Source: Cryobacterium suzukii (GTDB taxonomy: Bacteria > Actinomycetota > Actinomycetes > Actinomycetales > Microbacteriaceae). Taken from it: a DNA stretch of 64,000 nt. The translations under genes and the position numbers were made by a program. Location of the stretch: contig NZ_SOHJ01000004.1 of NCBI RefSeq assembly GCF_004403185.1, positions 465,768 through 529,767 on the forward strand. Reading direction: 5' to 3'. Of this stretch, positions 1 to 64,000 are shown piece after piece (position 1 is the stretch's first letter; the number at the start of each line of letters is the position of its first letter). Under the pieces are notes generated by a model. The model was not told the origin of the DNA. It made no database searches and worked only from the letters and a program-made list of their open reading frames with translations.

Positions 1-137
1 ACGGCTGGAACATCCGCATGATCAACGGCAGACCCCAAATACGCGGGCCCGTCCTCTGGGACCCCACCCAAACCTGGCGACCAGCCCACACCCACCGCGC
101 CAACACCCCCAGCCCCGAACCACCCTGGCGCACCTAG
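1..137 (+). CDS. C-terminal end of a DUF222/HNH endonuclease-type protein (partial)
   Basis: An open frame runs in from the window edge (codons from base 3) and stops at TAG 135-137. It encodes 44 residues beginning GWNIRMINGRPQIRGPVLWD and ending in a Pro/Trp-rich tail. The pattern 'GW.IRM.NGRP....P...DP..TWRP' is what I associate with the C-terminus of actinobacterial DUF222 proteins carrying an HNH nuclease domain. These are usually 400-550 aa and often multicopy in Microbacteriaceae. The domains themselves lie outside the window, so this is recognition of a tail only. Confidence 0.5.
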   Translation, partial: GWNIRMINGRPQIRGPVLWDPTQTWRPAHTHRANTPSPEPPWRT

Positions 138-365
138 CAGGAGCCAGCCCGCTCGGAAGAGACGTCGATGATCGCGCGTTCGTCATTCCGCTGCTTTACT
201 GACTCACATGGCAACGGCCGTGCTTGTCTCCGCCTTCGCCAGCTGGAAAGCTGACGAAGAACCTGCACACTTAGTCACACTCGTCGAGCGAGGTTTTGAC
301 ATCATTGCGGCTGGGTTTCCAACTTGAGCCCGGCATCCCCTAGGGTCCCATCATAAACTGAGCGC

Positions 366-1106
366 ATGCGCACTGCCGGAGTGGATCTCGCCGCCGAGCC
401 CAAAGGCACCGCACTGGCCGTCATCGACTGGGACGACAGCCGCGCATCACTGTGCGAGCTCCACCTCGGCATCGCTGACAACATCATCGTCCGCACAGCG
501 GGCACCGTTGAGAAACTCGGCATTGACTGCGCGTTCGGCTGGCCGGACGAGTTCGTGCGCTTTGTGGTCGCGCACTCCAGCGGCGACCAAAGCCAGCCCG
601 GAGTCGATGGCGGAATGGACTGGCGCCGCACCCTGGCCTACCGCGAGACCGATCGTGAAGTACGGAAAAGGACCGGACGATGGCCGCTCAGCGTGTCCAC
701 CGACCGGCTCGGACTCACCGCCATGCGGTGCGCCGGGCTGCTGGCCAGGATCTCCGAGACCGGCATCATCGTCGACAGGTCAGGTTCCGGAGTCGTCGCA
801 GAAATCTACCCGGGAGCATCGCTACGCCTGTGGGGCTTCTCCACGACGGGGTATCGAACGGAGCCCACCGTCCGGAAGAAGCTCCTCCAACGCATTCAGG
901 ATGCCGCGCCGTGGCTCGATCTCGGCCCGTTCGCCCCACAGATGATCACGTCAGCGGATGCCTTCGACGCCGTGATCGCCGCACTCGCCGCCCGCAGTGC
1001 CGCCCTGGGCTTCTACGAGCCGCCTGAACCATCCGTGCTCGATCGCGCCCGCCGAGAAGGCTGGATATTGCTCCCGTCCGGCTCCCTCACCGATCTGCTC
1101 CGGTAG
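366..1106 (+). CDS. DUF429 domain-containing protein
   Basis: 246 aa. The N-terminus 'MRTAGVDLAAEPKGTALAVI' has the acidic beta-strand motif (GxDLA) of DUF429, an RNase H-like-fold family of unknown reaction. 'IDCAFGWPDEFVRFV' and 'DRLGLTAMRCAG', with a late 'TSADAFDAVIAALAARSAA', fit the family's conserved blocks. The length is typical. No Shine-Dalgarno precedes ATG 366. Instead TAAACT (354-359) sits 6 nt upstream, suggesting a leaderless mRNA. It stands alone between the HNH remnant and the convergent mmsA. Family assignment is fairly sure; biochemical function is unknown. Confidence 0.75.
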   Translation: MRTAGVDLAAEPKGTALAVIDWDDSRASLCELHLGIADNIIVRTAGTVEKLGIDCAFGWPDEFVRFVVAHSSGDQSQPGVDGGMDWRRTLAYRETDREVRKRTGRWPLSVSTDRLGLTAMRCAGLLARISETGIIVDRSGSGVVAEIYPGASLRLWGFSTTGYRTEPTVRKKLLQRIQDAAPWLDLGPFAPQMITSADAFDAVIAALAARSAALGFYEPPEPSVLDRARREGWILLPSGSLTDLLR

Positions 1107-1324
1107 CGGCCTGAGTTTCTCAAGTTCCACCACCCTGCGACGCCGTCGCTTACGGCTACTGATCTGGTCCGCTCGCTCCGGGACCACGGCATGGATGCCG
1201 CGATCCCGGAGTACCTGATGTCTTGCCGCTTGCGCCGAATGGTTAGGCCGCGGCCTGTTCGGGCGGGCCGTGGGCGCGGAGGTGAGCGAAGTGTGTTTGC
1301 GACGACGGATGCTGGGACTGGAGA

Positions 1325-2869
1325 TCAGCTGACTTGCGGGAATCCGAGGTTGATCTCACTTGTCGACGGGTCGGGCCAACGGGTGGTCACCACCTTGTTA
1401 CGGGTATAGAAGCGAATGCTGTCCGGCCCATACATGTGCGTGTCGCCGAACAGTGATGACTTCCAGCCGCCGAAGGAGAACGACCCAACCGGCACCGGTA
1501 TGGGCAAGTTGACCCCGACCATTCCGGCCTCAATCTCAAATTCGAATTGCCGCGCGGCACCGCCGTCGCGCGTGAAGATGGCTACACCGTTGCCGAACTC
1601 GTTCTCGTTGGTCAACTGAATGGCCTCTTCAAAGGTGTCCACGCGGACGACGGACAGTACGGGGCCAAAGATCTCGTCGTCGTACACCTTCATGCCTGGC
1701 TTCACGTGGTCGATCAGGCTGACGCCGATGAAGAAGCCATCTGACTCAAACTGGTGTTCGCGACCGTCCACAACAACGGTGGCACCTTCATCCGCTGCTC
1801 CGGCAACATACGAGGCAACCCTGTCGCGGTGCGCAGCGGTGATCAGCGGGCCCATCTCTGAAGCAGCATCCGTTCCCGCGCCGATCGTCAGTCCGGCCAT
1901 CCGCTGTCTGATGGCATCGACGAGTTCATCAGCAATACCGCCAACGGCCACGAGCACACTGACCGCCATGCAGCGCTCCCCCGCTGAGCCGTACGCCGCC
2001 GACACGGCCGCATCTGCAGCCATATTCAGATCGGCATCCGGGAGTACCACCATGTGGTTCTTAGCGCCGCCCAGCGCCTGCACGCGCTTGCCGTTTTCGG
2101 CGGCCCGCTTATAGATGGACTTGGCAACAGGCGTGGATCCGACGAAGCTGATGGCCTTCACCTGCGGGTGTTCCAACAGCGCATCCACGGCTTCCTTGTC
2201 GCCTTGGACAACGTTCAGCACGCCGTCGGGGAGCCCTGCCTCGGAGAAAATCTCGGCAATGAAGATGGCCGTAGATGGGTCTTTCTCGCTGGGCTTGAGC
2301 AGAACGGTGTTGCCGCAGGCCAGCGCACTGCCAATCATCCATAGCGGCACCATGGCCGGAAAATTGAACGGAGTAACGCAGGCCACTACGCCAACCGGCT
2401 GGCGCACCGAGTGAACATCGACGCCGGTCGACACCTGCTCTGAGTGCTCCCCCTTGAGCATGTGGGAGAGTCCGGTGGCGAACTCGATATTCTCCAGGCC
2501 TCGGGTAATCTCGCCCTCCGCATCAGAAAGCACCTTGCCGTGTTCGCTGGTGAGGATGGCCGCCAGCTCCGACTTGCGCTCGCTGAGGAGCTCTCGAACC
2601 TTGAAAAAGATGTTGGTGCGTTTGGCCAGGCTGGTGGCCCGCCACCCCGGCAGTGCCGCACTGGCGGCCCCGATAGCTTCCTCGACCCGGGATGCTGAAG
2701 CTAAAGCGACCTCCTTGTTTTGCTCTCCGGTGGCGGGATTGTATACGGGGGCAAAACGCTCGGCGTCGGTGATCTTTCGACCATTGATGTAGTGCGGAAT
2801 TCGCTGCATGGGAGTGCTCTCTGTAACTGCGGAACGCGGGTCAGTGGTTGAGGTCACGACTGTTGTCAT
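1325..2869 (-). CDS. mmsA: CoA-acylating methylmalonate-semialdehyde dehydrogenase
   Basis: 514 aa from ATG 2869. An aldehyde dehydrogenase of the MmsA/IolA type, which oxidises methylmalonate or malonate semialdehyde with CoA and NAD to propionyl- or acetyl-CoA. Visible features are 'VTPFNFPAMVPLWM' (about residues 166-179), 'ALGGAKNH' and the catalytic-cysteine motif 'GSAGERCMA' (Cys about 300). The ATG overlaps the stop of mmsB (TGATG, sharing 2869), so the pair is translationally coupled. A Met 20 codons downstream (2809) would give 494 aa, closer to the usual about 500, and cannot be excluded. With mmsB it forms the last steps of valine catabolism. The fold is certain; the exact substrate is inferred from context. 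Confidence 0.88.
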   Translation of the reverse strand: MTTVVTSTTDPRSAVTESTPMQRIPHYINGRKITDAERFAPVYNPATGEQNKEVALASASRVEEAIGAASAALPGWRATSLAKRTNIFFKVRELLSERKSELAAILTSEHGKVLSDAEGEITRGLENIEFATGLSHMLKGEHSEQVSTGVDVHSVRQPVGVVACVTPFNFPAMVPLWMIGSALACGNTVLLKPSEKDPSTAIFIAEIFSEAGLPDGVLNVVQGDKEAVDALLEHPQVKAISFVGSTPVAKSIYKRAAENGKRVQALGGAKNHMVVLPDADLNMAADAAVSAAYGSAGERCMAVSVLVAVGGIADELVDAIRQRMAGLTIGAGTDAASEMGPLITAAHRDRVASYVAGAADEGATVVVDGREHQFESDGFFIGVSLIDHVKPGMKVYDDEIFGPVLSVVRVDTFEEAIQLTNENEFGNGVAIFTRDGGAARQFEFEIEAGMVGVNLPIPVPVGSFSFGGWKSSLFGDTHMYGPDSIRFYTRNKVVTTRWPDPSTSEINLGFPQVS

Positions 2870-3813
2870 CAGCTGACCTGCACTTGGGCTAGCGCCGGAA
2901 TCCGCTCCGGTTCCGGGTCGGGAGCCAGGGTTCCGTCGACGAGCTTGACGATTATGGAACAATCTTTACCGCCCTGTTCAGCATCGAGAACGCGCTGGAA
3001 CAATTGCTGCACGTGCTCCCCAATCTCCAGTGGTGTATTGGTTGCCCGCGCGGCGGCGATAGCCAGGCCGATATCTTTATTGGCCAACTCCGTCGTGAAC
3101 GTAGGTGCAAAAGCAGTGTTAGCGGCGGAGGATGCCACGACTCCGGCAATCGGATACCAGGTGCGCAGGGCCCAACTGTCACCGGAGGAAACCGACGCGA
3201 TATCCCAGAACACCTGTTTGTCAAGACCGAGACGATCGGCCAGAACAGCACCTTCAGCGGCCCCCGCGAGATTGATGAACAGCATGAGATTGTTGCAGAT
3301 CTTCGCCGCCTGGCCTGTGGTAGCTCCGCCAGTCGGAATGATGTTGGCAGACATCGACTCGATGAACGTGCTGGCAGCAGAGACGGCGTCGGGTTCCCCG
3401 CCGATCATGAACGTCAATGTTCCAGCCTGAGCACCGCTGATCCCGCCGGAAACGGGAGCGTCAACAAAACGGAATCCAGCCTCGGCTGCCGCATCGTGAA
3501 GCTTTTGAGCGGATTCGACGTCAATGGTGGAGGAATCGACAAGAAGGGTGCCGGGACTCACCGAGGCCAGCACGCCGCCTTCACCCAAGTACACGGCAAT
3601 GGCGTGGTCACCTTTGGGCAGCATGGTGAAGACGACCTCGGCGCCAGAGACAGCATCCGCGATGCTGCTTGCCGGTGTGAGCCCATTGGCCGCCGCAGCC
3701 GCGAGCGCCTGCGGATTCAGGTCGAAGCCTCGCACTTCATGCCCGGCCTTCACCAGGTTTGCCGTCATCGGGCCACCCATATTGCCCAGACCGATCCATC
3801 CGATTGCACCCAT
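2869..3813 (-). CDS. mmsB: 3-hydroxyisobutyrate dehydrogenase
   Basis: 314 aa. NAD-dependent beta-hydroxyacid dehydrogenase converting 3-hydroxyisobutyrate to methylmalonate semialdehyde, the substrate of the coupled mmsA. The Rossmann motif 'GWIGLGNMGGPM' is at residues 5-16. 'DAPVSGGISGAQAGTLTFMIGG' is the substrate-binding signature, and 'GQAAKICNN' contains the catalytic Lys (about 171). ATG 3813 is chosen because AAAGGAG lies 7 nt upstream; the in-frame TTG two codons earlier is too close to it. Transcription probably starts in the 3814-3969 interval shared with the divergent LysR gene, which holds a TGTGCAT/ATGCACA inverted repeat. Confidence 0.9.
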   Translation of the reverse strand: MGAIGWIGLGNMGGPMTANLVKAGHEVRGFDLNPQALAAAAANGLTPASSIADAVSGAEVVFTMLPKGDHAIAVYLGEGGVLASVSPGTLLVDSSTIDVESAQKLHDAAAEAGFRFVDAPVSGGISGAQAGTLTFMIGGEPDAVSAASTFIESMSANIIPTGGATTGQAAKICNNLMLFINLAGAAEGAVLADRLGLDKQVFWDIASVSSGDSWALRTWYPIAGVVASSAANTAFAPTFTTELANKDIGLAIAAARATNTPLEIGEHVQQLFQRVLDAEQGGKDCSIIVKLVDGTLAPDPEPERIPALAQVQVS

Positions 3814-3913
3814 TGGCAAGCTCCTTTGCTCTTTTCCAGCGAAAACACAATTTCTTTATAACCACCATCACACCGTGTTACGGTGCAATCAAGATAAAAA
3901 AATACAGAGACCC

Positions 3914-3929
3914 TGTGCATTCATGCACA
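3914..3929. promoter_or_regulatory. Candidate LysR operator (inverted repeat)
   Basis: TGTGCAT-TC-ATGCACA is a perfect 7-bp inverted repeat in the 156-bp divergent region, 41 bp upstream of the LysR start and about 100 bp upstream of mmsB. Its half-site ATGCACAA recurs twice upstream of the MFS transporter (6484-6491 and 6505-6512). A regulator binding site is inferred from position, symmetry and recurrence. Confidence 0.5.
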
Positions 3930-3969
3930 AATACTCTGATGCACTCATTGATTGGAAGGCCGGCGCCTG

Positions 3970-4878
3970 ATGGTTGATTTCAAGCGGTTCCCGAGCCCGG
4001 ATGATCTGCTCATCCTGCTCACCGTGGCGCGCCTAGGGCGATTCACCGCCGTGGCCGAGGCGCTGAAAACCACCCACACCACCATTTCCCGTCGGATTCT
4101 GGCGCTGGATAAGCGGCTGGGTGGGCGCACCCTCGAGCGAAGCCCGCACGGATGGGAACTCACAGAGCTGGGAAACCAGGCAGTCCGCGCAGCTGAGATC
4201 ATCGAGACCAGCCTGGGCGCTCTCACTGCAACGCTCGCGCATGACGCGGATCCGCTTTTCGGACTCGTACGCATCAGCACGCCCGACGGCTTCGGCGCAG
4301 CTTTTGTCACCCCCGCCTTAGTCAAGCTTCAACAGCAACATCCCAAGCTGAATGTGGAGATGCTCAGCGCTACAAGAAAGATCAACCAGAACCGCTCCGG
4401 CGTCGACTTGGAAGTCGTGGTCGGCCCAATCGACGCGAGTAGAGCACAGACGATATTTCTGACGAACTATTTCATCCGACTGTATGCCAGCCCCGAATAC
4501 CTCGGCACGAAAGGAACTCCAAAGACTATTGATGACATCAAGGACCACAATTTTGTGTCCTACGTTGAGTCATCCCTCCAGGTAACCGAGCTGGGGCATC
4601 GCTCGTCACAGTTGCCAAATCCAGCCGCAAGCTTCCAATCCACCAGTATCTTCGGCCAGGTCGAAGCGGTGCGACGCCACAGTGGCATCGGATTGCTTCC
4701 GTCTTTCATGGTGTGGGGGCGGCCTGGTTTTGTCCCCGTGTTACCGGATTCTTTTCGCCGGGAGCTGCCAATTTGGGCTGCCGCTCGCGCCGAGTCGCTT
4801 CGGTCCATGGCCGTGAAGGCAGCAATTGAGGCCATCCAGCAGGAGATCTCCGAACGCCGGAACGAATTGGCGGCCTAA
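3970..4878 (+). CDS. LysR-family transcriptional regulator
   Basis: 302 aa. The N-terminal winged helix-turn-helix ('LLILLTVARLGRFTAVAEALKTTHTTISRRILALDKRLGG', residues about 15-53) is followed by a periplasmic-binding-like effector domain. ATG 3970 is chosen because GGAAGG lies upstream at a usable distance; a TTG six codons earlier overlaps that site. It is divergent from mmsAB and convergent with the MHS transporter, the standard layout for a LysR protein controlling a neighbouring catabolic operon. The effector is unknown; valine/3-hydroxyisobutyrate breakdown intermediates are a guess from the neighbours. Confidence 0.9.
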   Translation: MVDFKRFPSPDDLLILLTVARLGRFTAVAEALKTTHTTISRRILALDKRLGGRTLERSPHGWELTELGNQAVRAAEIIETSLGALTATLAHDADPLFGLVRISTPDGFGAAFVTPALVKLQQQHPKLNVEMLSATRKINQNRSGVDLEVVVGPIDASRAQTIFLTNYFIRLYASPEYLGTKGTPKTIDDIKDHNFVSYVESSLQVTELGHRSSQLPNPAASFQSTSIFGQVEAVRRHSGIGLLPSFMVWGRPGFVPVLPDSFRRELPIWAAARAESLRSMAVKAAIEAIQQEISERRNELAA

Positions 4879-4969
4879 CTGGTACGGCGGCCCACCCGGT
4901 CTGTGGTTTCACAGATCTGCCTGCAGCAGATCACTTCGTCCGCAACCCCAAGCCCGTCTATCTGACGCT

Positions 4970-6352
4970 TTACCGCGCGTCGGTGCGTTCTCGCAGCGCC
5001 GCCGTTTTTTCTAGGTCGGCTGCATCGACATCGTGAAGCGAGATCCCTCTCGTTTCTTTCATGGACACCACAGCGACGACAGTTACCGCACAGGCAACCA
5101 ACAGATAAACGGCAATCGGCACCGATGAACCGGTGCCCCTCAGCAGCGCGGTGGCGATAATCGGGGCGAGCGAACCGGCCACGATCGACGTGACCTGGTA
5201 CCCCAGTGAAACACCGGAATACCGCATACGGGTGGGAAACATTTCCGACATGATTGAGGGCTGCCCGGCATACATCAGTGCGTGGAACACGAGGCCCATC
5301 GTGACGGCGATCATAATGATCAGTTCATCCGCGGTCTCCATCATGGGGAAGGCAAAGAATCCCCAGGTCGAGCCCAACACCGCGCCCGTCAAGTAGACGG
5401 GTTTCCGGCCAACCGCGTCGGAGAGTTTCCCGACCAGCGGAATAAGACAGAACTCGATTGCATGCGCTATGAGCATCAGCAACAAGATCTTGGCTGTGTC
5501 CATCTTCACCACCACCACCAGGTACGTGATCGAGAAGGTGACGACGAGGTAGTAAAGTACGTTTTCCGCAAATCGCAGCCCCATCGCGGTGAAGACACCG
5601 CGCGGGTAGCGTCGAAATACCTCAATCGCGCCGTAGCCCGGCGTGGGTGCAGCTTCAGCCTTCAGACGTGATTCTTCGAATATTGGAGCATCCTGAACCT
5701 TCGTGCGAATGTAGTACCCGACAATGACGATTACCGCTGAGAGCCAAAATGCGACCCGCCAGCCCCAACTGAGGAATGCGTCCTCAGGCAGGGTCGCAGA
5801 AAGCCCCAGGAGAACAACGGTGGCCAGCAAGTTTCCTCCCGGAACGGCTGCCTGCGGCCAGCTGGCCCAAAACCCACGAGATTTATTAGGACTGTGCTCC
5901 GCTACCAGCAATACGGCGCCACCCCATTCGCCGCCAACCGCAAAGCCCTGAGCGAATCGCAAGAACACCAAAAGCGCCGGCGCCCAATAGCCAACTTGAT
6001 CAAACGTTGGCAAACATCCCATGAGGAATGAGGATACACCGACCAAAACAATGGCAACCTGAAGCAATCGCTTGCGCCCAAACTTGTCACCAAAGTGGCC
6101 AAAAACGATTCCGCCGATTGGACGTGCGAGAAAGCCGACGGCATAGGTCAGAAAGGCCGCGAGGATACCGTCAAGTTGCGAGCCAGCATTGGGAAAGAAC
6201 ACCTGGCCAAACACCAAAGTCGCCAACGAGCCATACAGAAAAAATTCATACCATTCAACGATGGTGCCGGCCATTGAGGCCGCCACCACTTTCTTTAATC
6301 CTGTCGGTTTTGCCTCTATGCCACTCTGGCTTTTGGAAACTTGCGTGCTCAA
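4970..6352 (-). CDS. MFS transporter, metabolite:H+ symporter (MHS) type
   Basis: 460 aa, 12 predicted membrane segments. 'VEWYEFFLYGSLATLVFGQVFFP' and 'ARPIGGIVFGHFGDKFGRKRLL' are signatures of the MHS group (ShiA/ProP/KgtP-like uptake of organic acids or osmolytes). The start is TTG 6352, six bases after AAAGGAG. The longer frame to 6382 would place that ribosome site inside the gene. Its upstream region carries two ATGCACAA words matching the half-site next to the LysR gene, so it likely belongs to the same regulon as mmsAB and may import the acid that feeds it. The substrate cannot be read from sequence. Confidence 0.85.
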   Translation of the reverse strand: MSTQVSKSQSGIEAKPTGLKKVVAASMAGTIVEWYEFFLYGSLATLVFGQVFFPNAGSQLDGILAAFLTYAVGFLARPIGGIVFGHFGDKFGRKRLLQVAIVLVGVSSFLMGCLPTFDQVGYWAPALLVFLRFAQGFAVGGEWGGAVLLVAEHSPNKSRGFWASWPQAAVPGGNLLATVVLLGLSATLPEDAFLSWGWRVAFWLSAVIVIVGYYIRTKVQDAPIFEESRLKAEAAPTPGYGAIEVFRRYPRGVFTAMGLRFAENVLYYLVVTFSITYLVVVVKMDTAKILLLMLIAHAIEFCLIPLVGKLSDAVGRKPVYLTGAVLGSTWGFFAFPMMETADELIIMIAVTMGLVFHALMYAGQPSIMSEMFPTRMRYSGVSLGYQVTSIVAGSLAPIIATALLRGTGSSVPIAVYLLVACAVTVVAVVSMKETRGISLHDVDAADLEKTAALRERTDAR

Positions 6353-6483
6353 TTGAATCTCCTTTGGTGTCAGCACTGACACTGCATGGAATAACGTATC
6401 TAACTCTATAAATACGACGACAAAGACATCCCGTGAACCAATAAAAGTATTACTGTGCCGTCAACATCACACGACGTCAATTC

Positions 6484-6512
6484 ATGCACAAGCTATCTGC
6501 ATCAATGCACAA
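6484..6512. promoter_or_regulatory. Two direct ATGCACAA sites upstream of the MHS transporter
   Basis: ATGCACAA occurs at 6484-6491 and 6505-6512, 21 bp apart (two helical turns), about 130-160 bp before the transporter start. The same word forms half of the inverted repeat at 3914-3929. The second copy overlaps the 3' end of the upstream gene. Binding by the LysR protein is inferred. Confidence 0.45.
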
Positions 6513-7347
6513 TGGCGCTAGCGGTCACGTCCAATTGAGTGGTGTTGTTTCCCAGTGTTAATGTCGCGCCAAAGCGCTCGGTGCTGGAGTAACGGCGCTC
6601 GATGCCTGAAGTAGCTTGACCCCACTCGCTGCTGGCGACACGCTCCTGATGAGTTGCAAAGGCGGCTTCGTGCTCGAAGCGCTCCTCGACCTGCCACACC
6701 AGCGGATCGCTCGTCGCGGTGACGTTGAACGAACGGCATCCCGGTTCGGCGCGGGTCAGGGCAAGGTGCAGTGCTAAATGATCCCGGACAGTGTTCGCCT
6801 GGTCCTGGGTGTGGCAAGCAAGCTGCCCGCTCAGGCACACCGCGCTGTCGAGGATCTTCTTTTTCATCTTGTAATTGGTCAGCCGCACGCCGCCCGTCAC
6901 CGGGTGCTGCTCTGCCTCGACGGTGAATCCGTGGCGCTCGAAGAAGGGGCGGGCTGTGATGCTGACGTCGGCCGTCAGTTCTGCCAACTGCGCCGTGCGC
7001 GCGTGGGCCTCCACTCGAGCGATCAGTTGCCGTGCAACCCCCTGTCGCTGGCATCGGGGCGCGACGAACAGCATGTCGATATACCCCACAGAGTTCACAT
7101 CGGAGAAGCCTGCTGGTGCACCATCCACGGTCGCCACGTAACTGTTCCGCTCCTGCATCGACGCATGCCAGGTGGTCAGATCTCGCGCTTCTGGCCGAGC
7201 CCACGCCTGAATCTGCTCCGGCGAGTAATCGGCGGCAGCCGTCTCGGTCACCGCCGCAAGGAATATTGCCAAGGTGTCGGCGGCATCCGCTTGACCGTAG
7301 GAACGGATGACGACGGCTTGCGTATCGGTGCTCTTGTTTAATTCCAC
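6502..7347 (-). CDS. GNAT acetyltransferase fused to an ABM-type monooxygenase domain
   Basis: 281 aa, two modules. Residues about 12-162 are a GNAT N-acetyltransferase with the acetyl-CoA loop 'VAPRCQRQGVARQLIARVE' and the C-terminal 'FFERHGFTVEAEQ'. Residues about 167-250 ('VCLSGQLACHTQDQANTVRDHL', 'TRAEPGCRSFNVT', 'WQVEERFEHEAAFATHQ') resemble the dimeric ferredoxin-like antibiotic-biosynthesis-monooxygenase/quinol-monooxygenase fold. The start is GTG 7347 with only a weak ribosome site. Its promoter is separated from the preceding gene by a CTGGC repeat. The substrate of either half is unknown; a dual-activity detoxification enzyme is only a suggestion. Confidence 0.75.
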   Translation of the reverse strand: MELNKSTDTQAVVIRSYGQADAADTLAIFLAAVTETAAADYSPEQIQAWARPEARDLTTWHASMQERNSYVATVDGAPAGFSDVNSVGYIDMLFVAPRCQRQGVARQLIARVEAHARTAQLAELTADVSITARPFFERHGFTVEAEQHPVTGGVRLTNYKMKKKILDSAVCLSGQLACHTQDQANTVRDHLALHLALTRAEPGCRSFNVTATSDPLVWQVEERFEHEAAFATHQERVASSEWGQATSGIERRYSSTERFGATLTLGNNTTQLDVTASAIVH

Positions 7348-7368
7348 AGAACTAGCATCTCACCGTGA

Positions 7369-7398
7369 CTGGCCTGGCCTGGCCTGGCCTGGCCTGGC
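7369..7398. repeat. Tandem repeat (CTGGC)x6
   Basis: Six exact head-to-tail copies of CTGGC lie in the 65-bp gap between the GNAT-ABM gene start (7347) and the end of the next gene (7413). The tract is non-coding and a candidate for slippage changing promoter spacing. Confidence 0.9.
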
Positions 7399-7412
7399 GG
7401 CACTTAGCGGTT

Positions 7413-8246
7413 TTACCAGCGCTTGTTGAATTCTTTGGTGATGTGGCTTCTGGTCGCCGCGTGGTTTGCAGTGTTGGTCGCGCGAGTGCGCGCACCCTCC
7501 TGCCGAATACTGCCTATGGCCGCGCCCGTGAGTGCCGCGTTGACGACGTTGCCGACCGCGACGAGCTTCCGAGTGCGCTGCGCTTCGGCCAATTGCCAGG
7601 CCTGCATATTCTCCATTCGCTGGCGATGCCGTTCAGTCTCGAACAAGTTGAGCGCTTCAGAAATACTGGTGGCGCGGTGGTTCCGCACCATCTGCACGCA
7701 GAAGCCGACCGCTTCGTCGTACATATACGCCTGCGGGAAGTCACGAATGTGCGCGGCTATATCCCGACTGGCTTGGTTCAGTTTCGCGAGAACAATCTGC
7801 TCTTCGGCCCGAACCGGTTCGTTGTGTGCCGCTCGCTTCTTATTGATTCGTTCCGCACGTCCGTGCAGCAGCGGAAGGATCAACTTGTTTCGCATGAGCA
7901 GGACTGCGAGCGCGAGGACAAGGGCGACCGGAATCATGAGGATGGCCACATTGAGCATCTGGATATTTGGGTACCGGATCGAACCCTCTGCGTACGCCGC
8001 AGCTTTCGCCTGGGCCTGGATGATCGGTGTGCCGATCACCGTGAGAACTAAGAGGAGCCCTGCCGCCCACAGTGCGAACGGCAACAACCGCCACTTATCC
8101 TTGAGTGGCGCTAGCGGGCGGTAGCGCTGCGTGATCGCAGTCTTCTCCTGCGACCACACATCGATCCAGCGGAGAACGTTATGCAGGTAAGCCAGCCGCG
8201 TTTCGAGCTGTGCCCTGGCGTCACCGGCCTGTTGAGTATTCATCAT
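7413..8246 (-). CDS. Hypothetical membrane protein with two central TM segments
   Basis: 277 aa. Two hydrophobic segments, 'LLPFALWAAGLLLVLTVIG' (about residues 53-72) and 'MLNVAILMIPVALVLALAVLLM' (about 97-118), separate a short acidic N-terminal region from a long charged helical C-terminal region rich in Arg, Glu and Gln, possibly a coiled coil. GAAGGA precedes ATG 8246; a second ATG follows immediately. I do not recognise a family. It lies with two other small membrane proteins on the same strand (8420-8617 and 8634-9326), so the three may form one unknown envelope function. Confidence 0.65.
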   Translation of the reverse strand: MMNTQQAGDARAQLETRLAYLHNVLRWIDVWSQEKTAITQRYRPLAPLKDKWRLLPFALWAAGLLLVLTVIGTPIIQAQAKAAAYAEGSIRYPNIQMLNVAILMIPVALVLALAVLLMRNKLILPLLHGRAERINKKRAAHNEPVRAEEQIVLAKLNQASRDIAAHIRDFPQAYMYDEAVGFCVQMVRNHRATSISEALNLFETERHRQRMENMQAWQLAEAQRTRKLVAVGNVVNAALTGAAIGSIRQEGARTRATNTANHAATRSHITKEFNKRW

Positions 8247-8367
8247 GAAATCGTTCCTTCTCTGAAGTGAGGCGAAGCCGTCTCTTGCCTCGACCTTTGA
8301 GGCGACCGCGCGGATTACGATGACAGCGAATCATCACGACTGGAGGTGCGGCGACGGCCGCTTATCA

Positions 8368-8400
8368 CCACTGGCCGGGCTTCGACGAGCCGGCCAGTGG
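8368..8400. terminator. Perfect 11-bp hairpin downstream of the 65-aa gene
   Basis: CCACTGGCCGG (8368-8378) pairs with CCGGCCAGTGG (8390-8400) around an 11-nt loop. It lies just past the stop of the minus-strand gene ending at 8420. There is no T tract, so terminator function is inferred from position and stability. Confidence 0.5.
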
Positions 8401-8419
8401 GAGAACAAGCCGTTGACGC

Positions 8420-8617
8420 TTAGTCAATGCCGATCAGGACGGCAACCGCAAGGGCTATTACGAGGACTAAGAATAGACCTATTCCGATTAGCACCCATAT
8501 GGGCGCGCTCACCTTCCGCGACTCCGGCTTCTTTCGAGATCGAACTATCGTGCCTACTACGGAAAGCACCATTATGGCGAGCAGAGTGGTGAACGCAAGG
8601 ACTACCTGAAATGTCAC
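8420..8617 (-). CDS. Small two-TM membrane protein, unknown
   Basis: 65 aa from GTG 8617, placed 8 nt after GGAG. An upstream in-frame start at 8674 would run into the next gene. Two strongly hydrophobic stretches, 'VVLAFTTLLAIMVLSVVGTI' and 'PIWVLIGIGLFLVLVIALAVAVLIG', are joined by a basic loop (RSRKKPESRK), predicting a hairpin membrane protein. No family recognised. It sits 16 bp downstream of the 230-aa secreted/membrane protein on the same strand and is probably co-transcribed. Confidence 0.6.
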   Translation of the reverse strand: MTFQVVLAFTTLLAIMVLSVVGTIVRSRKKPESRKVSAPIWVLIGIGLFLVLVIALAVAVLIGID

Positions 8618-8633
8618 AGCAACAACTCCATTC

Positions 8634-9326
8634 CTACCAGCAGACCCTCTTTGAATTCCAGCGCAGGTGGTCAACTTTCCACAGGAAGTACGTGCCTATT
8701 ACCCCTAGCCCGATTCCCATAGCCTGAAGGACCGCTCCTGCCGGCAGCCCGATCACTGTGCCCGAGACGAACAACCCGGCGATGGTGACAAATGCGCCGT
8801 AACCGATCGCGATCCAGGCAATCGTCTGAAGCTGCCATTTATAAACGGTGCTGCAGCGTCTCGCGACTGTCTGCACACTAAGCGCGCCGGCGGCGGCGGC
8901 CTCCTGTTCAACAGTCGTGTCGAGCGCCGCGATATCACCCGACGCGATGAGAGTGTCCAACTCGGCGCTGATCGAGTCGTACGCTTCAAGTGCCATCGCA
9001 TAGTCTGCCGCTGATGCTTCTACAGCGAAGTCAAGCTGAGCTTCTTCGACTGTCTCCATTGAGGACGCAAGAATCGCGTCAACTTGACGGTCGGTCAGTG
9101 CTGCGATTTGCTCCGAAGTGAGAGTCGTTGATCCTTCTTCGACGGTCGAAGTTTCATCTCGCGACAGTGCGGTACTTGCCGAATGTGTGATCGATTGAAA
9201 CTGCGACTGCGACTGCGACTGCGACTGCGACTGCGCCACTGCACCAATTCCAACGACCAGGGCGAGAGCGACAATCCCCGTGACAGTTGGAGCCCAAAGC
9301 CGTTTTGCTCTAGCAAAAATTCCCAT
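8634..9326 (-). CDS. Hypothetical exported/membrane protein with Gln-Ser repeat
   Basis: 230 aa from ATG 9326, preceded by GGGGGAAG. A hydrophobic N-terminus ('VTGIVALALVVGIGAVA') runs into a (QS)5 tract encoded by a hexanucleotide repeat, then an acidic alpha-helical region (about 60-150). A region with two Cys-flanked hydrophobic segments follows ('IAWIAIGYGAFVTIAGLFVSG', 'GAVLQAMGIGLGVIGTYFLW'). The C-terminal part resembles small secreted actinobacterial peptides with a Cys and Trp in the mature segment, but I cannot name a family. It is first in a three-gene minus-strand run. Confidence 0.6.
   Translation of the reverse strand: MGIFARAKRLWAPTVTGIVALALVVGIGAVAQSQSQSQSQSQFQSITHSASTALSRDETSTVEEGSTTLTSEQIAALTDRQVDAILASSMETVEEAQLDFAVEASAADYAMALEAYDSISAELDTLIASGDIAALDTTVEQEAAAAGALSVQTVARRCSTVYKWQLQTIAWIAIGYGAFVTIAGLFVSGTVIGLPAGAVLQAMGIGLGVIGTYFLWKVDHLRWNSKRVCW
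9201..9235. repeat. In-frame hexanucleotide repeat (CTGCGA)5 plus five bases
   Basis: Five perfect copies of CTGCGA plus a partial sixth encode alternating Gln-Ser just after the hydrophobic N-terminal segment of the 230-aa protein. The unit is a multiple of three, so slippage changes linker length without a frameshift. Confidence 0.9.
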
Positions 9327-9514
9327 TACTTCCCCCGAATATTGCTGCTTGTCGAACAATGAAATGTATCTTGTCGACGCACCGCTAATGTAGCAGAACA
9401 TTGAATTCTTACAGCGAGGTCACCTGCGCACAGCGGCGACGACCATCTGGAGCGCTCGTTCTTCGGCGGCACGTCCGTCCGCGCCCATCCAGTCCCGGGG
9501 TTGGCCCAAAAATG

Positions 9515-9552
9515 GCCAAAAAATACCCCGGACTTCCGCAGAAGTCCGGGGC
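9515..9552 (-). terminator. Rho-independent terminator of the tRNA-Thr/tRNA-Met unit
   Basis: An 11-bp perfect stem (9526-9536 with 9541-9551, tetraloop CGCA) is followed on the minus strand by a T-rich run (TATTTTTT). It lies 20 bp beyond the 3' end of tRNA-Met. Confidence 0.85.
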
Positions 9553-9571
9553 GATTTTAGTGAATACCGTG

Positions 9572-9645
9572 TAGCGGGAGCGGGAATTGAACCCGCGACA
9601 CCACGATTATGAGCCGTGTGCTCTAACCAACTGAGCTACCCCGCC
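9572..9645 (-). tRNA. tRNA-Met (CAT)
   Basis: 74-nt cloverleaf on the minus strand. The acceptor GGCGGGG pairs with TCCCGCT (G-T at both ends). The D arm is GCTCAGTTGGTTAGAGC, the anticodon loop carries CAT, the T arm is GCGGGTTCAATTCCCGC and the discriminator is A. CCA is not encoded. The sequence around the D loop and anticodon looks like elongator methionine tRNA. It is probably co-transcribed with tRNA-Thr. Confidence 0.93.
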
Positions 9646-9676
9646 GCGACTTGTCGGCTGTTCGCTTCCAAGCCTG

Positions 9677-9748
<72 letters not shown>

Positions 9749-9874
9749 AAAGCAACCAAAAAACAGTAGCAATGCCGCGTTTTTGGCAACCTAGAAACTT
9801 TATCACCCCGGCAGGGCGCTCGAGACCACTTCCCACGCTACAGGCACACAGCGCCAATGCCGTAGCATTTTAGA

Positions 9875-11575
9875 ATGACTGGCACCGAACTGACCCCTGG
9901 CTCCGAATGGTGGCGCACCGCCGTCATCTATCAGATCTACCCCCGATCGTTCGCCGACGCGAACGGTGATGGCATGGGCGACCTTGCCGGCATCAGTGCG
10001 CGACTGCCGCAGCTCAAAGACCTCGGCATCGATGCCATCTGGCTGTCGCCTTTCTATACCTCGCCGCAACGCGACGCAGGCTACGACGTCTCCGACTACT
10101 GCAATGTCGACCCCCTGTTCGGCACCCTCGACGACTTCGAGGTGCTGCAGCGCACCGCCCACGACCTCGGAATCCGGGTCATCGTCGACATCGTTCCCAA
10201 TCATTCCTCGAGCGACCACGGTTGGTTCCAAGCTGCCCTCGCCGCCGGCCCTGGCAGTGAAGAACGCGCCCGCTACACCTTCCGCGACGGCAAAGGAGAG
10301 AACGGCGAGCTCCCCCCGAATAACTGGGAGTCCGTCTTTGGCGGCCTCGCCTGGACCCGCACGGCCGATCCCGACGGCACCCCCGGCCAGTGGTACCTGC
10401 ACCTGTTCGACAGCAGCCAGCCCGACTTCGACTGGGACAGCGAGTGGGTGCGCGAGCAGTTTCGCGCGGTGCTGCGCTTCTGGCTCGACCGCGGCGTCGA
10501 CGGCTTTCGAGTGGATGTTGCGCACGGCATGATCAAGGCTCCCGGCCTTCCCGATTACACACCTCCCGCGGAGGGCGGCAGCATGGGCGGGGCGCCGGCA
10601 TCCGCTCTCGAACCGGGGATCACCGCCGAGACGCCGCTGACCGCCCCGTACTGGGCGCAGGACGGCGTGCACGAGATCTACCGCGACTGGCACAAGGTAC
10701 TCGCCGCCTACCCCGGCGACCGCGTTCTCGCGGCCGAAGCCTGGGTCGATCCGCTCAGCCAGATGGCCAAGTGGGTGCGCCCAGACGAGATGCATCAGGC
10801 TTTCAACTTCGCCTATCTGGAGACCCCGTGGAACGCGACGCAGCTTAAGAGCGTCATCGACGAGTCGCTCGAAGCCTTTGGCAAGGTCGGGGCGCCGAGC
10901 ACCTGGGTGCTCTCCAACCACGACGTCGTGCGCCACGCCTCCCGGCTCGCCCTCACCGGCGAAAACCTGCAGGGTCACGGCATCGGCCCCAAAACAGTTG
11001 GATTGCCCGACACTGTTCTAGGGCTGCGGCGCGCGCGGGCGGCATCCGCTTTGATGCTGTCACTTCCTGGTTCGAGCTATCTGTATCAGGGCGAGGAACT
11101 CGGCCTGCCAGAGGCCGTCGACCTGCCAGACCACGCCCGCGAAGACCCCACCTGGTTTCGCACCAACGGTGAGCGATACGGGCGAGACGGATGCCGCGTG
11201 CCGATTCCGTGGGAAGCCGCCGGCGAATCGTTCGGCTTCAGCACCGGCGCGAAGAGCTGGCTGCCGCAACCGGCCGAGTGGGCAGGGCTCGCCCGCGACC
11301 AGCAAGACGGCGTGGCCGGATCAACGCTTGAGCTGTACAAGCTCGCACTGCGGCTGCGTCGGGAGCACTCCCTCGCCTCCGGCACCGTTGAGTGGCAGGG
11401 CGGCTTCGGGCCCGAGGTCGCTGCGTACCGCAACGGTGACGTGACCGTCGTCGCGAACACGGGGTCGGCATCCGTTCAACTGCCCGCCGGCGAGGTTCTC
11501 CTGGCGAGCGAAGAACTCGTCGGCCGCACCCTGCCGGGAGACGCGACGGCCTGGTTGCGCACCGTCCAGCCATGA
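9875..11575 (+). CDS. GH13 alpha-glucosidase (alpha-amylase family)
   Basis: 566 aa. 'WWRTAVIYQIYPRSFADANGDGMGDLAGI' opens the (beta/alpha)8 barrel. 'VDIVPNHSS' is conserved region I. The nucleophile Asp is about 214 in 'GFRVDVAHG', the acid/base Glu about 288 in 'AAEAW', and the transition-state Asp about 350 in 'LSNHD'. This pattern is typical of oligo-1,6-glucosidase/alpha-glucosidases releasing glucose from short alpha-glucosides. No signal peptide, so cytoplasmic. TAGCAT (9863-9868) sits 6 nt before ATG 9875, indicating a leaderless transcript. Its stop overlaps the start of the alarmone synthetase (ATGA). Linkage preference cannot be read. Confidence 0.92.
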   Translation: MTGTELTPGSEWWRTAVIYQIYPRSFADANGDGMGDLAGISARLPQLKDLGIDAIWLSPFYTSPQRDAGYDVSDYCNVDPLFGTLDDFEVLQRTAHDLGIRVIVDIVPNHSSSDHGWFQAALAAGPGSEERARYTFRDGKGENGELPPNNWESVFGGLAWTRTADPDGTPGQWYLHLFDSSQPDFDWDSEWVREQFRAVLRFWLDRGVDGFRVDVAHGMIKAPGLPDYTPPAEGGSMGGAPASALEPGITAETPLTAPYWAQDGVHEIYRDWHKVLAAYPGDRVLAAEAWVDPLSQMAKWVRPDEMHQAFNFAYLETPWNATQLKSVIDESLEAFGKVGAPSTWVLSNHDVVRHASRLALTGENLQGHGIGPKTVGLPDTVLGLRRARAASALMLSLPGSSYLYQGEELGLPEAVDLPDHAREDPTWFRTNGERYGRDGCRVPIPWEAAGESFGFSTGAKSWLPQPAEWAGLARDQQDGVAGSTLELYKLALRLRREHSLASGTVEWQGGFGPEVAAYRNGDVTVVANTGSASVQLPAGEVLLASEELVGRTLPGDATAWLRTVQP

Positions 11576-12405
11576 CCACGATCGACGATGCACCCGGCGG
11601 CAGCGCGGCCGACGCGGGCAGCGTCGTCTCCCCCGACTCCGGTAGCGTCGCGCCCAGTGCCTCGGCGAGCATCGCCGCCATGCGGGAGTTGAAGCTCGAA
11701 CTGACCCGATTCATGATGTCGTACAAGTTCGCGACCGACGAGATACTGACCAAAATCAACATTTTGAAGGAGGAGTTCAGCGCGATTCACGACTACAGCC
11801 CGATCGAGCACGTTAGCTCCCGGCTCAAGTCACCGGAGGGTATTCTCAAGAAGGCTATCCGCAAGGGGCATCCGCTTGAGCTGATCGGAATCCGCGACAA
11901 CATTCAGGACATCGCAGGAATTCGCATCACCTGCAGCTTCATCTCCGACACCTATCGCGTTCGCGACATGCTCGCCGGACAGCGCGACGTGACGGTGCTC
12001 CAGGTCAAGGACTACATCCGGGAGCCGAAGGCCAACGGATACCAGAGCCTGCACCTGATCGTTGCGATCCCGGTATTCATGTCCGACCGGGTGCAGCCAG
12101 TCACGGTGGAGATTCAAATCCGCACGATCGCGATGGACTTCTGGGCGAGCCTGGAACACAAGATCTACTACAAGTACAACGGGGCCGTGCCAGACACCCT
12201 GGTAGAAGACTTGCGGCAGGCAGCGGATGCCGCCAATCGCCTCGACGTGAAGATGGAGTTGCTGCACGACCAGGTCGTGGCGCTCGAGCCCGTTACCGAC
12301 GACGCCGATCTGTTCAGCTTCGACGGGCTGCCGCCGTTTCCGTTGCCGAAGGGCCTGCTCGAGTCCTTCATGCGCGGGCGCGAACAAGGCGCCGAATCAG
12401 CCTAG
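11572..12405 (+). CDS. Small alarmone synthetase, RelA/SpoT synthetase domain
   Basis: 277 aa. After a disordered Ala/Ser-rich N-terminus (about 1-33) comes a single RelA/SpoT nucleotidyltransferase domain: 'SRLKSPEGILKKAIRKG', 'IQDIAGIRITCSFISDTYRV', 'VKDYIREPKANGYQSLHLIV', 'VEIQIRTIAMDFWASLEHKIYYK'. There is no HD hydrolase, TGS or ACT domain, so it is a stand-alone synthetase making pppGpp/ppGpp (YjbM/RelQ class). ATG 11572 overlaps the glucosidase stop (ATGA), coupling alarmone synthesis to a sugar-utilisation enzyme. The 3' end overlaps the convergent membrane-protein gene by 4 bp. Confidence 0.9.
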   Translation: MTTIDDAPGGSAADAGSVVSPDSGSVAPSASASIAAMRELKLELTRFMMSYKFATDEILTKINILKEEFSAIHDYSPIEHVSSRLKSPEGILKKAIRKGHPLELIGIRDNIQDIAGIRITCSFISDTYRVRDMLAGQRDVTVLQVKDYIREPKANGYQSLHLIVAIPVFMSDRVQPVTVEIQIRTIAMDFWASLEHKIYYKYNGAVPDTLVEDLRQAADAANRLDVKMELLHDQVVALEPVTDDADLFSFDGLPPFPLPKGLLESFMRGREQGAESA

Positions 12406-12857
12406 TTGCGCTTGGGCCCAGGGCTCCAGAGCAGCAGCACCGCGACGAGTCCGGCGACCGAGGGCAGGAGACCAAGAACACCCCAGAGTTGCGGAAAAAT
12501 CTGGGTGTCGTATTCGGCCACGACGAGGCTAAACACGGCAAGTCCGGCTCCGATCAGAAAAACGAGGGTCGTCACGATCGGCGTCCACGGCCTTCCTGCT
12601 CGGGCGCCCCAGATCACTAGCAGCCAGAACCCGATCCCGATCAGACCGGTGGCATACAGGTAGACGAAGAGCACATTCGGGTCCGCCTGAAGCTCATACG
12701 GCGCATAAAGAGCCTCGACGTGATGGAGGAGGCTGTGCACGATCGTCTGGTCGATGACCACTCCGCCAAGGAGCACAACGGAGAGAACGAGCCCGACGAG
12801 CAGTGCGATCGTCGCTCCCCGCCATCGCATCGATGTCGCTGTACGCAGAGCGGTCAT
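12402..12857 (-). CDS. Four-TM membrane protein, unknown
   Basis: 151 aa with four hydrophobic helices (about residues 15-37, 61-84, 91-112 and 122-144), a His-containing loop after the first ('VHSLLHHVEALYAPYEL') and a basic tail. GGAAGG lies 6 nt before ATG 12857. No family recognised. It is divergent from a TetR gene, and the intervening 155 bp contains a strong palindrome. It is the likely regulatory target and could be a small permease or stress membrane protein. Confidence 0.6.
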   Translation of the reverse strand: MTALRTATSMRWRGATIALLVGLVLSVVLLGGVVIDQTIVHSLLHHVEALYAPYELQADPNVLFVYLYATGLIGIGFWLLVIWGARAGRPWTPIVTTLVFLIGAGLAVFSLVVAEYDTQIFPQLWGVLGLLPSVAGLVAVLLLWSPGPKRN

Positions 12858-12953
12858 GAGTTGATCCTTCCGTCGACGCCGAACGTCGCAGCGTGCCCGC
12901 GATGCTCGCGGCGTTCACGACGAAACGGAGTGTCTTCTCATTATAAATAATTC

Positions 12954-12989
12954 TGACAGTCACTGTCAATAATTTTGCGAGTCACTGTC
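12954..12989. promoter_or_regulatory. TetR operator (palindrome plus second half-site)
   Basis: TGACAGT-C-ACTGTCA (12954-12968) is a perfect 7-bp palindrome. A second copy of its half, GTCACTGTC (12981-12989), follows 22 bp downstream (ACTGTC to ACTGTC). Both lie between divergent promoters and just upstream of the TetR start at 13013, typical of autoregulation. Confidence 0.65.
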
Positions 12990-13012
12990 GAAAGACGGCT
13001 AACCGCATTACG

Positions 13013-13624
13013 ATGAAGGACATGACGACCGGCCTACGCGAACGCAAGCGTCTTGCGACTAAGCACTCCATCCAGGAGAAAGCCCTCGACCTGTTTGATG
13101 AACGGGGGTTCGCAGCAGTCACGATTGAGGAGATCGCCGAGGCCGCCGAGGTGTCCCCGTCGTCGGTGTACCGCTACTTCGGCACCAAGGAACAACTCAT
13201 CGTCGCGGATGACTTCGCCGACCTCAGTCAGGAAGCGCTTGACCACATTCTTGACCCTCACGACCCGTTGGGCACCGCGCGGCGCATCGTCGCGGACTAC
13301 GAATCCACTCCCGCCGGGGTAAACGCTGCGGAAGGCGCCGGAAAAAGCCCCTGGCGGCGAGTACATTACTTCTTCCAGGAGCCCACGGTCCGACTGGCCG
13401 TCTATGCCTCACTCGATGAAGCCAGCAGCCGCATTGCCGCCAGCCTGCTATCGCGACAAGGCATGTCGGAAGCGAAGGCGCGCGTTGCCGCCCACGCCTT
13501 TGTCTTTGGCTACTTCGCCGCTCTCGAGCAGTGGCACGTCGATGGTGGAAAACGGCCGATCGTCGACTATGTGGACGACGGCATGGCTGTTCTTCGCGAG
13601 ATTTGGACCAATCCCGACCGGTAG
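13013..13624 (+). CDS. TetR-family transcriptional regulator
   Basis: 203 aa. The N-terminal HTH 'IQEKALDLFDERGFAAVTIEEIAEAAEVSPSSVYRYFGTKEQLI' (about 20-63) is diagnostic; the C-terminal ligand domain ends in 'DYVDDGMAVLREIWTNP'. The start is uncertain: ATG 13013 has no ribosome site, and ATG 13022 follows AAGGA too closely. It is divergent from the four-TM membrane protein, with the 12954-12989 palindromic site between them. The likely role is repressing itself and that gene; the inducer is unknown. Confidence 0.9.
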   Translation: MKDMTTGLRERKRLATKHSIQEKALDLFDERGFAAVTIEEIAEAAEVSPSSVYRYFGTKEQLIVADDFADLSQEALDHILDPHDPLGTARRIVADYESTPAGVNAAEGAGKSPWRRVHYFFQEPTVRLAVYASLDEASSRIAASLLSRQGMSEAKARVAAHAFVFGYFAALEQWHVDGGKRPIVDYVDDGMAVLREIWTNPDR

Positions 13625-13644
13625 CCTCGGGCTCAGTCCACGCG

Positions 13645-14835
13645 TCAGTTGGTATTGGCGTAGAGCCAGGCGAGCGGGTCGATCTTGGTGCCGGTGATTC
13701 CGCCCTGACGAATCTCGAAGTGCAGGTGCGGGCCGGTCGACATCCCGGTGGTGCCGGTCTTCCCGATGACCTGGCCGACCTTGACCACGTCACCCTCCGC
13801 AAAGAGCATCGATCCGTGGATCATGTGCGCGTACACGCTCGTGACGAGCTCGCCATTGATCATGTGGTCGATCATCATGTGCACTCCGAGGCTGGCTTCG
13901 CCGTCTTCGGCGTAGCTGACCACACCATCGGCGATGGCCTGGATCGGGGCGCCGACGCCCGGGTTGAAGTCCTGGCCGCCGTGGTTCACCGAACAGCCGG
14001 CGCAATTGCGGTAGCCGATCTGGTCGCCAATATGCACACCAACGGCGAACGGCCACTGAATGGTACCGTTTGGGTTGTTCGTGAAGGTATCTTCCATGCG
14101 GATACCGCTGGCCGCGGCAACCTCGGCGATGGTGCTCGACTCGTAGCCGTCACGCTCGACGGTGACGGTGTCACCGCCAGCCATGTCCATGCTCTGCGTA
14201 TCGCCCGTTGTCGAAACACGCTGCGATTCAAGAACGGATGCCTGCACGTCTTGTGACGACAATAACGCCTCGGCCGGAATCGAGGTGGCGACGGCCATCA
14301 GAGCCACGAACGACATGGCGAGAATCGAAGCGCCTTTGGCCGCACGCTGACGCATGGTGCTGCCGAGCGGTCGCGCACGCGGGGTGGGACGGGACGGCAG
14401 CGCCCCGTCGGGAACGAAATCGCGCGCGGGGGCGAATGTGTCGCCCGGCTTCTGCTCGATGCGCTGGCGACGTGGCCGGTCTCCGGCGGCGGGAATCACC
14501 GTCGGGATCGACTGGGTCACGCCGGGAGCCAGCAACTTTTCGTAGTCGGTAGGCTCGGCGTCGGCGACCGGCAGAGCCGCGACAATGCGGTCAGTCTCGG
14601 TGACCACAACCGGTTCAAGGTCCGGCTCGGCCAGATCAGTGGTGACGATTAGTTCGGCAGCAGGGCTGAGCCGCACGAGGTCATCGGGAGTGTCCGTGAG
14701 AACTGCCGTAGCCGGTATTTCCAATCGAGAGAACGCTACCCGCTCACGCTCGCGCAGTTCCCTACGAGTAAGCGCTGCCGGTTCTGCCGGGGGAAATGCG
14801 GTGCCGTCACTCTCATTCGACACGGAGGTGTCCAT
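13645..14835 (-). CDS. M23-family metallopeptidase (cell-wall endopeptidase)
   Basis: 396 aa from ATG 14835; a TTG seven codons upstream is possible. It has a long Pro/Glu-rich cytoplasmic N-terminus containing 'TRRELRERER', one membrane segment ('GASILAMSFVALMAVATSIPA', about 168-188), then an extracellular linker and a LytM/M23 domain. Zinc ligands are visible in 'VNHGGQDFNPG' (His about 285, Asp about 289) and 'GPHLHFEIR' (about 370). 'NCAGCSV' may form a disulfide. Its 5' leader holds a hairpin (14866-14873 with 14905-14912). It probably cleaves peptidoglycan cross-bridges during growth or division. Confidence 0.88.
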   Translation of the reverse strand: MDTSVSNESDGTAFPPAEPAALTRRELRERERVAFSRLEIPATAVLTDTPDDLVRLSPAAELIVTTDLAEPDLEPVVVTETDRIVAALPVADAEPTDYEKLLAPGVTQSIPTVIPAAGDRPRRQRIEQKPGDTFAPARDFVPDGALPSRPTPRARPLGSTMRQRAAKGASILAMSFVALMAVATSIPAEALLSSQDVQASVLESQRVSTTGDTQSMDMAGGDTVTVERDGYESSTIAEVAAASGIRMEDTFTNNPNGTIQWPFAVGVHIGDQIGYRNCAGCSVNHGGQDFNPGVGAPIQAIADGVVSYAEDGEASLGVHMMIDHMINGELVTSVYAHMIHGSMLFAEGDVVKVGQVIGKTGTTGMSTGPHLHFEIRQGGITGTKIDPLAWLYANTN

Positions 14836-14865
14836 GGGCGGAGTGTGACGTGACAAAGTGCAGCT

Positions 14866-14912
14866 TTCGGCGTAGCGGACGGGATCTCGTGCTCGTTCTG
14901 GATAACGCCGAA
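14866..14912 (-). promoter_or_regulatory. Structured leader of the M23 peptidase gene
   Basis: TTCGGCGT (14866-14873) and ACGCCGAA (14905-14912) can pair in the leader about 30-77 nt before the peptidase start. A TATATT box lies further upstream on the minus strand, near 14926-14931. Cell-wall hydrolase genes of actinobacteria often have regulated leaders, but I cannot match a known riboswitch. Confidence 0.35.
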
Positions 14913-15015
14913 TGACGGAGAACCAATATAACGAATCGGTTAAGGCTATCGTGCAACCCTGAGAATACCAGAGGAAAGCGACCGATCACACCCAAAAGGG
15001 GGTAATGGGCATGGT

Positions 15016-15852
15016 TCAGCGGAGTCCCGCGTCAGACGGGAAGCGTTCGAAGAGCCCGGCGAGTACCGGTTCGAACTGATCGTAAAGGGTCGGAGCGGCG
15101 GCGATGAGCAAGTCGCGGCCCTCGGCATCCGCTTGTAAAGCGCCGACCCGCGCCCCGGCTTCCCGCGCGATCAGTGCGCCGGCGGCGTGGTCCCACGGGT
15201 TGAGTCCGCGTTCGAAATAGAGGTCGAGGCGCCCGCAGGCGACCGCGCAAAGGTCGAGAGCGGCCGAACCGATCCGACGGATGTCGCGCACCTGGCCAAT
15301 GAGACCACCCACGACATTCGCCTGCCACACCCGCCGAGCCGCCTCGTAGCTGAAGCCGGTGCCAGCTAGGGCGAGCGAGAGCGGAACGTCGTGATTCACG
15401 TGCAGGCGCTGGTCACCCAGCCAGGCGCCCGAGCCCTCCGACGCGGTGAACACCTCGCGGAGGGCGGGGTTGACGACGGCGCCGGCGAGGGCATTCCAGC
15501 TGGCCGGGTCGGGGTCACCCTGCACGACCGCGATACTTACGGCGTAGAACGGGATGCCGTAGAGGTAGTTGACGGTGCCGTCGATGGGGTCGACCACCCA
15601 GGTAAGCCCGCTGGTGCCCCCGGACGCGTCGGATTCTTCGCCGTAAAACCCGTCGTTCGGCCGGGCGTCTGCGAGCAAGCCGCGAATGAGTAACTCGACC
15701 TCGCGGTCGGCCGCGGTGACGATGTCTTCGGGTGACGACTTCGAGGCGGCAATCTCGACCCCTTGGGTGCGACGCCGGTGGGCAAGCGCGCCGGCGGTGA
15801 GGGCGACGGTGCGTGCGAGGTCGAGCAGCTCGGTCGGGGCGGGATGTGTCAT
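15016..15852 (-). CDS. Inositol monophosphatase-family phosphatase
   Basis: 278 aa, Mg-dependent sugar-phosphate phosphatase fold. The metal-binding motifs are 'GEES' (71-74), 'WVVDPIDGTVNY' (85-96) and 'NPWDHAAGALIAREAGA' (about 218-234). Members hydrolyse inositol-1-phosphate, fructose-1,6-bisphosphate or histidinol phosphate; in actinobacteria inositol phosphatase supports mycothiol and phosphatidylinositol synthesis. TAGCGT lies 6 nt before ATG 15852, suggesting a leaderless mRNA. The 16-bp hairpin upstream isolates it from tRNA-Tyr. The precise substrate is undecided. Confidence 0.87.
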   Translation of the reverse strand: MTHPAPTELLDLARTVALTAGALAHRRRTQGVEIAASKSSPEDIVTAADREVELLIRGLLADARPNDGFYGEESDASGGTSGLTWVVDPIDGTVNYLYGIPFYAVSIAVVQGDPDPASWNALAGAVVNPALREVFTASEGSGAWLGDQRLHVNHDVPLSLALAGTGFSYEAARRVWQANVVGGLIGQVRDIRRIGSAALDLCAVACGRLDLYFERGLNPWDHAAGALIAREAGARVGALQADAEGRDLLIAAAPTLYDQFEPVLAGLFERFPSDAGLR

Positions 15853-15879
15853 GCCCTCACGCTACAGGCAGGGCCTTAA

Positions 15880-15915
15880 CCAGAACAGGCAGGCCCGGAG
15901 GCCTGCCTGTTCTGG
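15880..15915 (-). terminator. 16-bp perfect hairpin after tRNA-Tyr
   Basis: Bases 15880-15895 and 15900-15915 are exact inverse complements around the tetraloop CGGA. The hairpin ends 4 bp from the CCA end of tRNA-Tyr and lies before the phosphatase start, so it probably ends the tRNA transcript. There is no T run, only TTAAGG beyond the stem. Confidence 0.65.
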
Positions 15916-15921
15916 TGCTGG

Positions 15922-16003
15922 TGGCGAGTGCGAGGTTCGAACTCACGAAGGCTACGCCGTCTGATTTACAGTCAGATCCCTTTGGCCGCTTGGGTAACTC
16001 GCC
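15922..16003 (-). tRNA. tRNA-Tyr (GTA)
   Basis: 82-nt class II tRNA with a long variable arm (GGCGTAGCC-type hairpin). The acceptor GGCGAGT pairs perfectly with ACTCGCC, the anticodon stem is TCTGA/TCAGA with GTA in the loop, and the discriminator is A. The next three bases on the minus strand are CCA (15921-15919), so the 3' end may be encoded. Confidence 0.94.
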
Positions 16004-16260
16004 AGGCGCTCCCGACCAGGTGTAATCACTTGACCGGAGACGCGGGGTTAACAATACAAGACGAAGCGCCTCACCGAGAAATCAGCGGATGAGGATCTTC
16101 TCGATGAGGCACATCCACTACCCGGCGGTCGGCCCTCCCCGCCAGTCGGCGGGGTGCGCGTCTCGGTCGACGTATCGCCCCCGAGACCGCGAAGGAGCGA
16201 CTAGGCGAGGTGTCCAATCGCGCACTTCTTGCACTATCGCTGGTCGGATACCATGGGGGA

Positions 16261-16749
16261 ATGGCAGATTCAACATTCGACATCGTCAGCAAGGTCGACC
16301 CGATGGAGGTCGACAACGCCCTCAACCAGGCGCACAAGGAAGTCGCCCAGCGTTATGACTTCAAGAACGTGGGAGCCTCGATCGCGATGAGCGGCGAGAA
16401 GGTACTCATGAAAGCCAACACCGAGGAACGCGTCAAGGCGATCCTCGAGGTGTTCGAGGCCAAGCTGATCAAGCGTGGCATCTCGCTGCGCAGCCTCGAC
16501 GCCGGCGAGCCGTTCGCGTCGGGCAAGGAGTACCGCATCGAAACGTCGATGAAGGCCGGCATCGACCAGGAGAACGCCAAGAAGATCAGCAAGATTATTC
16601 GCGACGAGGGCCCCAAGGGCGTCAAAAGCCAGATTCAGGGCGACGAACTGCGGGTCAGTTCCAAAAGCCGTGACGACCTGCAGGCCGTCATGGCGCTACT
16701 CAAAGGCAAGGACCTCGACGTGGCCTTGCAGTTCACCAACTTCCGCTAG
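16261..16749 (+). CDS. YajQ-family nucleotide-binding protein
   Basis: 162 aa. '[23 protein letters not shown]' and 'RYDFKN' open the family; '[17 protein letters not shown]', '[35 protein letters not shown]' and the final 'LQFTNFR' match YajQ end to end. Family members bind cyclic di-GMP in some proteobacteria or nucleic acids; here the role is open. ATG 16261 is chosen over an upstream ATG because it gives the canonical N-terminus. Both GGGGGA and a TACCAT box (16249-16254) immediately precede it. Confidence 0.93.
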
Positions 16750-16798
16750 AGCCGCGCGCCCTCTCCGCCAGCGACGTTTCCTAACGCCACTGGCCGCC

Positions 16799-16881
16799 GG
16801 GCCCACCTTACGAACGTGGGCCCAGTTTATAAACTGGGCCCACGGACGGGGCCCGGGCCCCGTCCCCGTCCCCGTCCGTGG
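16799..16881. repeat. Cluster of three palindromes, likely bidirectional terminator
   Basis: Three stacked symmetries fill the gap between convergent yajQ and fprA. They are GGGCCCAC/GTGGGCCC (16799-16806, 16816-16823), a perfect 26-bp palindrome with half TGGGCCCAGTTTA (16817-16842), and an 18-bp palindrome with half ACGGGGCCC (16846-16863). The last is embedded in the longer CCACGGACGGGG/CCCCGTCCGTGG pair (16840-16851, 16870-16881). CCCCGT is also tandemly repeated. Mutually exclusive hairpins are possible. Transcription termination from both sides is the simplest role. Confidence 0.8.
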
Positions 16882-16898
16882 AGGCAGGAACGCGGGGG

Positions 16899-18281
16899 CT
16901 ACTCCGCGCGGGAGACCGCCACCATTTCGTCGCGGTCGACGACCTTGATTCGGATGCGGCCAGCGGCCTCGCCGAGCGCGAGCTCGTGCTGGTCGAGGTT
17001 GTGCCACCCATCGAGGCCGGTGTATTTCACTCCGCGCGCGTTGAGCAGCTCCACGATGCTCTCCTCCGACGGCGACTCGGGACGCCACCAGTTGCCGAGG
17101 TCGTTGATCAAGTGCCGGATGGTTTCCATCGCGTCGCTCTTGGTGTGGCCGATCAGGCCGACCGGGCCACGTTTGATCCAGCCGGACACGTAGACGCCGT
17201 ACATCTGCTGGTTGAACAGCCCACCGGTGCCAGCCGAAGGATCGCGGCGCAGCACCTGCCCCTCACGGTTCGGAATCACACCACGTTTCTTGTCAAACGG
17301 CACATCGGGCAGTTCTGACCCGAAATAGCCGACCGCCCGGTAGACGGCCTGAATCGGGATCTCACGAATTTCGCCGGTGCCGACGACGCCGCCGGCGCCA
17401 TCCCTTGTGGTGCGTTCCCACCGGAAAGCGGCTACCCGGCCGGCGCCGTCGTCGATGATTTCGACCGGCTTGGCAAAGAAGTGCAGGTGCAGGCGGCGGC
17501 TCGCCGTACCGGTCTCGCGGGCCCGCCACTGGTTCAACGTCTTGTCGATCACGAAGACCTGCTTGTTGCTCGCGACGGCCGCCGTCGCTGCCTCGTCGTA
17601 GTCGAAGTCTTCGTCGTAGACGATCATGTCCACGTCGTTCAGCTCGCCCACCTCACGCAATTCCAGCGGCGTGAACTTCACGGACGTCGGCCCGCGCCGC
17701 CCGAATACATGCACATCGGTCACCGGTGACGCGTTGAGGCCGTCGTAGACGTTCGCGGGAATCTCCGTCGGCAGCAGGTCATCGGCGTGTTTGACGAGCA
17801 TGCGGGATACGTCGAGGGCCACGTTGCCGTTGCCGATCACGGCGATCTCACGCGCCTCAAGCGGCCAGGTGCGCGGCACGTCGGGATGCCCGTCGAACCA
17901 GCTCACGAAGTCGGCCGCGCCGTACGAGCCGTCAAGTGAAGCGCCGGGAATGTCGAGGTCGGCGTCCTGCACGGCGCCGGTCGCGAAGATGACCGCGTTG
18001 TAGTGCTTTTTAAGGTCATCGAGGGTGACGTCGACGCCGAAGCGCACGTTGCCGAACACGCGGATGTCGCCGCTGTCGAGCACGCCGCGCAGCGCGTTAA
18101 TGATGCCTTTGATGCGGGGGTGATCGGGCGCGACACCGTACCGAACCAGTCCGTACGGCGCGGGCAGGTGGTCGAACAGGTCGATTGAGACCTCAAAATT
18201 GCGCTCGGCTTTGAGCAGAATGTCGGCGGAGTAAATTCCGGCCGGGCCGGCGCCGACGATGGCCAGTCTCAATTTGGTCAC
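16899..18281 (-). CDS. fprA: Ferredoxin/adrenodoxin-type NADP+ reductase (FprA-like)
   Basis: 460 aa. The FAD motif 'LRLAIVGAGPAGIYSADILL' is at the N-terminus, 'APYGLVRYGVAPDHP' follows, and the NADPH-binding 'IAVIGNGNVALDVSRMLV' is near 160. 'GWIKRGPVGLIGHTKSDAMETI' is the conserved C-terminal FAD-contact block. It moves electrons between NADPH and ferredoxin, like mycobacterial FprA. The start is GTG 18281, 8 nt after AAGGA; a longer frame to 18332 lacks support. It lies directly downstream of the polyprenyl synthase gene on the same strand. Confidence 0.92.
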   Translation of the reverse strand: MTKLRLAIVGAGPAGIYSADILLKAERNFEVSIDLFDHLPAPYGLVRYGVAPDHPRIKGIINALRGVLDSGDIRVFGNVRFGVDVTLDDLKKHYNAVIFATGAVQDADLDIPGASLDGSYGAADFVSWFDGHPDVPRTWPLEAREIAVIGNGNVALDVSRMLVKHADDLLPTEIPANVYDGLNASPVTDVHVFGRRGPTSVKFTPLELREVGELNDVDMIVYDEDFDYDEAATAAVASNKQVFVIDKTLNQWRARETGTASRRLHLHFFAKPVEIIDDGAGRVAAFRWERTTRDGAGGVVGTGEIREIPIQAVYRAVGYFGSELPDVPFDKKRGVIPNREGQVLRRDPSAGTGGLFNQQMYGVYVSGWIKRGPVGLIGHTKSDAMETIRHLINDLGNWWRPESPSEESIVELLNARGVKYTGLDGWHNLDQHELALGEAAGRIRIKVVDRDEMVAVSRAE

Positions 18282-18347
18282 TGAAGTTTTCCTTACTGCA
18301 CGAGCGGGCCGTGCCAAAAACGCACCCGGCACGCCCTCGATTGGGGT

Positions 18348-19418
18348 TTAGCTGGAGCGCTCGACGATGGACTCGGCGAATCGGGTGAGGGCTTTCTTGA
18401 CCGAACCGTTCGGCAGCGGAGCGAGGGCGGCAACGGCGTCGCGCGCCCAGCCGTGTGCCTCGGCCAGGGTTTCGGCCGTGACGGCGTGCTCGCGCAGCGC
18501 GGTGATCGCCGCGTCCGCGTCCGCGCCCTGTTCAGCACCGACCGTCATCACGTCGCGTTCCAGCCGCTCCAGCAGATCAGCGGATGCCCCATCGCTCGCG
18601 GCACGTTCCCGCAATCGAAGCAGCGGAAGCGTGACCACACCGGCCCGCAAGTCCGTTCCCGGCACTTTGCCCGTCTCCTGCGGCTGGGGGGATAGATCGA
18701 GCACATCGTCGATGAGCTGAAAGGCAACGCCAATCTTCTCTCCGAAGTCCACAACGGGCTGCTCGTACTCGGCCGGGGCGTTGGAGAACACCACGCCGCC
18801 CTGGGCGGCCGCGGCGATGAGCGAACCGGTCTTTCCGGCGAGCACCTGAATATAGTGTGCGACCGGGTCTTCGCCAGCGCGCGGGCCGACCGTCTCCTGA
18901 AACTGACCGAGCACGAGGCGCTCGAAAGTGGTCGCCTGGAGTTTGATGGCGCGTTCGCCGAGCCGGGCCATCAGCTGACTGGCACGGGCGAACAGTAGGT
19001 CCCCCGTGAGAATGGCAATGGAGTTGCCCCACACGGTTTGCGCACTCGGCACGCCGCGGCGCTTGTCTGCGTCGTCCATGACGTCGTCGTGATAAAGCGA
19101 GGCCAAGTGGGTCAGCTCGATGGCTGAGGCCGCGGTGACCACATCGGGCACGACGCCCTCGCCCAAGTGCGCGGTGAGAAGCGCGAGCATGGGACGCACT
19201 CGTTTTCCGCCGGCGTTGAGCAGGTAGCGGCTGGTAACGGTGGCGATTTCGTTGGCGTAGACGAGCTCATCGACGAGCGCCGCTTCGACCTTTTCGATGC
19301 CGGCATCGATGTTCGCTGCCAGGCCGCGGTCAGCCGAAGTCGAGAAAATACGTTCGCCGAGGCCCACCTGGCTCGTCACCGACGCGGTGCGTCGAATCAC
19401 GGGGACTCTGGATTTCAC
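18348..19418 (-). CDS. Polyprenyl diphosphate synthase for menaquinone side chain
   Basis: 356 aa, trans-isoprenyl diphosphate synthase. The first Asp-rich motif is 'YHDDVMDDADKRRG' (about 109-122) and the second 'FQLIDDVLD' (about 231-239), with 'GGKRVRPML' near 70. It elongates allylic diphosphates to the C35-C50 chain that MenA attaches. The start is GTG 19418, preceded at 7 nt by TAGGCT. The larger reading frame beginning inside menG is rejected. It follows menG by 22 bp, so prenyl chain and quinone methylation genes are adjacent. Chain length is not predictable by eye. Confidence 0.9.
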   Translation of the reverse strand: MKSRVPVIRRTASVTSQVGLGERIFSTSADRGLAANIDAGIEKVEAALVDELVYANEIATVTSRYLLNAGGKRVRPMLALLTAHLGEGVVPDVVTAASAIELTHLASLYHDDVMDDADKRRGVPSAQTVWGNSIAILTGDLLFARASQLMARLGERAIKLQATTFERLVLGQFQETVGPRAGEDPVAHYIQVLAGKTGSLIAAAAQGGVVFSNAPAEYEQPVVDFGEKIGVAFQLIDDVLDLSPQPQETGKVPGTDLRAGVVTLPLLRLRERAASDGASADLLERLERDVMTVGAEQGADADAAITALREHAVTAETLAEAHGWARDAVAALAPLPNGSVKKALTRFAESIVERSS

Positions 19419-19440
19419 GTCAGTCAGCCTATCGAGTTGG

Positions 19441-20142
19441 TCAGGGCTTGGTTCCGCGGTGAAGGGCCACGATGCCGAGTGTGAGATTGCGGTAGGCGAT
19501 GGCGGAGTATCCGGCCGAGCGGAGCCATCCGCTGAGCACCCGTTGGGTCGGCCAGGCCGCGATGGACTCGCCGAGGTAGTCATAGGCTTCAGCGTTGGAA
19601 GACGCGAGGCGTACGACGCGCGGCATGACGTGGTTGAGATAAGCAAAGTAGCTCTGGCGAACCAGCGTCAACGGCGGGGTCGAGAACTCGCAGATGACGA
19701 CGCGGCCGCCGGGCTTGGTCACACGGTAAAACTCGGCGAGGGCCTTCTTCGGCTCGACCACGTTGCGGAGGCCGAACGAGATGGTGACGGCGTCGAACTC
19801 GTTGTCCTGGAATGGAAGGGCGGTCGCGTCAGCCTGCACGAAATCGATGTGCTCATTGTGGGCGTGGCGAGTTCGACCTACCTCGATCATCCCGGCCGAA
19901 AAGTCGGCAGCAACCACGTGGGCTCCGCTGTGGGCGAGAGCCGCGCTTGAGGTTCCGGTGCCGGCCGCGATGTCAAGAATGCGTTCGCCCGGCTGCGGGT
20001 TGACTGCCTTTGTGGTGGCGACGCGCCAGAGCGAGGCGTTACCGACCGACAGCAAAGCGTTCGTGCGGTCATAGTGGGCGGCGACCTCGTCAAACATGGC
20101 AGCCACCTGCGCGGGCCGTTTGTTCAGGTCTGCTCTATTCAC
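19441..20142 (-). CDS. menG: Demethylmenaquinone methyltransferase
   Basis: 233 aa. SAM-dependent methyltransferase of the UbiE/MenG family: 'VAAMFDEVAAHYDRTNALLS', 'GERILDIAAGTGTSSAALA' (SAM motif I), 'DAVTISFGLRNV' and 'EFSTPP' are UbiE signatures. It catalyses the final methylation of demethylmenaquinone. The start is GTG 20142 with TAGAAT 6 nt upstream, suggesting a leaderless mRNA. The promoter is divergent from menF, a compact layout for two ends of one pathway. Confidence 0.93.
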   Translation of the reverse strand: MNRADLNKRPAQVAAMFDEVAAHYDRTNALLSVGNASLWRVATTKAVNPQPGERILDIAAGTGTSSAALAHSGAHVVAADFSAGMIEVGRTRHAHNEHIDFVQADATALPFQDNEFDAVTISFGLRNVVEPKKALAEFYRVTKPGGRVVICEFSTPPLTLVRQSYFAYLNHVMPRVVRLASSNAEAYDYLGESIAAWPTQRVLSGWLRSAGYSAIAYRNLTLGIVALHRGTKP

Positions 20143-20236
20143 CCCATCATTCTAGGATGCATAGGCCCGCCGAACCTGCACGGTTGCCGGGGCCCAGATT
20201 CGCATGGGGGCAGTGGCGCGGGCGTAGGCTACAGAG

Positions 20237-21469
20237 GTGAATGTGCAGGCCTTGACGGTCGAAACCTCCCCGATGGCCGATATCCACCAACTGATCCTGC
20301 TGCTCGATGGCCGCACGCCCCTGCTCTGGATGCGTCGCAACCAGGGCCTGGCCGGCATCGGCTGCGCGCTGCGGCTCGAGTTTTCCGGCCCGACCCGCAT
20401 GACGGATGCCGCGGCCGCCTGGAAGCAGGTCGTCGCCTTGGCCACCGTGACAGACCCGCTCGCCCGCACCGGTACCGGGCTGCTCGCCTTCGGCGCTTTC
20501 GCCTTCGATGAGACCTCTGCCGAGACCAGCGTGCTCATCGTTCCCGAGATCATCGTCGGCCGCGAAGACGGCCAGTGCTGGGTGACGCGCATCTGGGAGA
20601 CCGGGCAGAGCGCTCCCGAGAACCCGCTGACGCTGCGTCCGCTCGGCGACGAGTACCGCATCGCCCTGCTGCCCGGAGCACTGCCGCCCGAGGATTTTCG
20701 CGCAGCGGTCAGCTCGGGCATCGCGCGGATTCGCAGTCGACAGGTCAATAAGGTCGTGCTTGCTCGCGACCTGGTCGGGCGAGTGCCTGCCGAGTCCGAC
20801 CTGCGCCGCGCCATCACCAAACTCGCGCTCGGATACCCGGATTGCTGGACCTACGCCGTCGACGGTCTCATCGGGTCGAGCCCGGAAACTCTTATTCGCG
20901 CCGACCACGGTTCGGTCAACGCCCGCGTGCTGGCCGGCACGATCTCCCGCGGAGCGGATGCCGAGGACGATCGTGAGGCGGCCCTCACCCTGGCCACCTC
21001 CTCGAAAGACGGCGACGAACACGAATTTGCCGTGCAAAGCGTGCTCAAGTCACTTCGCCCACACACCTCGGCGCTCGCAACGAGCGAAATTCCGTTCACG
21101 GTGAAACTCCCCAATCTCTGGCACCTCGCGACCGATCTGGAAGGCACCCTGAGCGACGGGTCGACGTCGCTCGACCTGATCGCAGCGTTACACCCGACTG
21201 CTGCGGTCGCCGGAACCCCGACCGCCGCGGCTCTATCCCTGATTCGCGAACTCGAACCGTTCGACCGTGGCCGCTACGCCGGGCCGGTCGGCTGGGTGGG
21301 CGCCGACGGCGACGGCGAGTGGGCGATCGCGCTGCGCTGTGCGCAGGTCGTACCCGCCGGTGGCATCACCGCGTACGCCGGCTGCGGCATCGTGCTGGAC
21401 TCCGACCCCGACCGCGAGCTCGCCGAGACCAAAATGAAGTTCCGCCCCATCGTAGAAGCCTTCGGATGA
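20237..21469 (+). CDS. menF: Isochorismate synthase
   Basis: 410 aa. Chorismate-binding enzyme: 'VNKVVLARDLVGR', 'GSSPETLIRADHGSVNARVLAGTISRG', 'DEHEFAVQSV', 'LHPTAAVAGTPTAAAL' and 'PFDRGRYAGPVGWVGADGDGEWAIALRCAQ' match isochorismate synthases. It converts chorismate to isochorismate, the first committed menaquinone step, supplying the adjacent menD. GTG 20237 follows TAGGCT by 6 nt (leaderless pattern). A siderophore-type isochorismate synthase is possible in principle, but the men neighbours make menaquinone the likely role. Confidence 0.9.
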   Translation: MNVQALTVETSPMADIHQLILLLDGRTPLLWMRRNQGLAGIGCALRLEFSGPTRMTDAAAAWKQVVALATVTDPLARTGTGLLAFGAFAFDETSAETSVLIVPEIIVGREDGQCWVTRIWETGQSAPENPLTLRPLGDEYRIALLPGALPPEDFRAAVSSGIARIRSRQVNKVVLARDLVGRVPAESDLRRAITKLALGYPDCWTYAVDGLIGSSPETLIRADHGSVNARVLAGTISRGADAEDDREAALTLATSSKDGDEHEFAVQSVLKSLRPHTSALATSEIPFTVKLPNLWHLATDLEGTLSDGSTSLDLIAALHPTAAVAGTPTAAALSLIRELEPFDRGRYAGPVGWVGADGDGEWAIALRCAQVVPAGGITAYAGCGIVLDSDPDRELAETKMKFRPIVEAFG

Positions 21470-21479
21470 ACCTTTGCGG

Positions 21480-22346
21480 CTACTTCCAGCGCCAGGAGTC
21501 GATGGCGGCGGCGATGATCTCTTCCCCGTTGTCTTCGGGAATGACGAAGGAGATCACGAAGAACCTAACCGGCTCCCCGGCTGACTGGTAGGTATCCGGT
21601 GCGAAGACGGTGAGGAACGCCTTGGTGCGGGTGTTCTCGGCGGTGCTGATCATGCGAGTGAGGTTGGCGTCGACGCCGTCGAGGGTTACGGCCTCTTTCA
21701 GGCTCGTGACCTCGCCGGCCTGGGGAAAGTAGCTCTGGTTCAGGAAGTCGACCATGTCGTCGAGGCTGCCGCCGGGAGCCCATTCGTCGGTGCTGGCCAC
21801 CGCCACCGGTTCCACCAGTACGCTGCCGAGGACGCTGCCCACGCCCGTCTTGTGGATGACACCGTCTGCGTCACGCTCACCCCACAGTTCCAGGGTGGTG
21901 ATGCAGCCATCCGTCTTCTCAGCGGATTGGTTGTTGAGGTAATCGCCCGGCCCATTGAAGGAAAAGCAGGGCGTGATGACGGGCTGAGCATCGGTGAGTA
22001 CGGCCGTGCCGATTCCCGAATTCACCAGCGCAACGACGATCACAATGGTCACGAGCACGTTGGCCAGCACGGCCAGGGAGGACCCGACCAGCCCCGCGAG
22101 CCCGAACGATTTGCCGTCCGGCCTGCGCATCGCGAGGATTCCGAGGATGATCCCTGCAACTCCGAGCACTAGTCCCAGAATCGGAATCCAGCCGATGACG
22201 AAGGCGCCGATGCCCACGATGAGTGCGGCGAGAACGATGCCGCCGCGACGTGTCGGCGGGTTCGACGGGGACGCTTGTCCGGGTGCCAGTCCGGGCGCGT
22301 GCTCGGGGAGGCCGCCGGTCTGCGGGTCCGGGGGCGAATCGGTCAT
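21480..22346 (-). CDS. DUF4190-type membrane protein with extracellular C-terminal domain
   Basis: 288 aa from ATG 22346, preceded by GGGAGG. A Pro/Gly-rich cytoplasmic N-terminus (about 1-33) is followed by two TM helices with a short 'RRPDGKSFGLAGL' turn, a typical DUF4190 hairpin ('AALIVGIGAFVIGWIPILGLVLGVAGIILGILA'). About 170 residues of extracellular domain follow ('TLELWGERDADGVIHKTGVGS', 'FFVISFVIPEDNGEEIIAAA'). The outer domain may sense or bind something; function unknown. It lies between convergent menF and the upstream menD. Confidence 0.7.
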   Translation of the reverse strand: MTDSPPDPQTGGLPEHAPGLAPGQASPSNPPTRRGGIVLAALIVGIGAFVIGWIPILGLVLGVAGIILGILAMRRPDGKSFGLAGLVGSSLAVLANVLVTIVIVVALVNSGIGTAVLTDAQPVITPCFSFNGPGDYLNNQSAEKTDGCITTLELWGERDADGVIHKTGVGSVLGSVLVEPVAVASTDEWAPGGSLDDMVDFLNQSYFPQAGEVTSLKEAVTLDGVDANLTRMISTAENTRTKAFLTVFAPDTYQSAGEPVRFFVISFVIPEDNGEEIIAAAIDSWRWK

Positions 22347-22463
22347 GTGGGCCTCCCGGCATCCGTGTGTCTTAAACGGTACCAAGCCGCCCGCCTGAGC
22401 ATCCGCTCCCAACAAATCTGTGGATAACTCGCTCCACCCGTCGTGGGAAAGACACTGGCCCCG

Positions 22464-24167
22464 CTAACGGACCAGGGGAACCTCGAGGATCGTGGGGCGG
22501 GTGGGCGCGCCGGTGAGGGCCCGCTCCAGGTCACTTCGCGTCGCGGCGATCGCGTAATTCCAGCCGTAGGCAGCTGCGAGCGCCTCCAGATCGACCCTGC
22601 GCGGGGTGTAGAGGACCCGCTCCATCGCGTCGACCGGAGCCGTCGCGGCCACTTCGAGGCCGTCGAAGATGCTGCCACCGCCGTCGACGCCGACGATGAC
22701 CTGCAGCCGGGGTTCTGGTTCGCCCGGGGTCAGCAGCAGCGAACCGACATCGTGCAAAAACGTGAGGTCGCCCATCAGAACCCGGGTCACGCCGACCGAA
22801 CGCGGTTCTGGCTCGGCCTGACTGGCCAGCGCCACCCCGAGCGCGGTGGAGATAGTCCCGTCGATACCGGCCAGTCCACGGTTGGACAGTACGGTGATCT
22901 TCTTGCCGGGGACCCGCTTATCGGCCTCGCGAATTAGCCGGGACGCGCCGAGTACCAGCCGGTCATGCGGCCATGATGCACGCCAGACCGCGTCGACGAG
23001 CAGCGTCCGCGTTAGCGGCGCTCGCAGAACTGCCAATTCAGCGCGGGTTATGCCGCGCTTATCGATCGGTGCCCGGCCTTCATCGGCTGTGGCTTCTGCG
23101 AGAGCCCTGCTGGTCATGACCCAACGGCCTAGCCATTCCCGGGCCGTTGGTGTGCGGGCAGCCAGCAGGCACTCAGCATCCGCGCCGATCGAACGGGTGA
23201 AAGCGCGTGCAGCATGGGCCGGGTTGTACCATTCCAGTCCCGTCGTTGCGACAATGATGGTCTCCACATCGCCACGGGCGATGAGGGCCGGAATCTCCCG
23301 ACTGAGCGTGGGATGACCGAACACGACCACCCGTTCCACCTGGCCGCCGAGATCTACGTCAGCGAGTAGTTCGCGGTAATGCACGATCAAATTCGGGCCA
23401 AACCGAGCGCCGCTCGATACCTCGGCCAGCAACGGCCAGCCGCTGGCGTGGGCCAGCTCTTCGGCCTCAGGCCCGGCACCATCGCCGGCCACGACGACGG
23501 TACGCGGTCCCGCAGCAAGAAGCATGGCCGGACCATCACTTGACATAGACGGGGCAAAGCGCCTGGAGCGTGTCGCCACGGAAGGGCGGGGCGTCCGCGC
23601 TGCCGACAGCGGCTCGCGAAAGGCCAGGTTGAGTTGTGCCGGGCCGGGAGCCGCGGTGAAAACGCCGGTCGCAGCATCCATTGCCTGCCGTGCCAGCAGG
23701 GCGGCAATGCCCTCCTCATCACTCTCGCCGACCGGCGCCGGAACGTCGAGGCAGAGCCGGGTGGCAACCCCAAACAGGCCCGACTGTACGGTCGTCTGGT
23801 TCGAGCGGATGCCGCGCAGCTCGGCCGGGCGGTCGGCCGTCAGCAGAATCATGGGTACCCCGGCATGGTGCGCTTCGAGCACGGCCGGATGCAAGTTAGC
23901 GACGGCGGTGCCCGACGTCACCACGACGAGGGCTGGCAGACCGGTTTCGAGGGCGAGGCCCAGGCCGAGAAAGCCGGCGCTTCGTTCGTCGGTGCGCACG
24001 TGTAAGCGGATGCTTCCGGCCTGTTCCAGCTCTGCCGCTGCCAAGGCGAGCGCCTGCGAACGCGCTCCGGGACAGAGCACCAGATCACGAACGCCCCGCC
24101 GAATGAATTCGTTCAGGAGCGAGAAGCTGAAATCGGTCGCCGGGCTTCTGATTACTCTTTCAGGCAT
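22464..24167 (-). CDS. menD: SEPHCHC synthase (MenD)
   Basis: 567 aa. ThDP-dependent 2-succinyl-5-enolpyruvyl-6-hydroxy-3-cyclohexene-1-carboxylate synthase joining isochorismate and 2-oxoglutarate. 'FIRRGVRDLVLCPGARSQALALAA', 'DERSAGFLGLGLALETGLPALVVVTSGTAVANLHPAV' and 'TADRPAELRGIRSNQT' are the MenD N-terminal signatures. The C-terminal 'SNRGLAGIDGTISTALGVAL' and 'LMGDLTFLHDVGSLL' bind ThDP-Mg. ATG 24167 overlaps the preceding gene by 8 bp, so translation is probably coupled. Much longer upstream frames lie inside that gene and are rejected. Confidence 0.95.
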   Translation of the reverse strand: MPERVIRSPATDFSFSLLNEFIRRGVRDLVLCPGARSQALALAAAELEQAGSIRLHVRTDERSAGFLGLGLALETGLPALVVVTSGTAVANLHPAVLEAHHAGVPMILLTADRPAELRGIRSNQTTVQSGLFGVATRLCLDVPAPVGESDEEGIAALLARQAMDAATGVFTAAPGPAQLNLAFREPLSAARTPRPSVATRSRRFAPSMSSDGPAMLLAAGPRTVVVAGDGAGPEAEELAHASGWPLLAEVSSGARFGPNLIVHYRELLADVDLGGQVERVVVFGHPTLSREIPALIARGDVETIIVATTGLEWYNPAHAARAFTRSIGADAECLLAARTPTAREWLGRWVMTSRALAEATADEGRAPIDKRGITRAELAVLRAPLTRTLLVDAVWRASWPHDRLVLGASRLIREADKRVPGKKITVLSNRGLAGIDGTISTALGVALASQAEPEPRSVGVTRVLMGDLTFLHDVGSLLLTPGEPEPRLQVIVGVDGGGSIFDGLEVAATAPVDAMERVLYTPRRVDLEALAAAYGWNYAIAATRSDLERALTGAPTRPTILEVPLVR

Positions 24168-24651
24168 CCCGACGGCCAGGCTGCTCGCCTTCACCCGGTT
24201 CGTTCTTCTTTTTCTTCTTCGTCGTTTCCCCGGGAGTTGGGTCGTTCTTGTCGAGATCCGCGAGATCTTGCTCCATTCGACGAATGCGATCCTGCTGATC
24301 TTTCTCGTTGAAGGGACGGTTCTGGCCGCTGTCGGATTTTGCGTTGCCGCCGTCAATCCCGCCGCCGTCAATCCCACCGCCGTTTAGCCCACCGCCGTTT
24401 AGCCCACGCAGAAAATCAAGGTCGTCATCGGGCGCAACCGAACGGAAGGATCGGGTGGTGGGAGTGGAGCGCCCGTGGCCGACGAGCAGCCACAGCAACG
24501 GGCCGATCAGCGGCACGAGAACGATGACGAAAATCCAGACCCAGCGCGGCAATCCACGAATGCGTTTGCGGTCAAAAACGGCACAGTCCACAAGGGTGTA
24601 GACGGTGAGGATGACGAGGGCTAGTCCTAGTCCGATCAAGAGCTTGGGCAT
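24160..24651 (-). CDS. PLDc_N-domain membrane protein
   Basis: 163 aa. An N-terminal two-TM unit ('LLIGLGLALVILTVYTLVDCAVF' and 'PRWVWIFVIVLVPLIGPLLWLLVG') is the phospholipase D-nuclease N-terminal domain found alone in many actinobacteria. After it comes a flexible tail with four GGG(L/I)(N/D) units encoded by a 15-bp repeat, then a charged Lys-rich C-terminus. TACAAT lies 6 nt before ATG 24651 (leaderless). It is co-transcribed with and overlaps menD, a conserved actinobacterial pairing as far as I know. Role unknown. Confidence 0.8.
   Translation of the reverse strand: MPKLLIGLGLALVILTVYTLVDCAVFDRKRIRGLPRWVWIFVIVLVPLIGPLLWLLVGHGRSTPTTRSFRSVAPDDDLDFLRGLNGGGLNGGGIDGGGIDGGNAKSDSGQNRPFNEKDQQDRIRRMEQDLADLDKNDPTPGETTKKKKKNEPGEGEQPGRRDA
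24346..24405. repeat. Four 15-bp coding repeats in the PLDc_N protein tail
   Basis: Two copies of GCCGCCGTCAATCCC are followed by two of ACCGCCGTTTAGCCC. The unit encodes GGGID or GGGLN on the minus strand, so copy-number changes only lengthen a flexible linker. Confidence 0.9.
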
Positions 24652-24723
24652 ATCTCGATTGTAAGGCGCTTGACCGTGAGAGACATGTGCGCCTACCCAG
24701 CCGCGGCATTCTAAGCTGGATCT

Positions 24724-25023
24724 ATGAAATTCGTGCCCCCTTGGTTGTACTACTCCGTGTTGCGCGTCTTAATGTTTGCCGCACCGCTGGCAATTCTGCT
24801 GTCCCTGGGGTTGTGGCCTTGGGCGTCCGCTGTAATCGCCGCGTTGGTCGGCCTGTGCCTGTCCTATCTTCTGCTGGGCAAGTCGCGCGAAAGTGTTGCC
24901 CGCGACCTCTACCAGGCGCGGCACCCCGACAAGCAGACGGTGAACCCGGATTCCGAGATCGAGGACTCGCTAATGAATGCCCAGGAGCACACGAAGTCAG
25001 AACGCGAAAGCAAGTCCCAGTAG
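24724..25023 (+). CDS. DUF4229 domain-containing membrane protein
   Basis: 99 aa with two TM helices ('VLMFAAPLAILLSLGLWPWASAVIAALVGLCLSYLLLG') followed by 'KSRESVARDLYQARH', the DUF4229 signature, and a charged tail. TAAGCT ends 6 nt before ATG 24724. The 3' end overlaps convergent menA by 27 bp, so the last codons are read on both strands. Family function unknown; it is usually found next to menA/menD. Confidence 0.85.
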   Translation: MKFVPPWLYYSVLRVLMFAAPLAILLSLGLWPWASAVIAALVGLCLSYLLLGKSRESVARDLYQARHPDKQTVNPDSEIEDSLMNAQEHTKSERESKSQ

Positions 25024-26040
25024 CAGGCCATAGGCGAGCGCCGCGAGGCTCGTTAGCTTGAGGGCGAGGATGAGTTCTTTCGCCGACGTGGCGGTGATCG
25101 TGATGAGGCAGGCCGGCAATGCCAGCAGCAGCACGAAGAACGTGAAGATTCCGAGCGGATAGACCAGGCTGAAAAGACCCGCGATCACGAACGGCAGCAA
25201 CAAGAAGATGCAGAAGACGACCCGGGAGGCCGTACTTCCGATTCGCACCGCGAAGGTACGCTTGCCGGCTGCCTTATCTGGCACGATGTCACGCAGGTTG
25301 TTGACCATGAGCACGGCACAGGCGATCAACCCCATCGCCACACCACCGAGAACGCTCTCGGTGGTGAAGTCGCCGACCTGCACATAGGTCGTGCCCGCGG
25401 TAGCTACGAGACCAAAGAATACGAAAACGAACACTTCACCGAGGCCCAGGTAGCCGTAGGGCTTCTTGCCGCCGGTATAGAACCACGCTGCGGCGAGGGC
25501 CACAACGCCAACGAGCAACAGCCACCAGTGCTGGGTCAGAATGACGAGCGTGATACCAGCCGTGGCAGCGAGGCCAAAAAAGGTCAAGGCCACGCGCAGC
25601 ACGGTGCGCGGGTTGGCGACGCCGCCGCCGGTGAGCCGAGCTGGTCCAATCCGAAAGGCGTCGGTGCCTCGGATGCCGTCGGAATAGTCATTGGCATAGT
25701 TGACGCCGATCTGCAGGAACAGCGCCACGGCAAGTGCGAGCAACGCGCGCACCGGATGGTAAACGCCGGGTCCACTCGCCACGATCGCGGCACCGGTACC
25801 GAGGAGTACCGGAGCAATGGCGAGCGGCAGAGTGCGCAGGCGTGCGCCCGACACCCAGTCGGAGGCCGTGGCTGGTTTGACCCTGGCCGGCCCTTTGCGG
25901 GGCGGTCCGGACTTATACGCCGGGTGGCCGGATTTGCTGCTGCGGCCACCCGCTGTGCCACCCGTATTAGCGCCCGCCATCTTCGCCGTGGGGTTCAATC
26001 GTTGTTGTTTGGGCCTGACCGGCCGAGCTCCTTGTGCCAC
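24997..26040 (-). CDS. menA: 1,4-dihydroxy-2-naphthoate polyprenyltransferase
   Basis: 347 aa. UbiA-superfamily integral membrane prenyltransferase with the first Asp-rich motif 'NYANDYSDGIRGTD' and a second 'NNLRDIVPDKAAGKRT'. It attaches the polyprenyl chain to DHNA. The first about 60 residues are an unusual basic, Gly/Pro-rich extension. GTG 26040 has TAACAT 6 nt upstream (leaderless pattern), supporting it over ATG 25980. The stop region overlaps DUF4229. It is separated from menE by the surface-protein locus at 26.0-30.2 kb. Confidence 0.93.
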   Translation of the reverse strand: MAQGARPVRPKQQRLNPTAKMAGANTGGTAGGRSSKSGHPAYKSGPPRKGPARVKPATASDWVSGARLRTLPLAIAPVLLGTGAAIVASGPGVYHPVRALLALAVALFLQIGVNYANDYSDGIRGTDAFRIGPARLTGGGVANPRTVLRVALTFFGLAATAGITLVILTQHWWLLLVGVVALAAAWFYTGGKKPYGYLGLGEVFVFVFFGLVATAGTTYVQVGDFTTESVLGGVAMGLIACAVLMVNNLRDIVPDKAAGKRTFAVRIGSTASRVVFCIFLLLPFVIAGLFSLVYPLGIFTFFVLLLALPACLITITATSAKELILALKLTSLAALAYGLLLGLAFAF

Positions 26041-26049
26041 GCCCCCATG

Positions 26050-27099
26050 TTAGTAGGCGTCCGCTGGCACGACGCCATAGCCGATGGCCGCCCGGTCATC
26101 TGAGTCATCGTCGCGCCGACGCCGCCGCCATACGAGAAGAGCGATGATGATCAACAGCAACAGCAGACCAATAATGGCGAGATACAGCCACCCGGGCGGT
26201 CCAGACTCCAGTGGTACCGCGGCCGCTGTGCCGGCGTCAGGGAAGGTGATCGTCGCATTCGCGCTTCGTTCCAGGAGCCCGCTGTGCAGGGTGATCGTGG
26301 CATCCCAGGGGCCGTCCGGTACCTCCTTGTCCAAAACAATCGTGACCGGTTCGGTGTCACCGATGCCCACGGTTGTGCCGAGGACGACCGGAAATGGGCC
26401 GGCGCTGAGCCCGCCGGGGCCGTCCATCAACTGCAGGGTGCCGAACACGTCAAGAGCCCGCCCACCGGTGTTTTGGACCGACGCGACGACCGTGGGTTGA
26501 CCGTCGGCCGATCGCGCGGCGGTGAGGGAGCCGACCAGGAAGTCGGCCGCGGGCGCTCCCCCCGGCCCGACAGAGAGGTAGATTCTAATCCCGACCCGGT
26601 TGACAACAGTCACACCATCTCCACTTGTGGGCGGGGCGCTCACCTCTGCCCAGACCACGCCGTATTGTTCGCCGGGTGCGGCATCCGCGGGAACCGTGAT
26701 GGTCACCGTAGCTGTCACACTTCCACCGGCAGGTACGGTGGGCGATTCACGATCGACCGAGGTCCAGGTGGACAGGTCGTTGGGGGTCTTGCCTTCGGCA
26801 CCGAGGAAGGCGCCAGCGGTGATGCTTGCCGCACCGGAATACAGGTTGATCGTCGTCGCGTCTGGCAAACCGTTCGCCACGTCGATCCGGCGCTCAATGA
26901 CCGCTCCGGGAGCGACGTGGTCAACGATATAGAGGCGCGCGCGCGGGTCATCAGTCGCGTTGGCCGGAATGTCCAGGAGCCGTAGTCCGATACTGCCGGC
27001 TGGCGCCGAACTCCCCGCCGCCTGGGCGGACGGTACGGACGGTACTAGCAGACCGACAATGACAGCAAGGACGACAGCGACGACGGGTTGTATTCGCAA
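26050..27099 (-). CDS. DUF916-like (WxL-interacting) membrane-anchored surface protein
   Basis: 349 aa. A signal peptide ends near 'AQAAGSS' (about 28). Two beta-rich regions follow: residues about 35-170 contain 'RIDVANGLPDATTINLY', 'LSTWTSVDRESPTVPAGGSVTATVTITVPADAAPGEQYGVVWAEV', and residues about 180-290 hold a second beta sandwich. One C-terminal TM helix ('WLYLAIIGLLLLLIIIALLVW') is followed by RRRRR. The W...VPAG..T...VP....G...GV layout is that of the DUF916 WxL-peptidoglycan-binding domain. It is downstream of two proteins sharing a WxL-like end and is probably their wall/membrane anchor. Confidence 0.7.
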   Translation of the reverse strand: MRIQPVVAVVLAVIVGLLVPSVPSAQAAGSSAPAGSIGLRLLDIPANATDDPRARLYIVDHVAPGAVIERRIDVANGLPDATTINLYSGAASITAGAFLGAEGKTPNDLSTWTSVDRESPTVPAGGSVTATVTITVPADAAPGEQYGVVWAEVSAPPTSGDGVTVVNRVGIRIYLSVGPGGAPAADFLVGSLTAARSADGQPTVVASVQNTGGRALDVFGTLQLMDGPGGLSAGPFPVVLGTTVGIGDTEPVTIVLDKEVPDGPWDATITLHSGLLERSANATITFPDAGTAAAVPLESGPPGWLYLAIIGLLLLLIIIALLVWRRRRRDDDSDDRAAIGYGVVPADAY

Positions 27100-27107
27100 G
27101 GAGGCTC

Positions 27108-29576
27108 CTAAAGCACGGAATGGGTGATGGTGAACGAGTAAACGCCGGCAGAACTACCGCTGGGCACGGCCACCGTGATTGTTGGGTCCCAGCTGGCCCT
27201 GTTGTACCCGACGACGCCGCTGGCGGTGACCGCTGGCGACGCATCCGTGAGATTGCCCCCAGCATTGGCCGTGTAGGTTGCCCTGCCATCCCGGCCGATC
27301 GTGCCAGCGGCGTAACTGATCGCGCTGGCCGGAATGGATTGCCCGGGCTGGGCGACCAGGGCGGTGGCTGTGACACTCGCGACCCAACCGACCGTGCTGA
27401 GAGTTCGCGAATCCGTCACCTTCACCGACCCGAGTTGGCCGCTGATCGTTCCGCCACCGACCACGTTTGCCCGCGTGCCAAGGTTGCCGGCACCCGTCGG
27501 CACGGAGATAGTGAGCAACCCAGCATTATCGGTGAGGGTAAAGGTGTTTGCGGCGAGGGTGATCGTGGCCGCGTAAGACAGCACGCGACCATCGACAACT
27601 GCGCCAGCGCCCACAGTGATCGCCCCGAGGGCCAGAATTGTGCCGACGAACGATGAATTTGCACCGGTGCCAGCGGCTCCGAGCACCTGCCAGAACACAT
27701 TGGAAGCCTGAGCCCCATTGATCAGTTTGATCTGGCTTGCCGCAGCAGTATTCAGCGCGGCGTCGACTTGAAAGATGAAGACGGCGCTGGGGTCGTTCTG
27801 GGCGTCCAGGGTCAGGGCCCCGGTGAGCGCAAACGCGGCGGCCGTGTGATAAACGCCCGCGGTGAATGTCCGGCCGTTCTGATCCCCGGCGAAGGCTCCG
27901 GTTGCGGTGCGACCCGCGGCGTCCTGGTAGGCGACCAACAGGTCAGGCACAGCGAGTGCTGCCTGGGGGTCGCCGGCGTGCGTGGCACCCGTGACGATTC
28001 CCGGGGGGAATCCCACGATCAAGCCCCCTGGGCCTACCCCGAGATCCCCGCTCAAGGTTGTCACGCCCGTGCTTGTCACCGCCGTTCCAGTCAGGACAGA
28101 AAAACTCGCCGCGGCACCAAGCGGAACCGGATAGGTCTTGGAATCCACCGTCAAAGCCTGGGTTGCCGCGCCCGTGTTGCCGGCAAGATCGGTGATCTGG
28201 GCCAGAACCTGATGCGTTCCATCGACCAGAGTGGCTGCCAGCACGCTCCACAGCCCACCGCTCTGAACGGTCGTCGTCAGGATCTGGTCGGCGATTTTCA
28301 CCGTGACAAACGTTCCGGGCGTGGCATCCGTTGTTCCCGAAGTCCTGGGCCGCGCCGTCGTCGCCCGGTTCGTCGATCCCGGCGTGATTGTCACGACCGG
28401 CGCAGTGCGGTCCGCGATCAATGACTGAGTGGCGGTGCCGACGACTGCAAACTCATCCGTGATTGTCACCACGACGTTGTGTGGGCCAACGGCCAGGGTC
28501 GGCGCGGTCACCGTCCATGTTCCGCCGGCCTGAACGGATGTCTGCTGAGTTGCGCCATCGATCGTGACCCGAACCATAGACCCGGCCGCGGCACTCGTCG
28601 TGCCCGAAATTATGGGCGTGGTTAGATTCGTATAGCCCAGCGCCCCCGGAGAGATCACGACGATTGGCGCGGCGGTATTGGTGAAGCGCACTCGGTTCGC
28701 GTTCAGGGCGATGGCCCCCGTAGGCGACAACGCCCGGCCCCGTACGGTCGCGTTCGCTCCGATAGCTATCGCTCCGAGGGCGACAATCGTGCCAGAAAAC
28801 AGGGAATTCGCCCCCAACGACACCGCGCCAAGGACCTGCCAAAAAACATTCGACGCCTGCGCGCCATTAACCAGGGCAATCTGGCTCGACGCGGCCGTCG
28901 AGAGGGCCGCGCCCACCTGAATGATAAAGACCGACGTTGGATCCCCCCGGCCGTCCAACGTCAGTGTTCCGCTCAACGAGATGGCGGCGGCCGCGTGGTA
29001 GACACCGGCGGTCAGGGTGGTCGCTGCGAGATCGCCAGCGATGCTGTGCAGCGTCGGGCGAGCGGCCGCATCGGCGTAAGCGAGCGTAACGGCGGCGTTC
29101 GCCAGGCCTGCGGACTCGTCATTGACGTGCACGCCGGCGCTCGTGATCGGGGCACCAGTGATCGCGCCCGCCGGGCTCACCCCCAATTCGCCGGTCAGGG
29201 CGGTCTCGCCGGCGCTAGATACCGACCCGCCAAGCACCGAGTAGGGACCCGCCAGGCCGAGCGGTACCGTGCGCGTCGCCTCAAGCGTGACGGCTGCGTT
29301 CGGGCCGGTGACGTTCCCTGCCGGGTCCGTCACGTCGGCCAGAGCCAACTGTTCTCCTTCTACCGGTAGCTCCGTGCCTGGCACCGTGAGTGCAACAGTC
29401 AGGTCCGCCAGCGACGCCTCGGCGGAATCCGCCTCGGTTGACACCGAAAAGCCGGCGGCGGAGCCCAACGACGCCACCGGCGCCGCCGCGCTGGCCGGTG
29501 CCGGGGCGGGCAGCAGGCTCAGCACAAGGATCGCGCTCGACCAGACGGCGACCCTGAAGATCGTCGCCTGGCTCAT
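27108..29576 (-). CDS. Secreted protein with two ice-binding (DUF3494) domains, two Ig-like domains and a WxL-like C-terminus
   Basis: 822 aa. A signal peptide (about 1-32) is followed by a first DUF3494 ice-binding beta-solenoid (about 104-302: 'PTSVFIIQVGAALSTAASSQIALVNGAQASNVFWQVLGAV'). Two bacterial Ig-like repeats (about 303-392 and 393-480) and a second DUF3494 domain (about 482-683, with the same 'NGAQASNVFWQVLGA' core) come next. The WxL-like domain (about 687-822) is homologous to the neighbour at 29622-30161 and also ends TITHSVL. ATG 29576 follows GGGAG by 8 nt; an ATG eight codons upstream is possible. Role: ice adhesion or surface adhesin, by family only. Confidence 0.88.
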   Translation of the reverse strand: MSQATIFRVAVWSSAILVLSLLPAPAPASAAAPVASLGSAAGFSVSTEADSAEASLADLTVALTVPGTELPVEGEQLALADVTDPAGNVTGPNAAVTLEATRTVPLGLAGPYSVLGGSVSSAGETALTGELGVSPAGAITGAPITSAGVHVNDESAGLANAAVTLAYADAAARPTLHSIAGDLAATTLTAGVYHAAAAISLSGTLTLDGRGDPTSVFIIQVGAALSTAASSQIALVNGAQASNVFWQVLGAVSLGANSLFSGTIVALGAIAIGANATVRGRALSPTGAIALNANRVRFTNTAAPIVVISPGALGYTNLTTPIISGTTSAAAGSMVRVTIDGATQQTSVQAGGTWTVTAPTLAVGPHNVVVTITDEFAVVGTATQSLIADRTAPVVTITPGSTNRATTARPRTSGTTDATPGTFVTVKIADQILTTTVQSGGLWSVLAATLVDGTHQVLAQITDLAGNTGAATQALTVDSKTYPVPLGAAASFSVLTGTAVTSTGVTTLSGDLGVGPGGLIVGFPPGIVTGATHAGDPQAALAVPDLLVAYQDAAGRTATGAFAGDQNGRTFTAGVYHTAAAFALTGALTLDAQNDPSAVFIFQVDAALNTAAASQIKLINGAQASNVFWQVLGAAGTGANSSFVGTILALGAITVGAGAVVDGRVLSYAATITLAANTFTLTDNAGLLTISVPTGAGNLGTRANVVGGGTISGQLGSVKVTDSRTLSTVGWVASVTATALVAQPGQSIPASAISYAAGTIGRDGRATYTANAGGNLTDASPAVTASGVVGYNRASWDPTITVAVPSGSSAGVYSFTITHSVL

Positions 29577-29621
29577 GAACCGTGCTCCCCGCTCCAACAT
29601 ATTGTGTCCGGTTCCTAGGAG

Positions 29622-30161
29622 TTAGAGAACCGAGTGGGTGATCGTAGCCGAGTAGACAGCTGCGACCGTGCCGCCGGGGATTCCCACGTTGATCGTCGGA
29701 TTCCAGGACGCGGCATTGTCGCCGGTAATTCCGCTGGCGGTCACCGCTGCAGAGACTCCGGTCAGGTTGGCCGGATCGTTAGCCAGGTACGAGGCCGTTC
29801 CGAACTTGCCGATGGTTCCGGCCGTGTAGCCCACGTAGCTGGCGGCAATGGTCGGGCCTGATGGCGGGGTGAAGGCGGTCGAGATGACGCTGGCAATCCA
29901 ACCGGAACCCGCAGCAGCGCTGCGAGCATCGCTGACCTTGACAGCTCCCAGTGAGCCACTGATCGTTCCGCCGTCGACCGTGTTGGCGCGAGTGCCGAGG
30001 TTTCCTGCGGACGTCGGCACGGAGATTGCCAGGACCCCACCGTCCACGGTGACCGTGGCGGTCGTCGTTCCGGAACTCGCTGCCGAGGCTGGCAGCGCGA
30101 TGCCCAACGTGAGAATTCCCACACCGGCAGCTGCCACGAGCGCGCGTGTTTTCAAATCCAT
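29622..30161 (-). CDS. Small secreted WxL-like protein
   Basis: 179 aa. Signal peptide 'LVAAAGVGILTLGIALPASAASS' (cut near 28). The rest aligns with the C-terminal about 135 residues of the adjacent 822-aa protein: 'ISVPTSAGNLGTRANTVDGG', 'SGSLGAVKVSDAR', 'GWIASVISTAF', 'YTAGTIGKFGTASY', 'VTASGITGDNAASWNPTINVGIPGG', ending 'YSATITHSVL'. The GW..SV motif and terminal Y.ATIT pattern resemble the two WxL motifs. GGAAGAGAG precedes ATG 30161. It is first gene of the surface locus with a structured leader. Non-covalent wall binding is inferred. Confidence 0.75.
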   Translation of the reverse strand: MDLKTRALVAAAGVGILTLGIALPASAASSGTTTATVTVDGGVLAISVPTSAGNLGTRANTVDGGTISGSLGAVKVSDARSAAAGSGWIASVISTAFTPPSGPTIAASYVGYTAGTIGKFGTASYLANDPANLTGVSAAVTASGITGDNAASWNPTINVGIPGGTVAAVYSATITHSVL

Positions 30162-30462
30162 ATGTAGCTCTCTTCCTGGGGGTCCGGGTCACGGATTTCC
30201 CCCCTGTGAGTGGAGGGGGGAACAACCGACCCAAGAAGGTCGGTCCCCTTTTATGAGGACAGACTATTGCGCCGTCCCGCCACGGTTCCCATCCCCGTGA
30301 TCCCCAATAGTGGGGTAATCCTCATGTTTTGATGCATTGGTATAGTCGCTGTGGTCGGCGCACGCCTGACCTCCGCGAGCGGCAAGTCACGGGCGCTTCA
30401 CGGACTCAGTGCCGCCCCGCAGCACTCGTTCCACCGGCAGACGAGTGCGCTTCAGCTGCGCC
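30162..30462 (-). promoter_or_regulatory. Leader/promoter region of the surface locus with hairpins; no gene
   Basis: No credible ORF. Three inverted repeats on the side of the WxL-like gene: CCCCCC/GGGGGG (30199-30204, 30215-30220), ACCGACC/GGTCGGT (30225-30231, 30238-30244) and CCCCA/TGGGG (30302-30306, 30311-30315). The first two would fold in the transcript just before the start codon; the third could be an operator. Near menE, GCACTCGT/ACGAGTGC (30422-30429, 30441-30448) forms a hairpin after the menE stop, possibly its terminator. Confidence 0.5.
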
Positions 30463-31608
30463 CTATCGGCGTTTTGCCAGAGTCACCAGGGCAAGGCGAT
30501 CGGGTTTACCCGAGGGGAGCAGTGGAATTGCCGTCACCACCACAATGCGGGTCGGTCGCGCGGCCCGACCCAGAACGGGAACGACGGATGCCGCCACTCC
30601 CGCCAAATCCGTCGCCACGCCTGCCCCCCCGGCCAACACCACGACCGGGACCTGCCCCCATTGCACGTCGTCGCCGCCGACCACGACGGCCTGGTCCAAC
30701 CCCGGCAGTGACCGGACGATGCGTTCGACGGCGTCGAGCGATACCTTTTCGCCTCCGGAGATGATCACGTTGTCGGCCCGGCCAAACACCGTGACTCGGC
30801 CATTGATCGGGTCAATTTCGCCGAGATCCCCGGTGCGATACCAGCGCACGCCGTGTTCAACGATGAATCGGTCGGCGGTGCGTTCGGCATCGCCAAGGTA
30901 CCCTTCGGCGAGCACCGCGCCAGAAAGCTCCAGCTGCCCGTCAACCACGCGCACGAGGGTGTCGCCGATCGGAGTCCCGTTGTACACGCAGCCGCCAGCA
31001 GTCTCCGACGATCCGTAGGTGCGCACGACTCGCACGTCGAGTTCGGCTGCCCGAGCGATGAGATCAGCCCTGATCGCCTGCCCGCCAACCAAAATCGCGG
31101 TGAAGCGACGCAGCACGGCCAGCAGGGCCGGGTCATCCGCCGCGTCGAGCAGGCGGGCCAGCTGCACCGGTACCAGCGCGGTGTAGCGTAGCGGCTCGGT
31201 CATGGTCTCGGCCAGCCGACAAAAGCCCTGGGGATCGAAGTGGCCCGGCGGCAGCATGAGGGGGGTGGTTTCGGCGGCGATCGAGCGCACGAGCACCTGC
31301 ACCCCGGCGATGTAGTGCAGGGGCAGAGCGAGCAGCCACTGTCCAGCCCCGCCGAGGGCGACGGCCGAGGCCGCAGCGCCAGCCAGCAGGGCGTTGGTGG
31401 CGAGCATGACCCGTTTCGGCGTGCCGGTCGACCCGGAGGTTTCGATCACGACCGCGACCCGTTTCGGCACATCATCGAGAATCACTTGACCGCCCGTCGG
31501 CAACGGCGACGGCAACAATGCCGGTCCGTTGCCCGCGAGCGCATCCCTCAACGCGGCGAGAAAGGCGGGCGGATGCTCCGGCACGAGGGTTCGCAGCGGC
31601 CTCACCAC
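30463..31608 (-). CDS. menE: o-Succinylbenzoate-CoA ligase
   Basis: 381 aa. Adenylate-forming enzyme activating o-succinylbenzoate. 'VVIETSGSTGTPKRVML' is the P-loop-like motif A3, 'RTYGSSETAGGCVYNG' motif A5, 'RWYRTGDLGEIDPINGRVTVFGRADNVIISGGEKVS' motifs A7-A8, and 'LLPSGKPDR' the catalytic Lys motif A10. At 381 aa it is shorter than the usual about 490 of Firmicutes MenE but normal for actinobacterial MenE. GTG 31608 has only weak upstream signals, so the start is less certain. Menaquinone pathway; menB, its usual partner, is not in this window. Confidence 0.92.
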   Translation of the reverse strand: MVRPLRTLVPEHPPAFLAALRDALAGNGPALLPSPLPTGGQVILDDVPKRVAVVIETSGSTGTPKRVMLATNALLAGAAASAVALGGAGQWLLALPLHYIAGVQVLVRSIAAETTPLMLPPGHFDPQGFCRLAETMTEPLRYTALVPVQLARLLDAADDPALLAVLRRFTAILVGGQAIRADLIARAAELDVRVVRTYGSSETAGGCVYNGTPIGDTLVRVVDGQLELSGAVLAEGYLGDAERTADRFIVEHGVRWYRTGDLGEIDPINGRVTVFGRADNVIISGGEKVSLDAVERIVRSLPGLDQAVVVGGDDVQWGQVPVVVLAGGAGVATDLAGVAASVVPVLGRAARPTRIVVVTAIPLLPSGKPDRLALVTLAKRR

Positions 31609-31726
31609 GGTGCCGCTGCGTCGCTACAGTCCCCCGAGGAGGGGTCGCACACCCGTTCAGCCATGGTGTCAGCCTACGCGGCGCCAGCATCTGCTTTTCG
31701 AATTTTCCAACCCGCAAGATTAGGGG

Positions 31727-31837
31727 TTGAGAAGACGAAAAAACCTCAGGTAATGTGGACCGAGCAAGAAGTCAACCCCTTGTCCTCCACCCCGTTCGGG
31801 GGTGGACTAATGACTTGGAAAGTACGGGGAGGTCGCC
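31727..31837 (+). promoter_or_regulatory. Promoter and hairpin leader of the sigma factor gene
   Basis: TTGAGA (31727-31732) and TAATGT (31751-31756) are spaced 18 bp apart. The leader then has an 8-bp hairpin TCCACCCC/GGGGTGGA (31786-31793, 31799-31806) and a strong Shine-Dalgarno GGGGAGG (31826-31832), which belongs to the 16-codon ORF at 31838. Confidence 0.5.
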
Positions 31838-31888
31838 ATGAACATCACGCACGGCATGGAACGCATATGCGAGGGCTCACAACCATGA
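31838..31888 (+). CDS. Candidate 16-aa leader peptide overlapping the sigma factor start
   Basis: ATG 31838 sits 5 nt after the best ribosome site in the area (GGGGAGG). It encodes MNITHGMERICEGSQP and stops at TGA 31886-31888, overlapping the sigma factor ATG 31885 (ATGA). The sigma frame has only a weak GAGGG of its own, inside this ORF. The arrangement is what translational coupling through an upstream ORF looks like. Alternatively a single-base indel separates a true N-terminus from the rest of the gene. Confidence 0.5.
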   Translation: MNITHGMERICEGSQP

Positions 31889-32838
31889 CCACCACCGTTC
31901 AGGCGCCTCGCCGAACAGCCTCGCCGGGTACCTACGCCGCCGCATCAACCGATGCTTTCGGCGACTACCTGCGCCGCATCGGCAAGGGGACCCTGCTCAA
32001 CGCGGAGCAGGAAGTCGACTTGGCGCGCCGCATCGAGGTCGGGCTCTTTGCTGAGGCCAGGCTGCTGGGCGACGGCAACCGTGACTCGGCCGACGAGCGC
32101 GAACTGGCCTGGCTCATGCACGACGGGCGCCGCGCCAAGAATCAGTTCATCGAGGCCAACCTGCGTTTGGTCGTGAGCATTGCCAAGCACTATTCCGGCC
32201 GCGGAGTGCCCATCATGGACCTCGTGCAGGACGGCAACATGGGGCTCGTTCGTGCCGTTGAGAAGTACGACTTCATGACCGGCTACAAATTCTCCACCTA
32301 CGCCACTTGGTGGATCCGCCAGGCAATCCACCGCGGCATGGCCGACAAGTCCCGCATGATCCGCATCCCGGTGCACACCGCCGAAAAGCTCAACAAGATC
32401 AAGCGCATCCGGCGCGACCTGACCAGCGTGCTCGACCGTGACCCCACGGCACGTGAAATCGGCGAAGCCGCCCAGCTTCCCGTGCGTGACGTGCTGCGTC
32501 TACTGCAATACGACAACGAACCGATCTCCCTGCACACTCCGGTCGGTGACGGTGCCGGCGATATGGCCGAACTGATCATCGATGACGACCTCCCCCAGCC
32601 CGACGAACACGCTACGCTGACGCTGCGCGCGGCAGACATCCGCTACTTCCTCGACACACTGCCCCCTCGGGAACGTTCCATTTTGCGAGCCAGGTTCGGC
32701 CTCGACGGTAACGAACCGCGCACCCTGGACCAGATCGCCCACATTGAGGGCGTCACCCGGGAGCGAGTACGCCAGATTGAAAAGCGCGCCCTCGCCCTGC
32801 TGCACGTGCCACGGTTGGAGCATTATTTGCGGGACTAA
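31885..32838 (+). CDS. sigB: RNA polymerase sigma-70 family factor (SigB-like, group 2)
   Basis: 317 aa from ATG 31885 (ATG 31867 is an alternative). Region 1.2 'DAFGDYLRRIGKGTLLNAEQEVDLARRIE', region 2 'NQFIEANLRLVVSIAKHYSGRGVPIMDLVQDGNMGLVRAVEKYDFMTGYKFSTYATWWIRQAI', region 3 'RIPVHTAEKLNKIKRI' and region 4.2 'LDQIAHIEGVTRERVRQIEKRALALL' are complete. It lacks the long acidic region 1.1, so it is an alternative or principal-like actinobacterial sigma rather than the housekeeping SigA. Followed by two small conserved proteins, and lies between menE and menC. Confidence 0.9.
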   Translation: MTTTVQAPRRTASPGTYAAASTDAFGDYLRRIGKGTLLNAEQEVDLARRIEVGLFAEARLLGDGNRDSADERELAWLMHDGRRAKNQFIEANLRLVVSIAKHYSGRGVPIMDLVQDGNMGLVRAVEKYDFMTGYKFSTYATWWIRQAIHRGMADKSRMIRIPVHTAEKLNKIKRIRRDLTSVLDRDPTAREIGEAAQLPVRDVLRLLQYDNEPISLHTPVGDGAGDMAELIIDDDLPQPDEHATLTLRAADIRYFLDTLPPRERSILRARFGLDGNEPRTLDQIAHIEGVTRERVRQIEKRALALLHVPRLEHYLRD

Positions 32839-32877
32839 ACGCCCACCGCATCGATTACACGCCAGCAGGAGCGCGAC

Positions 32878-33213
32878 ATGGGAAAACTGACCTACGACTC
32901 GACCCTTACCGCGGACTTCGACGATCGTGTGCTCGCCCACATTCAGGTTGTGATCGGTGCCAAGCTGCGCCGCGGGGAGTCGTTCTACTTCACCTGGCGG
33001 GACGACCCGCAGGCTGGCGACGGACGCAGCACGATCTGGCTCCACCCCGGCATCCCCCTCGCTTACAAGTATTTCGGCAGCCGTTCGCCCACGCTTAACC
33101 GCGAGTGGATCGAAGCGCTCATGGCGACGGCAAACTCCTCCGGCGGATTGCAGATCGTTCCGGAACCCAGCTCCCCGGCCGTGCAGTTGAGCGTCCTGAA
33201 GGACGAACCTTGA
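32878..33213 (+). CDS. Conserved small protein (DUF7882-like)
   Basis: 111 aa beginning 'MGKLTYDSTLTADFDDRVLAHIQ', a start I recognise from a family widespread in Microbacteriaceae and often mis-annotated as a DNA ligase. 'SFYFTWRDDPQAGDGRSTIWLHPGIPLAYKYFGSRSP' is its core. AGGAG lies 6 nt before ATG 32878. No catalytic motif is visible, so the ligase annotation should not be used. The stop overlaps the next start (TTGA). Confidence 0.65.
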   Translation: MGKLTYDSTLTADFDDRVLAHIQVVIGAKLRRGESFYFTWRDDPQAGDGRSTIWLHPGIPLAYKYFGSRSPTLNREWIEALMATANSSGGLQIVPEPSSPAVQLSVLKDEP

Positions 33214-33461
33214 ACCGCATCGACATCGTCTATGACGCCAAACCATATTCGCTCAGCGGCCGTTCCATCGAATCAATCCAGATCGAGATCGACGGCGCTC
33301 TCGCCGCGGGGCTTCCGTATTGGTTGCGAGTGAACAGTGGTGAGGGCCGTTTTCAAGACGCTTACCTGCTCATCGCACCCGGCATTCCTATCGCCATAGT
33401 CGGCGTTAGGCACGGCTTCGACCACGATCACGACGGCAACGACCTGTACGAGCAGGATTAG
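33210..33461 (+). CDS. Conserved hypothetical protein
   Basis: 83 aa starting at TTG 33210, which overlaps the stop of the preceding gene (CTTGA), indicating coupling. Core: 'IDIVYDAKPYSLSGRSIESIQIEIDGALAAGLPYWLRVNSGEG', 'APGIPIAIVGV', and a His/Asp-rich tail 'HGFDHDHDGNDLYEQD' that could bind metal. It pairs with the 111-aa protein; both are beta-rich and of unknown function. Confidence 0.6.
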   Translation: MNRIDIVYDAKPYSLSGRSIESIQIEIDGALAAGLPYWLRVNSGEGRFQDAYLLIAPGIPIAIVGVRHGFDHDHDGNDLYEQD

Positions 33462-33508
33462 CGACGCCTCTGGCCGTCTACCCAGCCGGAGGCTGACACA
33501 CTGGAACC

Positions 33509-34492
33509 ATGATGCCCTCACTGGATGAGTTACTCGGTTCCGCGCACGTCGTCTCCCTGAAACTGTTCGACCGGTTCCGCGGGCTGGACAGCCGGGAGGC
33601 ACTGCTGCTGGAAGGTCCAGAGGGCTGGACCGAGTTCTCCCCGTTCGTGGAATACGACGATGCCGAGGCCGCCAACTGGTTGCGAGCCGCCATCGACTTC
33701 GGCTGGCAGAGCACGCCGCACGCCCTGCGCACGAGCATTCCGGTCAACGCCACCGTACCGGCCGTGCCAGCGGGTAAAGTCGCCGAGGTGCTCGCACGTT
33801 TTCCCGGCTGTCGCACGGCAAAGGTGAAGGTCGCCAGCCCGGATCAAACCCTGGCCGACGATGTCGCCCGAGTGGCCGAGGTGCGTCGCGTACTCGGTCC
33901 GGAAGGCCGCATCCGCATCGATGCGAACGGCCTGTGGAACGTGGACGAAGCCGAACACGCCATTCACGCGCTGAGCGCTTTCGATCTTGAGTACGTCGAG
34001 CAGCCCTGCATGAGCGTGCCGGAACTCGCCGAGATCCGCCACCGCACCACCTACCTGAGCGTGCCGATCGCCGCCGACGAGAGTGTACGCAAGAGCGGCG
34101 ACCCGCTCGCTGTGGCCCGGGCCGGTGCTGCCGACATTCTGGTGATTAAGGCCCAGCCGCTTGGCGGCATTCGAGCCGCACTGTCGATCATTGGCCAGAC
34201 CGGACTGCCGGTCGTGGTCTCCAGCGCTCTCGACACGTCGATCGGGCTGTCGATGGGCGCGCACCTCGCAGCATCCGTTCCCGGGCTGTACTTCGACTGC
34301 GGCCTCGGCACCGCCTCGCTGCTCGCCGAGGATGTCACGGGCGAGCCGCTGCTCCCGGTTGACGGTGCTATCCCGGTGCGCCGGGTCGCACCGGATGCCG
34401 CTCTACTCGACCAGCACGCGGCCAGCCCCGAGCGTCGCGACTGGTGGCTCGCTCGTCTCGCGCGTACGCACGCGCTCGTCGCCGCCGAGTAA
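33509..34492 (+). CDS. menC: o-Succinylbenzoate synthase
   Basis: 327 aa. Enolase-superfamily dehydratase of the menaquinone pathway. The acid/base lysines are in 'TAKVKVA' (105/107), metal ligands in 'IDANG' (Asp138), 'VEQP' (Glu164) and 'AADES' (Asp190), and the second Lys in 'LVIKAQPLGG' (Lys214). ATG 33509, with a second ATG next to it. It is the last men gene on this stretch, followed by the convergent cytochrome c maturation operon. Confidence 0.93.
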   Translation: MMPSLDELLGSAHVVSLKLFDRFRGLDSREALLLEGPEGWTEFSPFVEYDDAEAANWLRAAIDFGWQSTPHALRTSIPVNATVPAVPAGKVAEVLARFPGCRTAKVKVASPDQTLADDVARVAEVRRVLGPEGRIRIDANGLWNVDEAEHAIHALSAFDLEYVEQPCMSVPELAEIRHRTTYLSVPIAADESVRKSGDPLAVARAGAADILVIKAQPLGGIRAALSIIGQTGLPVVVSSALDTSIGLSMGAHLAASVPGLYFDCGLGTASLLAEDVTGEPLLPVDGAIPVRRVAPDAALLDQHAASPERRDWWLARLARTHALVAAE

Positions 34493-34576
34493 GCCGAAAT
34501 CGATCGCGAGCGCGGGTGATTAGTTGCTGCAGCCAGGTCGAAGCAACTATTCAGCCCCTTTTGCGTGACTGCGGGG

Positions 34577-35647
34577 TTAGAGAGGGAGGCCCGAGTAGGC
34601 GTGCAGGCCCTTGAAAAACACGTTGACGATGCCGAAGTTGAACATGACAGCGGAAAAGCCGATGATCGCCAGCCAGGCCGAGCGTGACCCGCGCCAGCCG
34701 CGGGTTGCCCGGGCGTGGATGTAGCCGGCGTAGATGACCCAGATGATGAAGGTCCACACCTCTTTGGTGTCCCAGCCCCAGTACCGTCCCCATGCCTGTT
34801 CGGCCCAAATCGAGCCGGCCATGAGGGTGAAGGTCCACAGAATGAAGCCGATGATGTTGATGCGGTAGGCCAGGTTTTCCAGTGTCGCCGATGACGGCAG
34901 GGTGGCCAAAAATCGCAGGCGCAGACCGGATGGCGCGGCTGCGGCGTCGAGGACCCTGTTTTCGCGCCGGAACTGCAGCAGTTGCACGGTCGACAGCGCG
35001 AAGCCGAGTGCGAACATCCCGGTGGCCAACGACGCCACGAACACGTGGATGACCAGCCAGGCCGATTGCAGTGCCGGCGGCAGTGGGGCAACCTCCACAT
35101 AGAACTGCAGGGCTGCCACGCCGAGCAGCACAAGCACGAGACCGGTGACGAAGGTTCCGAGAAAACGCAGGTCGGAGCGGATCAGCACGATCAGGAACAC
35201 CGTCATGATGAGCAGCGTGCCCGTCAGCGCGAACTCGTACATGTTCGCCCACGGCACCCGGTCGGCCGCGAAGCCGCGCATGATGGTAGCAGCGAGATGC
35301 AGCGCCCAGGCCAGCACGGTGAGGGCTACTCCCACGCGCAGGCTCGCCGAGCGGCCGTACGGCAGCGCCGCGTCGGCGTCCATCCGGGCGCTGATGCGCG
35401 ACAGCACGGGCCGCTTCACGGCCGGTCGTTCGAGGGTGCTGGTGCTGGTGCGGGCAGCGGATACCGCGCTGCCGACGGAAGAAGCGGCGTCCACTGTAGT
35501 CAGGTCGGATTCCATCGCACCCACGGCGCTCGAACGACGCGCGAGGTCGACTGCGAAAGCGATGAAAGCGAGGGCATAGACGGCCATCGCCGAATACAGC
35601 GCGTAGAGCGAGTACGAGTTGAGCAGTGCGGTGTCAGTCAGATTCAC
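34577..35647 (-). CDS. ccsB: Cytochrome c biogenesis protein CcsB/CcsA (ResC)
   Basis: 356 aa, about eight TM helices. The heme-handling Trp-rich motif 'WGRYWGWDTKEVWTFIIW' lies near residues 288-305, with conserved His in TM segments ('AWALHLAATIMRGF', 'WLVIHVFVASLATG'). With ResB it forms the system II heme exporter and cytochrome c ligase. GTG 35647 has TAGGCT 6 nt upstream, implying its own leaderless promoter within the operon, 9 bp after resB. Confidence 0.93.
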   Translation of the reverse strand: MNLTDTALLNSYSLYALYSAMAVYALAFIAFAVDLARRSSAVGAMESDLTTVDAASSVGSAVSAARTSTSTLERPAVKRPVLSRISARMDADAALPYGRSASLRVGVALTVLAWALHLAATIMRGFAADRVPWANMYEFALTGTLLIMTVFLIVLIRSDLRFLGTFVTGLVLVLLGVAALQFYVEVAPLPPALQSAWLVIHVFVASLATGMFALGFALSTVQLLQFRRENRVLDAAAAPSGLRLRFLATLPSSATLENLAYRINIIGFILWTFTLMAGSIWAEQAWGRYWGWDTKEVWTFIIWVIYAGYIHARATRGWRGSRSAWLAIIGFSAVMFNFGIVNVFFKGLHAYSGLPL

Positions 35648-35656
35648 GATGTAAGC

Positions 35657-37330
35657 CTAAATCGATTCGGGGTTCGCGACGACGGGTTGGTGGGTTTTCA
35701 ACAGTTTAAGGTGACGGTCAGCCACATTCGTGATGGCGGCTTCGAGAGCAGGGTCGTCGCCCCGGGCGAGGCCCGCGTATTCGAGATGCACGGTTCCGTC
35801 GATTCCGGTCGTTGCCTTTACCCAAACGCGGCGACGCGGCACGAGCAGCCCGGTGAACAGGCCGAACAGCACGAGCATTGAGAAGGAAAGGAGCCAAATC
35901 TGTGTGGGGTCGTGATGAATGTCGAAGCTTGCGAAGCGCGGAACCGACTGGGTGAAATCGCCGGCCGCCGATGCGGCCGGATTGTTGTCGACGAAGCTGA
36001 CGGTGCCGAGGTCGCCCGGCAGCTCGGCCGATGCACCCGGCTTCAGCTCGATCGAGGCAACGCCGGTCTTGCCGCCGGTCTGCCGGGTCAGGGTATCGGT
36101 GACGAGCGAATAAACGGATGTTGGCACGCCGGCATCGAGACCGAGGTCACCGGTATAGACGTTCAGAGTGAGCAGCGGATATTCCAAGTCAGGGTAGCTC
36201 GAGAAGTTCGCGCCGGAAGCCGCTTTGTCTTGCGTGGGATAGAAGAAACCGATCATGCCGAGCTGTTCGGACAGGCCGTCGGGTACTTTCACGATGCCGA
36301 GCGAGGTGAGATTGGCGTCCTGCGGCAAGAACGGCACAGAGTCTGAAAAAACGACGGTACCGTCGGGGGCCGTGACCTGAATGGTCGGTGCGTACCCGTT
36401 GCCGAGCAGGTAGATGCTCGTTCCGTTGGTGCGCAGCGGTCCATTGACCTTGACGACGCCGGGCTCAGCCGACTCACCCTTAGGCGTGACGGTCACGTCG
36501 GCGGTGAAGTCGATCGGCTGGCCGTAGGCCTGCAGATTCTGTTGTTCGTAGGAGACCGAGAAGTCATCGAGACTCAGCGTGTAGGGGTCGAGCGTGGTGT
36601 CGTCGAAGAACCGTCCCGGGTTAAAGGAGTCGTAGGCGAGCAGCGTGTTCACAAAGGTCTGCCCCTCGACGATCACTCGTTGGCCGGCAAAACCATAGCC
36701 GCCGCCGAATCCAGCGGTAACCAGAATGCCCACGAGCGCAGCGTGAAAGACGAGGTTGCCGGTCTCCCGCAGGTAGCCACGCTCCGCCGAAACGGATGAC
36801 TCGGTGTCGGAATCAAAGCGGACTACGCGGTAGCCGCTGGATTTCAGGAGGGCGCGGGCGTGCGTGATGGCGTCGCGGGCATCCGTCTGCTCCGGCGCGT
36901 CTCGCGTAGTGAAACCGGACAGGCGCCCGAGGCGGGCAGGCGTGGTCGGCGGCTTGGCTCGTAGGGCCTGGAAGTGATGTTTGGTGCGCGGAATGACGCA
37001 GCCGATGAGCGAAATGAACAGCAGCAGGTAGATCGACGAGAACCAGGCCGAGGTGTAGACGTCGAAGGCTTGCAGTTTGTCGAGAATCGGTGCCAGGTCG
37101 GCGTTGTCGGCGAAGTACTGGGTGACACCGTTCGGGTCGGAGCTGCGCTGGGGCACGAGCGATCCGGGAATGGCCGCGATGGCGAGCATGAGCAGCAGGA
37201 ACAGGGCGGTACGCATGCTCGTGAGCTGACGCCAGAACCAGCGAAGCCAGCCGGTCAGTCCGAGCTTGGGCTGCACGACACCCTGCGGGCGGGAATCGTA
37301 GTGGTCAGATGGCCGGGACAAAGCTGCCAA
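35657..37330 (-). CDS. resB: Cytochrome c biogenesis protein ResB
   Basis: 557 aa. ResB family: three N-terminal TM helices ('MRTALFLLLMLAIAAIPGSLVPQRSSDPNGV' is the canonical opening), a large extracytoplasmic beta domain (about 230-480), and a C-terminal TM helix ('PTQIWLLSFSMLVLFGLFTGLLVPRRRVWV'). It partners CcsB in heme delivery to apocytochrome c. The TTG start at 37330 overlaps the ccdA stop by 26 bp and follows AGGGG, indicating coupling. Confidence 0.93.
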   Translation of the reverse strand: MAALSRPSDHYDSRPQGVVQPKLGLTGWLRWFWRQLTSMRTALFLLLMLAIAAIPGSLVPQRSSDPNGVTQYFADNADLAPILDKLQAFDVYTSAWFSSIYLLLFISLIGCVIPRTKHHFQALRAKPPTTPARLGRLSGFTTRDAPEQTDARDAITHARALLKSSGYRVVRFDSDTESSVSAERGYLRETGNLVFHAALVGILVTAGFGGGYGFAGQRVIVEGQTFVNTLLAYDSFNPGRFFDDTTLDPYTLSLDDFSVSYEQQNLQAYGQPIDFTADVTVTPKGESAEPGVVKVNGPLRTNGTSIYLLGNGYAPTIQVTAPDGTVVFSDSVPFLPQDANLTSLGIVKVPDGLSEQLGMIGFFYPTQDKAASGANFSSYPDLEYPLLTLNVYTGDLGLDAGVPTSVYSLVTDTLTRQTGGKTGVASIELKPGASAELPGDLGTVSFVDNNPAASAAGDFTQSVPRFASFDIHHDPTQIWLLSFSMLVLFGLFTGLLVPRRRVWVKATTGIDGTVHLEYAGLARGDDPALEAAITNVADRHLKLLKTHQPVVANPESI

Positions 37331-38066
37331 TCACCCCTTGCAAATCGAGGAGCCAGGTGTTCCAGATACCGCTCACCATGAGTACTCCGATGACGACGAG
37401 CAGAACGCCGCCGAACAGGTTGATGGCACGAATATGCCGTTTAAGGAATGCAACCGAACCGGTGGCCCAGTTGAAGCCAAGGGCGATCACGAGGAAGGGA
37501 ATTCCGAGGCCGAGAGAATAGAAGAGGGCCAGCAGACCGCCCTGCCAGGGAGAGCCGGTGCCAAGGCTGAGGGAGTTGATGGCGGTGAGGGTGGGACCGG
37601 TGCACGGCGTCCAGCCCACCGCGAAGACCGCACCGAGCACGGGGGCACCTGCGAGACCCATTTTGGGGCGCCAGTTGGTCTTGATGGTGCGCTGCATGGC
37701 CCCGAACTGCCCGATGAAGACGAGGCCCAGCAGAATGACCACCACGCCGGCGAGGCGCGTGATCAGGTCGCGATAGGAGTTGAGCCAGAATCCGGCGGCA
37801 CCGAAGACGACGCCGGTGAGCACGAACACCACGGTAAAGCCGAGCACGAACAGACCAACCCCGGCCAGGAGCCGGGTGCGGCCGCGACGGTCACGCTTGG
37901 ACGCACCGGTGCGTCCGTCGGTAAAGCCGCCGATGTAGGCGAGGTACCCGGGAACGAGCGGCAGGATGCACGGTGAGGCGAACGATACGAGGCCGGCGAG
38001 GAGTGCGATGGGAATAGCGAAGAGCAGCTGGCCGCTAAAAACGATCTCTCCGAAGGGATTGTTCAC
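37305..38066 (-). CDS. ccdA: Thiol-disulfide exchange membrane protein CcdA
   Basis: 253 aa, six TM helices. The two catalytic cysteines are in 'SFASPCILPLVPGYLAYIGG' and 'GWTPCTGPTLTAI'. CcdA carries electrons from cytosolic thioredoxin to the extracellular TlpA-like protein, keeping apocytochrome cysteines reduced. GTG 38066 overlaps the stop of the upstream thioredoxin-like gene (GTGA). Confidence 0.94.
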   Translation of the reverse strand: MNNPFGEIVFSGQLLFAIPIALLAGLVSFASPCILPLVPGYLAYIGGFTDGRTGASKRDRRGRTRLLAGVGLFVLGFTVVFVLTGVVFGAAGFWLNSYRDLITRLAGVVVILLGLVFIGQFGAMQRTIKTNWRPKMGLAGAPVLGAVFAVGWTPCTGPTLTAINSLSLGTGSPWQGGLLALFYSLGLGIPFLVIALGFNWATGSVAFLKRHIRAINLFGGVLLVVIGVLMVSGIWNTWLLDLQGVIGSFVPAI

Positions 38067-38689
38067 TCGGTCGTGCCAGTCTCCGCGATCGTGTCCCGAA
38101 TGAGGGTCTCCAGGATGGAGGGCGAGGTGACCTGGCCCAGAATGCGCGCCGCGACCCGCCCCTCGGCGTCGAGCACCAGAGTGGTCGGCACCGCGTTCGG
38201 CGGAATGCTGCCACTGAACGCGAGCTGCATGGCGCCGGTATCAACGTCGAGAACCGAGGGGTAGGTCACGCTGTACGTCTCGTTAAAGGCGATGGCGTTC
38301 GGGGCCTGGTCACGCACGTTGACGCCGAGAAAGCTTGCGCCCTCGTTTTCGAATTGCGCGTTGAGGCTTTGCAGGTCGGATGCCTCGGCGCGGCACGGTG
38401 CACAGCTCGCGTACCAGAAATTGACCACGAGAACTTCGCCGAGCGAGGCGTCGCTCGTCACCGTCTCGCCCGTCTCTGTCACGCCGGAGAACTCGATGGC
38501 CTCACCGCGGTCGGCGAGGGCGATCTCGGTGACGCTGCCGTCACCGGCGATGAAACCCTTGTTTGAACCTTCCCGGTACTGATCCGCGAGCGGGTCAGAC
38601 GAGCAGCCCGAGAGTAGCAGCGCAGCCGCGGCCAGTCCGGCCAGCAGCGGGGCGAGGCGGCGGCGTTGGTTCACGCGGCGGCGGTTCAT
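38063..38689 (-). CDS. TlpA/ResA-like thioredoxin lipoprotein
   Basis: 208 aa. Lipoprotein signal peptide with lipobox 'LLLSGC' (Cys about 29), then a thioredoxin fold with the active site 'FWYASCAPCRAEA' (CxPC) and the TlpA insertion. It reduces apocytochrome c CxxCH thiols using electrons from CcdA. ATG 38689 overlaps the stop of the preceding phosphatase gene (ATGA). Confidence 0.92.
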   Translation of the reverse strand: MNRRRVNQRRRLAPLLAGLAAAALLLSGCSSDPLADQYREGSNKGFIAGDGSVTEIALADRGEAIEFSGVTETGETVTSDASLGEVLVVNFWYASCAPCRAEASDLQSLNAQFENEGASFLGVNVRDQAPNAIAFNETYSVTYPSVLDVDTGAMQLAFSGSIPPNAVPTTLVLDAEGRVAARILGQVTSPSILETLIRDTIAETGTTE

Positions 38690-39330
38690 ACGGCACCCAC
38701 ATCGTTGCTCGGGTCGAGAAGGGCTAGTGCCGGGTTGGCATAGGCGGTTTCGGCGAAGCGGTCGCCGTGCCAGGACACCGTGGTGATACTCGACAGGTCG
38801 CAGCGGCGCTTGCGCGGGTCGTGGGCGAGGCGTTCGTGGGCGAGGGCGCGGTGCACCATCCAGATCGGCAGCTGGTGGCTGACCAGCACTACGTCGCCCT
38901 CATCCACCGAGTTCCAGGCGTCGTCGATCGCCGCGAGCATGCGGGCAGAGATTGAACGGAAGGGTTCTCCCCAGCTTGGCTTCAACGGGTTGATCAGGGC
39001 CGGCCAGTTGCGCGGGTCGCGTAACGCACCGCCCTGGCCACGCATCCGCTTACCTTCAAAGGCGTTGGTCGGTTCGATGATGCGTTCGTCGGTGTCGATC
39101 GGTAGCGCAAAAGCGGCGGCGATCGGAGCGGCCGATTCCTGCGCACGCTGCAGTGGCGAGGCGATAACGCGCACGACCGGGCGACCGCGCTTGACCAGTT
39201 CGTCCGCGGCGGTTGCCGCCATGAGCAGGCCTCGTTCGGAGAGCCGGTAATTCGGCAGCCGTCCGTAGAGCACGCGTTCGGGGTTGAAGACCTCACCGTG
39301 ACGCACGAGATGCACTTGACTGGCTACCAC
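38686..39330 (-). CDS. Histidine phosphatase family protein
   Basis: 214 aa. Phosphoglycerate-mutase-like fold with the catalytic 'VHLVRHGEVFNPERVLYGR' (RHG) at the N-terminus and 'VVLVSHQLPIWMVHRAL' near 155. It commonly opens the actinobacterial cytochrome c maturation operon. GTG 39330 has TAGACT 6 nt before it, marking the probable operon promoter as leaderless. Substrate unknown. Confidence 0.9.
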   Translation of the reverse strand: MVASQVHLVRHGEVFNPERVLYGRLPNYRLSERGLLMAATAADELVKRGRPVVRVIASPLQRAQESAAPIAAAFALPIDTDERIIEPTNAFEGKRMRGQGGALRDPRNWPALINPLKPSWGEPFRSISARMLAAIDDAWNSVDEGDVVLVSHQLPIWMVHRALAHERLAHDPRKRRCDLSSITTVSWHGDRFAETAYANPALALLDPSNDVGAV

Positions 39331-39407
39331 CCGACCAGTCTACGGAGGGCCCAACCCGGAAACCGCCGTGAGCGGGCCGCTCGGGCGGCTCCGGCTAAAC
39401 TCGAACT

Positions 39408-40736
39408 GTGACTTCGCGCGTATTAATCAAGAACCTGTCCGCTCTCGATGACGGCACCGTTTCGGTGTCGGGTTGGGTCGATACGGTGCGCGACCAGAAA
39501 AAGGTGCAATTCGTCGTTCTTCGCGACGAATCCGGCGCCGTGCAGCTGGTCAATCCGCGCACAACGGATGCCGATGGCGTCGTCGTCGCCGACGAGCCCG
39601 CCACGAGCATCTCCGGTCTCGCCCAGGGCACCTTCGTGACCGTCACCGGGGCGCTCAAGCACGACGAACGGGTGAAGCTCGGCGGCATCGAGATTAAGCT
39701 CGCCACCCTCACCGTGGTGTCCGCCGCTATCCCCGAGACGCCGATCGCGGCGGACTCGAGCCTCGATAAGCGTATGGACTGGCGCTTCCTCGACCTGCGC
39801 AACCCGAAGCAGAACCTCATCTTCCGCATCCAGACCACGTTCGAGCACGCGCTGCGCACGTACTGGATCGAGCACGACTTCATCGAACTGCACACCCCAA
39901 AGCTCATGGCGAGTGCGAGCGAGTCGCGCGCTGAATTGTTCGAGGTCGGCTATTTCGATACCAAGGCGTACCTCGCGCAGAGCCCACAGTTCTTCAAGCA
40001 GATGGCCCAGTCGGCCGGTTTCGGCAAGATCTTCGAGGTTGGGCCGGCGTTTCGTGCCGACCCGTCGTTCACGAGCCGGCACGCGACCGAGTTCACGAGC
40101 GTTGACAGTGAGATCAGCTGGATCAACAGCCACGACGACGTCATGACGCTGCACGAAGACCTTATGGTCGCCGGGTTCACGGCGGTCAAGGCTAAGCACG
40201 GCGACGAGGTCAAAGCCCTGTTCGACGTTGATGTGACCGTTCCGAGCACGCCGTTCCCGCGCATCCCCCTGGCCGAGGCCAAGGAGATCGTGAAGAGCCG
40301 CGGCTATGAAGTTCCTCGCGACGACGACGACATGGACCCGGAGGGCGAACGTCAGATCGCCGCCTACGTGGCCGAGAAGTACGGGCACGAATTCGTCTTC
40401 CTGACCGACTATGCGTCGAGCATCCGCCCGTTCTACCACATGCGTCACGAGGGCGATGCGTCGATCACCAAGAGCTACGACCTCATTTTCAACGGCACCG
40501 AAATCTCCACCGGCGCCCAGCGCGAGCACCGCATCGAGGTTCTCGAAGCTCAGGCGATCGAGAAGGGCCTGGACCCGAAGGAGATCGAGGGCTACCTTGA
40601 CTTCTTCCGCTACGGCGTGCCATCGCACGGCGGCTTCGGCATGGGCCTGGCCCGCGTGCTGATGCTTATGCTGCACCAGGCTTCGATTCGCGAGGTCACC
40701 TACCTGTTCCGCGGCCCGACCCGCCTCGAGCCGTAG
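39408..40736 (+). CDS. aspS: Aspartate-tRNA(Asp/Asn) ligase, archaeal-type
   Basis: 442 aa, far shorter than the about 590 aa bacterial AspRS because it lacks the GAD insertion. OB-fold N-terminus 'RVLIKNLSALDDGTVSVSGWVDTVRDQKKVQFVVLRD'; class II motif 2 around 'GFGKIFEVGPAFRADPSFTSRHATEFTSVDSEISW'; motif 3 'GGFGMGLARVLMLMLHQASIREVTYLFRGPTRLEP'. Such enzymes are usually non-discriminating and act with GatCAB. GTG 39408 follows TAAACT by 6 nt (leaderless). Transfer or early replacement from an archaeal-like lineage is established for actinobacteria generally. Confidence 0.93.
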   Translation: MTSRVLIKNLSALDDGTVSVSGWVDTVRDQKKVQFVVLRDESGAVQLVNPRTTDADGVVVADEPATSISGLAQGTFVTVTGALKHDERVKLGGIEIKLATLTVVSAAIPETPIAADSSLDKRMDWRFLDLRNPKQNLIFRIQTTFEHALRTYWIEHDFIELHTPKLMASASESRAELFEVGYFDTKAYLAQSPQFFKQMAQSAGFGKIFEVGPAFRADPSFTSRHATEFTSVDSEISWINSHDDVMTLHEDLMVAGFTAVKAKHGDEVKALFDVDVTVPSTPFPRIPLAEAKEIVKSRGYEVPRDDDDMDPEGERQIAAYVAEKYGHEFVFLTDYASSIRPFYHMRHEGDASITKSYDLIFNGTEISTGAQREHRIEVLEAQAIEKGLDPKEIEGYLDFFRYGVPSHGGFGMGLARVLMLMLHQASIREVTYLFRGPTRLEP

Positions 40737-40777
40737 GCCGGCCTCCGGCCCGCCTCAGCCGGAGACCGCAGACCGCA

Positions 40778-40889
40778 CCGAGCCGTGAGTTTGTGTCGCC
40801 GAGCCGTGATTTTTGGCCCTTCTCGAGCCAAAAATGAACTAATACTCACGGCTCGGCGGCTCTAGACCGCGGAAACTCACGGCTCGGCG
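40778..40889. repeat. REP-like nested inverted repeats between convergent genes
   Basis: The 12-mer GCCGAGCCGTGA/TCACGGCTCGGC family occurs four times. Two copies are forward (40778-40792, 40797-40810) and two inverted (40844-40859, 40873-40889). The outer pair is CCGAGCCGTGAGTTT/AAACTCACGGCTCGG. Inside sits TTTTGGC/GCCAAAA. The whole can fold as a nested stem between aspS and the convergent Dabb gene. The arrangement suggests a mobile REP/BIME unit or bidirectional terminator. Confidence 0.75.
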
Positions 40890-40894
40890 TGCGG

Positions 40895-41194
40895 TTAGAC
40901 CTCGAGGTCGACCGCGAGGCGGTCGGCGACGACGGTCCGAATGAACGCACCGACCTTTTTGTGCTCGGGGTGCTTCTGGTAGCGGTCAAGGGCCTCGAGG
41001 TCGTCGAAGTCGGCGATCAGCGCGACGTCCCAGTTTTCATTGCCGGCAACATCCGGCCCGACCGTCAGCGCGCGAATCTCGGGTACGACACCCACGAGGG
41101 ATTCCAGGCCCGCCACGATGCCCGCGGCATCATCGGCTTTCTTGCGCGGGGTGAGGGCGTTGAGCTTCCAGCAAACGATGTGGCGAATGGTCAT
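40895..41194 (-). CDS. Dabb family (stress-responsive alpha/beta barrel) protein
   Basis: 99 aa from ATG 41194. 'MTIRHIVCWKLNALTPRKKADDAAGIVAGLESLVGVVPEIRALTVGPD' and 'LIADFDDLEALDRYQKHPEHKKVGAFI' are the dimeric A/B barrel Dabb signatures. The ATG overlaps the glutaredoxin stop (ATGA). Members are small dimers of mostly unknown enzymatic role. Confidence 0.9.
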   Translation of the reverse strand: MTIRHIVCWKLNALTPRKKADDAAGIVAGLESLVGVVPEIRALTVGPDVAGNENWDVALIADFDDLEALDRYQKHPEHKKVGAFIRTVVADRLAVDLEV

Positions 41195-41460
41195 GAGACC
41201 TCCAGTAGGGCGGTGCGCAGGCGCACAGGGTCGATGCGCCAATAATTGTGAACTTTGCCGTTGATGAGGAGCACCGGGATGTCCTCCAGATAGAGCTCGT
41301 GCAGCTCGGCGTCATCGAGAATGGAAAGTTCCTCAAATGTGATTCGTGGGGCCGACACGTCGTCGGCAAGCTTGGCCACGACGCTGCCGACCAGATCCCG
41401 CGCATCGTCGCAGAGGTGACAACCGGGCTTGCCGATCAGGGTTAGGTGTGCGGTGGGCAT
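41191..41460 (-). CDS. Glutaredoxin-family protein
   Basis: 89 aa. Thioredoxin-fold with active site 'GKPGCHLCDDARDLV' (CxxC at residues 14-17) and cis-Pro motif 'DIPVLLINGK'. The DUF836-like ending 'HNYWRIDPVRLRTAL' is usual in actinobacteria. TAGGCT is 6 nt before ATG 41460 (leaderless). Coupled to the Dabb gene. Confidence 0.9.
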   Translation of the reverse strand: MPTAHLTLIGKPGCHLCDDARDLVGSVVAKLADDVSAPRITFEELSILDDAELHELYLEDIPVLLINGKVHNYWRIDPVRLRTALLEVS

Positions 41461-41524
41461 GGTTCCAGCCTACGGTGACTTCATGCCGGGGCGTACGGGC
41501 GCCAAACACCGAGCGGTGGATAGC

Positions 41525-41556
41525 AAAAAGCGCCAGTCCCGAAGGGCTAGCGCTTT
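41525..41556 (-). terminator. Terminator of the bS22 gene
   Basis: AAAGCGC...GCGCTTT stem with an inner imperfect extension around CGAA, about 35 bp beyond the bS22 stop, reading into TTTTT on the minus strand. It also separates the gene from the upstream glutaredoxin promoter. Confidence 0.75.
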
Positions 41557-41591
41557 GCTCGAGAACGGCTAAGAGTTGAGTCTTAGTCGTT

Positions 41592-41690
41592 CTACTTCTT
41601 ATTACGACGCTGGTGGCGAGTCTTGCGAAGCAGCTTGCGGTGCTTCTTCTTCGCCATACGCTTGCGTCGCTTCTTAATTACAGAACCCAC
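41592..41690 (-). CDS. 30S ribosomal protein bS22 (AURKAIP1/COX24-type)
   Basis: 32 aa, almost half Lys/Arg: begins MGSVIKKRRKRMAKKKH and ends RHQRRNKK. It is too short for most gene callers. GTG 41690 follows GAGGT. This tiny basic protein is a known stoichiometric 30S component of actinobacteria. The strong terminator after it and conserved position downstream of an ArsR-type gene support it. Confidence 0.92.
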   Translation of the reverse strand: MGSVIKKRRKRMAKKKHRKLLRKTRHQRRNKK

Positions 41691-41799
41691 ACGGACCTCA
41701 CAAGTATTGGTTTAGTCGCGGGGCCCGCGACTGACACGAAAACACCATTCTACCGGACAAAACCAGCTCCAACTACTCAGCCGCCGGATCTGACCTCTC

Positions 41800-42267
41800 T
41801 CAGCCGTTTCTGCGCCACTTTTTCGCGGTGGCATCTTTGACGACGTGCGACATTTGCGAGGCATCGGCGAAGGCCTTGCCAATAGCCGAGGCGAAGGCGC
41901 GCTGCTCGTCTTTCAGCCCGGCATCTGCCTCCAGATCTACGTCCTTGACGGCCTGGTCGAAGTCGACGCTCAGGAAGGGAATTAACCAGTCCTCGATCTC
42001 TTCGAGCGGCGAATACTCCAGACGATAGAAGCGGTGCTGTCCGTCTTCGCGAACGGTGACCAAACCAGCCTCACGCAACACCTTGAGGTGCTTGGAGACG
42101 GTGGGCTGGCTCAGCCCGAGGTGCCCAACGATGTCGGACACGCTCAGCTCGCCACGCACTTCCCGGGACGGACCGCGAATTTCAGCGGAGGGAACTGCGC
42201 GCTCCAACAGGATGCGCAAGATGTCCCGTCGCGCCGAGTCCGCCACCACGGTGAAGATGTCTGCCAT
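41800..42267 (-). CDS. ArsR-family winged helix regulator
   Basis: 155 aa. The HTH 'MADIFTVVADSARRDILRILLE' and 'ELSVSDIVGHLGLSQPTVSKHLKVLREAGLVTVREDGQHRFYRL' is canonical ArsR. A C-terminal extension of about 60 charged residues ending 'KDATAKKWRRNG' is characteristic of the form found next to bS22. No metal-binding Cys pair is seen, so it may not be a metal sensor. The upstream 42268-42320 region has repeated GGGTAGT and a GGTAATAACC-like symmetry that could be its operator. Confidence 0.88.
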   Translation of the reverse strand: MADIFTVVADSARRDILRILLERAVPSAEIRGPSREVRGELSVSDIVGHLGLSQPTVSKHLKVLREAGLVTVREDGQHRFYRLEYSPLEEIEDWLIPFLSVDFDQAVKDVDLEADAGLKDEQRAFASAIGKAFADASQMSHVVKDATAKKWRRNG

Positions 42268-42360
42268 AACCTCAGGGTAGTCATTACTGCTGGGTAATAA
42301 CCAACGCTGGGTAGTACCATTTCAATCTGGCAATAGTCGCAGGTTAATCGGGGGTTCCAG

Positions 42361-43803
42361 GTGTCGTTGAGAACCGGAACTGAACCGTTCTTTTCGCGCC
42401 CGCTCGCCCTCCTGTTGCGGATGCGCGACGGAGTGGACTCGCTCGCCCACAAGTCGCCATCGCGGTTCGCCATTCTGGTATTTTCCGCGCTCATCATGGT
42501 CTTCACCGTGTTGTTCTCGCTACCGATCGCCGCAGCGGATCGCACGATCACCCCACTGCACGACGCCGTTTTCACGGCGGTGTCGGTCATCTGCGTCACC
42601 GGACTAACCACGGTCGACATGGCCACCCACTGGTCAGCGTTCGGCAATATCCTGGTGTTCGTCGGTGTCAATATCGGCGGCATCGGCGTATTGACGCTCG
42701 CGTCGCTGATGGGACTGGTCATCTCGCGCAGACTCGGGCTGCGCGCAAAACTGATGGCTGCGAGCGATTCCAACCCGTCCCGCATTCACGCCGGGCCGGT
42801 CAACGAGGGCCAGACCATTCGCCTCGGCGAGGTCGGCAGCCTGCTGCTCACCGTTGCGATCAGCGCGTTTGTCATCGAGGTCGGCGTGGCAGCGCTGCTC
42901 TTTCCGCGCATGCTGCAGGCGGGTGTATCCCTGGGCGAAGCGGTCTGGCACAGTTTCTACTACGCTGCGATGGCCTTCACCAACACCGGTTTCAATCCAA
43001 ACCCCGGCGGCCTCAGCCCGTTCGCCGATGACTATTGGTTTCTCGGCGCGCTCATGATCGGTGTTTTTCTGGGCAGCCTTGGGTTTCCGGTGATCTACGC
43101 GTTCGCGCGCGGCTGGCGCAAGCCGCGCCGCTGGTCGGTACACGTCAAGCTGACCCTCGTCACGACAATCGCCCTGATGATCCTCGGAATGATCTTTTAC
43201 ATCATTCTCGAGTTCGACAATCCCAAGACTTTCGGGTCCCTCAATGCCGGCGACACCATCTTTCAGTCGTTGTTTATGTCGGTGATGACGCGCTCAGGCG
43301 GCTTTGCGACCATTGAGATCAGCGACCTGCACGGGTCGAGCCTGCTGCTCAGCGACATGCTCATGTTCATCGGTGGCGGGTCGGCGTCGACCGCCGGCGG
43401 CATTAAGGTCACGACCCTGGCCATCCTCTTTCTCGCCGCGTTTGCCGAAGCACGTGGCAAGCAGGAAATGGAAGCGTTCGGCCGCCGTATTCCGAGCGAC
43501 ATTCTCCGCCTGTCGGTCAGCGTTGTGCTGTGGGGCGCGACCACCGTTGCAGTCGCGAGTATTCTCATACTGCACATCTCGAAACAACCCTTCGACATCG
43601 TTCTTTTTGACGTGATCAGTGCTTTCGCCACCTGCGGCCTGTCTACCGGGCTTACTGCTGATCTGCCGCCGGAAGGCGTCTACGTCATGGCGGCAACGAT
43701 GTTCATGGGCCGGGTTGGTACAGTGACTCTCGCGGCAGCTCTGGCCGCGAGCCACAGCAGGCAATTGTTCAAACGCCCGGAAGAGAGACCCATCGTTGGT
43801 TGA
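42361..43803 (+). CDS. Trk-type potassium channel subunit (TrkH/KtrB)
   Basis: 480 aa, multi-pass. Selectivity-filter regions are visible: 'FTAVSVICVTGLTTVDMATHW', 'YYAAMAFTNTGFNPNPGG', 'MSVMTRSGGFATIEI' and 'ISAFATCGLSTGLT'. The Gly in each filter (VTGL, NTGF, RSGG, TCGL) matches the four-repeat TrkH/KtrB design. GTG 42361 follows GGGGG. The stop overlaps the TrkA gene by 8 bp, so the two form a coupled K+ uptake operon. Confidence 0.93.
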   Translation: MSLRTGTEPFFSRPLALLLRMRDGVDSLAHKSPSRFAILVFSALIMVFTVLFSLPIAAADRTITPLHDAVFTAVSVICVTGLTTVDMATHWSAFGNILVFVGVNIGGIGVLTLASLMGLVISRRLGLRAKLMAASDSNPSRIHAGPVNEGQTIRLGEVGSLLLTVAISAFVIEVGVAALLFPRMLQAGVSLGEAVWHSFYYAAMAFTNTGFNPNPGGLSPFADDYWFLGALMIGVFLGSLGFPVIYAFARGWRKPRRWSVHVKLTLVTTIALMILGMIFYIILEFDNPKTFGSLNAGDTIFQSLFMSVMTRSGGFATIEISDLHGSSLLLSDMLMFIGGGSASTAGGIKVTTLAILFLAAFAEARGKQEMEAFGRRIPSDILRLSVSVVLWGATTVAVASILILHISKQPFDIVLFDVISAFATCGLSTGLTADLPPEGVYVMAATMFMGRVGTVTLAAALAASHSRQLFKRPEERPIVG

Positions 43804-44467
43804 TCGCATCAAACACGACGCCCCCGTGCTCATCATCGGGCTTGGACGGTTTGGCGCGGCCACGGCCGGCCAGCTCGACCGACTGGGCCGCGAAGTGCTC
43901 GTCGTCGACACGAGCGACGCCCTCGTCTCGAAGTGGTCGGAGCGAGTGACCCACGCCGTTCAAGCGGATGGCCGTTCTCTCGAGGCCCTGCAACAAATTG
44001 GCGCTCAGGACTTCTCAATCGCCGTCTGCGCAGTCGGGTCGTCGGTGGAAGCCAGCGTGCTGATCGTCGCCAATCTGGTGGACCTGAAGATTCAACAGAT
44101 CTGGGCCAAGGCCATCTCCAAGTCGCACGGCAAGATTCTCGAACGCATCGGCGCCAACCACGTCATCTACCCCGAAGCCGAGGCCGGCGAGCGCGTCGCC
44201 CACCTGGTGTCGGGTCGCATGCTCGACTTCATCGAATTCGACGATGATTTCGCCCTGGTGAAGATGTACCCGCCGAAGCCCATCCGCGGCCTCGCCCTCG
44301 TCGATTCGGGCGTGCGCCGCAAGTACAACGTGACCGTCGTCGGCGTCAAAAGCCCCGGCAAACCGTTCACCTACGCGACCCCGGAGACCGTGGTGTCCAA
44401 CCATGACCTCATCATCGTGTCGGGCGCCGAGGCCGATATTGAACGGTTCGCCGCGCTCGGTTCGTAG
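43796..44467 (+). CDS. TrkA/KtrA regulatory RCK subunit
   Basis: 223 aa. N-terminal RCK Rossmann domain 'VLIIGLGRFGAATAGQLDRLGREVLVVD' (about 10-37) and 'QIWAKAISKSHGKILERIGANHVIYPEAEAGERVA', then a C-terminal TrkA_C domain ('LALVDSGVRRKYNVTVVGV', 'VVSNHDLIIVSGAEADIERFA'). It gates the coupled channel in response to nucleotides. TTG 43796 starts inside the last codons of trkH. A hairpin CTCCCCC/GGGGGAG (44470-44488) follows the stop. Confidence 0.93.
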   Translation: MVDRIKHDAPVLIIGLGRFGAATAGQLDRLGREVLVVDTSDALVSKWSERVTHAVQADGRSLEALQQIGAQDFSIAVCAVGSSVEASVLIVANLVDLKIQQIWAKAISKSHGKILERIGANHVIYPEAEAGERVAHLVSGRMLDFIEFDDDFALVKMYPPKPIRGLALVDSGVRRKYNVTVVGVKSPGKPFTYATPETVVSNHDLIIVSGAEADIERFAALGS

Positions 44468-44469
44468 CA

Positions 44470-44488
44470 CTCCCCCTATTTGGGGGAG
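44470..44488 (+). terminator. Hairpin after the trk operon
   Basis: CTCCCCC-TATTT-GGGGGAG is a perfect 7-bp stem 2 bp after the TrkA stop. No T run follows, so it is a likely but unproven terminator. Confidence 0.5.
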
Positions 44489-44582
44489 ACGACCGACTAG
44501 TCTCCTATTTACGGACACTTCTCGCAGCAGCTCCACCCAGGTTGCGCGCTGACGACGTGTGCGCGAACGGAAAGGCTCACCT

Positions 44583-45968
44583 ATGTCACCCGACGTCCCC
44601 ACTCCTGCCAACACCCCGGCCGACATTGTCGCCGCAGTTCAGACCGACACGACGGGCGAGGTAACCATAGATGGCTCCCGTCGCCGCGTCACCGGCACCG
44701 ATGAAGCGGGCGTTCGCGAAGAGATCATCGGCCTCGTGGTCGAGACCGCTCGCAGCCGCGGACACTCCGTTCTCCTGCAGGTCAGCGACGAACAGGGCGA
44801 TTGGCCACTGACCGTGCATCCCAACGGGAGGGTTGAGTCGGCCGGACCGGTCGTTGTTGCCAGCCACCCAAAGCGGACGAGCACCGTGCCCCTTCCACTT
44901 GTGACCCCGTTGGAGAACCCGACACCGTTCGCCACGCTCGTGCAGCCGCCCATCGCGGCACCGGCGAGCGCGCTGTTCGAGTCGTTGTTGGCACCCTCGA
45001 CGGATGCCGCGGCCGCATCACCTGCTCTGTCCCCCGTTGCGCCAAACCTGGCCGACTTTCTCAACTCGCGGCCGCCAGCACCCGCCGGACCGGCCGAACG
45101 GGGCTGGCAGGGCGCCCTCCGCCGCCTGACCGGCGGGCTGGTCTCGCCCACGCCGAGTTCGACCGAGCGCCAGCACCGTACGGCCGTCGCGGCCGTACAG
45201 CGCAGCCTGAACGGCCCGCGAACGATCGTGGTACTCAATCCCAAGGGCGGAGCGCACAAGACGACAGCGACGCTGCTCATCGCGGCCACGTTCGGCATCT
45301 ATCGCGGTGGCTACACCCTCGCCTGGGACAACAACGAGACCATGGGCACGCTGGGCGTGCGCGCCCAGGCCGCCCGGCACACCAACACGGCCGTCGACCT
45401 GCTGCGCGACCTCGACCGGTTCGGCGATACCCGCTCCCGGGTGGGGGACCTCGACAACTATGTGCGATCGCAGGGTGACGCACAGTTTGACGCCCTTGCC
45501 TCTGACCTCGATCCGGCGGGCGCAGCGAGCATCGACGCTGACGCCTTTCGCAAGCTTCACACGTCGCTGAGTCGCTTTTACCGGGTTCTCGTGATCGATA
45601 CCGGCAATAACATGCGGGCCAGCAACTGGGAAGCGGCGGTCGATGCCGCCGACCAGCTCGTGATCGTGTCGACCATTCGTGAAGACACCGGTTACGGTGC
45701 GGCGTCGCTGATCGACGGCCTGCGGCAGAAGGGCCACGCCGACAAGGTCGCCCAAGCGGTCACCGTGCTCGCGTCGCCCTCGAAGACCGCTGACGAGCAG
45801 CTGTCGAAGCGTCTGCACGACCACTTTCGCCAGCTGACCCGCACGGTCGTCGACGTTCCGTATGATGCTTCGCTGGTCGGTGGCGGCCCGCTCAACGTCG
45901 ACGCCCTGGCGCCAAGCACCCGTGCAGCGTGGCTGCAGGCGACGGCGGCCATCGCTGAAGGGCTGTAG
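44583..45968 (+). CDS. MinD/ParA-like ATPase with long disordered N-terminus
   Basis: 461 aa from ATG 44583 (GGAAAGG upstream). Residues about 1-90 form a small alpha/beta domain ('GEVTIDGSRRRVTGTDEAGVREEIIGLVVETARSRGHSVLLQVSDEQGDWPLTVHPNG'). About 95-205 is a Pro/Ala-rich linker. The remainder is a ParA/MinD P-loop domain with deviant Walker A 'NPKGGAHKTTATLLIAATFG' (about 219-238) and 'LVIDTGNNMRASNWEAAVDAADQLVIVS'. It resembles MinD-like ATPases of type VII secretion loci and is common in Microbacteriaceae without secretion genes. Cargo unknown. Confidence 0.8.
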   Translation: MSPDVPTPANTPADIVAAVQTDTTGEVTIDGSRRRVTGTDEAGVREEIIGLVVETARSRGHSVLLQVSDEQGDWPLTVHPNGRVESAGPVVVASHPKRTSTVPLPLVTPLENPTPFATLVQPPIAAPASALFESLLAPSTDAAAASPALSPVAPNLADFLNSRPPAPAGPAERGWQGALRRLTGGLVSPTPSSTERQHRTAVAAVQRSLNGPRTIVVLNPKGGAHKTTATLLIAATFGIYRGGYTLAWDNNETMGTLGVRAQAARHTNTAVDLLRDLDRFGDTRSRVGDLDNYVRSQGDAQFDALASDLDPAGAASIDADAFRKLHTSLSRFYRVLVIDTGNNMRASNWEAAVDAADQLVIVSTIREDTGYGAASLIDGLRQKGHADKVAQAVTVLASPSKTADEQLSKRLHDHFRQLTRTVVDVPYDASLVGGGPLNVDALAPSTRAAWLQATAAIAEGL

Positions 45969-45976
45969 CGCGAGGG

Positions 45977-46825
45977 CTACGAGGCGGCGAGTTCTTTCGC
46001 GCGCGCGAGGGCGGCATCCGTTGCGGTGTCGAAGAGCTCTTTCAGCCCGCCCTTTTCGAGCTCCCAGACTGCCCGCTCGGTCGTACCGGCCGGGCTGGTT
46101 ACCTGGCGGCGCAACTCGCTCGGCGACTTGTCGGACACAGCGAGGAGCGCGCTCGCGCCGAGGAAGGTGCCATTGACCATGACGGCGGCCTCTTCGGGGG
46201 TGAAGCCCTTGCTGATGGCCGTTTCGGTGAGCTGTTCGATGAGGTAGAACACGTAGGCCGGGCCGGAGCCGGAGATGGTGCTGAGGGCGTCGAGTTTGTT
46301 CTCGGGTACGACCAGCACGTCGCCGACGGTTGCGAACAGGGCTCGGGTGAGTTCGAGGTCGGCGTCGCTGGACCGGGTGCCGGCACTGATGCCGGTGACG
46401 GCCATGCCCACGACGGCGGGGGTGTTCGGCATGGTGCGGATGACGTGCACGGCGCTCGGCAGGAGCGATTCGAAGGTGTCGATGGTCACGCCGGCCGCGA
46501 CGCTCAAGACGAGCGTGCCCGGCGCAAGGGATTCACCGATTTCGCCGAGCAGATCGGCGACCATGTAAGGCTTCACGGCAATAATGACGATCTGAGCGCC
46601 GTCGATGGCCCTGAGGTTGGCGTCAGCGTCGACCTCGGTCGCATAGGCGGTGACGCCTTCGGTGTCGGCCAGCTCCGCGGCCTTCACCGCGGTGCGGTTG
46701 GTGACTCGAATGCCACCCTCAACGTTCACGCCGGGCTTAAGCAGACCGGCAAGAATGGCGCGGGCCATGGATCCGGCGCCGAGGAAGGCGATCGTGGGCA
46801 GAGTCACAGTCGGGGAAGAAGTCAT
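45977..46825 (-). CDS. proC: Pyrroline-5-carboxylate reductase
   Basis: 282 aa. Rossmann motif 'IAFLGAGSMARAILAGLL', 'VKPYMVADLLGEIG', 'RTMPNTPAVVGMAVTGIS', and C-terminal 'GSGPAYVFYLIEQLTE' and 'LRRQVTSPAGTTERAVWELEKGGLKELF', the proC signature. It reduces P5C to proline. TAGACT lies 6 nt before ATG 46825 (leaderless). It is convergent with the ParA-like gene and divergent from the CDF transporter. Confidence 0.95.
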   Translation of the reverse strand: MTSSPTVTLPTIAFLGAGSMARAILAGLLKPGVNVEGGIRVTNRTAVKAAELADTEGVTAYATEVDADANLRAIDGAQIVIIAVKPYMVADLLGEIGESLAPGTLVLSVAAGVTIDTFESLLPSAVHVIRTMPNTPAVVGMAVTGISAGTRSSDADLELTRALFATVGDVLVVPENKLDALSTISGSGPAYVFYLIEQLTETAISKGFTPEEAAVMVNGTFLGASALLAVSDKSPSELRRQVTSPAGTTERAVWELEKGGLKELFDTATDAALARAKELAAS

Positions 46826-46918
46826 CCGAACAGTCTAGTTTTTCCGCCATCGGGGTGCCCAAAACCATCTCCCCGAGCGCAGCCTGCGACCGGAGACGCG
46901 CAGTTCTAAGATGATTTC

Positions 46919-47881
46919 ATGAGCGCATCCGGCGGAAACAAGGCAATCGTGGCGGCATTCGCGGCCAATCTGGGCATCGCAGTGACCAAGTTCGTGGCGT
47001 GGGGCCTGTCGGGGTCGTCGTCGATGCTCGCCGAGGGCGTGCACTCGGTAGCGGATGCCGGCAATCAGCTCCTCCTGCTGCTGGGCGGTCGCAAGGCGAA
47101 GAGGCGGGCCGACCTGGAGCATCCGTTTGGCTATGGTCGAGAACGCTACGTCTACGCCTTCGTGGTGTCGATCATTCTGTTCTCGATCGGCGGGGTGTTC
47201 TCGCTCTATGAAGGCTTCGACAAGCTGCAGCACCCGCATCCGCTCGAAAATGCCTGGGTGCCGATTCTGGTGCTCGCCATCGCGATGGTGCTCGAAGGCT
47301 TCTCGCTGCGCACCGCGATCAAAGAGTCGAACCATGTGCGAGGAAATGAGACCTGGGTGCAGTTCATTCGGCACGCGAAGGCCCCAGAACTGCCCGTCGT
47401 GCTGCTTGAAGACATAGCGGCCCTCACCGGCCTGGCCTTCGCTTTCGTGGGCGTCGGGCTGACCATCCTCACGGATGAGCCGATCTGGGACGCCGTCGGC
47501 ACGCTCGCCATTGGCGCGCTGCTCGTTTTGGTCGCGATTATTCTCGGCATTGAGACCAAAAGCCTTCTCGTGGGCGAGGGCGCCAGTAAGAAAGACCTCG
47601 ACGCCATCGAGGCGGCCATTCTCGACGGCCAGGAAATCAAGCGCATTATTCATCTCAAGACGCTCTACCTCGGTCCGGATGAGATTCTGGTCGGCGCCAA
47701 GCTCGCCTTCGACGGCGAGCACCGGTTTGCCGACGTCGCCGCCGACATCAACGCCGTCGAAACTCGTATTCGCGTTGCGGTACCGCTTGCACGCACGATC
47801 TATCTCGAGCCAGACATATTTTTTGATCCAAATTCGGCCAATCCGCCTACCGACACCTTTGTGATCAAGGGACTGGAGTAG
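46919..47881 (+). CDS. Cation diffusion facilitator (Zn/Mn-type) transporter
   Basis: 320 aa. Six TM helices with the metal-site motif 'MLAEGVHSVADAGNQLLLLLGG' (HxxxD) and 'EHPFGYGRERYVYAFV' in the loop. A second site 'VVLLEDIAALTGLAFAFVGVG' follows, and the cytoplasmic metallochaperone-like C-terminal domain is present. It exports divalent cations by proton antiport. TAAGAT ends 6 nt before ATG 46919. Exact metal not determined. Confidence 0.9.
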   Translation: MSASGGNKAIVAAFAANLGIAVTKFVAWGLSGSSSMLAEGVHSVADAGNQLLLLLGGRKAKRRADLEHPFGYGRERYVYAFVVSIILFSIGGVFSLYEGFDKLQHPHPLENAWVPILVLAIAMVLEGFSLRTAIKESNHVRGNETWVQFIRHAKAPELPVVLLEDIAALTGLAFAFVGVGLTILTDEPIWDAVGTLAIGALLVLVAIILGIETKSLLVGEGASKKDLDAIEAAILDGQEIKRIIHLKTLYLGPDEILVGAKLAFDGEHRFADVAADINAVETRIRVAVPLARTIYLEPDIFFDPNSANPPTDTFVIKGLE

Positions 47882-47884
47882 ACC

Positions 47885-48361
47885 TCAGCGGGCTGTGCGC
47901 CGGGCGGGATTGTCGAAAAACTCTCGGAGGATCTCGCCGCACTCCACCTCGTTGACGCCGGCGAAGACTTCAACGCGATGGTTAAGTCGGCGGTCGCGCA
48001 GCACGTCGTAAACCGAACCGACCGCGCCCGCCTTCGCATCCCAGGCACCGAAAACGACCGTGGGCACCCGTGCGGCAAGGATCGCACCGGCGCACATGAC
48101 GCAGGGCTCGAGCGTGACGATAAGGGTGCAGTCCGTCAGGTGCCAGTCGCCGGTGTGCACGGCCGCCTGCCGTATGGCGACGACTTCGGCGTGCAGGGTC
48201 GGGTCCTGGTGCCGCTCCCGCTCGTTGCGGCCCCAGCCGATCACTGTGCCCGCAGGGTCGACGACGATGGCTCCAACAGGCACGTCGTCGGAGACCAGGG
48301 CGGAGCGCGCCTCGGTCAGGGCGAGCAGCATCCACTCGGCGTGCTGATCTCGTGCGCTCAT
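47885..48361 (-). CDS. tadA: tRNA adenosine(34) deaminase
   Basis: 158 aa. Zinc deaminase motif '[13 protein letters not shown]' (HAE) and '[17 protein letters not shown]' (PCxxC), with '[30 protein letters not shown]' typical of TadA. It makes inosine-34 in tRNA-Arg(ACG), and a tRNA-Arg with anticodon ACG is present at 53549-53621, the expected substrate. TAAGGT is 5 nt before ATG 48361. Convergent with the CDF transporter and divergent from upp. Confidence 0.92.
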
Positions 48362-48369
48362 CTGCCACC

Positions 48370-48398
48370 TTAAACCGGGGAATTGCCTCTAGTAGAAT
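48370..48398 (+). promoter_or_regulatory. upp promoter of leaderless type
   Basis: TTAAAC (48370-48375) and TAGAAT (48393-48398) are separated by 17 bp, and the -10 box ends 7 nt before ATG 48406. No Shine-Dalgarno is present, so transcription should begin at or next to the A of the start codon. Confidence 0.6.
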
Positions 48399-48405
48399 TG
48401 AGCCT

Positions 48406-49038
48406 ATGCGAGTCCATGTTGCCGACCACCCGCTCATTACGCACAAGCTCACCGTGCTTCGCGATAAAGACACGCCCTCACCGCAGTTCCGGTCGCTCGT
48501 GGAGGAGCTCATGACGCTGCTCGCCTACGAGGGCACGCGCGGCGTGCGGGTGGAGGCGGTCACCGTGCAGACCCCCGTGTCGGCGGCTCAGGGCGTGCGT
48601 ATCAGCGACCCAAAGCCGCTGGTCGTGCCGATTCTGCGCGCCGGCCTCGGCATGCTCGAGGGCATGGTCAAGTTGCTGCCCACCGCTGAGGTCGGTTTTC
48701 TCGGCATGGCCCGCAATGAAGAAACGCTGCAGCCCACGACCTACGCCGAGCGGCTGCCCGATGACCTTTCGGATCGGCAGTGTTTTGTGCTCGACCCGAT
48801 GCTCGCCACGGGCGGGTCGCTCATCGCCGCCATTAATTTTCTGTTCGACCGTGGCGCTGTCGACGTGACGGCAATCTGTATTCTGGCCGCACCGGAAGGC
48901 CTCCACGCCGTGGAGCAAGCTCTGGCAGGCCGCGAGGTGACGATCGTGTTGGGCGCCGTGGACGAGAAACTGGACGAACAGGGTTACATCGTGCCCGGTC
49001 TCGGCGACGCCGGCGACCGACTCTACGGCGTGGTCTGA
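48406..49038 (+). CDS. upp: Uracil phosphoribosyltransferase
   Basis: 210 aa. '[29 protein letters not shown]', '[14 protein letters not shown]' and the PRPP loop '[21 protein letters not shown]' identify Upp; '[13 protein letters not shown]' is the conserved C-terminus that binds uracil. It salvages uracil to UMP. ATG 48406 is chosen over an upstream in-frame start at 48352 because the family N-terminus begins here and the -10 box directly precedes it. Confidence 0.95.
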
Positions 49039-49241
49039 CAACCTGATCGATGAACCCGGCCGACGTATGCAGGTCCTGCGACCAGCGACACGCCAGGTCG
49101 GGTTTACATCAATAATCTTCGATTTTTTGATTCCTTGTCCGGGAAAATTTCACAATGATGTGATGGTGCAACGAATCGCCTAAATGAACGCGGCCCCGCG
49201 AACGTGGTGCACGTCATGCAAAGACTTACCGCGACGTCAAA

Positions 49242-49271
49242 TTGACACACGGCGTCACATTCCGCTTTACT
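49242..49271 (+). promoter_or_regulatory. Promoter of the Cys-ended small ORF
   Basis: TTGACA (49242-49247) and TTTACT (49266-49271) are spaced 18 bp apart. The -10 box ends 7 nt before ATG 49279, with no ribosome site between them. This is the same leaderless geometry seen before many other genes in this window. Confidence 0.55.
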
Positions 49272-49278
49272 CGCAGTT

Positions 49279-49383
49279 ATGACAACAAGCGCACGCCCCC
49301 TGACCTCCCTCGAGGCCCCCGGGACTGCCGCCATGATGATGGCCGGCACCCCCGCCATCCGCTGTTGCCGAATGTGCCGCTAA
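49279..49383 (+). CDS. Candidate leaderless 34-aa leader peptide ending in Cys residues
   Basis: ATG 49279 to TAA 49383 encodes 34 residues beginning MTTSARPLTSLEAPG and ending AIRCCRMCR. It has three Cys in the last six codons and a run MMM in the middle. Placement directly after a -35/-10 pair makes expression credible. It is followed by a small hairpin CGAATGCT/AGCATTCG (49443-49450, 49456-49463) and then the winged-helix gene at 49561. Cys-rich leaderless ORFs in actinobacteria can act as cysteine-attenuation leaders; that role is inference. Confidence 0.5.
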   Translation: MTTSARPLTSLEAPGTAAMMMAGTPAIRCCRMCR

Positions 49384-49442
49384 CCGAGACTGCCCTTCGC
49401 GTCCCCAACCTGACTGACTTCTGAATCGTCAGACCGACGCCC

Positions 49443-49463
49443 CGAATGCTTTTAGAGCATTCG
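49443..49463 (+). promoter_or_regulatory. Hairpin between the small ORF and the winged-helix gene
   Basis: CGAATGCT-TTTAG-AGCATTCG, a perfect 8-bp stem 60 bp after the small ORF and about 100 bp before the regulator start. It could be an attenuator arm or a weak terminator; no T run. Confidence 0.4.
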
Positions 49464-49560
49464 CCCCAGACCCCCACGGGTCAACTGGAGCTTTTACAGA
49501 CGGAGATCGCGCTTTCGCGCTTCGTCGGGCTCCCCTCGATCGATCAGTCAAGGACCTCTC

Positions 49561-50265
49561 ATGTCTCTCGCACACATCCACGCCAACCGCCCCACGCACT
49601 TCAACCAGCCCGACCTGACGCTGGCGCCGACGGTCGCCGCCCCACGCATTCGCGCCGTCCCGACCGGCACCGAGGCTCGCGGTTTCGTGCTCTACGTCGG
49701 TATCGATGAGGCCAAAGCGGCCGCAGCCGGCACGAGCCTGAACCGCATCGTTGAGGCGCTCAAGGCCCTCGCCGTAGACATCGCGCCCTCCGCCGAGACG
49801 TATGCCGCCGTCGCCCTGGCCCCCGAGGGCGCTGGCGGACGAGACGTCGACGTCGTGCGCCTGGCCCTGCAGGATCCCGCGGCCCTGGCCCAGCACCGTG
49901 CCGAGCCGGAGGAACAGGACCGTGCTCGCAGCGGAGTCGTAGTGGACATCTCCCGCAAGCGCGTCATCCTTGACAACGAGACCGCGGCACTGACCTACAA
50001 AGAGTTCGAGCTGCTGCAGTACCTCGTACTGCGCGAGGGTCGTACGATCGACCGTGCCGAAATCATTGCCTCCCTATGGAACTCCGCCGACGAGGACGAT
50101 ACCCCGAACGAACGCACCATCGACGTGCACGTTCGTCGCCTGCGCTCTAAACTCGGCCGCTACGAGGACATCGTGCGCACAGTACGCGGCGTGGGCTACC
50201 GCTTTGACCGCCACGCGGACGTCGCCATTCGCCAGTCGACCACGCCGAGCCCCGACCTGTTCTAG
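49561..50265 (+). CDS. Winged-helix (OmpR/PhoB-type) transcriptional regulator without receiver
   Basis: 234 aa. The C-terminal 95 residues are an OmpR-type DNA-binding domain: 'VVDISRKRVILDNETAALTYKEFELLQYLVLREGRTIDRAEIIASLWN' and 'NERTIDVHVRRLRSKLGRYEDIVRTVRGVGYRF'. The N-terminal about 115 residues lack the receiver Asp and look like a small alpha/beta domain ('RGFVLYVGIDEAKAAAAGTSLNRIVEALKALAVDI'). AAGGA precedes ATG 49561. No sensor kinase is adjacent, so it is an orphan. It may be controlled by the upstream small ORF. Confidence 0.85.
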   Translation: MSLAHIHANRPTHFNQPDLTLAPTVAAPRIRAVPTGTEARGFVLYVGIDEAKAAAAGTSLNRIVEALKALAVDIAPSAETYAAVALAPEGAGGRDVDVVRLALQDPAALAQHRAEPEEQDRARSGVVVDISRKRVILDNETAALTYKEFELLQYLVLREGRTIDRAEIIASLWNSADEDDTPNERTIDVHVRRLRSKLGRYEDIVRTVRGVGYRFDRHADVAIRQSTTPSPDLF

Positions 50266-50571
50266 ACAGCCCCGCAGGCGCCTTTAAACAGGACTGAGGG
50301 CCAGTCGCAGAGGCTACGACTGACCCTCTTCCCTTGCACCAAGAGTGTCCTGCAATCACATTTCACGTCGTCCGCCACAGCAAACGGTTGACGCACCTAA
50401 AATATATAACGAATAGGTAACGGGCGCCACCTTTCGTCGATAAAAACCCCTGCGAGTTTCATCCCAAGCACCTGACAATCTCCGATCGCGGTGACGCCGA
50501 CGTCCGTTGCCGGCGGTGCCCGCCCTTGTCGAGTCTCTATCCTTGGAGAACGACGAGGCGAGGAGCCGCAG
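50266..50571 (+). other. 306-bp intergenic region with terminator hairpin
   Basis: After the winged-helix gene a 12-bp stem with one mismatch (GAGGGCCAGTCG 50296-50307, CGACTGACCCTC 50317-50328) and TTCCCTT follows, a likely terminator. The rest is relatively AT-rich around 50395-50420 with TTGACG (50389-50394), probably the MarR promoter. I see no gene. Confidence 0.6.
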
Positions 50572-51033
50572 GTGGTGGATCGAATGATCGCGGTGGGTGC
50601 TTGGGAGTCCCTCTTTCGGGCTCAGGTCGCCATCATGCGTAGTTTGGCAGCAAATTTTCCGTCGAAAGAGATTTCGTTCAACGAGTACGACGTGATGTTC
50701 AACCTGTCTCGGCAGCCTGACCGGCGCATCCGCTTGCGTGAACTCAACCAGCACGTGCTGCTGACCCAGCCGAGCGTGAGCCGCCTCGTTGACCGGTTGG
50801 TTTCTCGTGGATACCTACACAAGCACACCGACCCGACCGACGGGCGCGGCGCCATCATCGAGCTGACGGATGTCGGCCTCGCGCTGTTTCGGCGGGTCGC
50901 CGTTGACCACATGAACTCTATTACCCAGCGCATCGGCGAGACGCTCAATGAATTTGAGCTGCAGCAGCTGACGATGCTCTGCGACAAGCTGCGAATCGAT
51001 TGCCCCGGTGACGACCCGACGCGCCAAGACTAG
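50572..51033 (+). CDS. MarR-family transcriptional regulator
   Basis: 153 aa. Winged helix 'FNEYDVMFNLSRQPDRRIRLRELNQHVLLTQPSVSRLVDRLVSRGYLHKHTDPTDGRGAIIELTDVG' is canonical MarR, flanked by dimerisation helices. GTG 50572 is chosen because AGGAG (50561-50565) is 6 nt upstream; a frame back to 50491 has no support. Two hairpins follow the stop: ACGAGGG/CCCTCGT (51054-51060, 51067-51073) and CTCACCGGGC/GCCCGGTGAG (51107-51116, 51128-51137). Target and ligand unknown. Confidence 0.9.
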   Translation: MVDRMIAVGAWESLFRAQVAIMRSLAANFPSKEISFNEYDVMFNLSRQPDRRIRLRELNQHVLLTQPSVSRLVDRLVSRGYLHKHTDPTDGRGAIIELTDVGLALFRRVAVDHMNSITQRIGETLNEFELQQLTMLCDKLRIDCPGDDPTRQD

Positions 51034-51106
51034 TCAGGAAGTGGGGCGATGGAACGAGGGCCCTACCCCTCGTCCCACCGAGGCAATCCATCGCAGGAAT
51101 GCCTTC

Positions 51107-51137
51107 CTCACCGGGCGCCCGAACATTGCCCGGTGAG
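51107..51137 (+). terminator. 10-bp perfect hairpin after the MarR gene
   Basis: CTCACCGGGC (51107-51116) pairs with GCCCGGTGAG (51128-51137) around 11 nt. A smaller 7-bp hairpin precedes it at 51054-51073. No U run; terminator role inferred from position. Confidence 0.5.
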
Positions 51138-51285
51138 AAACTCGGGCGCAAGCATGTACCGACCTGTGAGAACAACCCGCATACAGATGACTTGAACAAA
51201 ACTCACGTTTGCTGATGCTATCCCAGCTTGGGGGTGGAAACCCTAATCTTGCGCAACCATTCAGCATCCCGCCTACTCTGAAGCC

Positions 51286-51984
51286 ATGCCTTCTCTCTCC
51301 GGTTCATCCGTTCTTGTCGTCGGCGCTACCGGTGGCCTGGGCCGCGCAATTGCCCACCTCCTCAGCGAAGAAGGTGCCCTGCTCACTCTGCACGGGCGCA
51401 GCACCGCGCGCCTCGCAGAACTCGGCACTTCCGGAGCGACGGTTACTGGCGACCTGAGTGATCCTGGCACGGCCACACAGCTCGTGTCTGCCGCCCTCGC
51501 CGCATACGGCCGCCTCGACGGAATCATCAACGCCGCCGGAGTTGTAGCGTTCGGCCCCATGGCGGATGTCACTGACGAAACAATCGATACCCTGATGGCT
51601 GTGAACACGACGGCACCCATGCGCCTGCTTCGGGCGGCCTACCCCGCCCTGATCGAATCCTCCGGCGGGCTCCGTGATCCGTTTTTTGTCACGCTCAGCG
51701 GAGTTGTGAGCGAGCGCCCGACCGCGAACATGGCGGCATACTCGGCCTCGAAGGCAGCCCTCGCGGCCTTCGGGCAAGCGGCGGGCCGGGAAATGCGGCG
51801 GGACGGCATCCGTTTTCTAGATGCACGACCCGGCCACACCGAAACAGGACTGGCCACCCGACCCATCCAAGGGTCAGCACCGCAATTGCCTCACGGCTAT
51901 CAGCCTGCGGATGTCGCACGCCGCATTGTCGACGCGATCATCTCCGGCGAGCGCGACCTGCCGAGCACCGCTTTCGCAGGATAG
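51286..51984 (+). CDS. Short-chain dehydrogenase/reductase
   Basis: 232 aa. Rossmann motif 'VLVVGATGGLGRAIAHLL' (TGxxxGxG variant), 'IINAAGVVAFGP' (NAAG) and catalytic 'AAYSASKAALAAFGQ' (YxxxK), Ser in 'VTLSGVV'. Classical SDR, cofactor and substrate not predictable. TACTCT ends 6 nt before ATG 51286 (leaderless). It is convergent with the photolyase gene. Confidence 0.9.
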   Translation: MPSLSGSSVLVVGATGGLGRAIAHLLSEEGALLTLHGRSTARLAELGTSGATVTGDLSDPGTATQLVSAALAAYGRLDGIINAAGVVAFGPMADVTDETIDTLMAVNTTAPMRLLRAAYPALIESSGGLRDPFFVTLSGVVSERPTANMAAYSASKAALAAFGQAAGREMRRDGIRFLDARPGHTETGLATRPIQGSAPQLPHGYQPADVARRIVDAIISGERDLPSTAFAG

Positions 51985-51987
51985 GCC

Positions 51988-53451
51988 CTACCAGTCTGTG
52001 CGCGCGCGTTCCTGAGCCGCGACCGCGTCGCGGTCTACAAGACGCCGCAGACCGGCGAGCGGCTGCGCCATGCGGTGATTACCGCGGATGCGCGGCTCCA
52101 CGCGGTCCAGGAATGCCCAATATCCCGCCGTGAACGGGCAAGCTTCCGGCCCGAGCCGGATCTTCGGATTGAACCGGCATCCCCCGCAGAAATCGGTCAT
52201 CTTCGAGATGTAGGCGCCACCGGCAGCGTATGGCTTCGTCGCGACAATGCCGCCGTCGGCGTGCTGCGACATGCCCACGACATTGGCCGGCATGACCCAC
52301 GGCGTTCCGTCGACGAAAGCATTGATGAACCAATCCGACAGCGCCGACGGCTCGTAGCCTCGCTGCAATGACCAGTTGCCCAGGATCATGAGGCGCTGAA
52401 TATGATGCGCCCATCCGGTGCGGGAAACTTCATCGAGCACGTGGCTCAAGCACCGCGCTTCGACGGCGTCACCGTTCAGTTCCAGAAACGCCGGCGGAAG
52501 CGGCTCGTGGGCGGCAAGAAAGTTGCTCTCCGCGACGTAGTTCTCGCCGAGGTGCCAGTACAGGTGCCAGACCCAGTCCCGCCAGCCCATGACCTGGCGT
52601 ACCACGGCCTCGGTGCTGGGCAGGGGCACCCCACCGGACTGATACGCCGTGACGACCGCGTCGATGACTTCCTGCGGATGCAGGAGGCCCAGGTTGAGTG
52701 GAACACTCAACCGCGAGTGGGCCATCGTGCTGTCCCCGATCAGCGAGGCATCCTCGAACGGCCCGAAGTCCGACAGCCGCGTTTCGATGAAATCGTCCAG
52801 TGCCGCGAGCGCTTCCGCACGGGTGGCTGCAAATCGGCGCGGGCCATCCGCTCCGATCAGGTGCACTCGGCCTTCTGCGACGAGGCGATCGAGGTCCTGG
52901 CGCACCTCCGCGTCGATGTCGTCTTCGATCGGAGTCCACGGGTCGGGCAGACCGAGACCGACCGCGTTCTTCGGCGGAGCCTGACGGTTGTCGTGATCGA
53001 AGTTGAAGCGCCCGCCCTCCGGGTCCGGACCGCGCATGAGGACACCGGTGGTCGTGCGCACGTGTCGGTAAAACTGTTCCATCACGAGGCGTGACGCGGG
53101 CCGCCCGTCGGCCCAGCGAGCAAAGTCCTGCTCGCTGGTAATGAACCCCCTGCTCGGCAGAACGGATGCTCCCAGTTCGGCGACCAGCGCGCGTGCACCC
53201 CACGAGGTGGGGTTGATCACCTCGAGGTCACGACCCTTGAGCACGTCCCGGTAGTGCTCGGTTCGCAGAAACTCTGCGCGATCTCCCAGCTCCCGCGCGC
53301 GGTGGCGCAGCGCACTGAGGATGAGATGGGCCTTGGCCCGGTGATAGGTACGCCGCCCCAGCACGGCAGTCGCCTCGACCAGCACGATAGGCCCACCGTC
53401 GTCGTAGTGGGGCCCGAGCTGATCGGCAAAAAGAAAACGCGGAGGAGGCAT
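51988..53451 (-). CDS. Iron-sulfur bacterial cryptochrome/photolyase (PhrB-like)
   Basis: 487 aa. Deoxyribodipyrimidine photolyase-related family: 'RFLFADQLGPHY' start, 'PPKNAVGLGLPDPW', 'HLYWHLGENY' and 'WSLQRGYEPSALSDWFINAFVDGTPWVMPANVVGMSQHADGGIVATKPYAAGGAYI'. Four Cys at 334, 422, 425 and 438 reproduce, with identical spacing, the 4Fe-4S ligands I recall for Agrobacterium PhrB (350, 438, 441, 454). It repairs (6-4) photoproducts and binds FAD plus a ribolumazine antenna in that family. TAAACT lies 7 nt before ATG 53451. Confidence 0.92.
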   Translation of the reverse strand: MPPPRFLFADQLGPHYDDGGPIVLVEATAVLGRRTYHRAKAHLILSALRHRARELGDRAEFLRTEHYRDVLKGRDLEVINPTSWGARALVAELGASVLPSRGFITSEQDFARWADGRPASRLVMEQFYRHVRTTTGVLMRGPDPEGGRFNFDHDNRQAPPKNAVGLGLPDPWTPIEDDIDAEVRQDLDRLVAEGRVHLIGADGPRRFAATRAEALAALDDFIETRLSDFGPFEDASLIGDSTMAHSRLSVPLNLGLLHPQEVIDAVVTAYQSGGVPLPSTEAVVRQVMGWRDWVWHLYWHLGENYVAESNFLAAHEPLPPAFLELNGDAVEARCLSHVLDEVSRTGWAHHIQRLMILGNWSLQRGYEPSALSDWFINAFVDGTPWVMPANVVGMSQHADGGIVATKPYAAGGAYISKMTDFCGGCRFNPKIRLGPEACPFTAGYWAFLDRVEPRIRGNHRMAQPLAGLRRLVDRDAVAAQERARTDW

Positions 53452-53506
53452 ACCACCGAGTTTACGGACGCGCCCTACGCCAAAGGATATTCAAGCGGCT
53501 GATCAC

Positions 53507-53541
53507 AAAAAACCCCGTCCGACGCAATGTCGAACGGGGTT
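53507..53541 (-). terminator. Terminator of tRNA-Arg
   Basis: ACCCCGT and ACGGGGT arms with an inner CGAC/GTCG stem around GCAAT, reading into TTTTTT on the minus strand, 8 bp beyond the tRNA 3' end. Confidence 0.8.
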
Positions 53542-53548
53542 GAAGATG

Positions 53549-53621
53549 TGCGCCCGAAGGGATTCGAACCCCCAACCTTCTGATCCGTAGTCAGATGCTC
53601 TATCCGTTGAGCTACGAGCGC
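53549..53621 (-). tRNA. tRNA-Arg (ACG)
   Basis: 73-nt cloverleaf. Acceptor GCGCTCG pairs with CGGGCGC (one G-T), anticodon stem TCTGA/TCAGA with ACG in the loop, T arm GGGGGTTCGAATCCCTT (two G-T), discriminator A. A34 is the substrate for the TadA at 47885-48361. Confidence 0.94.
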
Positions 53622-53826
53622 ATGTAAATCCCGCGAACTATAACGCCCGGAGACAACTTGAAAACTATACCAGCTATCGGGGCACCTGCGCGCCGCGGCC
53701 ACGATCCCACCGATACCTGCGCCCGTGATCGCCCCGGTCCTTGCGCTGGTCAGCACGGACATGGCGCGCCACCGCCGACAAAATCAACCCCTGTTATCGC
53801 GTGTGGTCGCGTGGTTTACTAACCGC

Positions 53827-54564
53827 GTGAACGCGACCAGCAATACCGAACAGGAATCCTTCGACTATTCCGGCCTGCGCGCCGTCTTCATCAACTGCAC
53901 CCTCAAACGCAGCCCGGAGATCAGTAACACCCAAGGTGTCGTCGACCTCAGCGCGCGAATCATGCGGGAACAGGGGGTACAGGTCGACGTCATCCGCGCC
54001 ATCGATCATGACATCGCCACCGGCATCTACCCCGACATGACCGAACACGGCTGGCAAACGGATGCCTGGCCCGCACTGTTTCCGACGGTGCAAGCCGCCG
54101 ACATTCTCGTGTTGGCCGGGCCTATCTGGCTCGGCGATAACGGCTCGGTGACCAAACGCATCGTGGAACGGCTCTACGCCCACTCGGGCGAATTCAACGA
54201 CAAAGGCCAGTACATTTTCTATGGCAAAGTCGGCGGTGCGATTATCACCGGCAACGAAGACGGAGTGAAGCACTGCACATCGAACCTGTTGTACAGCCTG
54301 CAGCACATTGGCTATTCCATTCCACCCGCTGCCGATGCCGGCTGGATCGGCGAAATCGGACCCGGCCCGAGTTACCTCGACGAAGGATCGGGCGGCCCCG
54401 AGAACGACTTCACCAACCGCAACGTGACTTTCATGAGCTGGAACCTCATGCACCTCGCCTCGATCCTGAAAAAGAACGGCGGCATTCCGGCCTTCGGAAA
54501 CCTGCGCCAGGATTGGGACCGCGGCGAACGCTTCGGCTTTGAGCCCAACCCGGAATATCGGTAG
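53827..54564 (+). CDS. Flavodoxin-fold NAD(P)H-dependent oxidoreductase
   Basis: 245 aa. 'LRAVFINCTLKRSPEISNTQGVVDLSARIMREQGVQVDVIRAIDHDI' is the FMN-binding N-terminus of the NADPH-dependent FMN reductase/flavodoxin-like family; 'QAADILVLAGPIWLGDNGSVTKRIVERLY' and 'YGKVGGAIITGNEDGVKHCTSNLLYSLQHIGYSIPP' are typical. GTG 53827 has TTTACT 6 nt before it (leaderless), favouring it over an ATG at 53761. Quinone or flavin reduction is likely; substrate unknown. Confidence 0.87.
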   Translation: MNATSNTEQESFDYSGLRAVFINCTLKRSPEISNTQGVVDLSARIMREQGVQVDVIRAIDHDIATGIYPDMTEHGWQTDAWPALFPTVQAADILVLAGPIWLGDNGSVTKRIVERLYAHSGEFNDKGQYIFYGKVGGAIITGNEDGVKHCTSNLLYSLQHIGYSIPPAADAGWIGEIGPGPSYLDEGSGGPENDFTNRNVTFMSWNLMHLASILKKNGGIPAFGNLRQDWDRGERFGFEPNPEYR

Positions 54565-54793
54565 CGCTGCCCACGCCAAGCGCAAAGGATGCGCCGATCG
54601 AGCCCGCAGCACAGTACCCCGCAGCAGAATACCTGTTGGAGCGAAAATCCCGTCGATGGTCCTGTCTCAACCGCTGCGCTGTTGCACATGCCCCCAGCCT
54701 CGTGCCGTCCTCGGGTGATGTCGATGATCCCCTTGACGTAGGGCCGATCTGATTCAGAGGCAGCCGCGTTGCCCAGTCGTTTACCATGGGGTC

Positions 54794-55207
54794 ATGGCCA
54801 TCGTCCACTCCCGTCGCGCAGCGGGCCGTGCCAGTTTTCTCGCAATCCCTGCGTTTGCCGTGCTTTATCTGGTCGGCGCGGTGTACTGGCCCCGGCCGCT
54901 CTGGGTTGTCGGACTCTATTCGGTCACCAGCCTGATCTGTTTTGCCCTGTACGCAACCGATAAACGCCGTGCCACGTTCGGCGGCTGGAGAATTTCGGAA
55001 CGCACCCTGCTGTTCTGGGGCTTCATTGGCGGCTGGCCGGGCGCGATTGTGGCGCAGCAGATATTGCGACACAAGACCCGGAAGAGAAGTTTTCGCGTGG
55101 CATTTTGGACCACGGTCGTCGTCAACGTCCTTTTTTTCGCTCTACTGAGCACCCCGACATTTGATCGGCTGGTAGCGCAGGCGATCAGCGACTTTGGCGC
55201 CCTCTAG
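54794..55207 (+). CDS. DUF1294 membrane protein
   Basis: 137 aa, three or four TM helices. 'FALYATDKRRATFGGWRISERTLLFWGFIGGWPGAIVAQQILRHKTRKRSFRVAFWTTVVVNV' is the DUF1294 signature (DK.A....RI.E..L...GG..GA......R.K..K..F). In many bacteria this domain is fused to a cold-shock domain; here it is alone. TACCAT ends 6 nt before ATG 54794. The stop overlaps the convergent gene by 4 bp. Confidence 0.9.
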   Translation: MAIVHSRRAAGRASFLAIPAFAVLYLVGAVYWPRPLWVVGLYSVTSLICFALYATDKRRATFGGWRISERTLLFWGFIGGWPGAIVAQQILRHKTRKRSFRVAFWTTVVVNVLFFALLSTPTFDRLVAQAISDFGAL

Positions 55208-55842
55208 TATTCATTGAACTCAGGCCTGGTCGCCGCGTCGTGCTTGGCCTGCAAAATAGCGAGGTTGATCAAAACGAAGGCTTCCAGTCGTTCGCTGCGG
55301 TGATCGGCGTAGTCGGGCTCGCGCTGGTCGACAGCCAATTCGATGAGCTTCGACGACACGGCCGAGCTAACCTCTTCACTCGCTGATCTTTGCGCGCTCG
55401 CCACGATGCGCGCCACCTGATCGTTGTCGTCGGCGACGGCGTCGAGGGCGAGCGTCAATCGCTCGTGCACGCGGAACCTGAGGGCGAACTGTTTGAGGTC
55501 GTGGCGCTGGTCGTCGGTAAAACTCGGCCGCCACTTCATAGCTGCGAGATCTCGTCCCATTCGACTCACCCGTCGGGCATACTCTTCGTTTTGTCGAGCC
55601 AGCCGATGCAATTCGCTGCGGGCGTTTTCGGCGTACCGCGCAGAGTCGTAGTCGAAGTGCTCCCGCAGTGCCCCGACGATGATGTCATTTTTCACGGCCA
55701 TTCTCACGGCCGACACCGCGATAAGCAGGCCTTCATCGACCGTGCGTTCGAGGTCGGGCAGCTCAGCGTTCACGTCGGGTTCACTGACGTGCGCGCGAGC
55801 GTCAGCACGACGCCGGGACCGGTTCCAAATGATTGCCACCAC
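55204..55842 (-). CDS. Hypothetical helical protein
   Basis: 212 aa, no signal peptide, highly charged and almost all alpha-helical: 'RYAENARSELHRLARQNEEYARRVSRMGRDLAAMKW', 'DDQRHDLKQFALRFRVHERLTLALDAVADDNDQVARIVASAQRSASEEVSSAVSSKLIELAVDQ'. GTG codons at 55842 and 55839 are both possible starts; GAGG fits the second better. I recognise it only as an actinobacterial conserved hypothetical, possibly a coiled-coil scaffold. Confidence 0.6.
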   Translation of the reverse strand: MVAIIWNRSRRRADARAHVSEPDVNAELPDLERTVDEGLLIAVSAVRMAVKNDIIVGALREHFDYDSARYAENARSELHRLARQNEEYARRVSRMGRDLAAMKWRPSFTDDQRHDLKQFALRFRVHERLTLALDAVADDNDQVARIVASAQRSASEEVSSAVSSKLIELAVDQREPDYADHRSERLEAFVLINLAILQAKHDAATRPEFNEY

Positions 55843-55866
55843 TTCCTCGTGCAGGTGACTTCTATT

Positions 55867-56034
55867 TTATCGGTGAATGCGTTTGCTGCTGCGCGCGGAG
55901 CTGTGCGAGGAATTCATCGGCCATGCCGAGTTGGTGAAGCCGAGGGTTTTCATGCCGCGGATGAGCATCAGCCGGGTGAAGTCGTCGGGCGAGTAGAGCC
56001 GAAAACCACCATCGGTGCGAGCGGATGCCTTCAC
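55867..56034 (-). pseudogene. MerR-family regulator remnant
   Basis: A short frame reads 'ARTDGGFRLYSPDDFTRLMLIRGMKTLGF', the second half of a MerR helix-turn-helix (R...G.RLY...D..RL..I..M..LGF). The first recognition helix is missing upstream, and downstream the sequence changes to 'TNSAWPMNSSHSSARSSK' and stops, consistent with a frameshift and deletion. It lies in the 355-bp gap after the nitrite reductase fusion. I see nothing else in that gap. Confidence 0.65.
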
Positions 56035-56197
56035 GGCGAAGCCGTGTCCTGTTCAGTGCCCCCGGGATACTCATCATGAAGATTGTGCTCACCTGGGTCC
56101 GGGCATGTTCTGCCACCCCGGCCGACAGCTTTGTCAGGCAATGGCACTCACGCCGACCAGCCCCAGCGGTACCGACTCTTCGATGCCGCCAGCAGGG

Positions 56198-58801
56198 TTA
56201 GTCGGTGACCACAATCAGCCCGCGCGCGCCCTTCTCCGCATCCGACATCACGTGGCTCACGAACGGATAGGTACCCGCCTCGGTCAGCGTGAGCTCGACG
56301 AAGCCGCCCTGGGCTGGCGCGAGCGCGAGCGTCTGCGCCCCACCCGTTCCGGTGCTGCCACCGTCACGCAAAAGGTATTCACCCTCCGAGAACACCGTGT
56401 CGAACTGACCTCCGACCACGTGAAAGGAACTCCCAACGTTCGGGCCGGCGTCGAGCACCCAGATGCGCACCTTCTCGCCGACGGTCGCGGTCAGCGGCGC
56501 TGCGACATACTGATTCGCGTAGCCGTTGAACGTGACTAGGTCAGGCAGCTGCGCCTGCACCTTGACCGCATCGCCTTCCTCGCCCTGCCGGCCAAGATAG
56601 AACTCGGACTGGATCAGCACATATTCGGAGTCGACGGCGGTCAGTCCGGGTGGGTCGATGATGACCGCACCAAACATACCGTTCGCGATGTGGACCGACA
56701 TGGGCATGGTCGAGCAGTGATACATCCAGATTCCTGAGCGCGTCGCGGTAAATCGGTAGGTGAGCTCTTCGCCGGGGTCGATGGTTTGCATCGGCTTGTC
56801 CGGTGCGAGCGATCCGGCGTGAAAGTCGAGTGAATGGCCGATGGTTCCGGCGTTCACGAAGGTGATCTCAAAGACGTCACCGACAGTGCCGCGCAGCGTC
56901 GGCCCTGGCGCCGTTTTGTTGTAGGTCCACAGCGTCTGTGTGATGCCCGGCGCCACCTCGGTCTCGGTATTGCTAACGGTCATCGTGCTCGTGTGCACGG
57001 TAGCGGATGCCGCCGGCGCCAGACGCGCGTCACGCGCGACGAAATCGCTTCCCGGCTCGGCCGTGGGGTCGATATCGCCGGATGCCGACGCGTCGCTGTC
57101 CGCGTTCGAATCGGCAGAGGCGGTCGAGTCCGCACCGATCGCGTTCACGGTCAGCAGCATTCCGAGCAGCCGGTGGCCGCCCAGGGCACACCAGCCGCTT
57201 CTGTCGGCGTCGATCATCCCGACGTTGACGGTAGTCGTTGCTCGCGGCTTGACCGAGCCGGACTTCACTCCGTTGTCGAATACGAGGTCGTGGAGCATGC
57301 CGTCGGCGTTCGTGAGGGTGATCACCAGGGTGTCGCCGACCGGAACGTCGATCGTGTCGGGGCTGAACCGGGTGTCAATCATCGTGACGTCGACGGTCGT
57401 CGTATGGCCAGATGCGCCAGGGCCCGAGGCGAGGCTCGTGTTGGAGGGCTCGAGCGCGACGCCGACGGCGAGGGTTAGCGCCAGGGTCGCCGCGGCCGCG
57501 ACGAGCATGCTGGTGCGAGGGGCCGGCTGCGGTGCGGGAGTCTCCGCGACGTCGCGCACTAATGGCGGAAGCCCCGCTCCCGGCGGGGTGCGGTTTTTTC
57601 GATTAGTGCGCAACGCCCGCACCATCAGAACGATGAACGCCGCGAGGGTCGTGAGGAGAACCGCCCAGAGCGCGGCCGCGACGAAGTGGGGCACCGGCAG
57701 AAGAGTGAGCACGAGTGCGCCATTGACGACGCTCGCTCGGAACAGCCCAGCACGATCGAGTTCGCACGCGGTGGCCTTGGACGCCCGCGGTCCGCCGCCG
57801 AGCACAACCGGAATCAGAAAACTCAGCGCACCGATCATGATCTGGCCGCCGAACCCGACCGCGAAGTAGGGCACAAGCGTTTTGAGGCCGGCTGCGGCAT
57901 CCGCCCAACTGGTAGCGGTGACTACGACGGCGCCGAAACCGAGCGCGCACACTGCAAACCAGGCCAGGGCAGCGGTGATAGACCACCCGGAGTAGCTGAC
58001 GGCGGGCGAACGGCGCACGTGCCCGACCAGCTCCGCGAGCACCCGGGCGAAGCCGACCAGGTAGATGAGCACGCCTGCCGCAGTGATGATTCGGGAGTCG
58101 GCGTATGCGCCAGCACCCAGAACCACCAGTCCGGCCAGGAGAGTCGGCAGGGTGGGGCGTGCGGCCGCCCGTGTGGTGGACAGCACCCGGGAGCGCAACA
58201 CGGTCGGGAGCAGCAGGGCGACGGTGCCAATGACGGTCAGGCCGACCCAGCCGAGCAGGTTCAGCCCGATGTGCGCGACGTAGAGCCGGTCGTAATAGTC
58301 ACCCGCCGCCGAATTGCCGGGGTGGGCCATCCAGATGCCGAGAGTGACACCGACCACGAGGCATCCGGCCGCAGCAATGTAGTACCGCACGAGAGGAGCG
58401 AACCGGGCCGGGAGTGCGCCGCGCAGCTGCCGCACGAGAATCGTGGCGTGCACGATGGCATTGAGCCCGACCAGAATTCCTCCGGTGAGGACAACATGCC
58501 ACCAGGCACCCGTGATCCCGATCATCACCATCGCCGCGCCGACCGTGTGCACGGTCAGCCGAACGCCCAGCCAGGACCGGCCGCCGGGGGCCGTGTTCTT
58601 CAACAGGCTGTCGGCGAAGTGCTGGCTCCAGACCAGGATCGCGGTCGAAAGGGCCCCAAGCAGCAGCAGGTGCACCATGAGCCAGGGCCCGAACGACGAT
58701 CCCCGATAGAGGACGACGCTGACAATCCCAAGGATCAGCCAGACCGGCACGAGCATTCCGGTGATCTGGTGCCACAGCCGACGCTTGAGGCTCGGTTTCA
58801 T
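56198..58801 (-). CDS. nirK: Membrane-tethered copper nitrite reductase fusion (TM domain, cupredoxin, CuNIR)
   Basis: 867 aa. About 10-11 TM helices with several His (residues 1-445), then a blue-copper cupredoxin (about 465-553) with His504, Cys538, His543 and Met548. A two-domain CuNIR follows (about 600-867). Its type-1 ligands are His656, Cys696, His704 and Met709; type-2 His661, His695 and His850; catalytic-pair equivalents Asp659 and His794. The order reproduces NirK. It would reduce nitrite to NO outside the membrane, with a built-in electron-donor cupredoxin. ATG 58801 is 9 bp after the DUF2249 gene, in the same operon. Confidence 0.85.
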   Translation of the reverse strand: MKPSLKRRLWHQITGMLVPVWLILGIVSVVLYRGSSFGPWLMVHLLLLGALSTAILVWSQHFADSLLKNTAPGGRSWLGVRLTVHTVGAAMVMIGITGAWWHVVLTGGILVGLNAIVHATILVRQLRGALPARFAPLVRYYIAAAGCLVVGVTLGIWMAHPGNSAAGDYYDRLYVAHIGLNLLGWVGLTVIGTVALLLPTVLRSRVLSTTRAAARPTLPTLLAGLVVLGAGAYADSRIITAAGVLIYLVGFARVLAELVGHVRRSPAVSYSGWSITAALAWFAVCALGFGAVVVTATSWADAAAGLKTLVPYFAVGFGGQIMIGALSFLIPVVLGGGPRASKATACELDRAGLFRASVVNGALVLTLLPVPHFVAAALWAVLLTTLAAFIVLMVRALRTNRKNRTPPGAGLPPLVRDVAETPAPQPAPRTSMLVAAAATLALTLAVGVALEPSNTSLASGPGASGHTTTVDVTMIDTRFSPDTIDVPVGDTLVITLTNADGMLHDLVFDNGVKSGSVKPRATTTVNVGMIDADRSGWCALGGHRLLGMLLTVNAIGADSTASADSNADSDASASGDIDPTAEPGSDFVARDARLAPAASATVHTSTMTVSNTETEVAPGITQTLWTYNKTAPGPTLRGTVGDVFEITFVNAGTIGHSLDFHAGSLAPDKPMQTIDPGEELTYRFTATRSGIWMYHCSTMPMSVHIANGMFGAVIIDPPGLTAVDSEYVLIQSEFYLGRQGEEGDAVKVQAQLPDLVTFNGYANQYVAAPLTATVGEKVRIWVLDAGPNVGSSFHVVGGQFDTVFSEGEYLLRDGGSTGTGGAQTLALAPAQGGFVELTLTEAGTYPFVSHVMSDAEKGARGLIVVTD

Positions 58802-58810
58802 CTCGAACCG

Positions 58811-59131
58811 CTACAGAATGCGGGTCAGGCGCAGGGTCCACACATCGGGACCACTCTCGAGGTAGCTGATGCTGAAAGTGTTCGGGTGGTTTCGTTCGAG
58901 CTGCGCCAGTAGCGGCAGCGGATCGTGGGACGCCATGAGGTCAAGCGATATTCCGGGCTGAATTGCCTCCAACGCACCGAAGATCGCGGCGTGACGGATC
59001 GCGTGCGGGATGGTGCGACTGTCGAGAACGATCGTTTCGCTATCGTCATGACCGCAGGTACACGTGGCCGTAGCTGGCTCGTGCTCGTGGGCATTCGGCC
59101 CGGCAGTGATACGGATCGGTTCGGCGGTCAT
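58811..59131 (-). CDS. DUF2249 domain-containing protein
   Basis: 106 aa. After an N-terminal 'HEHEPATATCTCGHDD' metal-binding-looking segment comes the DUF2249 body: 'IVLDSRTIPHAIRHAAIFGALEAIQPGISLDLMASHDPLPLLAQLERNHPNTFSISYLESGPDVWTLRL'. The family clusters with denitrification and nitrosative-stress genes and may handle a sulfur or metal cofactor. GAGGAG precedes ATG 59131. The promoter side holds TATTA-N7-TAATA (59180-59196), compatible with an Rrf2/NsrR-type regulator. Confidence 0.88.
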   Translation of the reverse strand: MTAEPIRITAGPNAHEHEPATATCTCGHDDSETIVLDSRTIPHAIRHAAIFGALEAIQPGISLDLMASHDPLPLLAQLERNHPNTFSISYLESGPDVWTLRLTRIL

Positions 59132-59179
59132 GGTGTCTCCTCAGCTCGGTGCGAACAACAGCACTTCCATTTTAGAGCA

Positions 59180-59196
59180 TATTATTCCGTTTAATA
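59180..59196. promoter_or_regulatory. TATTA-N7-TAATA inverted repeat upstream of DUF2249-nirK
   Basis: A 5-bp perfect inverted repeat about 50 bp upstream of the DUF2249 start in an otherwise GC-rich stretch. An NsrR/Rrf2 or CRP-FNR-like operator is plausible for a nitrite reductase operon; not provable by eye. Confidence 0.4.
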
Positions 59197-59217
59197 CACC
59201 GACTCTCGTGCGAGCGG

Positions 59218-61737
59218 TTAGGCGATCGACGTTGGGACACCCTCGACCGCGGCCACCGGGTGTGAACGCTCAAGCGACGCACCCTCAACATCGACGTTGG
59301 GCAGGATGCGCTCCAGCCACTTCGGCAGCCACCACGCCGCGTCCCCCAGCAGGTGCATCACGGCCGGGATGATCAACAGCCGCACTACAAACGCGTCGAG
59401 CAGCACGCCGGCAGCGAGCCCCAAACCGATCGACTGGATCATGACCGAATTCGAGAAGATGAAGCCGGAGAAGACCGAGGCCATGATGAGCGCGGCGGCG
59501 ATGACCACCGTGCGCCCGGCGTGCACCCCGCGCTGTACGGCGAGGCGCGCCGATGCACCGTGCACGTACGATTCGCGCATGCCGCTGACCAGAAATAGCT
59601 GGTAGTCCATCGCCAGTCCGAACAGAACACCGACAACGAGAATAGGCAGGAAGCTCAAGATAGGTCCAGGGTCATGGATGCCGAACACTGCACCGAGCCA
59701 GCCCCACTGGAAGACCGCCGTGATCGCCCCAAAGGATGCGAACAGCGACAATACAAAGCCCAGGGTTGCGGTTACCGGCACCAAGATCGATCGGAACACG
59801 AAGATCAGAATGATCAGTGAGAGCCCCACGACAACGAGAAGGTACAGCGGGAGCGCGGCGGCGAGTTTTTCGCTCACATCGATGTTTCCGGATGCGTTGC
59901 CGGCTACGCCGAGGGATGCGACACCGTCGAGGTTGATTCCTCGGAGGTCACGCACGAGTTGCTCTGTTGATTCGCTGTTTGGCCCCTCGGCGGGGATGAC
60001 CTGGAAAGCGAGAAGCAGGTCATCGTCGGATGCTCCGATCGGCGCGACGGCGACGACGTCGTTCTCGGCACGGAGCGCTGTTCCGATGCGCACCTGTTCA
60101 GCGAGCAGTTCCTCATCCGTGATGGCTGTCTCGAGATCGGCGACGACGAGCAGCGGGCCATTCACACCGGCCCCAAATTTGTCATCGGCGAGTTTGTAAG
60201 CGTTGTACGCGCTCGAGCCCAGCGGTTCGGACGAGCCAGCGGGGAGTCCGAGGCGCATCGAGAGCGCGGGGATGGCCACGACAAGCAGAACGACGATGCC
60301 CACGACCACCGTGACGACGGCGCGTACGGTGTTCATCGGCTTGACGGGCACCCGAGCCTGGTTGCTGGCGTGGCCGACCCGCGCGCGGGCCTTCTTCGTG
60401 AGGATCTTCGTGCCGACCAGGCCCAGCACGGCCGGCGTGAGCGTGATCGCAATGAGAATGGCGACGAAGACGCAGACGGCACCGACCGTGCCCATGAGCC
60501 CGAGAAAGGGGATGCCGGTGAGGTTGAGGGCGAGCAGGGCGATGAGTACCGTCGCACCCGCAAACACGACAGCATTGCCGGAGGTCCCGTTCGCCAGCCC
60601 GATCGACTCCTGCAGGTGCAGGCCATGGCTCAGTTGGGTGCGATGCCGATTGAGAATGAAGAGCGAGTAGTCGATGCCGACTGCGAGCCCCAACATCACT
60701 CCCAGAACCGGAGTGACGGAGAGCATCTCGACGGCCCCGGACAGTGCGAGTGAAGCGAGCACGCCAACGCCCACGCCGATCAACGCGTTCAACAAGGGAA
60801 GTCCCGCACCGATCAGGGTGCCCAGCATGACCCACAATACGATGGCCGCCACGATCACGCCGCCGATCTCCCCCGGGCCGAGAATCTCGGGAATGCTGGA
60901 GGCAATGTCGTTGGAGACTTCAGCCGTGACACCGTCGATCCCGGAGTCGTTCATCTGCGCGACAACGGCTTCCTTCGACTCTGCCGATACCAGGCTGAGC
61001 GAGGTGTCGAACTGCACGCTCGCAATGGCGGTCGTCTCGTCGGTCGAGACCTGACGGATGCTCGCGGCCAGGTCGAGCAGATCCGCTCCCTGTTCGAGCA
61101 TGGTGCTCTGGGTTTCGAGTTCCGTGCGGCTCGCATCCAGGGTGGCTTGTTGCTCGGCAATCGCGGTCAGACCCGCGTCGATCTGCGCTTGCTGTGCATC
61201 GAGCATCCGTTGAGCAGCAGCGAGTTGGCCCGCCGCCTCGGCCTGCGCGCGGCTGGTATCGAGCTGGGCCTGTCCAGCCGCGGCCTGGGCCGTTGCCGCA
61301 TCGATCTGCGCCTGCCCCGCGTCGATCCGTTCCGTTCCAGCGGCGATCTTCTGCCGCCCGTCGACGACCTGCTTCGCCTGGTCATCGATCTGGGCTTGAG
61401 TATCGAAGGGATTCGTCGCCGATTTCACATTGTTTAGACCGATCGCGCGTGTGAGCAGGGCGCCGATGGCGGTTTTCTGTGCGCCGGTGAAGGCGGAGTC
61501 GTCGGTCGTGGTGAACAAGACTGTGCCCCGCCCGCCGCTGGCTGCCGGGAACTTCGCCGCCAGCTCGTCACTGACCTTCTGAGTGGCGGTGCCGGGGATG
61601 CTGACGGACGACGTGAGAGTGCCACCGAAGGCAGCGAACGCAGCAACGGCAAGTCCGAGAATGACCACCCACGCAACGATGACTAGCCACGCTCGGCGGG
61701 CGGAGAACCGGCCCAGTCGGTAGAGAAGCGATGCCAT
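59218..61737 (-). CDS. MMPL/RND family exporter
   Basis: 839 aa, two repeats of one TM plus loop plus five or six TM helices. 'YRLGRFSARRAWLVIVAWVVILGLAVAAF' opens repeat 1; 'GIDYSLFILNRHR' and 'GNAVVFAGATVLIALLALNLTGIPFLGLMG' are MMPL signatures; 'MDYQLFLVSGMRESY' marks repeat 2. The first extracellular loop has a long Gln/Ala heptad region ('GQAQIDAATAQAAAGQAQLDTSRAQ', 'DAQQAQIDAGLTAIAEQQATLDASR') predicting a coiled-coil hairpin. ATG 61737 is chosen because the family N-terminus begins there. A divergently spaced TetR gene controls it. Confidence 0.9.
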   Translation of the reverse strand: MASLLYRLGRFSARRAWLVIVAWVVILGLAVAAFAAFGGTLTSSVSIPGTATQKVSDELAAKFPAASGGRGTVLFTTTDDSAFTGAQKTAIGALLTRAIGLNNVKSATNPFDTQAQIDDQAKQVVDGRQKIAAGTERIDAGQAQIDAATAQAAAGQAQLDTSRAQAEAAGQLAAAQRMLDAQQAQIDAGLTAIAEQQATLDASRTELETQSTMLEQGADLLDLAASIRQVSTDETTAIASVQFDTSLSLVSAESKEAVVAQMNDSGIDGVTAEVSNDIASSIPEILGPGEIGGVIVAAIVLWVMLGTLIGAGLPLLNALIGVGVGVLASLALSGAVEMLSVTPVLGVMLGLAVGIDYSLFILNRHRTQLSHGLHLQESIGLANGTSGNAVVFAGATVLIALLALNLTGIPFLGLMGTVGAVCVFVAILIAITLTPAVLGLVGTKILTKKARARVGHASNQARVPVKPMNTVRAVVTVVVGIVVLLVVAIPALSMRLGLPAGSSEPLGSSAYNAYKLADDKFGAGVNGPLLVVADLETAITDEELLAEQVRIGTALRAENDVVAVAPIGASDDDLLLAFQVIPAEGPNSESTEQLVRDLRGINLDGVASLGVAGNASGNIDVSEKLAAALPLYLLVVVGLSLIILIFVFRSILVPVTATLGFVLSLFASFGAITAVFQWGWLGAVFGIHDPGPILSFLPILVVGVLFGLAMDYQLFLVSGMRESYVHGASARLAVQRGVHAGRTVVIAAALIMASVFSGFIFSNSVMIQSIGLGLAAGVLLDAFVVRLLIIPAVMHLLGDAAWWLPKWLERILPNVDVEGASLERSHPVAAVEGVPTSIA

Positions 61738-61843
61738 ATTCTCAATTTCTTGTTCGGGTGAGGTGTGGTCGAATGACCGGGGTGGCGTCTCGCGTCGCGT
61801 CATCGGGAGTCGAGGTGGTGGATCACCAGCGGAATGCGTGCGG

Positions 61844-62488
61844 TCAGTTGGAAGGCGCGTATCCGGCACGGAGCGTGACGATGAGGCGGTCGAGCAGTTC
61901 GTGCCAGACAGTGCGGGAGGATGCGTCGAGCGTCCCACCCGTGCGAGCCAACCAGTGCGCCGATACGATGGCGATGCCGTTCATCACCGAGCTGACCAGA
62001 ACGGAAACCTCGAATTCGTCGATCGCGCTGGTGCGATCGGCGATCTCCGTTGAGAGCTGTTCGGTCGTGCGGGTGAAGACGTCACCGATGCTGTGCCGGG
62101 AGCGACCGTTTTCGCCCTCGACCGTGAGCACGCCGGCGAGGTAGGCGACCACGGGCGGCAGGTCGATGGTGCGCAGTGCCGTCGTGATCTCATCGAACAG
62201 GGCGTCGCGACTGCCGTCTCCGAGCGGGGTGGATGCCGTCGCCGCACGGAATTCGTCGACGGTGGCGCTGAGCACCCGCGTACAGGTGGTCATGATCACA
62301 TCGTCGAGCGATGAGAAGTGGTTGAAAACCGTGCGCCTCGAGACGTCGGCGCGGTCCGCGAGTTCGTCAACGCTGAATTGTGGTTTGCCTCGCTCGCGAA
62401 TGAGCGAATCGGCAGCATCCAGAATAGCTTGGCGGTACCGCGCCTTCAGGTCGGCGCGGCGATCCGGGGCGGTGCTGAGTGAAATCAC
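61844..62488 (-). CDS. TetR-family regulator of the MMPL exporter
   Basis: 214 aa. HTH 'YRQAILDAADSLIRERGKPQFSVDELADRADVSRRTVFNHFSSLDDVIM' (about 18-66). GTG 62488. It precedes the MMPL gene on the same strand by 106 bp and faces a palindrome AGTGCA-AGA-TGCACT (62518-62532) just upstream of its own start, with another AGTGCA at 62501-62506. Likely represses itself and the exporter until a drug or lipid ligand binds. Confidence 0.9.
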   Translation of the reverse strand: MISLSTAPDRRADLKARYRQAILDAADSLIRERGKPQFSVDELADRADVSRRTVFNHFSSLDDVIMTTCTRVLSATVDEFRAATASTPLGDGSRDALFDEITTALRTIDLPPVVAYLAGVLTVEGENGRSRHSIGDVFTRTTEQLSTEIADRTSAIDEFEVSVLVSSVMNGIAIVSAHWLARTGGTLDASSRTVWHELLDRLIVTLRAGYAPSN

Positions 62489-62500
62489 TTGCTTACACTA

Positions 62501-62532
62501 AGTGCAACGACGCACAAAGTGCAAGATGCACT
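62501..62532. promoter_or_regulatory. TetR operator palindrome
   Basis: AGTGCA-AGA-TGCACT (62518-62532) is a perfect 6-bp inverted repeat, with a third half-site AGTGCA at 62501-62506. It is located 13-44 bp upstream of the TetR start, between it and the MBL-fold gene. Confidence 0.6.
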
Positions 62533-62551
62533 CTAGTGAACTGCTTCTTGC

Positions 62552-63193
62552 TCAGTGCCCGCGAGTGATCCACTCTTCGCGGTGGTCCGCCTCGTCGCCG
62601 ATCAGCGTGGACTGACCGTGGCCGGTGCGCACCACGGTGGCCGCCGGCAACGTGAGCAGCGCAGTGGTGATGGAGTCGATGATCGTCGGGAAATCGCTGA
62701 AGGATCGGCCGGTAGCGCCCGGCCCGCCGTGGAAAAGCGTGTCGCCACTGAACACCGTGCCGAGTTCCGGCGAAGAGAAGCAGACCGATCCTGGTGAGTG
62801 CCCCGGCGTGTGTAGCACCTCAAGCTCGATTCCGGCAACGGCGATGCGCTGGCCGTCTTCCAGCGCGTTCGGGCGCGGGCTCGCCGCAGCATCCGCTGGA
62901 AGGACCATCTCCCACAGCATGGTGTCGGCTGGGTGCAGCCAGACCGGGGCGCCCGTTGCCGCGCTCACGCTGGCGGCTGCACCGATGTGGTCGTTGTGCC
63001 CGTGGGTGCACAGGATGGCCAGGAGCTTACGGTCGCCTACGGCCTTCAGGATCGCGTCGGCGTCGTGGGCGGCATCAATGACGACGCATTCGGTGTCGTC
63101 GCCAACGATCCAGACGTTGTTGTCGAGGTCCCAGGTGCCGCCGTCGAGGCTGAATGTGCCGACGGTGACGAGGTGGTCAATGCGCGCGGTCAT
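62552..63193 (-). CDS. MBL-fold metallo-hydrolase (glyoxalase II-like)
   Basis: 213 aa. Zinc motif 'CTHGHNDHIGAA' (HxHxDH), 'HTPGHSPGSVCF' and 'FSGDTLFHGGPG' with 'VRTGHGQSTLI' complete the dinuclear site. The start ATG 63193 shares a base with the stop of the mycothiol-dependent dehydrogenase. In actinobacteria this pair detoxifies formaldehyde, the hydrolase probably acting on the S-formylmycothiol product or a related thioester. That step is inferred from context. Confidence 0.9.
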   Translation of the reverse strand: MTARIDHLVTVGTFSLDGGTWDLDNNVWIVGDDTECVVIDAAHDADAILKAVGDRKLLAILCTHGHNDHIGAAASVSAATGAPVWLHPADTMLWEMVLPADAAASPRPNALEDGQRIAVAGIELEVLHTPGHSPGSVCFSSPELGTVFSGDTLFHGGPGATGRSFSDFPTIIDSITTALLTLPAATVVRTGHGQSTLIGDEADHREEWITRGH

Positions 63194-64000
63194 CAGAGCA
63201 CCACCACCGAGCGCAGCACGTCGCCGAGTGCCATTTTCTCAAATGCAGCCTCGATTTCGCCGATACCGATCTTCTCGCTGACGAATTCGTCAAGCGGTAG
63301 CCGTCCCTGCAGGTACAGGTCGGTCAGCATGGGAAAATCGCGCTCCGGCAGGCAGTCGCCATACCAGCTAGATTTAAGCGAGCCGCCGCGCCCAAAGACG
63401 TCGATCAGTGGGATTTCGAGCATCATCTCGGGGTTCGGCACCCCGACCAGCACGACCGTGCCGGCAAGGTCCCTGGCGTAGAACGCCTGCCGCCAGGTTT
63501 CGGGACGGCCGACCGCGTCGATGACGACGTTGGCGCCGAACCCGCCGGTCAATGCCTGCACGGCTGCGACGACGCCCGCCTCATCGAGGTTCGACGAGTC
63601 GATGCTGTGCGTGGCGCCGAGTTGCGCGGCCTTCGCGAGCTTCTTGGGGTCGCGGTCGATGGCGATGATGACGGATGCTCCAGCCAGGCGTGATCCCACG
63701 ATCGCAGCATCCCCCACCCCGCCGCAGCCGATCACGGCGACCGAGTCGCCTCGACCGACATTGCCCGTGTTCATGGCCGCTCCGATGCCAGCCATGATGC
63801 CGCAGCCGAGGAGTCCGACGGCCGCGGGGTCGGCATCCGGATTCACCTTGGTGCACTGCTTGGCGTGCACGAGGGTTTTCTCGGCGAAGGCGCCGATGCC
63901 GAGGGCCGGGCTGAGCTCGGTGCCGTCGGTGAGGGTCATCTTCTGGGTCGCGTTGAAGGTGTTGAAGCAGTACCAGGGTTCGGCGCGCTTACAGGCCCGA
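63193..64000 (-). CDS. mscR: S-(hydroxymethyl)mycothiol dehydrogenase (partial, N-terminus outside)
   Basis: Medium-chain zinc dehydrogenase; the visible part starts within '[23 protein letters not shown]', diagnostic of the mycothiol-dependent formaldehyde dehydrogenase (structural zinc lobe), and continues '[27 protein letters not shown]', '[19 protein letters not shown]' and '[35 protein letters not shown]' (NAD Rossmann). It oxidises the formaldehyde-mycothiol adduct. The frame stays open to the window edge, so the true start is beyond 64000; a Met at 63939 is internal. Coupled to the MBL hydrolase. Confidence 0.93.

Follow-up and report, generated by a model that had tools for sequence, protein, structure and literature searches.

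A probably laterally acquired, diverged WxL-type gene cluster that would display ice-binding domains in Cryobacterium suzukii

The closest described systems to the locus reported here are the WxL gene clusters of Bacilli, which anchor proteins at the surface and are best known from gut bacteria. WxL proteins carry two Trp-x-Leu motifs, the distal one of the form YXXX(L/I/V)TWXLXXXP (PMC5817068), and in the sections of the literature cited here reports of their clusters come almost wholly from Lactobacillales and Bacillales and treat them as host-binding (PMC10599100); other work reports binding of cellulose and xylan by Lactobacillus WxL proteins. A Bacilli cluster combines a small WxL protein, a large WxL protein and a WxLIP of DUF916-DUF3324-TM layout (PMC10599100, PMC9772566). 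In the Enterococcus model, as those sections set it out, the WxL sandwich takes up a strand from the WxLIP, which holds the WxL protein at the wall and whose helix was proposed to enter host membranes (PMC10599100). More than 91% of 938 known WxL sequences have been placed in Firmicutes (PMC9772566), and DUF916 has been mentioned, in passing, among the neighbours of an Actinomycetota family (PMC12537917), so that, on these passages, WxL members outside Firmicutes are not wholly unknown. Our literature searches returned no paper joining WxL and ice-binding and none joining WxL and Cryobacterium; a search on DUF3494 or WxL returned none with both among the matches listed.

For ice binding at the cell surface, the comparison is MpIBP of Marinomonas primoryensis, a protein with a Gram-negative host and another ice-binding fold. 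In the passages cited, MpIBP is a 1.5 MDa RTX adhesin, set against DUF3494 proteins; its large size notwithstanding, it keeps an ice-binding domain at the cell surface, as we propose for P0002 below; the known ice tethering in Marinomonas thus uses a different protein (PMC5014055).

An earlier note on the window (the whole stretch of DNA that was analysed, 64,000 nucleotides of C. suzukii) had pointed to three same-strand genes with signal peptides, encoding a small, an 822-aa and a membrane-anchored protein, in a high-GC Gram-positive. The genes are there, on the minus strand, each product has a signal-peptide-like start as judged by eye, and the host genus is Cryobacterium. The features are listed below; the flanking genes we take to be menE and menA, from recognition of their sequences without a family search.

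24997-26040, minus strand: menA, flanking the cassette
26041-30462, strand not applicable: stretch between menE and menA, 4,422 bp, from tblastn-derived gaps
26050-27099, minus strand: WxLIP-like (DUF916-like) protein P0003, 349 aa, TTG start, from ORF translation
27108-29576, minus strand: large WxL-like protein P0002, 822 aa, from ORF translation
27108-27530, minus strand: WxL-like C-terminal domain of P0002 (P0004, 140 aa), 60% identical to P0001
27531-28127, minus strand: ice-binding domain 2, P0002 residues 484-682, by Pfam
28671-29267, minus strand: ice-binding domain 1, P0002 residues 104-302, by Pfam
29622-30161, minus strand: small WxL-like protein P0001, 179 aa, from ORF translation
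30463-31608, minus strand: menE, flanking the cassette

The small and large genes are separated by 45 bases, or by 21 if P0002 starts at the alternative ATG at 29600 (830 aa), and the large and WxLIP-like genes by 8 bases. This operon-like spacing, together with an AGGAG (read by eye) that overlaps the P0002 stop codon ahead of the P0003 gene, suggests that the three genes may form one transcript. A search for a sigma-70-like promoter at the cassette found none, and an Rfam search found no RNA family near it and only four tRNAs in the window. GC-rich hairpins lie at window positions 30190-30330, upstream of the small gene; they are ordinary by shuffling (z -1.55) and belong to no Rfam family.

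The position of the cassette speaks to its origin. menA occurs in 57/57 Cryobacterium genomes, and the menE-menA gap, measured from tblastn match ends, is 11-160 bp in all 29 further Cryobacterium loci looked at, out of 56 other genomes, against 4,422 bp in the window. A cassette ancestral to the genus at this junction is ruled out by the near-empty junction in these 29 relatives, and the same gaps mean that the cassette would most simply have been gained there. In a tree of WxLIPs, made by a quick method and leaving out five genus rows already present under names, the window falls beside two Arthrobacter rows and C. aureum (L109), with a support of 85, not starred; this grouping is too weak to name a donor.

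The note had aligned the small protein with the C-terminus of the large one, and the likeness is firm: 60% identity over 146 residues (E 2e-46), which rules out chance. P0001 consists of a signal peptide (by eye) and a single WxL-like beta-sandwich domain, in which W88-I-A and the C-terminal Y-S-A-T-I-T-H-S-V-L occupy the expected places of the WxL motifs. By strict tests P0001 and P0002 are not PF13731 members. P0001 alone matched no family in Pfam and NCBIfam, P0004 reached E 0.057 against PF13731 (WxL; 13.8 bits, below the 25-bit gathering score), and among ten close P0001 relatives scanned singly a PF13731 match appeared in four (E 3.1e-4 to 0.031; none over cut-off) and was absent in six. 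The WxL nature of the shared domain, which these single-sequence searches do not carry, emerges at the level of families. Our WxL-like family A4 comprises P0001, P0004 and 90 of the 98 candidate domains of the named loci (E < 1e-20, >150 model columns; eight near-duplicate or weaker rows left out), and 42 of its 92 domains match PF13731 at E <= 0.1, the best at 3.8e-9. Profile alignment of the window's family (A2, 14 rows) with A6, the small proteins of a second cluster type described below (20/21 matching PF13731 at E <= 0.1), gives 97% probability and E 8e-11 over 155 columns. A2 against the ice-binding domains, as a control, gives 0.03%, which rules out that such matches reflect mere alanine- or threonine-rich beta sequence.

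The suggestion that the GW and terminal Y.ATIT of these proteins recall the two WxL motifs holds for the place of the first motif and fails for the motifs themselves. The invariant GW tryptophan falls on the W of A6's first W-S-L motif; within A4, W88 is invariant (92/92) and W-x-A is found in 72, yet W-x-L occurs in 0/92, and W-x-[LIVMF] within the last 14 residues likewise in 0/92, the tail being mostly THSV. Taken with the family and profile matches, this means that the domain common to P0001 and P0002 is, as judged from sequence, a diverged WxL homologue without the name-giving motifs. It is placed in the C-terminal 120-190 aa of an exported protein clustered with a small WxL-type protein (signal peptides by eye). 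A fold search of the PDB with the predicted P0001 model gave nothing at E 0.001 or below, and neither the WxL chain bound in 9i25 nor any other stood among the 50 best entries listed; the A4 profile against PDB sequences gave two glycoside hydrolases (E 0.27-0.28) and no WxL chain.

P0003, the supposed DUF916-like protein, follows a similar course. It has a signal peptide (by eye), Ig-like domains at 37-177 and 187-284, and a hydrophobic C-terminal membrane helix ending in the basic tail RRRRR; AlphaFold2 predicts strands over both domains and a helix at 303-339 (pLDDT 89.4), and its 349 aa fit the WxLIP layout of 337-365 aa with two Ig-like domains before a C-terminal membrane helix. As a single sequence it matches DUF916 weakly: PF06030 scores E 0.36 (11.3 bits, below the 27.3 gathering score) and the best Pfam match is NPCBM_assoc (E 2.4e-4). 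Its family A5 (P0003 with 79 of 83 rows, after dropping the near-duplicate L119, the contig-end L128, the stop-split L149 and L146) shows WxLIP_PGBD (PF06030) in 40/80 at E <= 0.1, best 2.7e-6, and NPCBM_assoc in 48/80; its best genus members score 25.5 and 25.2 bits against PF06030. Weak PF06030 matches are nonspecific, since 7/14 control genomes have them, two over cut-off. What upholds the assignment is profile alignment of the P0003 family with Pfam-confirmed WxLIPs of the same genus (98.1%, E 7.7e-14) and the AlphaFold2 model, which finds its best PDB match in the solved E. faecium WxLIP. By this fold search P0003's predicted fold counts as that of the E. faecium protein, at TM-scores of 0.34-0.48 and an rmsd of >=7.5 A. 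The N-terminal motif NQIDKxxxYFDLK is not in the P0003 family, where the A5 consensus near that place reads DDPRARxYIVDHLxPG; DUF3324 is absent from the Pfam matches listed for P0003 and from the 25 of 36 families listed for A5; and the WxLIP-like profile against PDB sequences found TLP-IPT (E 2.8e-4, spanning repeats of ~60 residues), then a kinase (1.2), and no WxLIP chain. If diverged members count as WxL and WxLIP, the two genes are adjacent in the window.

Set beside the Bacilli clusters, as far as the cited sections describe them, the cassette has the same gene set and sizes, the same fold in the third protein and, by profile, a homologous domain; it differs in its Actinomycetota host, in the loss of the Trp-x-Leu motifs (W-x-A and T-H-S-V instead), in the absence of NQIDKxxxYFDLK and in displaying an ice-binding instead of a host-binding module (PMC10599100, PMC9772566). 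We read the locus as probably a laterally acquired, diverged cluster of actinobacterial WxL type that displays ice-binding domains. All three proteins would be exported through their putative signal peptides. P0003, acting as WxLIP, would expose its two modelled Ig-like domains outside, with its C-terminal helix and basic tail in the bacterium's own membrane, and by analogy with Enterococcus it would hold the WxL-like domains of P0001 and P0002, completing their beta-sandwiches with a strand. P0002 would thereby keep its pair of DUF3494 domains, with two Ig-like repeats between them, at the cell wall; there, going by their domain family, they would bind ice and so tether the cell to ice or shape ice or brine at its surface. 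The P0002 gene may have originated when the small gene's domain was copied and the copy fused to an ice-binding protein. We infer the binding to ice and to the wall as well as the WxL-WxLIP contact.

The note's reading of the large protein, with two DUF3494 domains and two Ig-like repeats, was correct. After a signal peptide (by eye), P0002 runs from DUF3494 domain 1 through two Big_13 repeats (E 9e-16) to DUF3494 domain 2 and the WxL-like C-terminal domain; PF11999 Ice_binding matches two stretches (E 1.7e-93, 312 bits where the cut-off is 28.7). These two ice-binding domains share 56% identity, and both match the solved ice-binding proteins 5uyt, 6eio and 7bwx. Domain 2 most resembles copies from Arthrobacter (71% to L127, 69% to L165), and its nearest solved relatives are the two-domain 5uyt and the single-domain 6eio (E 1e-43 each), whose chains lack the WxL-like tail that P0002 carries.

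The two genes around P0002 form a pair that is, by sequence matching, common in Actinomycetota. Within the genus, strong P0003 relatives occupy 13 loci in 12/57 genomes, and a P0001 relative adjoins each; PF13731 exceeds its cut-off in 17/57 Cryobacterium genomes and, among 14 control genomes, only Lactococcus lactis matches. A scan of GTDB species genomes gave 191 P0003 relatives, the best 80 of which were kept as named loci and come from Arthrobacter, Streptomyces, Lentzea, Streptosporangium, Rhodococcus, Frankiales, others and one bin labelled Bacillota. With an un-iterated profile built from Cryobacterium rows only, a WxL-like gene lies directly upstream of the WxLIP-like gene in 77/80; of the remaining three, L163 does contain the pair, with a frame that overhangs, L128 is truncated at a contig end and L167 has no match. 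Across a sample of the class, at least 98/394 genomes and at least 36/137 genera contain the WxL-like domain, both lower bounds with at most nine candidates scored for most genomes. The closest relatives of P0001 are in Arthrobacter sp. B6 (76%) and a Nocardioides (78% over a slightly shorter stretch). Thus the expected co-occurrence of the three genes stands for the small/DUF916-like pair, at 13/13 genus loci and 77/80 named loci, and not for the trio: with its ice-binding gene it is found in the window alone among the 13 genus loci, the retrieved stretches of the other 12 containing no DUF3494.

WxL-like ends occur on other large proteins as well. Proteins of ~1,570 aa with a WxL-like C-terminus by profile stand beside the WxL/WxLIP pair in Lentzea (L136, L142, L143, L151), and the 1,572-aa protein of L142 has LamG, DUF2341 and Ig domains, its WxL C-terminus being seen by our own profile with no Pfam WxL match listed. 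Just after the WxLIP gene of Actinokineospora L173 (6636-8861) lies a 741-aa FG-GAP repeat protein, again with a WxL-like C-terminus by profile and no Pfam WxL match listed. A WxL-like match also falls within a 3,153-aa open frame (G418:C183:14104-14553), and at L058, L060 and L061 (G040, G003, G023) a third kind of DUF916-like gene stands beside frames of 590-1,026 aa whose WxL-like ends read TLTLT.

Fusions of DUF3494 to WxL-type tails extend beyond the cassette. PF11999 is found in 46/57 Cryobacterium genomes, and 16/57, the window's included, carry a second cluster type with 17 large fusion genes in all, counted with the WxL profile wxl3, which was iterated on loci including some fusions. 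In these clusters a WxLIP over the Pfam cut-off adjoins a protein that has between one and three DUF3494 domains and a WxL-type C-terminus, whose tail the Pfam WxL profile sees at E <= 0.1 in 15/17, over cut-off in one. Like the cassette, they have small WxL genes, a WxLIP and a DUF3494 large protein with a WxL-type C-terminus; unlike it, their WxLIP is recognised by Pfam and ~30% identical to P0003, W-x-[LV] is kept at the first motif (16/17 large proteins) with a mostly T-F-T-I end, and the ice-binding domains are usually three. The window's own genome holds such a second WxL cluster at L057 (G000:C12:126000-140000; ORFs 3180-3785, 4016-6478, 6445-7668 and 7709-8359), whose large protein has three DUF3494 domains and a WxL-type C-terminus keeping a W-T-L motif. 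One cluster, L224 (G037:C1:629000-643000), has two separate DUF3494-WxL fusion genes, and at G000:C8:116547-117110 a 1,152-aa frame combines a DUF3494 domain with Ig-like repeats resembling those of P0002.

Ice-binding genes occur within four of the 80 named loci (L112, L127, L141, L165), against ~0.04 expected by chance, a rough estimate from ~90 matches in 394 genomes, ~5,000 genes per genome and 11 genes per locus, the taxa not being a random draw. Outside the genus, at L165 in an Arthrobacter bin, a first part opens like a signal peptide, continues through DUF3494 and two Ig repeats and breaks off early in another DUF3494 at a stretch of N, beyond which a DUF3494 with a WxL-like end follows (Pfam 2.3e-54 and 0.0014); this is near the window's architecture, with an uncertain number of ice-binding domains, on the strand opposite to its small-protein/WxLIP pair. 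A broken DUF3494/WxL-like fusion occurs in G341. In another family, G135 and G395 (genomes of 7.4-7.5 Mb) each carry one DUF3494 whose tail reads THAVA or THSVA, and the retrieved stretch showed no WxLIP. On the strength of these two, DUF3494 need not always bind ice, nor the tail always depend on a neighbouring WxLIP. From the two types of tail we infer that the ice-binding/WxL fusion may have arisen more than once.

The G135 and G395 fusions are also part of the case for a WxL-type display in which DUF3494 serves as an adhesin for something other than ice, such as a glycan or another cell. DUF3494 occurs in at least 65/394 genomes and at least 29/137 genera of the class, many with genomes of 7-10 Mb, and other large proteins with a WxL-like C-terminus bear lectin-like and FG-GAP modules. 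We nevertheless think this target unlikely in C. suzukii, a member of a genus whose species, according to the passage cited, inhabit cryospheric environments (PMC10067761), and both P0002 domains match PF11999 and solved ice-binding proteins.

It is more doubtful still that P0002 is simply a secreted ice-binding protein whose C-terminal domain aids folding or self-assembly, with P0003 an unrelated membrane protein of generic Ig-like (NEW3) domains that anchors nothing. The best single-sequence Pfam match of P0003, NPCBM_assoc rather than WxLIP, would suit that account, and so would the 30 ice-binding loci taken as the best match of each of 30 Cryobacterium genomes, where 23 proteins end just past the ice-binding domain and look secreted. 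The other seven have a LAxTG-like tail and a membrane helix, a sortase-type end without a WxL-like domain that would probably also put DUF3494 on the cell surface, as in our reading of P0002. A fibre of small WxL-like subunits joined by donor strands, with the ice-binding protein at its tip and P0003 as chaperone or base, is very improbable. Beyond its own family, the WxLIP has its nearest fold in pilus chaperones; the wider idea that WxL and WxLIP are the Gram-positive counterpart of pilin and chaperone, with the WxLIP donating a strand to the WxL sandwich and small subunits passing it on to form a thin fibre that bears the ice-binding protein, an ice pilus without usher or sortase, strikes us as equally far-fetched.

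New here, as far as our searches go, are the pair in its diverged form, its wide occurrence and the ice-binding fusions. Many of the Actinomycetota in which the pair is common live free, and for them a host membrane to receive the WxLIP helix is hard to imagine. These carriers bear on the host-insertion proposal as the cited sections present it (PMC10599100): entry of the helix into a host membrane is unlikely in free-living bacteria, and since the helix is followed by arginines, placement in the bacterium's own membrane would fit and is the simpler, testable alternative. A WxL-anchored ice-binding protein would lack a C-terminal membrane segment, and a criterion based on such a segment would miss it. 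Finally, the presence of two kinds of WxL-type tails on ice-binding domains in several lineages suggests selection for wall-bound ice binding.
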